In this document: positions 1 to 36,448 of the stretch, piece after piece
How the letters are laid out: each line of letters opens with the position of its first letter
How positions within the stretch are numbered: position 1 is the stretch's first letter
Assembly: GCA_030018495.1 (NCBI GenBank)
Contig: JASEFS010000017.1
Location: 38,402-74,849 of the forward strand
Direction of reading: 5' to 3'
Source: Deltaproteobacteria bacterium
Lineage (GTDB): Bacteria > Desulfobacterota > Desulfobaccia > Desulfobaccales > 0-14-0-80-60-11
DNA length: 36,448 nt
Notes under the pieces: model-generated
What the model saw: only the letters and a program-made list of their open reading frames with translations
The model's database searches: none
Told to the model about the DNA's origin: nothing
Position numbers and translations under genes: made by a program

Positions 1-698
1 GAGCGGAGGATATTGAATTTGACGCCGTAGTCGTAGAGCACTACTTTTTTCCCGGCGCGTTCTGACCAGAGAGACTGAAGATCAGCCTCCCCTCCCAACC
101 CCCTGTAAGGGGTTGGGGGTGGGAGTTTGAGGGAGGGGGAAGGGGCCGTCGGCCCTTTGCCCCCTCCCTCAACTGCCTCATCCCACCAGTAGGGGTTTTG
201 GCAGGTCACCAAAGGCACCAGGTCCAGGCCGTTCATATCCGGGACTTCTTCCCGGACCCGGCGCACCAGGCGGTCGGGGTCAAGATCCAGGGTGGAAATG
301 ATGCCCCGCATGGCCCCTGCCTGCCTGAGACGCTTGGTAATGGCCCGGGTGTCGAAGCCTTCCACCCCCAGTTTGCCGGAAGCCCTGAGATATTCGGCAA
401 GATCGCCCTTGGCCCGCCAGTTGGAAGGGTAGGGGTGGTATTCCTTGATTATGAAGCCTTCCACCTGGATGCCAAGGGACTCCATATCTTCGGGATTTAC
501 GCCGTAATTGCCCATCAAAGGGTAGGTCATGGTGACTATCTGGCCCTTGTAGGAAGGGTCCGTCAAGACTTCCTGGTAGCCGGTCATGGAGGTGTTGAAC
601 ACCACTTCCCCCAAGGCTTCGCCGGGGCCGGTGAAGGAGCGGCCTTTCAAAACCAGGCCGTCTTCTAACGCGAGCAGAGCTTGCAAATCCAACCTCAT
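1..698 (-). CDS. carA: Carbamoyl-phosphate synthase small subunit, 5' part (runs off the window)
   Basis: Glutaminase subunit of carbamoyl-phosphate synthase, which supplies ammonia from glutamine for arginine and pyrimidine synthesis. About 232 codons are visible; the 3' end lies beyond position 1. The N-terminal CarA domain is clear ([12 protein letters not shown] near residue 11, then [19 protein letters not shown] at 32-50, and [12 protein letters not shown] near 114-125). The beginning of the glutaminase domain is also clear ([15 protein letters not shown] at about 217-231). Between them, at about residues 175-205, is a Gly/Pro-rich stretch encoded by two back-to-back DNA palindromes (94-170) that keep the frame open; this is not a normal CarA feature. 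The ATG at 696-698 has no obvious Shine-Dalgarno and lies only about 10 bases below a predicted promoter start. The identity is very secure, but a frameshift outside the window cannot be excluded. Confidence 0.93.
94..170. repeat. Two adjacent palindromes inside carA
   Basis: The first palindrome has arms CCCAACCCC and GGGGTTGGG around a short TGTAA-containing loop (94-117). The second (129-170) has arms beginning GAGGGAGGGGG and ending CCCCCTCCCTC around GGCCGTCGGCC. Both sit in the CarA linker and are read through in frame. They look like intergenic hairpin elements of the kind common in this window, but here they are coding. Confidence 0.8.
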
Positions 699-714
699 GA
701 TTTATATTTAATAA

Positions 715-742
715 ATATTATCACATTTACTCATGCTGTCAG
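715..742 (-). promoter_or_regulatory. Predicted sigma-70 promoter of carA
   Basis: On the minus strand CTGACA (737-742) is followed by a 16-base spacer and TAATAT (715-720). The expected start point is roughly 10 bases upstream of the carA ATG, so the leader would be very short and carries no evident ribosome binding site or attenuator. This is a pattern match only. Confidence 0.5.
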
Positions 743-987
743 GAAATTTTCGGATACCGGAGCAGAGCGGCAAAGCTTTTGTGCAGTTGAGGCGCCTGAA
801 CAATTCTTGAAATTCCTCGCCTTCAACCTCCAAAACCAGCTTTGGCAAGCCAAACAGCACCAGTAATTAGCTCGCGGCTTTAGAGCGCCGGGCGGCCCCT
901 TATTCAAAACACCGGAGAAGGGACCGGCCGGAGGTTGCCGCCTTCTCAACAGGCTCTTCGCAGCGCAGGTAAATAGACGGAGAAATC

Positions 988-1122
988 ATGGAAATTGTGG
1001 CGGAATGGTGGTCCCGCTCAGGGGAAGTCAATCAATCAGGCCTTATGTTTTATGGCTTTGTGCAGCTCATCGCCTCGATCTGGCTGGCCAAAATTATGAA
1101 ACGCCCTGACCGGGAAAGTTAA
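988..1122 (+). CDS. Small single-pass membrane protein, 44 aa, unknown
   Basis: The ATG at 988 is preceded by GGAG at 979-982 with normal spacing. The product begins MEIVAEWWSRSGEV and carries one hydrophobic segment, about residues 19-36 (LMFYGFVQLIASIWLAKI), followed by a basic tail (MKRPDRES). One membrane span with a cytoplasmic positive end is the most likely topology. I do not recognise a family. It stands alone between the divergent carA promoter region and the convergent DUF72 gene. The ribosome binding site and the sensible topology argue for a real gene, but 44 codons are too few to be sure. Confidence 0.5.
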   Translation: MEIVAEWWSRSGEVNQSGLMFYGFVQLIASIWLAKIMKRPDRES

Positions 1123-1140
1123 GCATTGTTAGACAAAAAA

Positions 1141-1983
1141 TTATTTTGTGATTTGCTTCAGGCGCGGAAAAGCCTCCAGCAGGCAAGGGGGCAGTAAGAA
1201 AGTGCGGCCGGTGAGCCGGTGGGCCATCTCCAAGGCGTTGACGACGGCCTGACCGGCAGGGTGGTTGTTGAAGACAACGTAAACTTCCTCGGCCTTTTCC
1301 AGCAATTCCCGCACCCGGCCTTCCAGCTCCTCCAGCTCTTCGGGCGAATAGAGGTAATCGTAGCGCGCGTGGCGGTCTTCGCCGAACTCGAACCAGGCCT
1401 CCCGGGCCCGGCCATGGGCCCGCAGGTACCCCCGACGTCCGGTGACCCAAACGGTGCGACCCATGGAGTAGGACACCGGGGGCTGGTCGATATTGATGAA
1501 ATCCAGCCCCACAACCTGCAAGAAATCCCGGACTTCCCGCCGCTGCCAGGAGCGGTGGCGCACCTCCACGGCTAAGGGAAATTCCGCCAAGGTCTTCTTT
1601 ACCTGCACCAGGTAGGCCCGGTTTTCTTCGGTGTTATGGAAAGAATAGGGGAACTGGGCCAGCAGCACTCCCAAACGGCCCACGTCCAAAAGCGGGCGCA
1701 AGCCCTCCTTAAATTGCGCTAACTCTGTTTCCGGCAGACGCCGCTCATGGGTAAAGATCCTCCAGAGCTTGGCGGTGAACTGAAAGCCGGGAAAGTCCCG
1801 CAGCGCGTCCAGCCAGCGACGGCAAATCTGCGGCTCGAGGGGCCGGTAGAACGTGACGTTGATCTCCACCACATCAAAAAGGGCGGCCAGAAAAGCGAGG
1901 CGGTCCGTTCCCTTAAGTCCGGGGGGATAAACCACGTTTATCCAGTCCTGGTAATCCCATCCCGCGGGGCCGATGCGAAGCAT
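1141..1983 (-). CDS. DUF72 (YecE-like) family protein
   Basis: 280-residue protein of the DUF72/YecE family, TIM-barrel proteins of unsettled biochemical role that are widespread in bacteria and archaea. The family start is present (LRIGPAGWDYQDW, residues 2-14), followed by EINVTFYRPLEP near 39-50. Further conserved segments are QFPYSFH, the VEVRHRSW strand in the middle, and a C-terminal VYVVFNNHPAGQAV segment, which is the usual closing motif. Length is normal, so it appears intact. The upstream region is occupied by a GGGGTCAGGGGTCA-type repeat immediately before the ATG, and no Shine-Dalgarno is visible. It may therefore be weakly translated or depend on the upstream yqhQ transcript, whose stop is 71 bases away on the same strand. 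Confidence 0.85.
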   Translation of the reverse strand: MLRIGPAGWDYQDWINVVYPPGLKGTDRLAFLAALFDVVEINVTFYRPLEPQICRRWLDALRDFPGFQFTAKLWRIFTHERRLPETELAQFKEGLRPLLDVGRLGVLLAQFPYSFHNTEENRAYLVQVKKTLAEFPLAVEVRHRSWQRREVRDFLQVVGLDFINIDQPPVSYSMGRTVWVTGRRGYLRAHGRAREAWFEFGEDRHARYDYLYSPEELEELEGRVRELLEKAEEVYVVFNNHPAGQAVVNALEMAHRLTGRTFLLPPCLLEAFPRLKQITK

Positions 1984-1987
1984 AGAA

Positions 1988-2018
1988 GCAGGGGTCAGGG
2001 GTCAAGGGCCAAGGGCCA
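1988..2018. repeat. GGGGTCA/GGGCCA short tandem repeat
   Basis: Tract of near-identical 7-base units (GGGGTCA, GGGTCAA, GGGCCAA) between yqhQ and the DUF72 gene. The same tract type recurs at 28025-28048 and, inverted, at 32339-32367. It lies where the DUF72 ribosome binding site would be expected. Confidence 0.7.
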
Positions 2019-2054
2019 GAAAAAGCAAGGCTCTGCAAAAAGGCGCGGCGTCAC

Positions 2055-2996
2055 CTACTCGGGGGAGGCGGTGACCTGGTTTTCCCTGGCCAACACGGCT
2101 TTTAAGGCCGCCAGAGCCACTTCCAGCATGGTATCATCCGGTTCCAGGGCCGTGAGGCGCTGAGTGAACAGGCCGGGCCACAGGAGTATCTTGGCCAGCG
2201 GACTCCGCTGGTGGCGGCCCCCCCAGCGAATGATTTCATAAGCGATAGCCGCAATGGGGAACATGAGGACCACCTTCACCAGAACCTGAACCAGGTGGTT
2301 CGTCAGACCGGTTTTGGTCAATGCCGGCACCATGGGAAAGAAGACGGTGAAGATGAGCAGGCTGACCAGGAGCACTACCAGGATAAAGGAGGTGCCGCAG
2401 CGGGGGTGGGCGGTTTCATGCCGGCGGGCGTGTTCCAGGTCCAGGGGTTCGCCGGCTTCGTAGGCGCAGATGGACTTGTGTTCCGCGCCGTGGTACTGGA
2501 AGACCCGGCGGATCTCCTGAAACAGGGAAATGCCCCAAATGTAAAGAAAAATAAAAAGGAGCTTGAGGATGCCGTCGATGATGTGAAAAGCGAAGTTTGC
2601 GGTGGTGAGAGGGCGTCCCGTCACGTAACCCGCCATGCTGCTCAGCCAGTGGGGCAGAAAGCCGAAAAGCCCGAAGGCCAGGAGGAAGGCCCCCCCTAAA
2701 GTGAGTATAAGGCTCCCCCACCCGAGTTTTTCCTCCTCCTCGTCCAAGGCCGCGTGAGCCGAAAAAGTGAGGGCCTGGACTCCGGTGACCAGAGCCTCCA
2801 GGAGCACCACCGGGCCCCGCAGGAAAGGCTTCTTGAAAAGAGGATAGCGGTCTCCAAAAGATATGAAAGGCTCGTCCTTGACAAGCACCGTACCGTCAGG
2901 ACGGCGCACCGCCACAGCCAGAGCCTTGGGGGAGCGCATCATCACCCCCTCCAGCACCGCCTGACCGCCTACCGGAAGCAGGGAATCCTCAGACAC
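2055..2996 (-). CDS. yqhQ: DUF1385 family membrane protein (YqhQ-like)
   Basis: 313-residue integral membrane protein of the DUF1385/YqhQ family. The diagnostic N-terminus VGGQAVLEGVMMRSP (residues 9-23) is present. The conserved centre FQYHGAEHKSICAYE (about 166-180) and HPRCGTSF (197-204) are also present, with hydrophobic segments near 95-117, 137-160, 203-225 and 235-257. The biochemical role is not established for the family. The start is a GTG at 2994-2996, five bases after the stop of rpmE, so the two are almost certainly co-transcribed. The rpmE-yqhQ order is commonly seen upstream of prfA/prmC in other bacteria, but here prfA does not follow: a DUF72 gene and a repeat do. Confidence 0.85.
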   Translation of the reverse strand: MSEDSLLPVGGQAVLEGVMMRSPKALAVAVRRPDGTVLVKDEPFISFGDRYPLFKKPFLRGPVVLLEALVTGVQALTFSAHAALDEEEEKLGWGSLILTLGGAFLLAFGLFGFLPHWLSSMAGYVTGRPLTTANFAFHIIDGILKLLFIFLYIWGISLFQEIRRVFQYHGAEHKSICAYEAGEPLDLEHARRHETAHPRCGTSFILVVLLVSLLIFTVFFPMVPALTKTGLTNHLVQVLVKVVLMFPIAAIAYEIIRWGGRHQRSPLAKILLWPGLFTQRLTALEPDDTMLEVALAALKAVLARENQVTASPE

Positions 2997-3001
2997 AGGA
3001 A

Positions 3002-3232
3002 CTACTGGGTGGTCTCAGTCTCTTTCTTTTCTTCAAGCTTGGCGTATTTGCGACGGAAGCGCTCCACCCGTCCCGCGGTGTCCACCAGCTTTTGTTTGCC
3101 GGTGAAAAAGGGGTGGCATTTGGAGCAAATTTCCACCCGGATGGCTTCCTTGGTGGAACCGGTGGTAAATTCATTGCCGCAGGCGCAGCGCACTTTGGTT
3201 TCGTGAAATTTGGGATGGATGTCTTTTTTCAT
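3002..3232 (-). CDS. rpmE: Ribosomal protein L31 (bL31), zinc-binding form
   Basis: 76-residue bL31 of the large ribosomal subunit, peripheral to the subunit interface. It begins [20 protein letters not shown]. The zinc-type cysteines are retained: C16 and C18 in the first pair and the CSKCHPFF motif near residues 37-44. This marks it as the C+ (zinc) paralogue rather than the zinc-independent type. The tail KKETETTQ is polar and variable. It is the first gene of an rpmE-yqhQ unit. The ATG at 3230-3232 has an AGGCAGG stretch just upstream, and an AT-rich stretch at 3277-3300 is a plausible promoter region, though no clear -35/-10 pair was identified. Confidence 0.95.
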
Positions 3233-3307
3233 AAGCCTGCCTGTTTCAATTAAATCGGCGGCTGCAAGACCGCGAATATATTATTTTATCTTCGCTGAGA
3301 TAAAAAG

Positions 3308-3682
3308 CTATAGAAAAATCGCCACAAAGGGCAGGTTGGCGCTCAAGTCCACAAAACCCTGTTTGCCTTCAAGTTGCTCCTTGGCCAAGCCGTCGGCAAA
3401 GTCCTCAACCCGGTCGAATTGAGCCTGAATTACCACTTTGCCGGTTTCATCGATAAAATCGAACCTATCCCCCACCTGAACCGCGGCCCGCCCCTCATGA
3501 AAGGCTCGGGCGTACCGGAACTGTGGGGGGATGACCACCTTGCCGGTGCGGTCGATAAAACCCCACTCGCCATGCTGCTGAATGGGAAACAGGGCCAAAA
3601 AATCCTGGGAAGAAGCCAAATAGCCCGGTGCTGAGCAGAGTAAAAAAGCCGCTGCCACCATGAACCCGAGAAAACGTCGCAT
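3308..3682 (-). CDS. Secreted short WG-repeat protein
   Basis: 124 residues with an N-terminal signal peptide (hydrophobic residues about 5-22, FLGFMVAAAFLLCSAPGY). It is followed by WG-type repeats: GEWGFIDRTGKVVIPPQF, then DRFDFIDETGKVVIQAQFD, then the beginning of a third, KQGFVDLSANLPFVAIFL. WG repeats form beta structures in exported proteins of unknown role and usually occur in longer arrays. Here the third repeat loses its TGK turn and ends abruptly, so the gene may be a remnant truncated at the 3' end. It stands alone between rpmE and tRNA-Lys on the minus strand. Confidence 0.7.
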   Translation of the reverse strand: MRRFLGFMVAAAFLLCSAPGYLASSQDFLALFPIQQHGEWGFIDRTGKVVIPPQFRYARAFHEGRAAVQVGDRFDFIDETGKVVIQAQFDRVEDFADGLAKEQLEGKQGFVDLSANLPFVAIFL

Positions 3683-3748
3683 AGCTTCCTTCTTGACAGA
3701 TCTCAGTGAATCAAGAGAAGTTCCATGGAAGAGTTAGACATCCCTGCG

Positions 3749-3779
3749 AAAAAAAGGGCTACGGCGAAAACCGTAACCC
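3749..3779 (-). terminator. Intrinsic terminator of tRNA-Lys
   Basis: Read on the minus strand, GGGTTACGG and CCGTAGCCC pair around a 6-base loop (3756-3779, one G-U) and are followed by seven Ts (3749-3755). It lies just downstream of the tRNA 3' end. Confidence 0.85.
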
Positions 3780-3790
3780 CTTGATTTCTC

Positions 3791-3866
3791 TGGTGGGCCG
3801 TCAGGGCCTCGAACCCCGAACCTAGTGATTAAGAGTCACTTGCTCTGCCAATTGAGCTAACGGCCC
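3791..3866 (-). tRNA. tRNA-Lys (anticodon CTT)
   Basis: On the minus strand the cloverleaf folds fully. The acceptor stem is GGGCCGT/ACGGCCC and the D arm stem GCTC/GAGC. The anticodon stem is AGTGA/TCACT with loop CTCTTAA (anticodon CTT, lysine AAG codons). The T arm stem is CGGGG/CCCTG with loop TTCGAGG. The CCA end is encoded (3791-3793). It is a single-gene transcription unit with a good promoter upstream (3885-3912) and an intrinsic terminator downstream. Confidence 0.97.
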
Positions 3867-3884
3867 GGACTGCAATCGCCCATG

Positions 3885-3912
3885 ATTATCGCGGCTCCCT
3901 GAAAAAATGCAA
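3885..3912 (-). promoter_or_regulatory. Promoter of tRNA-Lys
   Basis: On the minus strand TTGCAT (907-912 of the 3000s block) is separated by 16 bases from GATAAT (3885-3890). This places transcription start a few bases upstream of the tRNA 5' end. Pattern match, well positioned. Confidence 0.65.
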
Positions 3913-4033
3913 CCCCTTAAATAGCGTTTGTTGCACCTGGATTTTCGGTCGCCGACCAAAACTATGATAAATACAACTGATAAAGCCAAATTCCCTTAGG
4001 TAAGCCTGTTTTGACCTGCCGCATCCTCGCAAT

Positions 4034-4666
4034 TCACGACACAAGATGTCTGGTAAACCATGAGACCGCGGTCTGAGCGGCTTGCTCCAAGGTCCCCGGC
4101 TCTTCAAACAGGTGGGTGGCGCCGGGGATAATTTCCAGGTGTTTAACTGCCTTGAGCTTCTCCAAGGCCTGGCGATTCAGGTCCAGGACCGCTTCGTCAT
4201 GCGCTCCGACGATGAGCAGGGTGGGAGACTCCACTTGGTCAAGAATATGCATGGCCAAATCGGGCCGGCCGCCGCGGGACACCACCGCCTTGATGCGGTT
4301 TCCCAGCCGGGCTGCGGCTTTCAGGGCCGCGGCCGCCCCGGTGCTGGCCCCGAAATAGCCGAAGGCCAGGTCTTTGGCCTCCTCCTGTCGGGCCAGCCAT
4401 TCCGTGGCCTTCACCAGCCGCTCGGTTATCAGTTCGATATTAAAACGGTTTTCATAGATTTCATCTTCTTCCCGGGTCAAAAGATCGAAGAGCAGGGTCC
4501 CCAATGCCGCGTTTTGCAGGACTTCGGCCACGAAACGGTTTCTGGGGCTGAAGCGGCTGCTGCCGCTGCCGTGGGCAAAAATAACAATGCCTGCGGCTTT
4601 TTCCGGCAAGGTCAGCATCCCCGGCAGGGTTATGGAGTCCACCCTGATACTTACGTCTTTCTCCAT
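4034..4666 (-). CDS. Dienelactone-hydrolase-like alpha/beta hydrolase
   Basis: About 210 residues from the ATG at 4664-4666, which has a strong GGAGGAG ribosome binding site. An in-frame GTG at 4690 would overlap the upstream gene and is less likely. The fold is an alpha/beta hydrolase of the dienelactone hydrolase group: GIVIFAHGSGSSR (oxyanion region), GYFGASTGAAAAL (nucleophile elbow G-A-S-T-G), LLIVGAHDEAVLD (acid) and the late IPGATHLFEEPG (catalytic His). Substrate is unknown. It directly follows a phosphoribosyltransferase gene with a 20-base gap, a pairing found in many bacteria and sometimes as a fusion protein. A joint but uncharacterised role is likely. Confidence 0.85.
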   Translation of the reverse strand: MEKDVSIRVDSITLPGMLTLPEKAAGIVIFAHGSGSSRFSPRNRFVAEVLQNAALGTLLFDLLTREEDEIYENRFNIELITERLVKATEWLARQEEAKDLAFGYFGASTGAAAALKAAARLGNRIKAVVSRGGRPDLAMHILDQVESPTLLIVGAHDEAVLDLNRQALEKLKAVKHLEIIPGATHLFEEPGTLEQAAQTAVSWFTRHLVS

Positions 4667-4686
4667 GGCACGACTCCTCCGTTTTC

Positions 4687-5328
4687 TCACTGAGTCTTTA
4701 ATAAGGCGATCACCCCTTCATCGGAGACCTGGCTGAAATCGTCGTAATAATAGCCGATGGCCCCCCAAAAAATTTCGGGGATGGTGACCGCCACAAATTC
4801 ATCGACTTCTTCGGCGAACCGTTGGGCCGTTTCTTTGGGAGACACCGCCACCGCCACCACAATTTTTTCGGGCTTCTCCTGCTTGATTTTTTTGACGGCC
4901 GCCAGCATGGTGGAGCCGGTGGCTATGCCGTCATCAACGACAATGGCGATTTTGCCGGTGGCGCTGATAGGCTCCCTGCCCCCGAGATAAAGTTTGCGCC
5001 TTCTTATGGCTTCGTGGATTTGCTTTTCCTTCTCGGCTTCGAACCATTTCGGGTCCACCCTGGCCAAATCTTCCTCATCGACCACCAACAGACCATCTTC
5101 CGCAATTGCGCCCAAGGCATATTCAGGATTCCCGGGATGGCCGATTTTACGGATAATGACCAGGTCCAGAGGGCAATGGAGTTTTCGGGCGATTTCCTTG
5201 GCCACCGGCACCCCTCCGCGGGGCAAGGCGTAGACCACGGCATTCTGATTTTTATATTTGGCAAGCAGCGCCGCCAGCCTCCGGCCGGCATCGACTCGAT
5301 CGCGGAAACGAATGTCATCTCGGTCCAT
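4687..5328 (-). CDS. Type I phosphoribosyltransferase domain protein
   Basis: 213 residues of the stand-alone PRTase family. It opens with FRDRVDAGRRLAALL and has the YALPRGGVPVAKEIA loop. The PRPP-binding motif IVVDDGIATGSTM lies at about residues 128-140, where two acidic residues and TGST contact the ribose phosphate. A C-terminal WGAIGYYYDDFSQVSDEGV segment is typical of this subfamily. No specific base substrate can be named; annotation as adenine or hypoxanthine PRTase is not justified. It forms an operon with the downstream alpha/beta hydrolase. The ATG at 5328 is followed by a normal N-terminus, though the upstream ribosome binding site is weak. Confidence 0.85.
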   Translation of the reverse strand: MDRDDIRFRDRVDAGRRLAALLAKYKNQNAVVYALPRGGVPVAKEIARKLHCPLDLVIIRKIGHPGNPEYALGAIAEDGLLVVDEEDLARVDPKWFEAEKEKQIHEAIRRRKLYLGGREPISATGKIAIVVDDGIATGSTMLAAVKKIKQEKPEKIVVAVAVSPKETAQRFAEEVDEFVAVTIPEIFWGAIGYYYDDFSQVSDEGVIALLKTQ

Positions 5329-5406
5329 GTCGTCTTCTCTATTTATGGCTGATGAAATTTACGCAAGCAAATTACCTTTATTTAGGCCTTATTTAAGCCT
5401 GCCAGG

Positions 5407-8400
5407 TTACCCTGGCAAGCGCTGTTGGCCGTCTTTGCTTTCAATGCTGGACCAGAACCTATGCCTCTGCTCCAGGTGTTCCCGGAGAAAGGCCGCGGTG
5501 TGGGAATCCGGGTTCGCGGCCACCTCCGCGGGGCTCCCCCAAGCCACCAGCCGACCTCCCTCCTCTCCGCCTTCCGGTCCCAGGTCGATGAGGCAGTCGG
5601 CCGCGGCCAGCACATCCAAATCATGCTCGATGATGACCACGGTGTCGCCGCGGTCCACCAGGCGTTGGAGCACGGACAAGAGCTTCGCCACATCAGCCAT
5701 GTGCAGGCCCGTAGTGGGCTCATCCAGGATATAAAAGGTCCTCCCTGCGGGCTCCGCGGCAAGTTCTGCGGCCAGCTTGGTGCGCTGCGCCTCGCCCCCG
5801 GAAAGGGTGGGGCTGGGCTGGCCCAGGCGCAGGTAACCGAGGCCGATATCCGCCAGGAATTTCAGGGGGCGGCTCACTTTGGGGAAGACCTCGAACAGAG
5901 CGAGAGCCTCCTCCACCGTCAGGTTGAGCACCTCGGCGATGGACTTGCCTTTGAAGGTCACTGCCAGAGTATCAGGGTTATAACGGCTGCCGCGGCAAGC
6001 TTCGCAGGGGACGTAAACCACGGGCAGGAGCGGCATCTCCACCTTAAGGTGTCCCTGTCCCTGGCAGCGCTCGCAACGGCCCCCGGTTACATTGAAAGAA
6101 AAACGGCCTGCGTTGTAGCCCCGGGCCCGGGCTTCCGGCGTCTGGGCGAACAAGGCCCTGATCGCGGTCATCACCCCCACGTAAGTGGCCGGCACCGACC
6201 TGGGGGTGCGCCCGATGGGGGATTCGTCCACTTCCTTGACGTGCTGGATCTGCTCCCAACCCTGCAAGTCCGCGAGGTAGGGGGGCAGCGGCTGGCGGGC
6301 CAGCCTGGCCTTGAGGGCCCGGAAGATCACCTGCCGGACGAGGGTGGATTTCCCTGCACCGCTCACGCCGGTGACGCAGACCAGCCGCCCCAGGGGAATC
6401 TCTACTGTCAGGTCTTTCAAGTTGTGAAGGCGGGCGCCCGCCACAGTGAGCCGGTGAGCTCCCTCCAGGGGCCTCGGGCTCCTCTCCGGGGCTTGCGCTT
6501 CGCCCCTGAGCCACAAGCCGGTGGCGGATGCGCGGGATCGGGCCACCGCGGCAGGAGGGCCGGCTGCTACAACTCTGCCGCCGTGGGGTCCGGCGCCCGG
6601 CCCCAAATCGATGACATGGTCCGCGGCCCGGATGACGGCGGCCTGGTGCTCCACCACGACCACGGTGTTGCCGTGGCCCCGCAGCCCGGCAAAGGCCTGG
6701 AGCAGCGCCCGCACATCCCGGGGGTGCAGTCCCACGGTGGGTTCATCCAGGACATAGCAGACCCCCCGGAGGTTGGAGGCCAGTTCGGCTCCGATCCGGA
6801 TGCGCTGCGCCTCTCCGGTTGATAGGGTGTTTACGGCCCGGTCCATGGTGAGATAGCCGACTCCCAACTCTATCAGCAGGCGCAGCCGATTCACCAGCTC
6901 CGGGACGATGCGCTGGGTCACCTCCCGACGGGCCGGCCCCAGGGATTGCACCCACTTGAAAGCCTCCTGCAAGGGCAGGCTGGCCACGTCGGCGATATTG
7001 CGCTCTCCGATCCGAAAGGCCAAGGCTTCGGGACGCAACCGGGAACCCCCGCAGGCGGAGCAAATTTCGGGCTCAGCTTCCTCCCCCTCTTCGGCCCAAA
7101 TATAGCCGTATCCCTGGCAGACCGGGCAGGCGCCGAACTTCTGACTCCAGGTAAACAGCCGCGGGTCGGGGGCGGGCAAGGCACGGCCGCAGCGGGGGCA
7201 GGCCAAGCGGGTGGAAAAGAAGACGTCCGCCCGCCCCGGCGTCGCGGCCACCAACGAGCCGTACCCCAGCTCCAGGGCCTTTTCCACCTGAGCCCGGACA
7301 GCTTCCTCGCGGCCGGGCTCGATCCGGATTCGGGTTACCACGGCTTCCACGTCGTGAATCTGGTACCGGTCCAGGTCCGGGGCCTTGGCGGCAGGAAAGA
7401 TTTGCCCATCCAGGCGAACTTCCTTAAACCCCAGCCTGGCGACCCGCTTGATGATCTCCCGATGGTGGCCCTTGCGTTTGCGCACCAGGGGCGCCAGGAT
7501 CGCCACGTCCAGCCCGGCGAACAGTTGGACAAGCCGGGCGGTGATCCCCGCAGCGTCGGCGGCTTCTCCGGACGTGCCGTCCTCAGGACAGTAGGCTGTT
7601 CCCAGAGACGCGAAGAGCAGCCGCAGATAGTGATAAACCTCGGAGGCGGTGCCGCAGGTGGACATGGCCCCGGCCCGGGAGATTTTCTGCTCCAGGGCCA
7701 CGGTGGGGGGAATGCCTTCGATGTGGTCCACTTCCGGCCGGGACAGCGGCCGGATATACTGGCGGGCATAAGCCGGCAGGCAGTCGAGAAACCGGGCCCG
7801 GCCTTCGGCATAAAGCACGTCGAAGGCTAACGTTGATTTGCCGGAGCCGCTCACCCCGGTGACGACCACCAGGCGGTTCCGGGGGATGTCCACGCGGATG
7901 TCGGCCAGATTGTGCTCCCGGGCGCCGGCGATGACAATAGCCCTTTCCCGGTGTATCATGGGGACGTAGGCTTCCGCACCCGGCTCCGCCGCGAGGCTCA
8001 GCGGCCGGCCGGGTTGGCGCAGAACTTGGCCTGTAGGGGTATTGAGTTCAGCAATCACCTCCGGCGGCCCCTCTCCCACGATGCGGCCCCCGGCGGCGCC
8101 GCCTTCCGGACCCAGATCGATGAGCCAATCCGCGGCCCGGGCCACGTCCATGTCGTGCTCCACCATCACCACCGAGTGGCCGGCCTCCACCAGGCGCTGC
8201 AGTGCCGCCATGAGATCGGCCACGTTGGCGGGATGCAACCCCGCGGTGGGCTCATCCAGGATGAACAGGAGGTCCCCGGCCTTCCGGGCTTCGGCCAGGC
8301 GGCGGGCCAGTTTCAGGCGCTGGGCTTCGCCGCCTGAAAGGGTGGGCGCGGGTTGCGACAGCGTCAGATAGCCGAGCCCGATTTCCAGCAGCGGCTGAAG

Positions 8401-10752
8401 CGCCGCGGTCACCCACTCATCATCCGCGAACAGCCTGGCCACCTCTGCGGCCGGCAAACCCAGGACTTCGGCAATGGTATGGCCCCGGCAGCGCACCTGC
8501 AAAACTTCCGGGCGAAAGCGCCGTCCGTCGCAGGCCGGGCACTTGATGTAAACATCGGGGAGAAACTGCAGTTCCACCAGTTCGAAGCCCGAGCCTTTGC
8601 AATAGGGGCAGGCGCCCTCGGCAGTGTTAAAGGAAAAGGCCGAACGGCTCAGGCCTAAAAGCCGGGCCTGGCGGGTCGCGGCAAAGGCCGCCCGCAGCGG
8701 CTCCAAGACCCTGAGATACGTCGCGGCGTTCATGCGGGAGCTGCGGGTCAGGGGCGCCTGGTCCACCAACACCGCTTCCGAAATAAAGCGGGCGCCCTCA
8801 ATACCCCGGCAAGCCCCCGGCTCCATGGCGGGCAGCCCCATTTCCCGCCTCAGGTTGCGGTAGAGGACCTGGTCCACCAGAGTGGATTTCCCCGAGCCGC
8901 TGACTCCGGTGACACAGACCAGGAGCCCCAGCGGAATTTTCACCGACAGATTTTGGAGATTATTTTCCCGAGCCCCGACGACCCGTAAAGCTTTCGCCCC
9001 TGGTTTCCGCCTTTTAGCCGGCGCGGGGATGACCAGCCCTCCCCGGAGATAGGCCGCGGTGGGAGAGCGGCGTTCCATCAGGAGGCCGCTTACCGTCCCT
9101 TCGTGGACTACCTGCCCGCCCGCCTGCCCCGGCCCCGGCCCCAAGTCGATGACCCGGTCCGCGGCGTGGATGATGAGAGGGTCGTTATCCACCACCAGCA
9201 CGGCATTGCCGTGCTGTGCCAGCCGGCGCAGGACTCCGGCCAGCCTGGCTACGTCCCGGGGGTGCAGGCCAACCGAAGGCTCTCCCAGGACATAAAGGGT
9301 GCTGGTAAGGGAGGCCCCCAGGGCGGTGGCCAGAGTCACCCGCTGGGTTTCGCCGCCTGAGAGAGTTCGCGACTGCCGTCCCAGAGAAAGATAGCCAAGC
9401 CCCACATCCAGGAGATAACGCAGCCGCCCCTGAATCTCACCCAACAACAGTTCTGTGGCCCGGTCCCCGGCCGGCGCCTCCCATTGTCGGAAGAAAGGCT
9501 CGACTTCCGAGATGGGCATCTGCTCCAGTTCGGGAAAAGTCCTGCCCCCCAGCCGGAAGAGGAGAGCCTCTGGCTTAAGCCGGCTGCCGCCGCAGGCGGG
9601 ACAGGGCAGATAGCGCCGGTAGCGGGACAGCAGGATGCGGGCCTGCTTCTTGTACCGGCGGCCTTGCAGCCAGTCGAAAAAACCCTTGATGCCGTACCAG
9701 CTGCCCTCGCCTTCCCAGATGCGCTGCCGGACCCCAGGTTCTAGCCGCCGCCAGGGCATCAGTATGGGAAGGCCCTTTCGCCTGGCATAATCCAGCAGGT
9801 CTTCCTGGCATTCGGAAAAGGCGGGCGTCTGGAAGGGTTTGATACAGCCGGCAGCCAGGCTGAGATTCGGGTCGGGAATCACCAGATCGGGGTCGATGTC
9901 AATGGTGCGGCCGAAGCCGTTGCAAGTGGTGCAGGCGCCGATGGGGTTGTTGAAGGAAAACAGGGCCGGAGTAGGATCGTGGTAGTCCAAGTCGCAGCGG
10001 GGGCAATGGAGCTTTTGGCTGAAGCGCAGGGGTTCTGACTCACCCTCGATCCACACTTCCAACTTTCCTGCCCCGAAGCTCGTGGCTGACTCCAAAGAAT
10101 CGACAATCCGTTCCCGGTGGCCGGCGTCAACGGCAATCCGGTCCAGGACGACGGTGATTATGCCGTCCCGGGGCGTCAACAACGCTTCTTCCAGACTCAC
10201 CGGCCTGCCTTCTTCCAGCACCCGGGCAAACCCGGCCTGGCGGAGGATATCCCGGAGGGCCTCGGGGGCAAGGTCGCCTACATGGCGGCTGAAGCATATA
10301 AAGACCCGCCTTGCCGTGAAGTTTCCGACCAGGACTTGGAAAATGGCAGCCGGCGAATGGCGCTGCACCGGCTGCCCGCATTCCCGGCAATGCAGGGTGG
10401 CCGCCCGGGAGAACAGGGGCCGCAGATAATCATCGATGGAGGTCATGGTTCCCACGGTGGAGCGGGAAGTGCGGACCGGGGCCGCCCTTTCGATGGCGAT
10501 GGCCGGCAACACCCCCTCGATGCGCTCGGCCTCAGGCCGGTCCAGCCTTTCCAGGAATTGCCGGGCATAAGGCGAAAAGGTCTCCACGTAGCGGCGGTAA
10601 CCTTCGGCATAAAGCACGTCGAAGGCAAGGGTTGACTTACCGGCCCCGGCCACCCCGGTCACTACGGTCACCGCGCCCACCGGCACGGAGACCGTGATGT
10701 TTTTGAGGTTGTTCTGCCGGGCGCCCTGCACCCGTATGGGGCTATATGGCAT
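5407..10752 (-). CDS. uvrA: Tandem (double-length) UvrA, excinuclease ABC subunit A
   Basis: 1781 residues: two complete UvrA-type modules in one chain, about 1-920 and 930-1781. UvrA is the damage-scanning ABC ATPase of nucleotide excision repair. There are four Walker A motifs: GVAGAGKST (33-41), GVSGSGKST (616-624), GVSGSGKST (966-974) and GVSGAGKST (1462-1470). Zinc modules lie near 250-277, 715-741, 1185-1234 and 1560-1586. The second module has a good UvrB-binding region ([15 protein letters not shown], 1085-1099); in the first that region is divergent. Catalytic motifs are uneven. The first site has Walker [11 protein letters not shown] (Asp to Gly, about 490) and VDND instead of VEHD (521-524). 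The third has signature LSTGE instead of LSGGE (1310-1314). The second and fourth look intact. Similarly long tandem UvrA proteins are known in Chlamydiae and some deltaproteobacteria. A GAGGAG ribosome binding site precedes the ATG; uvrC is upstream. Confidence 0.95.
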
Positions 10753-10766
10753 GGCTCCTCGTCAAT

Positions 10767-10869
10767 TCTCTCGCCAAGGCGCTAAGGCGCAAAGAATCCA
10801 ATTTAATTTTGGTTCCCAAGTTGCTTGGGAACCAAAATTAACTTAGCGCCTTAGCGCCTTTGTGAGAGA
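10767..10869. repeat. Nested palindromic element between uvrC and uvrA
   Basis: Outer imperfect arms (about 10767-10794 and 10842-10869) carry AAGGCGCTAAGGCGC and its complement. Inside lies a perfect 16-base inverted repeat with a 3-base loop (10805-10839; arms AATTTTGGTTCCCAAG and CTTGGGAACCAAAATT). The right outer arm encodes the last residues and stop codon of UvrC. The inner palindrome belongs to the same family as those at 36229-36364. Confidence 0.85.
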
Positions 10870-12708
10870 TTTTTTTTTACGAAAGAATTCATAAACCCGC
10901 TTCGCCAGCTTCGGTCCCAGCCCTTCCACTTTCTCCAATTCCGTGAGGCTGGCCCGCCGCAATTGTTCCAGCGACCCGAAACGGCGCAGCAGCTCGGTTT
11001 TCCGCGCCTGCCCGATGCCTGGGATAAGGTCCAGCTCAGAGCGCAGCCTTTCTTTCCGTCCCAGCTTTTTCTGGTAGCTGATGGCGAAGCGGTGGGCCTC
11101 GTCTCTCAGAAGCACGAGGGTCAAGAGCTCCGGGGAGTCCGGAGGCAGCACCACGGGCTGGTCCATGCCCGGCAGATAGAGGCGTTCCGGGGCCTGGGCC
11201 GGCTCCAGGAGACCGGCGGTTCCGATTTCCCGTTTTTTAGCCAGCGCGACGATTTCCACCCCGGTAACCCCAAGGTCCTCCAAGGCCTGCAACCCGGCCG
11301 AAAGCTGCACCTTGCCGCCGTCCAGCACGATAAGGTCTGGGAGGTCGTTCGTTTCGAGACCTCGCCTTAGCCGGCGGCTCAAGACCTCATACATCGCCCG
11401 ATAGTCGTCGCCCACTATCACCGTCCGGAGGCGATAGCGGCGGTAGCGGGCCTTGTCCAACCGGCCTTTGGTCATGGCCGCCTTGGAGGCCACGATGGCA
11501 TCGCCCTGGAAATGCGAAACATCGAAGCACTCCATCCGGTGTGGGGCCTTCTGGAGATGGAGCTTTTCGGCCAGAGCGGCCAACACCTCCGGGTCCTTTT
11601 CTTCACGCGGCCGGCTCTGCTCGAGCGCCTGACTAGCATTGCGGGCCGCCATCTTGACCAACTCGTAGGCAATTCCGCCCCGTGGAACCACGAACTGCGC
11701 CTTGGAGGCCTTCCTCTCTCTCAGAAAATCGGCCAAAGACCTCATCCCCTCAATTTCCAGGGGCAGCAGCACTTTGTCCGGGAGGAGATGGCCCTGGCTG
11801 TAATAAAGATTGAGGAAAGAGGCCAGCACCTCCCGCTCCGGGAACCCCTGGCCCGGAAAAATAAAAGCGCGGCCGCCGGCGACCCGGCCCCCCCGGACAA
11901 ACAAGAGGTAGACGGCCAGATCATTGCCTTCCCGGTGCAGTCCCAGCACATCCCAGTTATAGTTGCCGCCCAGGGTCACCTTCTGGCGCTCCAAGGTGCG
12001 TTCCACCGCCTGGATGCGGTCCCGCAGCCGCGCCGCCTCTTCAAACTTCATCGCGTCCGAGGCCTCCTGCATGCGCCGCTTAAGCGATTCCAGCAACTCG
12101 GGTTTCCGGCCTTCCAAGAAGGCGATGGCGTCTTCCACGTGGCGCCGGTACTCCTCTTTGGGGATGTCAAACACCGAGGGCGCCGGAAACCGGCTGATCT
12201 GACAGAGCAAACAAGGCCGCTGGTGGCTGCGGGGATCGTGGTCGGCGCAGGTCCTAAGCTGGAAGTGGCGGTTAATGACCCTGAGCGTCTCCCGGAGGGC
12301 CCGGGCCGCAGGGTAGGGCCCGAAATACCGGGCCCCGTCCGGCGCTACCTGCCGCGTCACCTCCAGGCGGGGATAGTCTTTGCCGGGATCAAGCTTGAGG
12401 TAGACGAAATTACCCCCTTCCCGGAGCTTTATATTAAAGGGGGGCTTGTGCTGCTTGATCAGCTCGTTTTCCAGGATGAGGGCCTCTTTCTCAGTGCCCA
12501 CCACCATGGCCTCGATATCGGCCAGCATGCTCTCCAGGAAAGGAATCTGGACGCGTTCGTCCCGGCCGCCCTCGAAATAGGAGCGCACCCGTTTTTGCAG
12601 GTTCTTCGCCTTGCCCACGTAAAGGACCCGCCCGTCCTCGCCTTTCATCACATAGACGCCGGGCTCCTCCGGCAGGGCGGCGATTTTGTCGCGAAGCTTG
12701 TCCCTCAT
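10843..12708 (-). CDS. uvrC: UvrABC system protein C (excinuclease subunit)
   Basis: About 621 residues; dual-incision nuclease of nucleotide excision repair acting with UvrA/UvrB. The GIY-YIG nuclease domain is N-terminal (PGVYVMKGEDGRVLYVGKA, with Arg in KNLQKRVRSYF). A UVR domain (QEASDAMKFEEAARLRDRI) follows around residue 215. The RNase H-like domain includes MECFDVSHFQGD and LDGGKVQLSAGLQAL. Tandem helix-hairpin-helix motifs (LIPGIGQARKTELLRRFG, VEGLGPKLAKRVYEFF) lie at the end. The ATG at 12706-12708 is preferred; an in-frame TTG three codons upstream is possible. The final residues SLTKALRR and the stop are encoded by a repeat arm, directly after a run of nine As (10870-10878, minus strand). 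It probably heads a uvrC-uvrA operon. Confidence 0.95.
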   Translation of the reverse strand: MRDKLRDKIAALPEEPGVYVMKGEDGRVLYVGKAKNLQKRVRSYFEGGRDERVQIPFLESMLADIEAMVVGTEKEALILENELIKQHKPPFNIKLREGGNFVYLKLDPGKDYPRLEVTRQVAPDGARYFGPYPAARALRETLRVINRHFQLRTCADHDPRSHQRPCLLCQISRFPAPSVFDIPKEEYRRHVEDAIAFLEGRKPELLESLKRRMQEASDAMKFEEAARLRDRIQAVERTLERQKVTLGGNYNWDVLGLHREGNDLAVYLLFVRGGRVAGGRAFIFPGQGFPEREVLASFLNLYYSQGHLLPDKVLLPLEIEGMRSLADFLRERKASKAQFVVPRGGIAYELVKMAARNASQALEQSRPREEKDPEVLAALAEKLHLQKAPHRMECFDVSHFQGDAIVASKAAMTKGRLDKARYRRYRLRTVIVGDDYRAMYEVLSRRLRRGLETNDLPDLIVLDGGKVQLSAGLQALEDLGVTGVEIVALAKKREIGTAGLLEPAQAPERLYLPGMDQPVVLPPDSPELLTLVLLRDEAHRFAISYQKKLGRKERLRSELDLIPGIGQARKTELLRRFGSLEQLRRASLTELEKVEGLGPKLAKRVYEFFRKKKSLTKALRR

Positions 12709-12947
12709 GCCGTCCAAGTTTCAAATCTACTCTTAAAGATAATTCCGAGATTGCAGAAAGGTAAGGGTATTGGCTGGGCATCGGGATTATTTATGCCGGT
12801 CGAACTCTCTGAGGAAACCAGGCGAGCGATTATGCCGGACTTGGTGCAAGGAATTAAACAAATAAAACCAGCCGCCGACGTAAAGGATTTGCCGGTCCTC
12901 CCCCTTCGTCAGGAAAGAGGCGGCAATAGCGGGGCGCAGTCTTTTAT

Positions 12948-13562
12948 CTAGCCGCGCAGCTTCCCGGCTATTTCCGCCACCCTGCGGCCCAGGGCCCGGG
13001 CGATCTCCAGGTCTTCCGGGGTGGGGTTCAGTTCGTTTTTGCCCCCGGCCACGGTGCTGGCCGCGTAAGGGGTGCCGCCCCGGCCCTCGGTGTGCAGCAT
13101 GCCCGGGGTGGAATAGGGCACGCCCACGATGAGCATGCCCAGGTGCAGCAGCGGGGCCATCATGGTGAAGCCGGTGGTCTCCTGGCCGCCGTGGGTGGTG
13201 GCGGTGGACGTGAGAATCCCCGCGGGCTTGCCCTCCAGGTCGCCGTTCACCCACAGCTCCACGGTCTGGTCAAACAAGGCCTTCATTTGCGCGGTCATGT
13301 TGCCGTACCGGGTCGGGGTGCCGAACAGGATGCCGTCCGCGGCCCGCAAATCGTCCAGGGTGCAGAAGGGGATGTCTTTCTGCTCCTTCAGGGTCTCCTG
13401 GGCGTGCTTGCTTTTCTCAAGCTTTTCCAGGTTGAAGGGCAGATCCTCGACCCGCCGCAGCACCACTTCCGCGCCCGGCACGGAGCGGGCGCCTTCGGCC
13501 GCGGCCCGGGCCAGCTTCAGGACATGGCCGTACATGGAGTAATAGACCACCAGGATTTTCAT
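12948..13562 (-). CDS. wrbA: NAD(P)H:quinone oxidoreductase, WrbA family
   Basis: 204 residues, flavodoxin-like fold binding FMN and reducing quinones by two electrons, cytosolic. Signature segments are the start MKILVVYYSMYGHVLKLA (phosphate loop), ILFGTPTRYGNMTAQMKALFDQT (FMN binding, about residues 79-101), and the WrbA hallmark TSTATTHGGQETT near 118-130. The late GVPYS and GTPYAASTVAG segments are also present. Length is typical. The ATG has an AGGAGG ribosome binding site nine bases upstream. It lies alone on the minus strand, with about 230 bases of apparently gene-free sequence separating it from uvrC. Confidence 0.95.
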   Translation of the reverse strand: MKILVVYYSMYGHVLKLARAAAEGARSVPGAEVVLRRVEDLPFNLEKLEKSKHAQETLKEQKDIPFCTLDDLRAADGILFGTPTRYGNMTAQMKALFDQTVELWVNGDLEGKPAGILTSTATTHGGQETTGFTMMAPLLHLGMLIVGVPYSTPGMLHTEGRGGTPYAASTVAGGKNELNPTPEDLEIARALGRRVAEIAGKLRG

Positions 13563-13718
13563 CAGAGCCTGCCTCCTGCTCCCAAGAATGCCCTAAAAAT
13601 AGGCACGGGAGAAGGCGAAGTCAATCAGGCGAAGCTTTGCCTGTCAAGGTATTCCACCCGGCCGCGGCGGGAATTTACTTGACCTCGGCCCTTATCTGGC
13701 CTAAAGATTTTCATTGTT

Positions 13719-14576
13719 ATGGGCGCCTTGGTTCTCTATGCACTGCTGTTGGCCGCCGGCCTCCTGCCCCTGATCGCCGGGATGCTGCTGGCCGGGGCCT
13801 CAGGCTACCCTGTCAGCGCCGCGGTTCTTGTTCTGGGGGTGGCGGCCATGGTTTGCCTGATGGTGGCGGCCCTGGCCGCGAGGGAAGCCTTCGCCTACCA
13901 GGTGGGGCGCTGGCCCAGTTGGGAAAGGCAGCCCGCGGGGGGCTGGGACCGGGTGGCCCATATCCTTTTGGGGGCGGCCGGACTGCTGGGGGTGATGCTG
14001 CAATTCGGCCTGAATACCGGCGACCTGACCATCCCCCTGGGCGGCGTCGGCGCGCTGGCCGGCTACTTCTGCTTTGCGCCGCCCCTGCAGTGGTACAAGC
14101 GGGGCTGGTTCGAGGCCGCGGGCGCCCTGTGCTTCGGCCTGCTGCCGGTGCTGGCGGGCTATTATCTGCAGACCGGGCACCTGATCTCGGAAGTTTTCGT
14201 CTATGGCACGCCGCTGTCGCTGGCGGCCTTTAACGTGTTTTTGGTGCACGGCATTCCCGAGGCGGCCCGCAAGTCCCAGCCGGCCCGCTTCAGCCTGGCC
14301 GAACGCCTCAGCCCCCCGGCCACGGGCCTGCTCTTTACCGTGGTCAACGTCCTCACCATCGCCTGCCTGGTTTTCTACCTCTTTTTTCCGGCCGGGGCCC
14401 TGCCGGCGCGCTGGGCCTTGTGGGTCCTCCTGATCCTGGCCGTGATCAACCAGGAGCTGGTCAAACGCCGGGCCTATTATGACGAGGGCCGCATCACCCT
14501 GCTCTGCCGCCTCACCCTGGCCCTGCACCTGGCCATGGGCCTGATCTTCACCTGGGGCCTGTGGCAAAGGGTGTGA
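13719..14576 (+). CDS. UbiA/MenA-like membrane protein lacking the Asp-rich motifs
   Basis: 285 residues, about eight hydrophobic segments. The middle resembles MenA-type members of the UbiA prenyltransferase superfamily: PPLQWYKRGWFEA (121-133, compare the MenA PLKYRGLGE region) and LLPVLAGYYLQTG (141-153). A loop follows at 171-186, FNVFLVHGIPEAARKS, at the position where active enzymes have NNxRDxxxD. The N-terminal N-D-x-x-D motif is also absent; the corresponding place reads AAREAFAYQVGR. Superfamily enzymes need both motifs to bind the Mg-diphosphate of the prenyl donor, so classical catalysis is doubtful. It may be a non-catalytic homologue or have a changed substrate. The start ATG lacks a clear ribosome binding site. 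It is monocistronic by appearance, and high GC fits the host. Confidence 0.6.
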   Translation: MGALVLYALLLAAGLLPLIAGMLLAGASGYPVSAAVLVLGVAAMVCLMVAALAAREAFAYQVGRWPSWERQPAGGWDRVAHILLGAAGLLGVMLQFGLNTGDLTIPLGGVGALAGYFCFAPPLQWYKRGWFEAAGALCFGLLPVLAGYYLQTGHLISEVFVYGTPLSLAAFNVFLVHGIPEAARKSQPARFSLAERLSPPATGLLFTVVNVLTIACLVFYLFFPAGALPARWALWVLLILAVINQELVKRRAYYDEGRITLLCRLTLALHLAMGLIFTWGLWQRV

Positions 14577-14706
14577 GGGGTCTCAAAATAGTCTCGTTAC
14601 TTTATGCTCTAAACATCCCAGCTTTTATTAAAGAGCATTTAGAAATGTGACATTTGTTATCTTGCGCCTAACATTCGAATAACGTTTATCATTCATTCTA
14701 TTTTTC

Positions 14707-17700
14707 TTATTCATCTATTTCGTTGTATTCGCGCTTCCGCAGTTCCAACCTCTCTTCGCTTCTGCGCTGTTCGGCGGCAATTCGTCGATCCAGGCTTAAC
14801 AGAAGGCGTCTCGCGAAGGATTGAACCTGTTCTCTTGGATCTTCGAGCCACGGCTCAATCTCGGTTTTCTTTCGTTTATAGGCATCTACAAATCCGAACT
14901 CACCGGTAACTACGCCCGTAGAGCCCAGGGCTGCTTCGATTTCGTTCAGCAGCGGGTCTTCTGGTGGAAGAAGAGCCACGATTTCTTTACAGAGACTATA
15001 TATAAAAACTTGACCATCGTCGTAAGTACGCAGAATCTTAGCCACGAACTCTATATCAGCTTTGTCCCGACTTTCAATGAGGTTTTGTAGGATTAGTTCG
15101 AACTCAGGGGGAAAATTTGGAAAGACGATAGAGAGCAATTGGCCGCCTCGATATTGGAACATCAGCTTGTCTTCCTCAAACCAGGATCGGGACTTTTCCA
15201 ATAAGTATTCAGGAACCTTTGCAAGTTGGTCATGCAAGCGGTAAAATTTGAAAGGTATAGCTTCATATCTGATCTTATCGCCAACCATTGATTTCTGATC
15301 GACTTTCAACCTGGAGTCGAAAAAGTCAACCACCTTAGTCGGCCAAGAGGCTGCAATAGACGCTAAAATATCTTCGACACGGTGGTCTATTTGAGGATGC
15401 CGGACTAAACTTGCAAGTACCTGATCTACCTGTTCCGACTTCAAACCTTCGAGCAGTGATTTTTCTTTACGAGACGGCCATAAGGCGTTTATCCATCTGC
15501 TATCGCCTTTCTCTGTTAGGTAGCCGAGGGCAGGCAGGAATATCCTATCAATCAGCCCCCCTTCGACGTCTCCATGACGCAATGCGCTTGTGCTAACTGC
15601 ATTAAGAACAGCAATATCATCACCGACTTCGATTGCGCCTCTCAGAGCTTCCTCTAGCAAATCTGCGTCGAAATCAGCTGCGAACCCTTCATACCAGATG
15701 ATTTGGGACAGGTACTGGCGCGTTTCGACCCAATGCCTGATCTTCTCTTGTGCGATGTCCCCTTTTCCTCCGCTTTCGAGTCCAGATAACATTGCGGGTA
15801 GGAAGTTTGCGAGCCTATCATCCAGCCGGTCTAGATAAGCGATTAGTATGTTAGGCTTCGACCGCCCAAGCTCTTTCAGAAAGCGCCCAAAGCTTGGGAA
15901 CGTGGCGAGATCGTTCGACTCCGTCTGAGCGCAACGCAACAACCTTGCAAACCATTCGTTGGCGTTTTCTTCGCTGACTTCGTCGACAAGTTTTTTTATC
16001 TGATGGTTACGGTATGCTTCCTGCGCCTCCCAATCGAAATTCGGGTCATCCCATGCTGGTGGAAAGACAGATTCAAATCCCACCAAAACTTTATAAATAA
16101 TAAATTCGTGGTTACTGTTTGTAATGTCGCGAAAATCGAGAATGTGCCTAATCAGCCGCTGGTGGGAAATTGTGATTTCCGGATCACCTGTGATATCGCT
16201 CGGCATATCGAGGCTTCTTCGATATAGCAAAAGTAGCTCATCTTCGAGCGCTTGAAGGAGTTCATAGCTCAGGTCGTTCGCAACTTCTTTGTAAAACTCG
16301 ACAATATTAGCCTTATCGTTCAATACGATTTTGAACAGTTCATTTGAATAATTGCCACGGTGAGGAAATCTCATTGCGGTTGATAATGTATGTATAACTT
16401 CACGCCGTTCAGCGTCTGTTTTGGCATCCCTAAAAAGATCCTTAAGAATCTCAATAGCATTGGAACGCGTATTGATCAGCATCTCGCTGGGGACAACCGT
16501 GCCTGTGTGAATTGTGAACGTTTTGTATGTGCTTGAAGTTCCCTCAACTTCAGGCGCCAGCACTTGCCCGAGAATCTTCAATACAACGGGTTTAATGAAA
16601 ATGAGTTCTTCAATATTAAGACAGCGGATACGCCCCACTAATAAATGCTGAACTAAGGGCCCTACTTGTTTCCAGACATCGAGATTATTCTTGGAAAGGT
16701 GTTCTGCCGATAGGATCAAGCGTTTACGCTCTTCATCGCTCTCAGCGCCAGAGAAAAGCTCACATATGGCATTGAAAGTCGCTTCAACATCTAGATAACG
16801 CAATCGATCGAGAATATCGGCCGCGACACCAACGACCTGCTCAACAGTGAAGCCAGGATGCGCGCCAAAAGGTGTCTCGATAGGTCGCGTCGGCGTCTTG
16901 CGCGCTTGTTTTACTGCCGTCAAAACAGCCGAGCGGATTTCATGCTGAACGCTCTGTAAGTCGTCATAATAAGGAAGTACATATGTAGAAAATCTTTCCA
17001 TCAGATCATGTAGTTCATTATTGTCCTTACTATTCGCAAACGCTGTTAATGCGTCTTGATCAAATAACTCCTTACCTATTGACAGACGTTCAAAATCGGT
17101 AACAACTTTCTGGAATTCGTAGCCAGCAGGCAGCAGATAGTCACGCATTATTTTTTCCATACGCTGTTCGATCTGCTGCATCAATCTACCACCGAAACCT
17201 TTTAGCTTTGGCTTTTTATATATAGTGTCATGCGCCATCTCTGACCACGCATGATTTAACGTTGTTTGAATTTGGACTTCGCACCACAACCCACGAAAGC
17301 GAGCATACTCGGGAAGCGCAATACGTTGCTCGTTAAAGCGTACTACAAAGTTGTGTCCACTGAAGAGTTCAGTGGCACTACTCGTATCTTGGCTTGGGTG
17401 GTGGATTTTAGTACGGTCCCAATCAATTTCGAAGTTATCCCTAACAATGCCAGATAATAAAAACTGAGAAACGTCGGAATTGGTATAAAAAACAAGACGG
17501 CAGCCTGCCAAATCCTTTACAACTTCTTCAATCTTTTCAGTTTCAAGGACCCCGGCTTCTTTAAGCTTCTTCCTAAGAGATTCTGGGTCCTTGGCGCGAT
17601 GTTTTATCTGCTGCAATCCTAGTCGTAATCGGCGGTTGGAGTGCGCCTCTATTGCTGTTTTCAAGACCATTCCAACAGTATCCGCAAGGTCAGCGTAATC

Positions 17701-17736
17701 GCTGCGCCTCTTTTTCTCATACATCTCGAAGTTCAT
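14707..17736 (-). CDS. RelA/SpoT-type nucleotidyltransferase domain fused to large helical C-terminus
   Basis: 1009 residues. Residues about 40-200 match the RelA/SpoT (p)ppGpp-synthetase-like domain. Visible motifs are KHRAKDPESLRKKL (45-58), VKDLAGCRLVFY (73-84), ELFSGHNFVVRF (123-134, in place of the usual GYxSxH), CEVQIQT (152-158) and HAWSEMAHDTIYK (162-174). No HD hydrolase domain is present. The remaining 800 residues are predominantly helical with no motif I recognise, resembling HEAT-like scaffolds, and end in a charged coiled coil (RIAAEQRRSEERLELRKREY). Base composition is foreign: a sampled line has 27/60 G+C, versus 43/60 in the neighbouring membrane gene. An ATTGGAG ribosome binding site precedes the ATG. 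It is a single gene with no partner antitoxin beside it. Known single-domain relatives act as alarmone synthetases or tRNA-pyrophosphorylating toxins; which, if either, applies is unknown. Confidence 0.8.
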   Translation of the reverse strand: MNFEMYEKKRRSDYADLADTVGMVLKTAIEAHSNRRLRLGLQQIKHRAKDPESLRKKLKEAGVLETEKIEEVVKDLAGCRLVFYTNSDVSQFLLSGIVRDNFEIDWDRTKIHHPSQDTSSATELFSGHNFVVRFNEQRIALPEYARFRGLWCEVQIQTTLNHAWSEMAHDTIYKKPKLKGFGGRLMQQIEQRMEKIMRDYLLPAGYEFQKVVTDFERLSIGKELFDQDALTAFANSKDNNELHDLMERFSTYVLPYYDDLQSVQHEIRSAVLTAVKQARKTPTRPIETPFGAHPGFTVEQVVGVAADILDRLRYLDVEATFNAICELFSGAESDEERKRLILSAEHLSKNNLDVWKQVGPLVQHLLVGRIRCLNIEELIFIKPVVLKILGQVLAPEVEGTSSTYKTFTIHTGTVVPSEMLINTRSNAIEILKDLFRDAKTDAERREVIHTLSTAMRFPHRGNYSNELFKIVLNDKANIVEFYKEVANDLSYELLQALEDELLLLYRRSLDMPSDITGDPEITISHQRLIRHILDFRDITNSNHEFIIYKVLVGFESVFPPAWDDPNFDWEAQEAYRNHQIKKLVDEVSEENANEWFARLLRCAQTESNDLATFPSFGRFLKELGRSKPNILIAYLDRLDDRLANFLPAMLSGLESGGKGDIAQEKIRHWVETRQYLSQIIWYEGFAADFDADLLEEALRGAIEVGDDIAVLNAVSTSALRHGDVEGGLIDRIFLPALGYLTEKGDSRWINALWPSRKEKSLLEGLKSEQVDQVLASLVRHPQIDHRVEDILASIAASWPTKVVDFFDSRLKVDQKSMVGDKIRYEAIPFKFYRLHDQLAKVPEYLLEKSRSWFEEDKLMFQYRGGQLLSIVFPNFPPEFELILQNLIESRDKADIEFVAKILRTYDDGQVFIYSLCKEIVALLPPEDPLLNEIEAALGSTGVVTGEFGFVDAYKRKKTEIEPWLEDPREQVQSFARRLLLSLDRRIAAEQRRSEERLELRKREYNEIDE

Positions 17737-17951
17737 AACGGCTCCAATATCAAAACCCTGCTGTCATATTTGTAGAAATGATAATTTAGTTTCACATTGC
17801 CACAAAGAGAATCGAGCTGTCAAGGAGTGACCTGTGAGCCTGAAATACTTGCCAGGCTGTCACTGAAAATCCTCCCGCTATCCATTCAGCCTTAATCCCG
17901 CGGCATTTCCAGGAGGCTTGTATTTCCCTCATGCCTGGGAGATAATGAGGC

Positions 17952-18230
17952 ATGAATCGGTGGCGCAGCGGGTGGCTGGGAGGTTGGGGAGCCAGGGTGC
18001 TGGCCGTGGTCCTCATGGCCGCGCTGCTGCCCGCGTGCCAGACCGCCGCGGCGCAGATCTACATTCCCCTGGCGTACGGCCTGACCGGGCTTTGCATTGC
18101 GCTGTTGGTGTCGCCCACCCCCACCGCGGCCCTGGTGGGCCTCCTGGTGGGGGCTTTGCTGGGCGCGGCGCTTTACAACAATTCCCTCAAGCGACACTTT
18201 TTGGAACGCCACCGCGTGGACCAGAAGTGA
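17952..18230 (+). CDS. Small lipoprotein with glycine-rich membrane segment, unknown
   Basis: 92 residues with a lipoprotein signal: basic start, hydrophobic core and lipobox LLPAC with Cys29. After a short stretch comes a second long hydrophobic region (about 36-75) rich in Gly and Ala (LVGLLVGALLGAALYNN), reminiscent of glycine-zipper segments, then a basic tail. It is probably anchored in the periplasmic face of a membrane. No family is recognised. GAGG and GGGAG stretches lie just upstream of the ATG. A 7-base GGTTTTC/T tandem repeat begins immediately after its stop. Confidence 0.6.
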   Translation: MNRWRSGWLGGWGARVLAVVLMAALLPACQTAAAQIYIPLAYGLTGLCIALLVSPTPTAALVGLLVGALLGAALYNNSLKRHFLERHRVDQK

Positions 18231-18233
18231 AGA

Positions 18234-18287
18234 CGGTTTTCGGTTTTCGGTTTTTGGTTTTTGGTTTTTGGTTTTTGGTTTTTGGAA
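18234..18287. repeat. GGTTTTN heptad tandem repeat
   Basis: About seven units of a 7-base repeat, GGTTTTC then GGTTTTT, in the lipoprotein-birA gap. Further copies of the family lie at 18391-18424, 21040-21073, 27659-27692, 28071-28145 and 32048-32076. Confidence 0.85.
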
Positions 18288-18390
18288 TTTTGTTTTAATT
18301 GAGAATTTCAGGCGTATAAAAATCCCTCATGGGTTCTGTTGATTCCATTGATAAAAAAAAAGGCAATTCCTGGCAGGAACTGAAAATAAA

Positions 18391-18424
18391 GACGGTTTTC
18401 GGTTTTCAGTTTTCAGTTTTCAGA
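18391..18424. repeat. GGTTTTC/GTTTTCA heptad repeat (second copy before birA)
   Basis: Four to five heptads introduced by the same AAAGACGG or AAGACGG lead-in as the tract at 18234. Sequence after each tract is also similar (CCCTCATGGGTTC against CCCTTCATGGGTTCC), so the two tracts are parts of an old tandem duplication of about 150 bases. Confidence 0.75.
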
Positions 18425-18466
18425 ATATTGGCTTAATCAACAATTTCATGTCCAGATAATCCCTTC

Positions 18467-19507
18467 ATGGGTTCCTCTGATTCAATAAATAGAAATAAAA
18501 ACAATCCCTTACAGGAACCGGAAAGCGGCCTGGGTGCGGTGCTGAATGCTTTGAGGGGCGCGGCGGGGCCGGTGTCCGGAGAAAAGCTGGCCGCCGCGGC
18601 GGGGGTGAGCCGGGCCGCGGTGTGGAAGCGCATCAACCGGCTCAAGGCCCTGGGCTATGACATCGCCGGGGAGCCCCGCAAAGGCTACCGTCTGGAAGGC
18701 GCGCCGGACAAGCTGCTGCCCGAAGAGATTCTCTGGGGGCTGAACACCCGCAAATGGCGCGGGCCCATCCATCACTTCGAAACCATCGCCTCCACCAACG
18801 ACCTGGCCAAGGAACTGGGGGCCAAGGGCGCGCCGGAAGGCACCCTGGTGGTGGCGGAAGAGCAGCAGGCCGGGCGGGGCCGCCTGGGGCGGCAGTGGGA
18901 CTCCCCGCGCGGGGTCGGCCTTTATGCAACTCTTTTGCTGCGGCCGGAGCTCCCGCCCCTGGACATGCCCCAGATCACCCTGACCACCGCGGTGGCCGCG
19001 GTCCGGGCCTTGCAGCGGGCCGCAGGGCTCAAAGCAGCCATCAAGTGGCCCAATGATATTCTGGTGGACGGCAAAAAGGCGGGGGGCATCCTCACGGAAA
19101 TGGAGACCGAGAGCGACCGCATCCGCTACCTGGCCCTGGGCCTGGGCCTGAACGTCAACAACCCCGCTTTTCCGCCGGAGCTGGTCCATTCCGCCACCTC
19201 CCTATACCTGGCGGCGGGGCGGACTTTTTCCCGGGTGGCCGTTCTTCAAGCCTGGCTGGAGGAATTGGAAAACCTGTATGAAAGCTTTCTGGCCCGCGGT
19301 TTTCCCCAAATCCTGGCGGAATGGAAGCGTCACGCGGTGACGCTGGGCCGCCGGGTGCAGGTGCGCCAGGGGCCGAATCTCATCCGCGGCAGGGCGGTGG
19401 AGGTGGACAGGGACGGGGCGTTGCTGGTGGAGCAGGAGGGGGGATTGACAGTCCGGGTGATTTCCGGGGAAATCGCCCCGGACCCAGAGACAGGGCCGGG
19501 GCTCTAA
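18467..19507 (+). CDS. birA: Biotin-[acetyl-CoA-carboxylase] ligase / biotin operon repressor
   Basis: Up to 346 residues. An N-terminal winged helix (about 23-75: GPVSGEKLAAAAGVSRAAVWKRINRL) indicates a DNA-binding repressor type. The central ligase domain carries the biotinyl-AMP motif GRGRLGRQWDSP (about 136-147) and KWPNDILVDGKKAGGIL. A C-terminal SH3-like domain follows. It activates biotin and attaches it to biotin-dependent carboxylases. The start is uncertain: the ATG at 18467 adds about 24 residues (MGSSDSINRNKNNPLQEPES) encoded in a repeat-derived duplication and has no clear ribosome binding site. The GTG at 18539 would give the normal family start. No biotin genes are adjacent. 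Confidence 0.93.
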   Translation: MGSSDSINRNKNNPLQEPESGLGAVLNALRGAAGPVSGEKLAAAAGVSRAAVWKRINRLKALGYDIAGEPRKGYRLEGAPDKLLPEEILWGLNTRKWRGPIHHFETIASTNDLAKELGAKGAPEGTLVVAEEQQAGRGRLGRQWDSPRGVGLYATLLLRPELPPLDMPQITLTTAVAAVRALQRAAGLKAAIKWPNDILVDGKKAGGILTEMETESDRIRYLALGLGLNVNNPAFPPELVHSATSLYLAAGRTFSRVAVLQAWLEELENLYESFLARGFPQILAEWKRHAVTLGRRVQVRQGPNLIRGRAVEVDRDGALLVEQEGGLTVRVISGEIAPDPETGPGL

Positions 19508-19526
19508 TTTGCGGTGGGGGCTTGGG

Positions 19527-19844
19527 TTATTCGGATTTTTCGGCTTTTTCCGGTTTCTTTTTCTTTTTCAGTTCGTCGATTTCAGATTTTAACTTGTTCA
19601 CTTCCTCTTTATATTTTTCCACCTCGGCCTCGGAGACCGTGGGGGCCTCGAACGTGGTAGATTCAGGCTTCTTGAAGAACTTGTCCTTGGCTTCTTCAAA
19701 ACCCAGATAAACGGCCAAGGCGCCGCCCAAAAGGAGCAATAGGGGAATGCCGCCGGCCAGCAAGCTCAGAAAATGCTGCCACCATAATCCCAAGCCGATC
19801 AATCCCAGCGCTACCGCCACTAGCCCGCCGATTAAAGCTGTCAT
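19527..19844 (-). CDS. Small membrane protein with C-terminal coiled coil, unknown
   Basis: 105 residues. Two hydrophobic segments (about 3-22 and 27-48) are followed by a charged, strongly helical C-terminus with heptad pattern (VEKYKEEVNKLKSEIDELKKK) and a Lys/Glu-rich tail. It is likely a membrane-anchored cytoplasmic coiled coil. No family is recognised. A strong AGGAGG ribosome binding site lies seven bases before the ATG. It is convergent with birA, with only 19 bases between the stops. Confidence 0.75.
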   Translation of the reverse strand: MTALIGGLVAVALGLIGLGLWWQHFLSLLAGGIPLLLLLGGALAVYLGFEEAKDKFFKKPESTTFEAPTVSEAEVEKYKEEVNKLKSEIDELKKKKKPEKAEKSE

Positions 19845-20020
19845 GCTTAAACCTCCTGAGAGTAGATTATCATCGGAATATAGCGCCGGTGCCCAGCCGA
19901 CCGGCTTTATAAATCGTAATTGTTATCACAAGGGCCGAAATTAATCAAGCAGATTAATGTCGGGCGCCTGCCACTGGAAAAATTTGGCAATTAATTAAAA
20001 ATGTTACTATAATCAATACC

Positions 20021-20048
20021 TTGACAAACCGAACTCTGTTTTTATAAT
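20021..20048 (+). promoter_or_regulatory. Strong sigma-70-type promoter of the DnaJ-like gene
   Basis: Perfect TTGACA (20021-20026) and perfect TATAAT (20043-20048) with a 16-base spacer, about 45 bases before the chaperone ATG. No CIRCE-type inverted repeat was seen around it, so heat control by HrcA is not indicated. Confidence 0.85.
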
Positions 20049-20096
20049 AGAGTAAGGCATCTACCGCTTGAGCATTAAAGGTTACGGAAAAAGTCA

Positions 20097-21035
20097 ATGG
20101 CTGAACAGGATTATTACAAAATATTAGGGGTGGACAAAAACGCCTCGGAAAAAGAGATAAAAAAGGCCTACCGCAAATTGGCTCAAAAGTACCACCCCGA
20201 CCGGGCCAAGGGGGACAAAAAGCAAGCCGAGGAGCAGTTCAAGAAGATCAGCGAAGCCTACGCCGTGCTGAGCAATCCGGATAAACGCAAAGAGTATGAC
20301 ACTCAGGGTTCCCAGGCCTTTAAGGCCAAATTCTCCCAGGAAGATATTTTTCGGGGCTTCGATTTCAGCGACATATTCGACTTGGGGATTTCGGACAACA
20401 TCTTCAGCCGGCTGTTCGGCGGCATCGGCCGCGGCTCCCAGCGGGGCGGGCGCACCCGGACTTATCAGTTCGGCCCGGACATTTTCAACACCGGAGCGGC
20501 CAAGCACCCCGTCAAGGGTGAAGACCTGCAGGTGGAGATGCCCATCACTTTGCATGAAATGGCCTTCGGCGCTGAAAAGCTCATCAGCTTCAACCGCAAT
20601 GGCCAAGTGGAGCGGGTGACGGTGAAAATCCCGCCGGGAACCCTGCCCGGCAAAAGGCTCCGGGTGGCGGAAAAAGGCCGTTCCAGCCATTTCGGCGGGC
20701 CGCCGGGAGACCTCTATGTCAAGCTGAAGGAAGTGGAGCACCCGGTGTTCAAGCGGGAGGGGAGCGACCTGTACGTGGACCGGCACATTAAATTCTCCGA
20801 ATCCGCCTTGGGCACCAAGGTCACGGTGCCGACCCTAGACGGCAAGACCATGAGCCTGAAAATTCCTCCGGGCACCGCCAGCCACACTAAAATGCGCCTG
20901 AAAAACTACGGCCTGCCCCATGCCAACGGCAAGGGCCGGGGGGACCAGTATGTGCGCATCATTGTGGATATCCCCGCGACCCTGAACAAAAAGCAAAAGG
21001 GCCTCCTGGAGGAACTGGCCAAGGAAGGCCTGTAA
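20097..21035 (+). CDS. DnaJ-family co-chaperone, zinc-finger-less (CbpA/DnaJ type II)
   Basis: 312 residues. The J domain is at 5-70 with the HPD tripeptide at 33-35 (KYHPDRAKG), which stimulates the ATPase of DnaK. A Gly/Phe-type linker follows ([12 protein letters not shown]... [13 protein letters not shown]), then two C-terminal substrate-binding beta domains ([39 protein letters not shown]). The four-repeat CxxCxGxG zinc domain of DnaJ is absent, making it a CbpA-like type II protein. It has its own strong promoter at 20021-20048 and appears monocistronic; the flavodiiron gene 219 bases downstream is separated by a heptad repeat. Confidence 0.92.
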
Positions 21036-21039
21036 AAAG

Positions 21040-21073
21040 ACGGTTTTTGGTTTTCGGTTTTCGGTTTTCGGTT
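21040..21073. repeat. GGTTTTC heptad repeat
   Basis: Begins immediately after the DnaJ-like stop (GACGGTTTTTGGTTTTCGG...). A short inverted counterpart (ACTGAAGACCGAAAACGG, ending near 21246) precedes the flavodiiron gene, and its end overlaps that gene's GGAGGT ribosome binding site. Confidence 0.75.
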
Positions 21074-21254
21074 CAAAGTGGTGGGCCGGAAACCGATTTT
21101 TTTGCGGGGATGAATAATTTGGCTCTTTGGCCTACCAAAGGGCGAAGAGGAGAATTATTTTTAGTCGTAGGCATGCAAGAATGCGCTTCGTTTCCAGCAC
21201 CGACCGAAGTTTCAAGAAAAAACTGGAAACTGAAGACCGAAAACGGAGGTCTTT

Positions 21255-22442
21255 ATGAAAGTGGAGCTAGTGCCCGGCGTTTTTTGGGTCGGCGCCATTG
21301 ATTGGAACATCAGGGATTTTCACGGGTATCTCACGGAAGCCGGTTCCACTTATAACGCTTACCTGATCGTGGACGACAAGATCACCCTGATCGATACGGT
21401 GAAAAAGGAATTCGTGCCGGAGATGATGGCACGCATCCAGGAAATCGCGGCTCCCGAAGACATCAATTATATCGTCTCCAATCACGTGGAGATGGACCAC
21501 TCGGGCGGCTTGGCGGAAACGGTTCATCGGGTGAAACCCGAGAAGATTTTCTGCTCTCCGCGGGGCCGGGCCGACCTGCTCAGGCATTTTAAAGAGACTT
21601 GGCCGTTTGAGGAAGTGAAGACCGGGAGCGAGTTGTCTTTGGGACGCCGCAACCTCACGTTCCTGGAGACCCCCATGCTTCATTGGCCGGACTCCATGAT
21701 GACCTACTTGAAGGAGGAGCAGGTCCTCTTTTCAAGCGACGCGTTCGGGGCGCATTTCGCCTCCAGCCGGCGTTTCGACGACGAGCTTCCCGAGCTTCCG
21801 GAGGGCTATTCATACCAGCTCAAAAAATACTACGCCAATATTCTCATGCCCATGGGCACCCTCATCAGCCAGCTTCTAAAGAAGGTCGTGGAACTGGGGC
21901 TGGAGTTTAAGATGATCGCCCCGGACCACGGGCTGATTTACAGAAATCCCCAGCCGGTATTGTCGGCTTACCAGAAGTGGGCGGCCGGGACCACGGAGCC
22001 CAAAGGGCTGGTCATTTACGATACCATGTGGCACAGCACCGAAATGCTGGCTCACGCTTTTGTGGAAGGCCTCATCGAGGGGGGCGCGGTGGCCCAGTTG
22101 CATCATCTCAGGAGCACTCATTACAGCAACATCGTCACCGAGGTGTTGGATGCAGGACTTTTGCTCATCGGCTCTCCCACCCTGAACAACAACATGTTTC
22201 CTTCGGTGGCGGAGTTTTTGACTTATCTGAAGGGCCTGAAGCCGAAAAACAAGGCGGCCATGGGCTTCGGCTCCTACGGCTGGAGCGGGCAGGCCGTAGG
22301 CCTGATTAACAAGGAGCTGGAGGCCATGCAGCTCAGGCTGGTGCATGAGGGTTTTCAGGTCAAGTACATCCCGGACCCTGAGGAACTGGCCGCGGCCAAG
22401 GCTTTGGGCGCCGCGCTGGCCAAGGAGCATCTGAAGAGGTAA
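21255..22442 (+). CDS. Flavodiiron protein (FprA family A-type flavoprotein)
   Basis: 395 residues. Flavodiiron proteins reduce O2 to water and/or NO to N2O in the cytoplasm, protecting anaerobes. The metallo-beta-lactamase-like domain carries the full diiron ligand set: H77, E79, D81 in NHVEMDHSG, H142 (MLHWPDSM), D161 (SSDAFGAH) and H224 (APDHGLIY). The flavodoxin domain begins near residue 254 (GLVIYDTMWHSTEMLA) with FMN loops LIGSPTLNNNMFP and GFGSYGWSGQAV. There is no rubredoxin or other C-terminal extension, so an external electron donor is needed. A GGAGGT ribosome binding site at about 21245-21250 sets the start. It indicates an anaerobe that meets oxygen. Confidence 0.95.
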   Translation: MKVELVPGVFWVGAIDWNIRDFHGYLTEAGSTYNAYLIVDDKITLIDTVKKEFVPEMMARIQEIAAPEDINYIVSNHVEMDHSGGLAETVHRVKPEKIFCSPRGRADLLRHFKETWPFEEVKTGSELSLGRRNLTFLETPMLHWPDSMMTYLKEEQVLFSSDAFGAHFASSRRFDDELPELPEGYSYQLKKYYANILMPMGTLISQLLKKVVELGLEFKMIAPDHGLIYRNPQPVLSAYQKWAAGTTEPKGLVIYDTMWHSTEMLAHAFVEGLIEGGAVAQLHHLRSTHYSNIVTEVLDAGLLLIGSPTLNNNMFPSVAEFLTYLKGLKPKNKAAMGFGSYGWSGQAVGLINKELEAMQLRLVHEGFQVKYIPDPEELAAAKALGAALAKEHLKR

Positions 22443-22788
22443 CCTGTCAGGTAAGAATCTGCTTGTCCAACCGCACCCTCTGTAAAGCCGCGACTTGTTT
22501 CGCCTCTTAAGTTTGTTATTCTTGCGAGACGATGATTTATTATGGATAGGAGAGGTGGGAAACCCCCGCCGAACCAGGTGGCACAGGCCTCCCGCCTGTG
22601 CTATACTCCAGGTTAAACAAAGAGTAGTCGCTCATGAGCCCTAAGCTCCCCCAAAGCCATGAAACAGATTGGTGGCACAGGTGTCCTCACCTGTGCCATC
22701 TTAATGCCCAAGGCGGGATGCGCTCCGCTTTCCCGCCCTACGCCGCTACGCCGCCTAATGAATTTTTCGTAAAAGATAAGAGCCGGAA
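22443..22788. repeat. Gene-free stretch with palindromic repeats
   Basis: I see no gene here. Two GTGGCACAGG...CCTGTGC palindromes lie at 22574-22602 and 22671-22700. A further GGCGGGA...TCCCGCC hairpin is near 22713-22738. The first type recurs at 28298-28326 and, inverted, at 32163-32192. Confidence 0.75.
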
Positions 22789-23475
22789 GTGACCCGGATT
22801 CCCCCTTTGCCCGACCCCGCCATCCTGCGGCAAGCCGCCGGCGATTTCCGCTTTCTTCTGGATCGGGGGTACCCCAGGCAGGCCGGCCTCGTCCTGGTGG
22901 GCAACCGCTACGGCTTGGACCGGAGCGCCCGCCAGATGCTGCACCGGGGGGTGTTCGCGGCAGACAAAGCCCGGGAGCGGCGAGCCAAACTGAGGCTGCT
23001 TACGGAGGCGGGCGGGGAACCCCTGGCCGTGGACGGCCACAACGTTCTCATCACCCTGGAGTGCGCCTTCCGGGGCCTGCCGGTAATCGTTGGTGACGAC
23101 GGCTTTATCCGCGATGTGGCCCAAATCTCCCGGGCCTTTCGGGTCAATCGGGATACCGAACGGGTTCTGGAACTCCTGGCATACTATTTAAAGGAGCATC
23201 ACGTCAGCCGGGTGACCGTGCTTTATGATGCTCCCATGAGCAAAAGCGGCGATTTGGCCCGGCGCACCCGGGAGGTATTTGAAGAGGTGGGACTGGCCGG
23301 AGAAGCACGGGCCGTGCCTGTGCCCGAGCAGGAACTCCTGACCTTCCCGGGCCTGGTTGCCACCAGCGACACACACCTCATCGATGCCCGGGAGATTATC
23401 GTGGATGTCGCCGGCGAGATAATCCGCCGGGAACGGGCCCAAGGAAATTTTATTCAAATAATAGAATTGGCGTAA
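22789..23475 (+). CDS. DUF434 domain-containing protein
   Basis: 228 residues from a GTG start (22789). The N-terminal half matches DUF434 (LRQAAGDFRFLLDRGYPRQAGLVLVGNRYGL, then RQMLHRGVF). The second half (LAVDGHNVLITLECAFRG, VLYDAPMSKSGDLA, LVATSDTHLIDA) resembles the associated domain found with DUF434 in archaeal and bacterial proteins. The GHN, YDAPMSKSG and TSD segments place conserved polar and acidic residues after strands, suggestive of a nuclease- or hydrolase-like active site. That is inference; the family has no established function that I know of. It is followed 67 bases later by tRNA-Val. Confidence 0.7.
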   Translation: MTRIPPLPDPAILRQAAGDFRFLLDRGYPRQAGLVLVGNRYGLDRSARQMLHRGVFAADKARERRAKLRLLTEAGGEPLAVDGHNVLITLECAFRGLPVIVGDDGFIRDVAQISRAFRVNRDTERVLELLAYYLKEHHVSRVTVLYDAPMSKSGDLARRTREVFEEVGLAGEARAVPVPEQELLTFPGLVATSDTHLIDAREIIVDVAGEIIRRERAQGNFIQIIELA

Positions 23476-23491
23476 ATGATGAATCAGGGTC

Positions 23492-23520
23492 TTGTCAAAA
23501 AAGAGAAATTTTATTATGAA
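23492..23520 (+). promoter_or_regulatory. Probable promoter of tRNA-Val
   Basis: TTGTCA (23492-23497), 17-base spacer, TATGAA (23515-23520), about 20 bases before the tRNA 5' end. It overlaps the downstream side of the DUF434 gene end. Confidence 0.5.
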
Positions 23521-23541
23521 TAAATTACTCAGCGGGAACAC

Positions 23542-23616
23542 GGGCGGTTAACTCAGGGGTAGAGTGCCATCCTCACACGGTGGAAGTCGCTGGTTCAAAT
23601 CCAGCACCGCCTACCA
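23542..23616 (+). tRNA. tRNA-Val (anticodon CAC)
   Basis: The cloverleaf folds. The acceptor stem is GGGCGGT/ACCGCCT (one G-U), the D stem ACTC/GAGT, and the anticodon stem CCATC/GGTGG with loop CTCACAC (anticodon CAC, valine GUG codons). The T stem is GCTGG/CCAGC with loop TTCAAAT. The CCA end is encoded (23614-23616). A promoter precedes it and an intrinsic terminator follows. No duplicated 3'-end fragment (attachment site) was noticed elsewhere in the window. Confidence 0.96.
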
Positions 23617-23626
23617 GGAAATTCAA

Positions 23627-23660
23627 GGGGTTGCGGTTTTTGGCCGCAGCCCTTTTTTTC
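23627..23660 (+). terminator. Intrinsic terminator of tRNA-Val
   Basis: GGGTTGCGG and CCGCAGCCC pair around TTTTTGG (23628-23652) and are followed by seven Ts. It closely resembles the terminator of tRNA-Lys at 3749. Confidence 0.9.
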
Positions 23661-23757
23661 TTTGTCGCTCTCCTGCTGCCGTATGGCCCCGAATCTTTCT
23701 TTCTCGGAGAGCCTGCCGATTTGATCAACCGCGGTCAGCAATGGTGCGCGGCTCAGC

Positions 23758-23913
23758 TTACTGCGCTTCTTTGGGGACCGGCAGGGGCGGCACGTCTCCT
23801 CGAATATACCAGGGGGACTCTTCGACAACCGGCTCAGACGGCGGATAAGCCCGGGGCGCGCAGCCGGCCAGAAACACCCACAAAGCCAGAGCAAGCCAAA
23901 ATGCAGCTCTCAT
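23758..23913 (-). CDS. Very small lipoprotein, 51 aa
   Basis: Starting at the ATG at 23911-23913, which has GGAGG 11 bases upstream, the product begins MRAAFWLALALWVFLAGCAP. It has a short signal peptide with lipobox LAGC, leaving a mature peptide of about 34 residues rich in Pro (PPSEPVVEESPWYIRGDVPP). A longer reading from 23961 adds 16 residues before the signal and is unlikely. Resembles the many orphan small lipoproteins of Gram-negative bacteria; function unknown. Confidence 0.65.
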   Translation of the reverse strand: MRAAFWLALALWVFLAGCAPRAYPPSEPVVEESPWYIRGDVPPLPVPKEAQ

Positions 23914-24164
23914 GTCCAGCCTCCGATGGAAACTTGGATTGCTTCTGAACCATGCAGGCAATCTCTCCCGCAGCCGGAAAATGAGCCCGCTTGCAATCCA
24001 TGGCTATAAAATAATTACGGAAAATTTCTCGGCAAGATGTGTTTTACATATGAGGGTTTTATCGGGAGGCTGGTCAGGTCGGATACCCGCTGCCGTTATT
24101 TGAATGAGCCCGGGGTTAATGGCATCGGTTTTGCTAATCTGCTTCTCTAAGAGAGAGGCCGAAA

Positions 24165-24593
24165 ATGACAGCCAGGTGGTGTGACGGATGCTTGATGGCA
24201 GGACTGCATGTCCCGGCAACCACGCGGAGCCTCAACCCCGAGTACGCCAGATATGCCTTTTGCGAAGATTGTGCCAGGAAATACAACGCGGTTCTGCTTG
24301 AGGAAATAAGAGACAAAAAAACCCTGAAGACCGTCTGGTCGCCCATGAATTACCCCAGCCGCCGGGGAGGCCGCGAGGTCTTTAAAATAAAGTACGGCGG
24401 CAAACATTATGCAGGTTGTGTTTGCGATATCTGCGGGGCCCTGGACGGCAATCATACACTAATGTGCACCTGCCCCTACTGCGGAGGGAAGGCCGGCGAG
24501 CATCATGAGGATTGCCGCTGCCCCCAATGTTTCAAGCCCAAGGGGAACCATGATCCCCATTGTGAATGCCCTGTCTGCCACCGACTGGGATAA
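24165..24593 (+). CDS. Cys/His-rich protein with 16-residue metal-binding-like repeats
   Basis: 142 residues. The N-terminal part has two separated C-x-x-C pairs (CDGC at 6-9, CEDC at 33-36), suggesting a four-Cys zinc site. Residues 85-142 consist of exact 16-residue repeats of form CxCxxCxxxxGxHxxx: units start at C85, C101, C117 and C133 (last one partial). Each unit supplies three Cys and at least one His (CTCPYCGGKAGEHHED, CRCPQCFKPKGNHDPH). This spacing looks designed to bind several zinc or iron ions. I do not recognise the family. A GAGAGAGG ribosome binding site precedes the ATG. It stands alone between a lipoprotein gene and alaC-like gene. Confidence 0.75.
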   Translation: MTARWCDGCLMAGLHVPATTRSLNPEYARYAFCEDCARKYNAVLLEEIRDKKTLKTVWSPMNYPSRRGGREVFKIKYGGKHYAGCVCDICGALDGNHTLMCTCPYCGGKAGEHHEDCRCPQCFKPKGNHDPHCECPVCHRLG

Positions 24594-24602
24594 CGGCAGC
24601 CC

Positions 24603-24704
24603 TTATTTCCGCCTGAGAATAAAAAAAATCAGGACTCCGGTCAGCAGCATGACGGCCAGCCAAACCAGAAAAGGCGTGCTGGTTACAAAAGCTCTCAGGT
24701 CCAT
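24603..24704 (-). CDS. Small single-pass membrane peptide, 33 aa
   Basis: An open frame from the ATG at 24702-24704 encodes MDLRAFVTSTPFLVWLAVML and continues hydrophobic to residue 30, ending ILRRK. It is one membrane span with a basic cytoplasmic end. The ribosome binding site is weak (GGTGGC). It is convergent with the Cys-rich gene, nine bases apart. Typical of small membrane proteins that gene finders skip, but it may be chance. Confidence 0.4.
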   Translation of the reverse strand: MDLRAFVTSTPFLVWLAVMLLTGVLIFFILRRK

Positions 24705-24897
24705 AATGTTGCCACCGTAAACATTTTTTGAAAATCCAATGAAAAAAGGGCTTACAGCAAGCTGCAGACTTTTGGGAACACCGGAGACGATTCCTGGCCT
24801 GAGGTGATATTATAAATAATCAAGCGATACATGGCAAAAGGGAACCATAAACCAGGCTCCGGCACATCTTTCCTTGACGCCACAGCGAAATCCCCAT

Positions 24898-24926
24898 TTG
24901 ACAACTGTCTGCCTTTGGGATAATAA
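24898..24926 (+). promoter_or_regulatory. Promoter of the alaC-like/hom cluster
   Basis: TTGACA (24898-24903) followed by GATAATAA (24919-24926); the spacer is 15-17 bases depending on the hexamer chosen. It lies 48 bases before the aminotransferase ATG, with no other gene between. Confidence 0.6.
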
Positions 24927-24973
24927 TTCCTGGTATTATTGCGCAGTTAGCCTCTTAAGTAAGGAGCTGTCTT

Positions 24974-26185
24974 ATGGAAGATTTTCCCCGGATGAAACGG
25001 TTGCCGCCCTACGTCTTCGCCGAAGTCAACGCCATCAAGATGGAGGCCCGGCGCCGGGGGGAAGATATCATTGACTTGGGCATGGGCAATCCCGACCAGT
25101 CCACCCCGCCCCACATTGTGGACAAGCTGGTGGAAGCTGCGACCAAGGCTCCGAATCACCGCTACTCTGCTTCCAAGGGCATCACCAAGCTCAGGGTGGC
25201 CATCTCGGACTGGTACAAGCGGCGCTTTGAGGTGGATATTGACCCGGAGAAAGAGGCCATCGCCACCATCGGGGCCAAGGAGGGTCTCTCGCATCTGGTG
25301 CTGGCCACAGTCCGGCCCGGTGATGTGGTCCTGGTGCCCAATCCCACTTATCCCATCCATTCAGCCTCGGTGGTGATAGCCGGGGGCAACCTGGTGAGTA
25401 TTCCCCTGACGCCGGGCCGTGACTTCTTTGACGACCTGAACCGCATCACGGAATATATCCGGCCGCGGCCGCACATGCTGATTATTTCCTTTCCCCACAA
25501 TCCCACCACCATGGTGGTGGACCTGGAATTCTTCAAGCGTATCGTGGAATACGCCAAAAAGAACGAGGTGTGGATCATCCACGACTTCGCCTATGCGGAC
25601 CTGGTGTTTGACGGCTATGTGGCCCCCAGTTTTCTCCAGGTCCCCGGGGCCAAGGATGTAGGGGTGGAGCTCTTTTCCCTGTCCAAGAGCTACAACATGC
25701 CCGGCTGGCGCGTGGGCTTCGCGGTAGGGAACCAGCGGCTGATCTACGCCCTGACGCGCATCAAGAGCTACCTGGATTACGGCGTCTTCCAGCCCATCCA
25801 GATCGCTTCCATCATCGCCTTGAACGGCCCCTATGATTGCGTGAAGCAGATTGTGGCCACTTATAAGGAGCGCCGGGACGCCCTCTGCCGGGGTCTGCAT
25901 AACATCGGCTGGCGGGTGGAGCCGCCCAAAGGCACCATGTTCGTATGGGCCCGCATCCCCAAGAAGTTCCGCCACCTGGGTTCCATCGAATTCGCCAAAA
26001 TGCTTATCCGGGAGGCCAAGGTGGCCGTGTCGCCCGGCATCGGCTTCGGGGAGTTCGGCGACGACCACGTGCGCTTCGCGCTGGTGGAAAACGTCCACCG
26101 CACCAACCAGGCCATCCGGGGGCTGCGCAAGGTCATCCGCATGAGCCCGGAGGACCTGGGCTATCCGCCCCCGGAACAGTCCTAG
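24974..26185 (+). CDS. alaC: Class I/II aminotransferase, AlaC-like
   Basis: 403 residues, PLP-dependent aminotransferase of fold type I. Visible motifs are the start region [18 protein letters not shown] (32-49), HRYSASKGI (62-70), the PLP-stacking [17 protein letters not shown] (172-180), and [12 protein letters not shown] (203-214). The Schiff-base lysine is K238 in [15 protein letters not shown], and the late RFALVEN contains the carboxylate Arg. The sequence is closest in style to the alanine-synthesising AlaC/YfdZ group, also related to LL-diaminopimelate aminotransferases. It has an AAGGAG ribosome binding site and its own promoter. It lies 146 bases before hom, a neighbourhood common in deltaproteobacteria and consistent with aspartate-family amino acid metabolism. 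Confidence 0.88.
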
Positions 26186-26331
26186 GGTCCGGATTTAAAG
26201 AAAATAGAAGCTGGGTTCGCCCCGCGCTCCATAAAAGGGTTGTTTTTTGACAAGTTGTTGGTTTTGCGGCGGGAGCTTGCTATCTCCAGTCTTTTTTCAG
26301 GAAACCTCTTGATGGTTCGAGAAATCTGCCA

Positions 26332-27657
26332 ATGAAACCCATAAATGTGGGATTGATCGGTTTCGGCACCGTAGGGGAGGGGGTGGCCGGCATGCTGACG
26401 GAGCGTCCCGAGTTGCTGGCCCGGCGTTTGGGGTTTCCCCTCGTCCTGAAAAAGGTGGCCGATATTGATCTCACCCGAAGCCGCGGCTTGCGCCTGGAAA
26501 AAGGCCTTCTCACCTCCCGCAACCAGGACATCCTGGACGACCCGGAAATCTCTATCGTGGTTGAGGTCATCGGCGGCACCGCGGAAGCCCGGAACCTGGT
26601 GCTCGCGGCCATCGACCGGGGCAAGCACGTGGTCACGGCCAATAAGGCGCTTTTGGCGCTTTACGGCAATGAGATTTTCGCGGCCGCGGCGGAAAACAAC
26701 GTAGAGGTGGCCTTCGAGGCCTCGGTCTGCGGCGGCATCCCCATTATCCTGGCGCTGCGCCAGGGTCTGGCGGCCAACCGCATCCAGGAAATGCTGGGGA
26801 TTTTAAACGGCACCGCCAACTATATCCTGACCCAAATGACCGAAAGAAGCAGCTCCTTCGGCCAAGCCTTAAAAGAGGCCCAGGCCAAAGGCTATGCCGA
26901 AGCGGATCCGACTTTGGACGTGGAAGGCATCGACGCGGCCCACAAGCTGGCCATCCTCACGGCCCTGGCCTACGGCACGCGCATCAACTTCGATGCCGTC
27001 AATGTGGAAGGCATCAGCGCTCTTGAGCCCATAGACCTGCAATTCGCCAAGGAATTCGGCTACACCCTCAAGCTTCTAGCCATTTCGAGGAATGACGGCG
27101 GCGCGCTGGAGGCTCGGGTACACCCCACCCTTATCCCCCGGGACCACATGCTGGCCAATGTCAGCGGGGCCATGAACGCGGTCTACGTCACCGGAGACGC
27201 GGTGGGCCCCATCCTCCTGTACGGCCAGGGCGCGGGCATGATGCCTACGGCCAGCGCGGTGGTGAGCGACATCCTGGACCTGGCCCGCAACCTCAGCCTG
27301 GGCATCAGGCGCCGGCTGCCGCCCCTGGGGTCGGAAAAGGCCTTGGAAACCGATCGGCCCATCAAGCCCATGGAAGAAGTGGTCACCAACTACTATATCC
27401 GCTTCGCGGCCCTGGACCGGCCGGGAGTGCTGTCGCAAATTTCCGGTATTCTGGGCCAGCACAACATCAGCATCGCCGCGGTAATCCAGAAGGGCCGGGA
27501 AGTGAAGGGCGCGGTGCCTATCGTCATGATCACCCATGAGGCCAAAGAGGCTAATGTCCGGCGGGCTTTGACCGAAATTGACGGCTTGTCGGTGGTCAGC
27601 CCGCCCGCGATCATGTACCGCATAGAGGATCCCCACCTGCACGCGGCCCAAATTTAA
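26332..27657 (+). CDS. hom: Homoserine dehydrogenase with ACT domain
   Basis: 441 residues; reduces aspartate semialdehyde to homoserine with NAD(P)H on the route to threonine and methionine. The Rossmann motif GLIGFGTVGEGVAG is at 7-20. VVTANKALLALYG (about 102-114) is also seen. The catalytic domain signature GILNGTANYILTQM lies near 160-173, followed by KEAQAKGYAEADPTLDVEG and DAAHKLAIL. The C-terminal ACT domain (YIRFAALDRPGVLSQISGIL, about 351-370 onward) gives feedback control by threonine in this family. Length is normal and it looks intact. The ribosome binding site is weak. A heptad repeat begins right after the stop. Confidence 0.96.
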   Translation: MKPINVGLIGFGTVGEGVAGMLTERPELLARRLGFPLVLKKVADIDLTRSRGLRLEKGLLTSRNQDILDDPEISIVVEVIGGTAEARNLVLAAIDRGKHVVTANKALLALYGNEIFAAAAENNVEVAFEASVCGGIPIILALRQGLAANRIQEMLGILNGTANYILTQMTERSSSFGQALKEAQAKGYAEADPTLDVEGIDAAHKLAILTALAYGTRINFDAVNVEGISALEPIDLQFAKEFGYTLKLLAISRNDGGALEARVHPTLIPRDHMLANVSGAMNAVYVTGDAVGPILLYGQGAGMMPTASAVVSDILDLARNLSLGIRRRLPPLGSEKALETDRPIKPMEEVVTNYYIRFAALDRPGVLSQISGILGQHNISIAAVIQKGREVKGAVPIVMITHEAKEANVRRALTEIDGLSVVSPPAIMYRIEDPHLHAAQI

Positions 27658-27658
27658 A

Positions 27659-27692
27659 GGCGGTTTTCAGTTTTCAGTTTTCGGTTTTCAGT
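27659..27692. repeat. GTTTTCA/GGTTTTC heptad repeat
   Basis: Four heptads immediately after the hom stop codon, the same family as 18391-18424 and 21040-21073. Confidence 0.8.
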
Positions 27693-27842
27693 TGATGGTC
27701 CTGGAATAATTGGAGGCCGGCAGCAGGTTTGCCAAATTATTAAAAATGTATGGGCCTTGGGAAAAACGAGGTGGCGCGGGCATAAAGCGGGATTATGATA
27801 TAAATAGATAAAGAGGTTATCAGATTTTTACGGAGTAGGATC

Positions 27843-28025
27843 ATGGCCAAGATGTATGTCCATAAAAATTGCGAACTTTACCTCACCGGCAGCCCCTACC
27901 GGGAGGATATGTGCAACCTGCCGCTGGATTGCTTCAAGACCGAAGAGGAATACGAGGAGCTGACCGAAAGGGAAAAAAAGGAATATTGTCTGCTCATTGA
28001 CGGCAAGTGCCAGTGCCAGGTGTAA
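27843..28025 (+). CDS. Small six-cysteine protein, unknown
   Basis: 60 residues with cysteines at 10, 24, 30, 49, 56 and 58, and a charged middle (KTEEEYEELTEREKKEYC). No signal peptide is evident, so it is probably cytoplasmic, and the cysteines may bind a metal or cluster. A GGAG ribosome binding site precedes the ATG at 27843. I have no family name for it. It lies between hom and a composite repeat. Confidence 0.65.
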   Translation: MAKMYVHKNCELYLTGSPYREDMCNLPLDCFKTEEEYEELTEREKKEYCLLIDGKCQCQV

Positions 28026-28326
28026 GGGGTCAGGGGTCAGGGGCCAGGGATTACAGGTTAAAGGTTAGGTCCTGGGTTTTGCGTTCTGGGTTTTAGGTTT
28101 TAGGTTTTAGGTTTTAGGTTTTGGGTTTTGGGATTTGGGATTTAGGAAAATAATTATAGGGGCGCACCTGGCGCGTCATATCGTTTGCTAATAAGCAATG
28201 TAGGGCGCGCACGGCGCGCCGATTTTGACGGTCAGCAGAAATGCAGGCGGTCCTGAGTACATGTAAACAGCCTGGCAGCCGGAAGCCGGGGTCAAAGCCA
28301 GGTGGCACAGGCGTCCCGCCTGTGCT
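28022..28326 (+). repeat. Composite repeat, copy A
   Basis: Ordered modules: GGGGTCAGGGGTCAGGGGCC tract (28025-28048), TTTTAGG-type heptads (28071-28145), TAGGGCGCGC...GCGCGCC block with ATATCGTTTGCTAATAAGC (28157-28222), and the palindrome CCAGGTGGCACAGGCG...CCTGTGC (28298-28326). The same modules, in inverted order, form copy B at 32163-32380. Internal order of the GC-block and the ATATCGTTT segment differs between copies. Confidence 0.8.
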
Positions 28327-28446
28327 TTTTTTCAGCAGCAGTAAAAGGCTTATTTGCTGAAATCACGGATAAAGCCGATATAACGGAAGATCAACTTGCG
28401 TGGGCGCGGCTGGCCGGGCCCTTTTAACCTTAAAGGGGAAAATTCC

Positions 28447-28734
28447 ATGAAAGACTTTATGGCCTTCCGCACCATGCTCACCCCCATCATCATCCAGATG
28501 ATCTTCTGGATCGGCTTGGCCGTCTGCGTGGCCATCGGCCTCATATACATAATCACCGGCGCCACGGCCCAGTACGGCGGCAGCGCCAACGTCCTCAAAG
28601 GCTTGGCCATCCTCATCCTCGGCCCCTTGGCCGTGCGCATCTACTGCGAAATCCTGATTATCTTTTTCCGCATCAACGAAACCCTGACGGAAATCAAGCA
28701 TGTGCTGGAGGAGCGGCGGACGCCGCAGTTGTAA
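28447..28734 (+). CDS. DUF4282-type small membrane protein
   Basis: 95 residues from the ATG at 28447, which has an AAGGGGA ribosome binding site; an in-frame GTG at 28396 is less likely. Two hydrophobic segments (about 11-37, MIFWIGLAVCVAIGLIYII; and 50-70, GLAILILGPLAVRIYCEIL) are joined by a short loop. An amphipathic helical tail follows (FRINETLTEIKHVLEE). The MxFRTMLTP start and the RIYCEILIIFFRINE segment fit the DUF4282 pattern. Function unknown; it may act as a small membrane scaffold. Confidence 0.7.
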   Translation: MKDFMAFRTMLTPIIIQMIFWIGLAVCVAIGLIYIITGATAQYGGSANVLKGLAILILGPLAVRIYCEILIIFFRINETLTEIKHVLEERRTPQL

Positions 28735-28798
28735 TTTTTACCTTAAGCAGGGTGCGCACCGCGCACCATTGATAGTAAAATCAGGATGCACCAATTTC

Positions 28799-28954
28799 AT
28801 GGTAAAAAGATGTACTGCAGTCATCAGCGAAGAAGAAGACTGCTATATAGCCCACTGCGTGAAGTTGAACGTCGTCAGCCAGGGGAGAAGCATTCCGGAG
28901 GCCCAGGCTAATCTTAAGGAGGCATTGGAATTATTTGTAGAAAGCTTTTGTTAA
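28799..28954 (+). CDS. HicB-like small protein (antitoxin-type domain only)
   Basis: 51 residues: MVKRCTAVISEEEDCYIAHC followed by KLNVVSQGRSIPEAQANLKE and ALELFVESFC. This is the HicB partial RNase H-like fold (Y-IAHC-L-VVSQG-x3-EA-NLKEALEL). No DNA-binding C-terminus is present and no HicA gene adjoins it. The next gene, 22 bases downstream with a strong AGGAGG site, encodes a PD-(D/E)XK-like protein. The pair may be a non-standard toxin-antitoxin unit or a degraded one. Composition is lower in GC than the flanking genes. Confidence 0.65.
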   Translation: MVKRCTAVISEEEDCYIAHCVKLNVVSQGRSIPEAQANLKEALELFVESFC

Positions 28955-28976
28955 TTTTTTGTTAGGAGGAAAATAG

Positions 28977-29441
28977 ATGAAATTGAGCAAGTATAATTTA
29001 TTCTTATCAGCTAAATATGCCGTTGCTAGCGAATTTTATAGAAGAAACATTTTAAAATTAACTTTAACTGATTTAAGAAAAAACGATATTATATGTCACA
29101 CCAGTAAAAATGCTTATAAAATTAAAGTAAAAGCAAAGCAAGGAAGCGAATGGCCTGGAATAAAAGATATTTATGGCAATGATATGATATTAATCCTCGT
29201 TGACTTTGAAGATAAAGAAATTTTCGAACGCCCTGACTTCTATTTATTAACCTCGGAAGATTGGAGAAATTTACTGTTGCAGAATTACAGTAAATATCTT
29301 GAAAACGGAGATGTGGAATTAGATGATAAGAATACTATCACTTGGATTTGCGAGGAAAAACCATATAAGGGGGTTCTTGTAAAACCTAATGAAATCATAG
29401 AATTCAAGGAGAAATGGGATAAAATAAAAGGATTAACGTAA
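28977..29441 (+). CDS. PD-(D/E)XK nuclease-like protein, unknown
   Basis: 154 residues, strongly AT-rich (a sampled line has 12/60 G+C versus 42/60 in the next gene), clearly of foreign origin. The arrangement AVASEFYRRNI (E19), KNDII (D37), YKIKVKAKQGSEWP (K50-Q55) matches the helix-strand-strand core of PD-(D/E)XK nuclease-like proteins that start with a conserved A-x-E helix and have a VK-x-KQ strand. These are often found with mobile or restriction-like genes. The proline/aspartate half of the site is not fully conserved, so activity is uncertain. Later segments are ILILVDFEDKEIFERPDFYL and EDWRNLL. The AGGAGG ribosome binding site is strong. It sits 22 bases after the HicB-like gene and 11 before the ApgM-like gene. 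Confidence 0.6.
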   Translation: MKLSKYNLFLSAKYAVASEFYRRNILKLTLTDLRKNDIICHTSKNAYKIKVKAKQGSEWPGIKDIYGNDMILILVDFEDKEIFERPDFYLLTSEDWRNLLLQNYSKYLENGDVELDDKNTITWICEEKPYKGVLVKPNEIIEFKEKWDKIKGLT

Positions 29442-29452
29442 TTGAGACAATT

Positions 29453-30652
29453 ATGAAATACATCATCCTCATCGGCGACGGGATGGGGGATTATCCCATT
29501 CCCGAGTTGGGCGGCAAGACGCCCCTGGAGGCGGCAGATACTCCGCATATGGACAAGCTGGCCCGGCGGGGCGAACTGGGCCTGGCCCGGACCATCCCCC
29601 CCGGCATGGAGCCGGGCAGCGACATCGCCAACCTGGCCATCATGGGCTACGACCCGGCCAAATACCACACCGGCCGGGCGCCGCTGGAGGCCGCGGCCCT
29701 GGGCGTGGCGCTCGCGCCCAACGAAGTGGCCTTTCGCTGCAACCTGGTGACCATCAGGGCCGAGCAGAGCGGCCTCTACATGGAGGACTATGCCGCGGGG
29801 CACATCAGCAGCGAGGATGCCAGGGAGCTCATCAAAGCCCTGGAGGCCGAGCTAGGGGCTGACGGCCGCCACTTTTACCCGGGCGTGAGCTACCGGCATC
29901 TGCTGGTATGGGACCAGGGTGACGCGGGCTGGAAGACCTACCCGCCGCATGACCTCACGGGCCAGGAAGTGGGCCGTCTGTTTCAGCACGAAGGCCCGGC
30001 CGCGCCCTTGTGGGACCTCATCAAGGCCTCCTGGCGGGTGCTCCAGACCAATGACCTGAACATGTGGCGGCGCATGGAAGGGAAAAAGCCCGCCAACTCC
30101 ATCTGGCTCTGGGGTCAGGGCAAAGCCCCGCAGTTACCCACTTTAAAAGAACGCTTCGGCCTCAGCGGCGCGGTGATCAGCGCAGTGGACCTCATCCGGG
30201 GCATCGGCCTGTACGCGGGCCTTACTCCCATCAAGGTGCCCGGAGCCACCGGGTATCTGGATACCAATTATGAAGGAAAGGTCAACGCCGCGCTCGAGGC
30301 CTTAAAGGACAAGGATTTCGTCTTCATCCACGTGGAGGCCCCGGACGAAGCCGGCCATAAGGGCGAATTGCAGCTCAAGCTCCAGGCCATCGAGGATTTC
30401 GACCGGCGCGTGGTGGGTCCCCTGTTGGAGGGTTTGAACGGGCTCGGCGACCACCGGGTCCTGGTCATGTGTGACCACCTGACGCCCATCTCCGTCAAAA
30501 CCCACACCCCCGAGCCCGTGCCCTTTGTGCTCTATGATTCCCGCATGCAGGGAGACTGTGACCGGCAATATTCCGAGGCCGCGGCGCAGTCGAGCGGCCT
30601 CATCCTGGAGCAGGGCGCGGATTTGCTGCCCCGTTTATTGCAGGTCGGTTAA
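29453..30652 (+). CDS. ApgM-like phosphoglycerate mutase / proposed alternative homoserine kinase
   Basis: 399 residues of the alkaline-phosphatase superfamily, archaeal-type cofactor-independent phosphoglycerate mutase group. Metal-site motifs are LIGDGMGDYPIPELGGKTPL (6-25), the nucleophile serine S56 in PGSDIANLAIMGYDP, HVEAPDEAGHKGE and CDHLTPISVKTHTPEPVPF. Members of this group in bacteria that lack ThrB and lie beside homoserine dehydrogenase have been proposed to be homoserine kinases. The position after alaC-like and hom supports that here. The alternative is a true glycolytic phosphoglycerate mutase. The normally close hom-apgM spacing has been enlarged by about 1.8 kb of repeats and foreign genes. 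The ribosome binding site is weak. Confidence 0.85.
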   Translation: MKYIILIGDGMGDYPIPELGGKTPLEAADTPHMDKLARRGELGLARTIPPGMEPGSDIANLAIMGYDPAKYHTGRAPLEAAALGVALAPNEVAFRCNLVTIRAEQSGLYMEDYAAGHISSEDARELIKALEAELGADGRHFYPGVSYRHLLVWDQGDAGWKTYPPHDLTGQEVGRLFQHEGPAAPLWDLIKASWRVLQTNDLNMWRRMEGKKPANSIWLWGQGKAPQLPTLKERFGLSGAVISAVDLIRGIGLYAGLTPIKVPGATGYLDTNYEGKVNAALEALKDKDFVFIHVEAPDEAGHKGELQLKLQAIEDFDRRVVGPLLEGLNGLGDHRVLVMCDHLTPISVKTHTPEPVPFVLYDSRMQGDCDRQYSEAAAQSSGLILEQGADLLPRLLQVG

Positions 30653-30664
30653 GTAATCCCTTAC

Positions 30665-31135
30665 CTAACGACCCTTGGTCGGGCCAGTATCAGGTTGATT
30701 GATTATATATTCCGTTAATTGCTCAAGATTCTTTTTGTCTTCTTTCAGAAGGGTCTTGGTTGTATCGGCTGTTATGATGTTTTTCAGTTTAATGGTGATC
30801 TGATTGCCGCGTTGGGCGGTATAACTGCTGCTCAAATCAGCTGTGGTTTTGCCGGCCGGCACAACTACGGGGCTCATTTCAAGATAAAGGCTGCCGCCCT
30901 GTTGCCCGGTGGCGCTGACGTTGAACACCACTGTCACCTCATCGGTAAGCAGCCCTGTTTTTACTCCGCCCTGGGCCTGTCGCATTTCCACAATCCCCTG
31001 GCCTACCGATCTCATGGCCTCTTCCAGCGTGATGGTGCCCGGTCTCGGGACTACCTGGGAGGCGCATCCCATAATTAAGAAGAGGCCGGCAAAGGCAGAA
31101 ATAACAGCTGCAAATCTTTGGTTTATCTGGTTCAT
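30665..31135 (-). CDS. Lipoprotein with Trypco2-like domain
   Basis: 156 residues. The signal peptide ends in lipobox LIMGC (Cys24). The mature part, ITLEEAMRSVGQGIVEMRQA then VTVVFNVSATGQQGGSLYLEM and NQITIKLKNI, has the helix-strand-strand-strand layout of the trypsin-co-occurring domain 2 type (LxEAIxxLRxEL ... VELEL ... HxVxLxL). That domain occurs beside effector and protease modules in conflict systems. The assignment is by pattern only. No protease gene adjoins it. It is convergent with the ApgM-like gene, 12 bases between stops. Confidence 0.6.
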   Translation of the reverse strand: MNQINQRFAAVISAFAGLFLIMGCASQVVPRPGTITLEEAMRSVGQGIVEMRQAQGGVKTGLLTDEVTVVFNVSATGQQGGSLYLEMSPVVVPAGKTTADLSSSYTAQRGNQITIKLKNIITADTTKTLLKEDKKNLEQLTEYIINQPDTGPTKGR

Positions 31136-31225
31136 TTTTCCCGCCTTTCGTCCAAAGAGTTAGCACAGGAAGTCCTGCCTATCATAGGCAGCAAGAGCCA
31201 GGCGGGCCAGACATTTCTGCAGTGG

Positions 31226-32095
31226 TTATAATCTTTCTTTGACATGCTGCACCGCGTTCCTGAAGATGGCCAGGCCGGGGCCGGGCTGTTCCCGGTAAGG
31301 TTCGCCGCGGCGGCGGCATTGTTCCTTGTCCAGGGTCCAGGCGGGGTGCTGGTAGGAGGAAATGTGAGCTTCGGGGTGGGGCATGAGGCCGAAGACGCGG
31401 CCGGTGGCGTCGCAGATGCCGGCGATGTCGAGCAAAGAGCCGTTGGGGTTTTCCGGAAAGCGGCCCGCGGCGGGATTGCCGGCGGGGGTGGCGTATTTGA
31501 GGACTATCTGGCCCCGGTCCTGGAGTTGGGCCAGAATCATGGGCGGCGCGTAGAATTTGCCTTCGCCGTGCCGGATAGGCAGCTCCAGCGTATCCAACCC
31601 TTGGGTGAAGACGCAGGCCGAGGGCAGGGCTTTGAGATTCACCCAATCGTCCCGAAAATTGCCGCAGTCGTTGGGGATCAGGGCCACCAGGCGCTCGCCG
31701 TAGCGGTTGGGGAGGCCCGGGAGCAATCCCAGGTTCACCAGCACCTGGAAGCCGTTGCAGATGCCGATGACCAGGCGGCCGTCCTCCACGAAGTCAATGA
31801 GGGCCTGGCCCAGGGCCAGCTTGAGACGCAAGGCCAGGATGACCCCGGCGCCGTGCTCGTCCCCCCAACTGAAGCCGCCGGGCACGGCCAGTATATGGTA
31901 GTCCCAAAGCATCTTGGGATGGGACAAAAGGTCGCCGGCGTGCACCCGCACCGCGTCGGCCCCGGCTTGGGCCAGGGCGAACTGGGTTTCCCAGTCGCAG
32001 TTTAGGCCGTAGCCATACAGGACTAAAGCCCTTGGCTTTAGTCCCGGGTTTGCGGTTTTCGGTTTTCGGTTTTCGGTGGAAGATTCAGGACTCAT
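31226..32095 (-). CDS. purQ: Phosphoribosylformylglycinamidine synthase, glutaminase subunit
   Basis: 289 residues, class I glutamine amidotransferase that feeds ammonia to PurL in purine synthesis. Motifs are PRALVLYGYGLNCDWETQFAL, ILAVPGGFSWGDEHGAG, the nucleophile elbow LVIGICNGFQVLVNLG (Cys in GICNG) and the His/Glu end MPHPEAH. Length is slightly above the single-domain family norm because about 17 N-terminal residues (MSPESSTENRKPKTANPG) precede the usual start. They are encoded by the 7-base repeat at 32048-32076. No other conventional in-frame start lies between that tract and the conserved core. No other pur gene is adjacent. Confidence 0.93.
   Translation of the reverse strand: MSPESSTENRKPKTANPGLKPRALVLYGYGLNCDWETQFALAQAGADAVRVHAGDLLSHPKMLWDYHILAVPGGFSWGDEHGAGVILALRLKLALGQALIDFVEDGRLVIGICNGFQVLVNLGLLPGLPNRYGERLVALIPNDCGNFRDDWVNLKALPSACVFTQGLDTLELPIRHGEGKFYAPPMILAQLQDRGQIVLKYATPAGNPAAGRFPENPNGSLLDIAGICDATGRVFGLMPHPEAHISSYQHPAWTLDKEQCRRRGEPYREQPGPGLAIFRNAVQHVKERL
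32020..32044. repeat. Perfect palindrome in the purQ 5' region
   Basis: GGACTAAAGCC and GGCTTTAGTCC, 11-base arms with a 3-base loop. It encodes the beginning of the PurQ core (LKPRALVL) and lies next to the heptad tract at 32048-32076 (GGTTTTC units on the + strand). Confidence 0.75.
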
Positions 32096-32162
32096 GGCTG
32101 TTTACAATCTATGCCATTATTATGAGAAACCCAAAGACCGAAGGTGGAGCATCAGAGCAGGA

Positions 32163-32380
32163 GCACAGGCGGGACGCCTGTGCCACCTGGCTTTGATTGC
32201 TATCTATTGGCTTATTAGGTAAACGATATGGCGCGCGGTGCGCGCCCTACATTGTCCATATTGGCGCGCCGGCTGCGCCCCATGGTTATTTTCTCTTACC
32301 AAACCCCAAAAACGCAGAACCAAAAACCCAGAACCTGATCCCTGGCCCCTGGCCCCTGACCCCTGGCCACTAACCACTAA
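32163..32380 (-). repeat. Composite repeat, copy B (inverted relative to copy A)
   Basis: Minus-strand reading has the GGGGTCAGGGGCCAGGGGCC tract first (32339-32367), then GGGTTTTTGGTTCTGCG-type units, then TAGGGCGCGC...GCGCGCC with ATATCGTTTACCTAATAAGCC, and last CCAGGTGGCACAGGCG...CCTGTGC (32163-32192). Similarity to 28022-28326 is clear by eye, but module-wise rather than continuous. Confidence 0.8.
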
Positions 32381-32385
32381 AAAAG

Positions 32386-35049
32386 CTACTTCTTGCCGCC
32401 CTTTTTCTTCTTTTTGGGCTCCGCGGCCTTCTTTTCCGAGCGTTTCTGCTGTTGGGCGGCCAGTTCGACGACTTTTTCCCGCTTCACCTCCACCCGCTTC
32501 ACCTCTTTGCGCCAGGCGAAGACGATGGGGCTGGCCACAAACACCGAGGAGTAGGAGCCTACGATGAGCCCCAGGATCATGGCCAGGGCGAAGTCTTTAA
32601 GCACCAAGCCGCCGAAGAGATACAGGGGCAGCACGACGATTAACACCGTAAGACTGGTGATGATGGTGCGGGACAGCACTTCATTGACACTAAGATTGAT
32701 GATTTCTCCCAGATTGCCCCGGCGCCGGGCCAGGTTCTCCCGGATGCGGTCAAAGACCACCACGGTGTCCGTCAGGGAATATCCGGCAATGGTGAGGAGC
32801 GCGGTGACCACTAAAAGGGTGATTTCAATATTCAGGAGATAAAAAGCCCCCAATACTGCCAGGACATCGTGGAAGGTGGCCACAGTGGCGACGATGCCGA
32901 AGATGAGTTCAAAGCGCCAGGCAATATAGGCGATGATGCCGATGAGCGAAATGACAATGGCAATGATGGCCTTCTTGCGCAGGTCTTTGCTGACCGAGGC
33001 GCCGATCTCTTCGGTGCCGATTACCGAAAAGCCGCTCTGGGGCAGAGCCTTGTTGAGGGTCTGGACCAGCTTGTCGGCCATCTGACCCACACTTTCCTCG
33101 GACCTTTTCACCTTGACCATCAAGCCCTTGCCATCTTCCAAGGGTTGAATCTCGGCATGGCCCCAGCCTTCCGTATCCAGGGCCCGGCGCACTTCGCTCA
33201 CTGTGAAGGCCTGTTTGGCGTCCAGCCGCACCATAGCGCCGCCCGAGAACTCCACCCCCAGGTTGCCGTAACCGCGGCTGAGCTGGATAAAAGCGGCGAT
33301 ACCCACCAGGCTGATGATGAGAGAGATAACAAAGGCATAGCGCCGCCAGGAGATGAAATCGAGATTGGGCTTTTCAAAGAACTGAAAGAAGCTCAAATTC
33401 TTGAGCCAGCGTTTGGCCGTGGTGTATTCGTATACCACTCGGGTGCCGAACAACGCGGTAAAGAGGTTAAGCGTGACACCCAAGGACAGGGTGACGGCAA
33501 AGCCTTTGATAGGGCCGGTGCCGAACAAAAACAGGGCCAAAGCGGTGATCAGGGTGGTGACGTGGGAATCGATAATGGTCCAGAAGGCCTTGTCGTAGCC
33601 TCCGTCAATGCCGCTTTTCAACGGCTTGCCGGTGGCGAACTCCTCCCGCATGCGCTCATAAATGAGGACGTTGCTGTCCACCGCCATGCCCAGGGACAGG
33701 ATGATGCCGGCAATGCCCGGCAGGGTCAGGGTGGCGTTGAACAGGGAGAGGGCCCCCAATAACATGATGGTGTTAAGGATGAGGGCGTAGTCGGCAACCA
33801 GCCCGGAAAAACGGTAGTAGAAGATCATGAAGCCGATTACCAAAAGACCCGCCAGCAGACCGGAATGCAAGCCTTTGCGGATGGAGTCCGCCCCCAGGGT
33901 GGGGCCCACTGTGATGTTCTGGACGATCTTGACGCTCGCGGGCAGGGCCCCGGAGCGCAGCACGATGGCCAAGTCCTTGGCCTGTTCGGTGGTGAAGGAG
34001 CCGTGAATCCGGCCGCTGCCGCCGCCGATGCGCTCTTCAATGGTAGGGGCCGATTTCACTACCCCATCCAGAATGATGGCCAGGCGGCGCTTGACGTTCT
34101 CGCCGGTGATGCGCCCGAAAATTTCCCCGCCCCGACGGGTGAACGTAAAGGACACCTGGGGCTCATTGTATTCGTCATAGGATACTTTGGCGTCCTTGAC
34201 CATCTCGCCGGTGAGCAGCACCTTTTTCTTGATGAGCAAGGGTACAGTGGTGATCCGGCCGGTTTCCCGATCCCGGCGCTTTTCGAAGAGAATTTCATCA
34301 TCCGGCGGGATCTTGTCGGCCAGGACCCGGTTTACCTCCTCGGTGGTGAACCCGGGCTTCAATCGCCCGTCTTTTAAGGCCTGATCGATCAATTCCTGAG
34401 GACTGACCTGGGCCGCTTCGTCCACCAGCTTAAATTCCAGCTGGGCCGTCTGGCCGATGAGGTCCATGGCCCGCTGAGGGTCCTGAATGCCGGGGAGCTG
34501 CACCACGATCTGCTCGTCACCCTGGCGCACGATGACCGGCTCGGTGACGCCGAACTGGTCGATGCGGTTGCGCAGCACCTCAAGGCTCTGGGACAGGGTG
34601 CGTTCCCGCAACTGCTCCAGTTCCTGGGATTTCATTTGCAAGGCATACACCAGACTGCCGTCCTGGCGTTGGGGCAGGCCCGGCTCCACCTGGGGAAATT
34701 CTTCGGTGAGCAGCTTCTGAAAGGCGGCCTGCTCGTCTCGGTTGAGCAAAGTAACATCAAGGCTGTCTTTAGAGACCTCTCCCATTTTTACCGCCAGCCC
34801 TCGCTTCTCAGCCACATCCTTGAGGTCCTGGGAGGTGCGGTTCAAGGCATTGGTGAGGGCCTGGTCCATATCCACTTCCAGGACCAGGTGCATGCCGCCT
34901 CTCAGGTCCAGGCCGAGATTGAGACCGCGGCTGATGTAAGTCGTCCACCAAGCCGGCATATTGACGGGAAATGAGGGCAAAATCAGCAGAATGGCAAAAA
35001 CGGTGAGGACAAATAAAAATAGAAATTTCAGGCGAATGGTTCGCAGCAT
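32386..35049 (-). CDS. secDF: Fused protein translocase subunits SecD-SecF
   Basis: 887 residues. The SecD part (about 1-550) has an N-terminal membrane helix, LGLDLRGGMHLVLEVD, the large periplasmic P1 domain and the C-terminal membrane block with the conserved GMAVDSNVLIYERMREE (about 453-469). The SecF part begins near 556 (FEKPNLDFISWRRYAF) and has GNLGVEFSGG and SLTDTVVVFDRIREN (about 758-772). Together they form the proton-driven accessory complex that pulls proteins across the inner membrane with SecYEG. Fusion of the two is known in Firmicutes and some deltaproteobacteria. The C-terminus is strongly basic (KKAAEPKKKKKGGKK). A GGAGATAG site precedes the ATG. No yajC gene is visible upstream. 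Confidence 0.96.
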   Translation of the reverse strand: MLRTIRLKFLFLFVLTVFAILLILPSFPVNMPAWWTTYISRGLNLGLDLRGGMHLVLEVDMDQALTNALNRTSQDLKDVAEKRGLAVKMGEVSKDSLDVTLLNRDEQAAFQKLLTEEFPQVEPGLPQRQDGSLVYALQMKSQELEQLRERTLSQSLEVLRNRIDQFGVTEPVIVRQGDEQIVVQLPGIQDPQRAMDLIGQTAQLEFKLVDEAAQVSPQELIDQALKDGRLKPGFTTEEVNRVLADKIPPDDEILFEKRRDRETGRITTVPLLIKKKVLLTGEMVKDAKVSYDEYNEPQVSFTFTRRGGEIFGRITGENVKRRLAIILDGVVKSAPTIEERIGGGSGRIHGSFTTEQAKDLAIVLRSGALPASVKIVQNITVGPTLGADSIRKGLHSGLLAGLLVIGFMIFYYRFSGLVADYALILNTIMLLGALSLFNATLTLPGIAGIILSLGMAVDSNVLIYERMREEFATGKPLKSGIDGGYDKAFWTIIDSHVTTLITALALFLFGTGPIKGFAVTLSLGVTLNLFTALFGTRVVYEYTTAKRWLKNLSFFQFFEKPNLDFISWRRYAFVISLIISLVGIAAFIQLSRGYGNLGVEFSGGAMVRLDAKQAFTVSEVRRALDTEGWGHAEIQPLEDGKGLMVKVKRSEESVGQMADKLVQTLNKALPQSGFSVIGTEEIGASVSKDLRKKAIIAIVISLIGIIAYIAWRFELIFGIVATVATFHDVLAVLGAFYLLNIEITLLVVTALLTIAGYSLTDTVVVFDRIRENLARRRGNLGEIINLSVNEVLSRTIITSLTVLIVVLPLYLFGGLVLKDFALAMILGLIVGSYSSVFVASPIVFAWRKEVKRVEVKREKVVELAAQQQKRSEKKAAEPKKKKKGGKK

Positions 35050-35340
35050 GCACTATCTCCTTAAGACCGGGAGCATGCGACCGGCGGCCGGGCAGCCGCG
35101 CGGTCTCCGAAGGGAGCAGGAAATTCAGGACGGATCATAGCCCCCGACTCTGTTCAAACTGTAAGATTAACGGAGACTAAATGCCCTGTCAAGGTAAAGG
35201 ATTTCCCGAATAAAGCGGCAAACTGGCCACGCGATTTATTGTCGCCCGGCAAAATTTTGGTGCCAGTCTGCATGTTAGAATATAAAATAACTGCACTTGT
35301 AAAGGCGTTCGCCGAGGAACTTACAGGAGGAAGCTTATAG

Positions 35341-35541
35341 ATGCAGGATAAAATGAGGGAATTGCTGAAAGCCACCCAGGCGCTGGTGGCCTATATTGAG
35401 GAACATCATGTGTTCGACAAACTGGCTGACGCGGGCTGCGGCCTCTACGATACCTACCGGTCGGACGACTTTGAAAAAGTGGTGTTTACGGCCAAAAAAG
35501 TGAGCGCTGATCTTGAAAAAGAATTGACCGGGTCAGATTAA
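35341..35541 (+). CDS. Small helical protein, 66 aa, unknown
   Basis: 66 residues, MQDKMRELLKATQALVAYIE onward, mostly helical, with one Cys (ADAGCGLYDTY) and no signal or membrane segment, so it is likely cytoplasmic. An AGGAGG ribosome binding site lies about 12 bases upstream of the ATG at 35341. It is divergent from secDF (291 bases between starts) and convergent with the copper-chaperone-like gene. I do not recognise it. Confidence 0.65.
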   Translation: MQDKMRELLKATQALVAYIEEHHVFDKLADAGCGLYDTYRSDDFEKVVFTAKKVSADLEKELTGSD

Positions 35542-35548
35542 CATAATT

Positions 35549-35758
35549 TTAGCCTGCCTGTTCCGCCATTTCGTATCCCGCGGCCTTTACCGCGCTGGCC
35601 AACTCTTCCCGAGGAACCGGCCGGTCGCTGGCAAAGGTCACCCGGCCGCTGGGCAGGTCCACCTTAATGTCTTTGACCCCGGGCAGCTTGCCCAGGGCTT
35701 GCGCTACGGCCGCGGCGCAATGGCCGCAACTCATGCCTTTCACCCTTATTTCCGGCAT
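35549..35758 (-). CDS. Heavy-metal-associated domain protein (CopZ-like)
   Basis: 69 residues forming a single HMA ferredoxin-like domain with the metal-binding loop GMSCGHCAAAVAQAL (MxCxxC, cysteines 11 and 14) and a C-terminal AVKAAGYEM. It is typical of cytoplasmic copper chaperones that deliver Cu(I) to a P-type ATPase or a repressor. No CopA or CsoR gene lies in the window. A GGAGGG ribosome binding site precedes the ATG. Metal specificity cannot be told from sequence. Confidence 0.88.
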   Translation of the reverse strand: MPEIRVKGMSCGHCAAAVAQALGKLPGVKDIKVDLPSGRVTFASDRPVPREELASAVKAAGYEMAEQAG

Positions 35759-35835
35759 TGTTCCCTCCCCGGCGCTGAGCCGATGTGAGTTTTAAATAAA
35801 GGTAATGCATCTTAAGTTCTATGCCAGGGGGGTCT

Positions 35836-36045
35836 TCATTTTACCGACAGGAGCAGCGTGAGCACCGGCAAACCGCGCTCCAGGCCCCCGGCGATAACCT
35901 GAGAGAGGCCCAGAGCGGCCGCTGCAAATCCAAGGCTCAGGATGGCATCATCCAAGAGGCCGGCGTGAACAATGCGGGACAGCCAGAATAAGAGCAGCGC
36001 GGCCGCCAGGAAAAATACAGCCGTTAATAGGGCCAGAAAAGCCAT
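35836..36045 (-). CDS. Small two-helix membrane protein
   Basis: 69 residues, almost wholly hydrophobic: helix 1 about 3-25 (FLALLTAVFFLAAALLLFWL) and helix 2 about 34-66, with a short loop. An AGGAGG ribosome binding site lies seven bases before the ATG. No family or partner recognised; the next minus-strand gene, downstream, is the CopZ-like gene 77 bases away. Confidence 0.6.
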   Translation of the reverse strand: MAFLALLTAVFFLAAALLLFWLSRIVHAGLLDDAILSLGFAAAALGLSQVIAGGLERGLPVLTLLLSVK

Positions 36046-36448
36046 ATAAAGACCTCCTGCAAAAATTTCTCCACCCCTGCATCAGAACGCGGCGGCCGAT
36101 AAACTTTCAGTTTGGGAGGAAGGCGTATTTCTATCTACATGCTGCCGCCCTCGGTCTTGCGATCGACATTTCTTATAAGGAACTTCAAGCAAATTTAAAA
36201 ATTTAGACATTGTCCTCATTTTTTATCTGGTTGCCAAGCTAGCTTGGGAACCCACTTTTTTTACAAGCTCCTGCTTAAATGGGAGAACTCGTGGAATCAT
36301 TAAATGGATTACCCAAGCAGAGCTTGGGCCTATAATCTGCGTTCCCAAGCAGGAGCTTGGGAACGAGAAAAAGGAAAACGACTGATCACGGAAGTTTTCC
36401 TTAAAAGGCCTCGCAGTTCTCTATTACCTTGAATTTTGCCATATCCCG
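36046..36448. repeat. Gene-free end region with GTTCCCAAGC palindromes
   Basis: No gene is seen. Three related palindromes lie at 36229-36253, 36311-36330 and 36341-36364 (core CCCAAGC..GCTTGGG; the last is GTTCCCAAGCAGGAGCTTGG plus GAAC). They match the inner palindrome between uvrC and uvrA (10805-10839). Confidence 0.7.

Follow-up and report, generated by a model that had tools for sequence, protein, structure and literature searches.

The Locus: A Single Foreign Gene among Housekeeping Genes

The window (the whole stretch of DNA analysed here, i.e., 36,448 nt of contig JASEFS010000017.1 of a Deltaproteobacteria bacterium, assembly GCA_030018495.1) carries on its minus strand a gene joining a RelA/SpoT-type pyrophosphotransferase domain to a long helical solenoid (Table 1). 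The gene is real: it runs for 1009 codons from an ATG and is preceded by a GGAG Shine-Dalgarno sequence. The N-terminus of its product, MNFEMYE, agrees in the alignment with the start of the family, MNFDDYE. The original prediction had read a RelA/SpoT-type domain in this open reading frame, and Pfam bears it out, RelA_SpoT (PF04607) matching residues 46-176 (E 4e-10, 40.3 bits, for a cut-off of 27). No convincing promoter- or terminator-like sites were found near the gene. The host genome also encodes a separate 722-aa RSH.

Table 1. Features of the gene and of its flanks, in window coordinates.
Feature	Position	Strand	Basis
Window gene: RelA/SpoT-type pyrophosphotransferase domain and HEAT/ARM solenoid, 1009 aa	14707..17736	-	ORF, Pfam, AlphaFold2
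SAS-type SYNTH (nucleotidyltransferase) domain, residues 1-205	17122..17736	-	PF04607, structure match to RelP 6ewz, residue map
Acceptor "G-loop", residues 114-130	17347..17397	-	Alignment with SaRelP; pLDDT<50 at residues 114-123
Predicted HEAT/ARM-like solenoid, residues 217-1009	14710..17088	-	pLDDT mostly >90; structure matches
Motif SNDxATFPxFxxF, residues 607-619	15880..15918	-	Family conservation
Motif TGVVxGExG, residues about 939-948, near the C-terminus	14893..14922	-	Family conservation
Shine-Dalgarno GGAG, 5 bases before the ATG	17742..17745	-	Read off the sequence
Inter-flank stretch containing the inserted gene	14577..17951	.	Comparison with relatives
Left flank: gene for a multi-pass membrane protein that looks UbiA-like by eye, place kept in relatives	13719..14576	+	
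Right flank: small protein gene, then birA (18467-19507), place kept in relatives	17952..18230	+	

The GC content of the gene is 45.8%, against 57.2% across the window. Its composition is foreign, as had been predicted, though its neighbours lie at 57-65% GC and not at the 70% then given for them. It is the sole gene between its two flanks. At this locus it is missing from all ten same-family genomes compared, one of them of the same genus, with the small-protein gene and birA in place; the left membrane-protein gene lies directly beside the right flank in nine of them, the tenth contig ending first. The matched flank ends are spaced by 86-360 bp in nine relatives without the gene, and none of 59 relatives was found to hold another full-length copy. 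The closest relative of its solenoid (45% identity) belongs to a betaproteobacterium, Sulfuritalea. A search of the insertion ends for direct or inverted repeats returned just 8-bp chance matches. The copy sits by itself in the chromosome amid housekeeping genes, outside any defence island and without a surrounding mobile element. As judged from these comparisons, the gene is a horizontally acquired single-gene insertion.

Elsewhere in the window, G/T-rich short repeats (GGTTTTC, CAGTTTTC) occupy positions 18235-18425, between the small gene and birA, and similar G/T-rich runs occur near 5860-5900 in a relative of the same genus (L069). A UvrA-like ORF of 1781 aa, apparently made of two tandem UvrA copies, lies on the minus strand at 5407-10752, just downstream of uvrC (10843-12717).

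The Synthetase Domain: Fold and Active Site

Residues 2-217 of the window protein have the fold of a SAS-type (p)ppGpp synthetase. Since importins, spliceosome proteins and other generic solenoids dominated a first Foldseek list, a separate model of the enzyme domain was made and used for the search. Folded alone, the domain matches the RelP structure with AMPCPP and GTP in place (6ewz) at Z 17.2 and an rmsd of 2.8 over 191 residues; in the whole AlphaFold2 model, residues 2-203 match RelP with AMPCPP and GTP at Z 12.4 and an rmsd of 3.7 over 173 residues. The domain reaches Z 15-17 with RelP and RelQ, CapRel (7ztb) matches residues 1-207 with Z 12.0, and FaRel2 gives Z 6-7. The predicted structure was checked for a nucleotidyltransferase pocket, which is present. 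Pfam finds RelA_SpoT alone in the protein, i.e., no hydrolase, TGS, ACT or NTPase domain; the first three had already been predicted to be lacking. The feature set of a long RSH (HD hydrolase, TGS, ACT) is thus missing, and in the model the C-terminus is all-helical.

The ATP- and Mg-binding residues of SaRelP named in PMC5794853 served as reference for a residue map. In the alignment, R78, K80, S84 and K88 of SaRelP correspond to R47, K49, S53 and K57 of the window protein, and D107, R112, E174 and H190 to D75, R80, E153 and H169, SaRelP R91 being replaced by E60. Across the alignment of RelA-type proteins, R47, K49, D75, R80, E153 and H169 never vary (16/16), and the hallmarks of SYNTH (nucleotidyltransferase fold, RxK, Asp and Glu metal ligands, His) are met. 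Because the donor-site residues are conserved both with SaRelP and among RelA-type proteins, the protein has probably kept its ability to bind ATP and its metal-dependent catalysis, as far as can be read from the alignment.

The EVQIRT motif reads EVQIQT, as first noticed, and does so family-wide, the Q being nearly invariant across RelA-type proteins. On the acceptor side, the G-loop is altered: Tyr151 of SaRelP becomes F125 and the loop His becomes N129. The claim that GYxSxH reads FSGHNF stands for the window protein and its subclade (L021, L024 and L055, and similarly the Sphingobium protein), to which the F/N pattern is limited; it fails for most homologues outside this subclade, which retain the Tyr and the His. 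The G-loop Tyr stacks on the acceptor base and is typical of active SYNTH members, not of the fold; this feature is not met here. P146, which orders the G-loop of RelP (PMC5794853), is retained as P114. In FaRel2, Y128F compromises catalysis (PMC11782079), and in CapRel the G-loop tyrosine is essential, Y155A abolishing protection (PMC9712102). Given the effect of Y128F in FaRel2, the natural Tyr-to-Phe change suggests a different acceptor or, failing that, compensation within the loop. It could also mean an altered or weak enzyme, which is a point against the defence role proposed below. In the window protein, the G-loop is modelled poorly (Table 1).

A HEAT/ARM-Like Solenoid without a Described Family

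The huge helical C-terminus of the original prediction is supported by the AlphaFold2 model, which was built with 38 sequences and has a mean pLDDT of 87.7. Residues ~217-1009 are predicted to be a HEAT/ARM-like solenoid, with just short hairpins in the model. In the structure search, it matches importins, CAND1, SF3B1, PP2A-A and designed armadillo repeats; such Z values are common among solenoids, so that they define the fold class only. The solenoid belongs to no Pfam or NCBIfam family, its profile finds no match in the PDB, and a phmmer search of the PDB sequences with the full-length protein was unproductive. Two motifs stand out in the family alignment: SNDxATFPxFxxF is near-invariant in RelA-type and two-gene-type proteins (see below), and TGVVxGExG is kept across effector types and can still be made out in one STAND protein.

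Relatives of the Window Protein

Scanning 84,980 species with a profile led to 36 loci, which local profiles sort into RelA-type proteins and solenoid proteins of ~800 aa with a preceding gene. Relatives with both modules number 20 (15 on genome contigs, 2 on plasmids and 3 on IMG/VR contigs). Searching plasmids by tblastn gave two full-length relatives, from Rhizobium rhizogenes and Sphingobium, and also, unexpectedly, solenoid-only proteins. Viral contigs returned nothing when scanned with single proteins, but relatives were recovered with alignments; no full-length relatives were found in phage GenBank records. In a phylum-wide sample of 345 genomes, the solenoid turned up in just two others, once as a two-gene type and once as a STAND type.

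A maximum-likelihood tree was built from the solenoid. In it, 17 of the RelA-type proteins group with a single truncated contig (support 100/100), and the two-gene types form their sister group. A Poribacteria RelA-type protein stands apart on a long branch. Some RelA-type relatives vary in build. Two of them have an extra C-terminal domain (L008, 6653-10585; L053, 9035-12907), which in the Rhizobium protein is a poly-gamma-glutamate hydrolase domain (PF05908, E 9e-45). In Bradyrhizobium retamae (L030), one of the 15 relatives on genome contigs, the RelA domain (8929-10038) and the solenoid (10031-12076) lie in two overlapping ORFs, by a natural split or a frameshift.

The Same Solenoid with Other Partners

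In the two-gene units, the first gene encodes ~230-370 aa and lies just ahead of the solenoid gene, within a few bases. Pfam assigns PIN_12 to many of these first genes and DUF4365 to one, the N-termini of others remaining unassigned. Their last ~100 residues form a common adaptor. An adaptor profile that was built solely from PIN-type first genes also picks up the DUF4365 type (5e-14), as well as two further types without PIN (2.5e-16 and 6e-10); its match to L037 is weak. The N-termini of these two further types look PD-(D/E)XK-like by eye, without Pfam confirmation; the effectors other than PIN are probably nucleases as well. Two of the two-gene loci (L032 and L054) are identical, on contigs labelled Bacteroidota and Smithella, and a binning error in one of them is probable.

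A STAND NTPase encoded on an Aulosira plasmid also ends in this solenoid, and an HTH-nuclease-STAND protein from Desulfobacterota has part of it at its C-terminus. With hhalign, it aligns to two STAND proteins at 99.4% over 602 columns and at 95.6% over 242. One locus (L013, 5428-9438, minus strand) encodes 1336 aa in which an HTH at the N-terminus is combined with a probable nuclease and a STAND NTPase, the C-terminus being distantly related to the window solenoid. Across the family, sequence comparison thus indicates that effectors have been exchanged against one solenoid.

Genomic Neighbourhoods and Mobility

We scanned 98 neighbours of RelA-type loci against PADLOC. No background rate for random loci is available, and this evidence is by example. 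The matches include DSR2, SIR2, HerA, GajB/DRT-helicase-like, SAVED/CBASS-type, MADS-type and Fic-like genes, those of MADS type being perhaps type I restriction methylases. DSR2 (Dsr2, 1.7e-125) adjoins the Rhizobium copy, SIR2 (3.7e-110) and HerA (1e-136) adjoin the Aestuariivirga copy, a GajB/DRT-helicase-like gene (1.5e-74) lies near the Cohaesibacter copy, and a Fic-like gene adjoins a Burkholderiales copy. The IMG/VR contigs that hold three RelA-type copies also encode an integrase or a primase, an integrase lies next to one copy, and a phage tail gene shares a contig with one two-gene copy. Homologues are hence not constantly in housekeeping surroundings, which had been named as a possible refutation. 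The absence of a visible antitoxin gene, noted from the start, extends to the family: no conserved partner or antitoxin gene was found among RelA-type loci, the recurring genes being just dnaE-like and efflux genes.

Comparison with Known Systems

CapRel provides the tested precedent of one protein combining a SAS-type enzyme and a sensor (PMC9712102). As in CapRel, a single polypeptide here carries an N-terminal SAS-type pyrophosphotransferase and a C-terminal regulatory or sensing part. However, CapRel ends in a compact pseudo-zinc-finger domain that shares homology with antitoxins (PMC9712102), the window protein in a solenoid of ~790 residues with unrelated relatives. The window protein is not CapRel, its sensor being unrelated, and its CapRel-like way of working is inferred. 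It shares the fold and the ATP/Mg residues of RelP and RelQ, but these are small free-standing enzymes, without its large solenoid, its R-to-Q change in EVQIRT and its altered G-loop. Of the STAND NTPases (a class with Avs and bacterial NLR-like immune proteins), two, the Aulosira and the HTH-nuclease-STAND protein, have the homologous C-terminal solenoid, whereas the window protein lacks an NTPase domain and its enzyme is fused straight to the solenoid. The feature of toxSAS toxin-antitoxin systems, an adjacent cognate antitoxin gene, is not met by the single gene between the flanks.

The system had been proposed as undescribed, and for the solenoid this is borne out; a likeness to a PADLOC candidate, PDC-S33, is confined to the synthetase half. 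PDC-S33 (E 8e-8) and phrog_9640 (E 1e-16) are related to the synthetase domain, but these families of 349-365 positions match the synthetase part only. Relatives of this domain, RelA-type nucleotidyltransferases without the solenoid, were also seen as cargo genes in the filamentous Vibrio phage PE002A (L088, 6571-7581) and on a 3.5-kb Klebsiella plasmid (L089, 436-1572). A likeness to Olokun is limited to weak PADLOC matches to OloA in a few two-gene-type relatives (E 3e-7 and 1e-5), the window protein itself having none. DSR2 (SIR2 and a helical sensor) is likewise a single protein with an enzyme and a long helical part, and one copy adjoins a relative; homology between its helical part and the solenoid was not detected (hhalign 0.2%). 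DefensePredictor includes PIN systems other than the two-gene solenoid family. We found no description of a RelA/SpoT-HEAT defence protein or of the two-gene family in the literature, in which our coverage of subscription journals and bioRxiv was limited, so that this absence is not proof.

Proposed Mechanism and Alternatives

We consider it likely that the window protein is a self-contained, one-protein abortive-infection system against phages. Directly supported are both domains, the intact ATP/Mg residues, the horizontal insertion of a single gene, a sensor common to other effectors, and the proximity of some relatives to defence genes. By inference, the C-terminal HEAT solenoid (~217-1009) would keep the N-terminal enzyme inactive and would recognise a sign of infection, which would probably be a phage protein; sensing would free the pyrophosphotransferase, and growth arrest would follow. 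The defence role itself is also inferred; the separate RSH of the host is in its favour, the place of the window copy outside any defence island against it. The long helical part had been guessed to be the phage sensor, and this guess is strengthened: since the same solenoid is wired elsewhere to nucleases and to NLR-like ATPases, it is most likely an interchangeable infection sensor. It may be a general module, which relatives would couple to PIN or other effectors through the adaptor, or carry behind a STAND NTPase.

The acceptor substrate, another inferred point, is nearly undecided. To a nucleotide acceptor we give an even chance; (p)ppGpp or (p)ppApp would then be made, and the alarmone burst together with ATP and GTP depletion, not tRNA modification, would be toxic. 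The fold is nearest to RelP and RelQ, ahead of CapRel and FaRel2, and the proline ordering the G-loop is kept. However, overall fold likeness does not decide the acceptor, and in the subclade of the window protein the guanosine-binding loop lacks both its Tyr and its His. This altered loop is compatible with a non-GTP acceptor, and tRNA 3'-CCA ends, the acceptor of CapRel, FaRel2 and PhRel2, remain a serious candidate, somewhat short of an even chance. Characterised fused SAS-type defence proteins act in this way (PMC9712102; PMC11559606), and CapRel does match residues 1-207; yet no tRNA-binding patch could be identified in the window protein, and the structural match is weaker for FaRel2, which acts on tRNA. 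Because the fold is RelP-like, we lean slightly to the nucleotide.

Two further readings compete with this one. The protein could be a fused toxin-antitoxin that serves mainly to stabilise mobile elements, the solenoid being the antitoxin, in keeping with the copies on plasmids and integrative elements and with the lack of a separate antitoxin gene. We hold this unlikely: the window copy has no mobile element around it, and an "antitoxin" of ~790 residues common to nuclease systems and STAND NTPases resembles a receptor. SAS enzymes usually act in the stringent response, and the window copy lies among housekeeping genes, so that a regulator sensing nutrients or stress through the solenoid, without a part in defence, could be imagined. 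This is very doubtful in view of the patchy distribution (two other solenoid carriers in 345 genomes, no other full-length copy in 59 relatives), the foreign composition and the exchange with nuclease effectors. The abortive-infection system stays our preferred interpretation.

Significance

It is possible, though on balance we would not yet assume it, that proteins with this solenoid make up a family of modular immune receptors not described before, NLR-like but without an NTPase, wired directly to an alarmone-type pyrophosphotransferase or, through the adaptor, to exchangeable effectors (PIN, DUF4365 and others), and that the subclade of the window protein, by its altered acceptor loop, makes a product new to its enzyme family. 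If our interpretation is right, SAS-type enzymes in immunity would extend past the CapRel architecture, a natural Tyr-to-Phe variant of the acceptor loop would inform the choice between GTP, ATP and tRNA as acceptor, and one sensor fold would serve three wirings, i.e., direct fusion, a two-gene effector-adaptor unit and a STAND NTPase. A trigger mapped once would then be transferable between these wirings, which would allow a direct test of how one receptor drives quite different effectors.

Follow-up and report, generated by a model that had tools for sequence, protein, structure and literature searches.

HicA and HicB are described to "occur strictly as unique pairs" (PMC2701414). According to the sections of PMC10865869 drawn on here, Class 2 hicBA loci encode a HicB of 63–103 codons devoid of a DNA-binding domain, and Class 1 HicBs shortened by stop codons do occur. 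I-Ssp6803I, in turn, is characterized in the corresponding part of PMC1995217 as a homing endonuclease of the PD-(D/E)XK type.

Here, we analyzed a stretch of 36,448 nucleotides (hereafter the window) from a draft deltaproteobacterial genome (3.46 Mb in 63 contigs), in which a short HicB-like open reading frame (ORF1, designated hicB') is followed by an AT-rich open reading frame (ORF2). The initial annotation of this locus had offered two readings, a new toxin–antitoxin arrangement or two separate passengers. As described below, it is highly probable that a decaying hicBA remnant lies beside a foreign, solitary and probably inactive nuclease gene, without any toxin–antitoxin relation between the two.

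Organization of the locus

The two open reading frames are located in the interval between a DUF4282 gene and apgM, with the following features:

28447–28734, forward strand: DUF4282 gene, left border of the interval (PF14110, E = 6.5e-13, scanned from 28396)
28750–28767, forward strand: GGGTGCGCACCGCGCACC, a dispersed palindrome-like repeat just 5' of hicB'
28799–28954, forward strand: hicB', a 3'-truncated HicB antitoxin open reading frame of 51 amino acids plus stop (homology to 73-amino-acid HicB relatives)
28964–28969, forward strand: Shine–Dalgarno motif AGGAGG of ORF2, 7 bases before the ATG (sequence)
28977–29441, forward strand: ORF2, AT-rich, 154 amino acids, with a PD-(D/E)XK fold close to I-Ssp6803I
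29013–29015 and 29124–29126, forward strand: codons of ORF2 K13 and K50, respectively (alignment of relatives)
29453–30652, forward strand: apgM-type phosphoglycerate mutase gene, right border (NCBIfam NF003242, E = 2.4e-171, and synteny)

A spacer of 22 bases (28955–28976) separates ORF1 from ORF2 and harbors the AGGAGG motif, in agreement with the strong ribosome binding site initially annotated there. ORF2 ends 11 bases before apgM, and a homoserine dehydrogenase gene is found further upstream of DUF4282. The base composition changes stepwise inside the interval, with GC contents of 56.9% for DUF4282, 44.9% for ORF1, 29.9% for ORF2 and 64.2% for apgM, and a GC3 of 29.0% for ORF2 versus 83.0% for apgM. 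The AT-richness ascribed to ORF2 was hence borne out, although the value of about 20% GC given for a sampled line was slightly low, the lowest 60-base line (29060–29119) having 23.3%.

Allowing up to two mismatches, GGGTGCGCACCGCGCACC is matched 24 times in forward and 18 times in reverse orientation in the source genome (control: 2 and 2), including three exact copies. A sequence resembling it also precedes hicB in another HicB locus (L005). Irregular repeats of the GGTTTTA/GGTTTTC type were observed between the dehydrogenase gene and DUF4282 (28065–28146 and 27659–27691). No common word of at least 7 bases indicative of flanking direct repeats was detected between 28701–28830 and 29381–29470. 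Promoter-like sites numbered 5 versus 2.4 expected, and terminator-like sites 1 versus 1.4 expected. Elsewhere in the window, on the reverse strand, we noted by eye a 1009-residue open reading frame (14707–17736) whose start resembles a RelA/SpoT-type region, and a 1781-residue open reading frame (5407–10752) with repeated ABC ATPase motifs, resembling a doubled UvrA.

The interval in related genomes

Each of the 22 genomes searched within the family has a match to apgM, but the one from the same genus (G001, 84% complete) contains only a distant copy with 39% identity. Synteny was evaluated at the best apgM loci of 20 other genomes (L035–L054) over at most 1.5 kb upstream, and less in some. 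DUF4282 is present upstream of apgM in 10 of these 20 loci (L035, L037, L038, L039, L041, L042, L044, L045, L048 and L053). Four of them additionally display the dehydrogenase gene and a 60-amino-acid gene in the order seen in the window (L037, L038, L039 and L045), and two the dehydrogenase gene without the 60-amino-acid gene (L042 and L044). One further locus (L046) has both of these genes without DUF4282, and these neighbors are absent from the upstream stretches examined at the other loci.

Measured between the end of the DUF4282 alignment and the start of apgM, the distance is 43–218 bases in 8 of the 10 loci, compared to 721 bases in the window. Larger distances were encountered only in L041 (about 765 bases) and L053 (about 905 bases), where the interval carries a different small open reading frame, the one in L053 being without a Pfam match. 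Since the related intervals mostly span 43–218 bases, hicB' and ORF2 represent extra DNA in a gene string common to part of the family.

ORF2 has a PD-(D/E)XK fold and an altered active site

None of 2000 mononucleotide shuffles of 28955–29452 generated an open frame of 154 codons (longest, 112). Given this shortfall and the existence of five relatives with 36–45% identity (see below), the ORF2 frame is not a product of chance. ORF2 was without a match in PHROGs, PADLOC and NCBIfam. A weak Pfam hit to DUF4261 (32 residues, E = 0.047) was set aside, as the fold shows otherwise. PDDEXK_5 matched three of six family members at E values up to 1 (best, 2.7e-4), the window ORF2 not being among them, and PF11645 gave no match in the source genome, where the control was also silent. 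Likewise, sequence-based searches of the PDB using alignments A2 and A4 or three single members returned nothing credible; A4 omits L077, which contains an internal TGA, and L080, whose two genes are also those of L075.

An AlphaFold model of ORF2 built with six sequences reached a mean pLDDT of 86.3 and a pTM of 0.83. With Foldseek alone, this model had no match reaching E = 0.001; the top one was I-Ssp6803I (2ost, E = 8.4e-3), and most of those ranked behind it were Holliday junction resolvases. Using VIA-align, ORF2 and 2ost were superimposed with a Z score of 12.3 over 113 residues (rmsd 2.3), the next best structure scoring 10.2. The predicted structure accordingly contains the PD-(D/E)XK core fold. 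The PD-(D/E)XK likeness suggested from the sequence therefore holds for the fold and fails for the active site, as outlined in the following.

Within a 14-row alignment, Asp37 and Lys52 of ORF2 are invariant. The column of K13 is occupied by Glu in 11 and Gln in 2 of the 13 other rows, and that of K50 by Gln (8), Glu (3), Asp (1) and Arg (1, in L076), a comparison that depends on an alignment containing small gaps around the Asp. Both lysine codons read AAA, a single G-to-A step away from GAA. In the arrangement catalytic acid–Asp–(Asp/Glu/Gln)xLys, ORF2 hence retains Asp37 and Lys52, and K13 and K50 replace the remaining two residues. In other members, the fold would bind DNA and cleave it with four site residues, Glu, Asp, Gln or Glu, and Lys. 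Because lysine occupies two of the four site positions, the window ORF2 is probably catalytically dead and no longer cuts DNA; most likely, it would at most still bind DNA.

Distribution of the ORF2 family

ORF2 is present as a single copy in the source genome (E up to 1), and a single-sequence search matched 3 of 198 genomes, the source genome included. A pattern scan across a collection of 84,980 species revealed at least five close relatives, a lower bound as the scan relied on a three-row alignment and two short patterns. These relatives are found in a member of the Chloroflexota (L064), the Desulfarculaceae (L065), the Clostridiaceae (L066), the Phycisphaerales (L067) and Candidatus Binatus (L068), three of the five belonging to other phyla according to their record titles. 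The genes of L065 and L068 are those of G084 and G172, respectively. A wider profile search over 395 genomes of the phylum matched 11 genomes, 8 of which were new and contained more distant relatives; three loci (L069–L071) duplicate loci already known. At one locus, two different distant relatives of the family are arranged in tandem on one strand (L085 in G302, 6920–7417 and 7530–7994).

No relatives were detected by tblastn in plasmids and phages, and none were confirmed in viral contigs with the two short patterns, by which relatives can be missed. Moreover, no relative close enough to the window copy for gauging selection was found. Overall, ORF2 is unnamed by four family libraries (PHROGs, PADLOC, NCBIfam and Pfam), and its relatives are thinly scattered over distant phyla.

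Mobility of ORF2-like genes

Two of the close relatives are informative with respect to how such genes travel. In L067, the gene is flanked by pta and, after 9 bases, lpxK. In L068 (site at 4623–5717), it is located between a histidine kinase gene and a sigma-54 response regulator gene, which look like ntrB and ntrC. Compared with a sister species from this genus (G241), the flanking DNA is 91% identical on one side and 92% on the other, but the 1.1 kb between the flanks in L068/G172 is replaced there by 1.3 kb containing the following gene on the other strand:

L112:5421–6464 (L112 corresponding to G241:C35:76000–90000): PIN_12 gene, E = 2.4e-20

Translated comparison placed the two regulator genes close together in another relative, L094. 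At the L068/G241 and L067 sites, the ORF2 family gene accordingly behaves like a solitary mobile passenger lodged between other genes.

This exchange is the argument for viewing the family as solitary accessory nucleases, defense-like or toxin-like, whose genes trade places with those of other small nucleases at variable sites. We regard this view as possible, if rather unlikely, as the exchange was seen at one site only, PADLOC yielded no match, no relative was detected in phages and plasmids or, with the two short patterns, confirmed in viral contigs, and the catalytic residues of the window copy are altered. We would give still less weight to a more general reading, namely a small cross-phylum family of solitary I-Ssp6803I-like PD-(D/E)XK genes that move singly into housekeeping gaps, by homing or as cargo, and of which the window copy would have lost catalytic residues and kept its frame, perhaps persisting as a DNA-binding protein.

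That the family consists of free-standing homing endonucleases inserting beside housekeeping genes, with a fixed and degenerating copy in the window, appears improbable. The closest fold is indeed that of a homing endonuclease, the family is sporadically distributed, and the single-gene sites at lpxK, between ntrB and ntrC and 11 bases before apgM are all in the same strand orientation as their neighbors; the loss of catalytic residues would also fit such a life cycle. However, neither a group I intron nor any other Rfam match was obtained for 27600–30700 at E values up to 1, and L065 appears by eye to lie outside any obvious housekeeping operon. The ntrB–ntrC gap of G241 carries an unrelated PIN-domain gene and not an empty site, for which reason cargo exchange at a hotspot is preferred to homing.

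The ORF2 nuclease family may be worth keeping in view, as one sister-species comparison found the place of a relative taken by a PIN nuclease, and would help studies of how single small nuclease genes spread among bacteria.

hicB' is a truncated antitoxin gene

The HicB-type domain of 51 residues recognized in the initial annotation was corroborated, residues 1–50 of ORF1 matching a 73-amino-acid HicB of the same family with 66% identity (E = 1.8e-22 against the interval). Homology extends to Ser-Phe, after which only a Cys codon and the stop remain, so that the last 23 residues of the 73-amino-acid relatives are lacking. Identity to the eight best matches in other genomes is 60–68%, and UPF0150 was matched with E = 0.0018, below the cut-off of that family.

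Seven of the eight loci with at least 60% identity were fetched. In six of them, HicB comprises 73 amino acids from the aligned Met and is directly followed by an overlapping hicA; the seventh (L010) encodes a 57-amino-acid HicB without HicA. The identity of HicA was verified with HicA_toxin in L006 and L009 (E = 3.1e-19 and 1.3e-18). Apart from the window, 29 HicB loci were fetched in total, and HicA was detected in 18 of them using a profile of five close HicA proteins, which misses distant HicA. By eye, alaS was noticed upstream of hicB in L005, L006, L008 and L011.

Neither a hicB tail nor hicA was detected above chance in 28735–29452, confirming the reported absence of HicA. The locus therefore comprises HicB-type sequence without an adjoining hicA and without a complete HicB. 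The HicB relatives of ORF1 fit Class 2 hicBA as delineated in the pertinent part of PMC10865869. The lack of a DNA-binding tail, although correctly observed, is therefore normal for this type of HicB; the anomaly is that the domain end and hicA are both absent. In a draft assembly of 63 contigs, the hicB end may also reflect an assembly error. The lost tail is expected to contain the final beta strand of HicB, whose fold is beta-beta-beta-alpha-beta, and we therefore infer a loss of function for hicB'.

Three other HicA genes are present in the source genome, and solo antitoxins are referred to as common, with action in trans proposed, in the relevant passage of PMC2701414. It nevertheless seems very unlikely that the 51-amino-acid fragment is a working solo antitoxin restraining a HicA encoded elsewhere in the genome, given that two of these three hicA genes have, by eye, a small hicB open reading frame of their own beside them, and that the fragment is without its tail and shorter than the 63–103 codons stated for Class 2 in PMC10865869.

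Co-occurrence of HicB and ORF2-like proteins

A conserved co-occurrence of HicB with a PD-(D/E)XK protein was not found. Neither hicB nor hicA was detected near any of the five close ORF2 relatives, within stretches of 5.8–10.4 kb (for L064, only ~370 bases downstream), and no ORF2 relative was detected at the 29 other hicB loci, covering ~1.5 kb on each side at most. In the first stretches examined for the eight distant relatives, hicB was found at one locus (L079, 22% identity), where a complete hicBA with a 67-amino-acid HicB precedes the nuclease gene in the same orientation, ending ~175 bases before it. With longer flanks, hicBA was also found ~3.9 kb away from another distant relative (L084). 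A literature search returned no paper naming both HicB and PDDEXK, and among the matches listed for solo or re-partnered HicB, no title indicated a HicB and PD-(D/E)XK pair.

On balance, these results favor two passengers, L079 being the one result which leans the other way. The comparison across genomes thus speaks against the proposed pair, the contrary case being one of eight distant relatives behind a complete hicBA, and the alternative of two separate passengers gains support from the missing co-occurrence and the truncated HicB. A new type II toxin–antitoxin pair, in which the 51-amino-acid HicB domain would neutralize a PD-(D/E)XK toxin, is the least probable of the readings considered, for although the genes are adjacent on the same strand, with the antitoxin-like gene first and a strong ribosome binding site on the second, and although L079 offers a distant parallel, the HicB of L079 has its own HicA, the window HicB is truncated, likely catalytic residues are missing from ORF2, and the part of PMC2701414 concerned reports no other HicB partner. 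As a toxin–antitoxin candidate, the locus is consequently of little importance, the pairing most likely being an accident of position.

Proposed origin of the locus

Taken together, these results suggest a model in which an insertion or rearrangement between DUF4282 and apgM joined two separate passengers, in one event or in two. ORF1 would represent the front of a compact hicBA operon from which the hicB end and all of hicA were lost, leaving hicB' non-functional or at most a solo antitoxin fragment. ORF2 would be a solitary gene that arrived by horizontal transfer and encodes an I-Ssp6803I-type PD-(D/E)XK protein, an origin which we consider highly probable as part of this two-passenger reading as a whole. 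Points that count against this reading are the hicBA neighbors of L079 and L084, the modest best Foldseek value, the alignment gaps near Asp37 and the Arg of L076 at position 50, which bear on the argument from K13 and K50, and the intactness of both frames together with the strong ribosome binding site, owing to which ORF2 may still be translated and useful.

Comparison with known systems

Like Class 2 hicBA, the locus contains the front of a compact HicB, ORF1 aligning to the 73-amino-acid HicB whose gene precedes an overlapping hicA in the relatives; unlike Class 2 loci as described in the cited part of PMC10865869, it has neither the last 23 residues nor hicA, and falls short of 63–103 codons. 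ORF2 shares its core fold with Hjc-type Holliday junction resolvases (Z up to 10.2), from which it differs by an identity of 8–14% in the matches listed and by lysine at two of the four site positions.

The closest described system for ORF2 is I-Ssp6803I. ORF2 differs from it by an identity of only 12%, the absence of a PDDEXK_5 match, the two site lysines and a locus without a group I intron. The two proteins nonetheless have the same fold (Z 12.3 over 113 residues), and the ORF2 site positions 13, 37, 50 and 52 are spaced closely to positions 11, 36, 49 and 51, which we take to be those of the I-Ssp6803I site.
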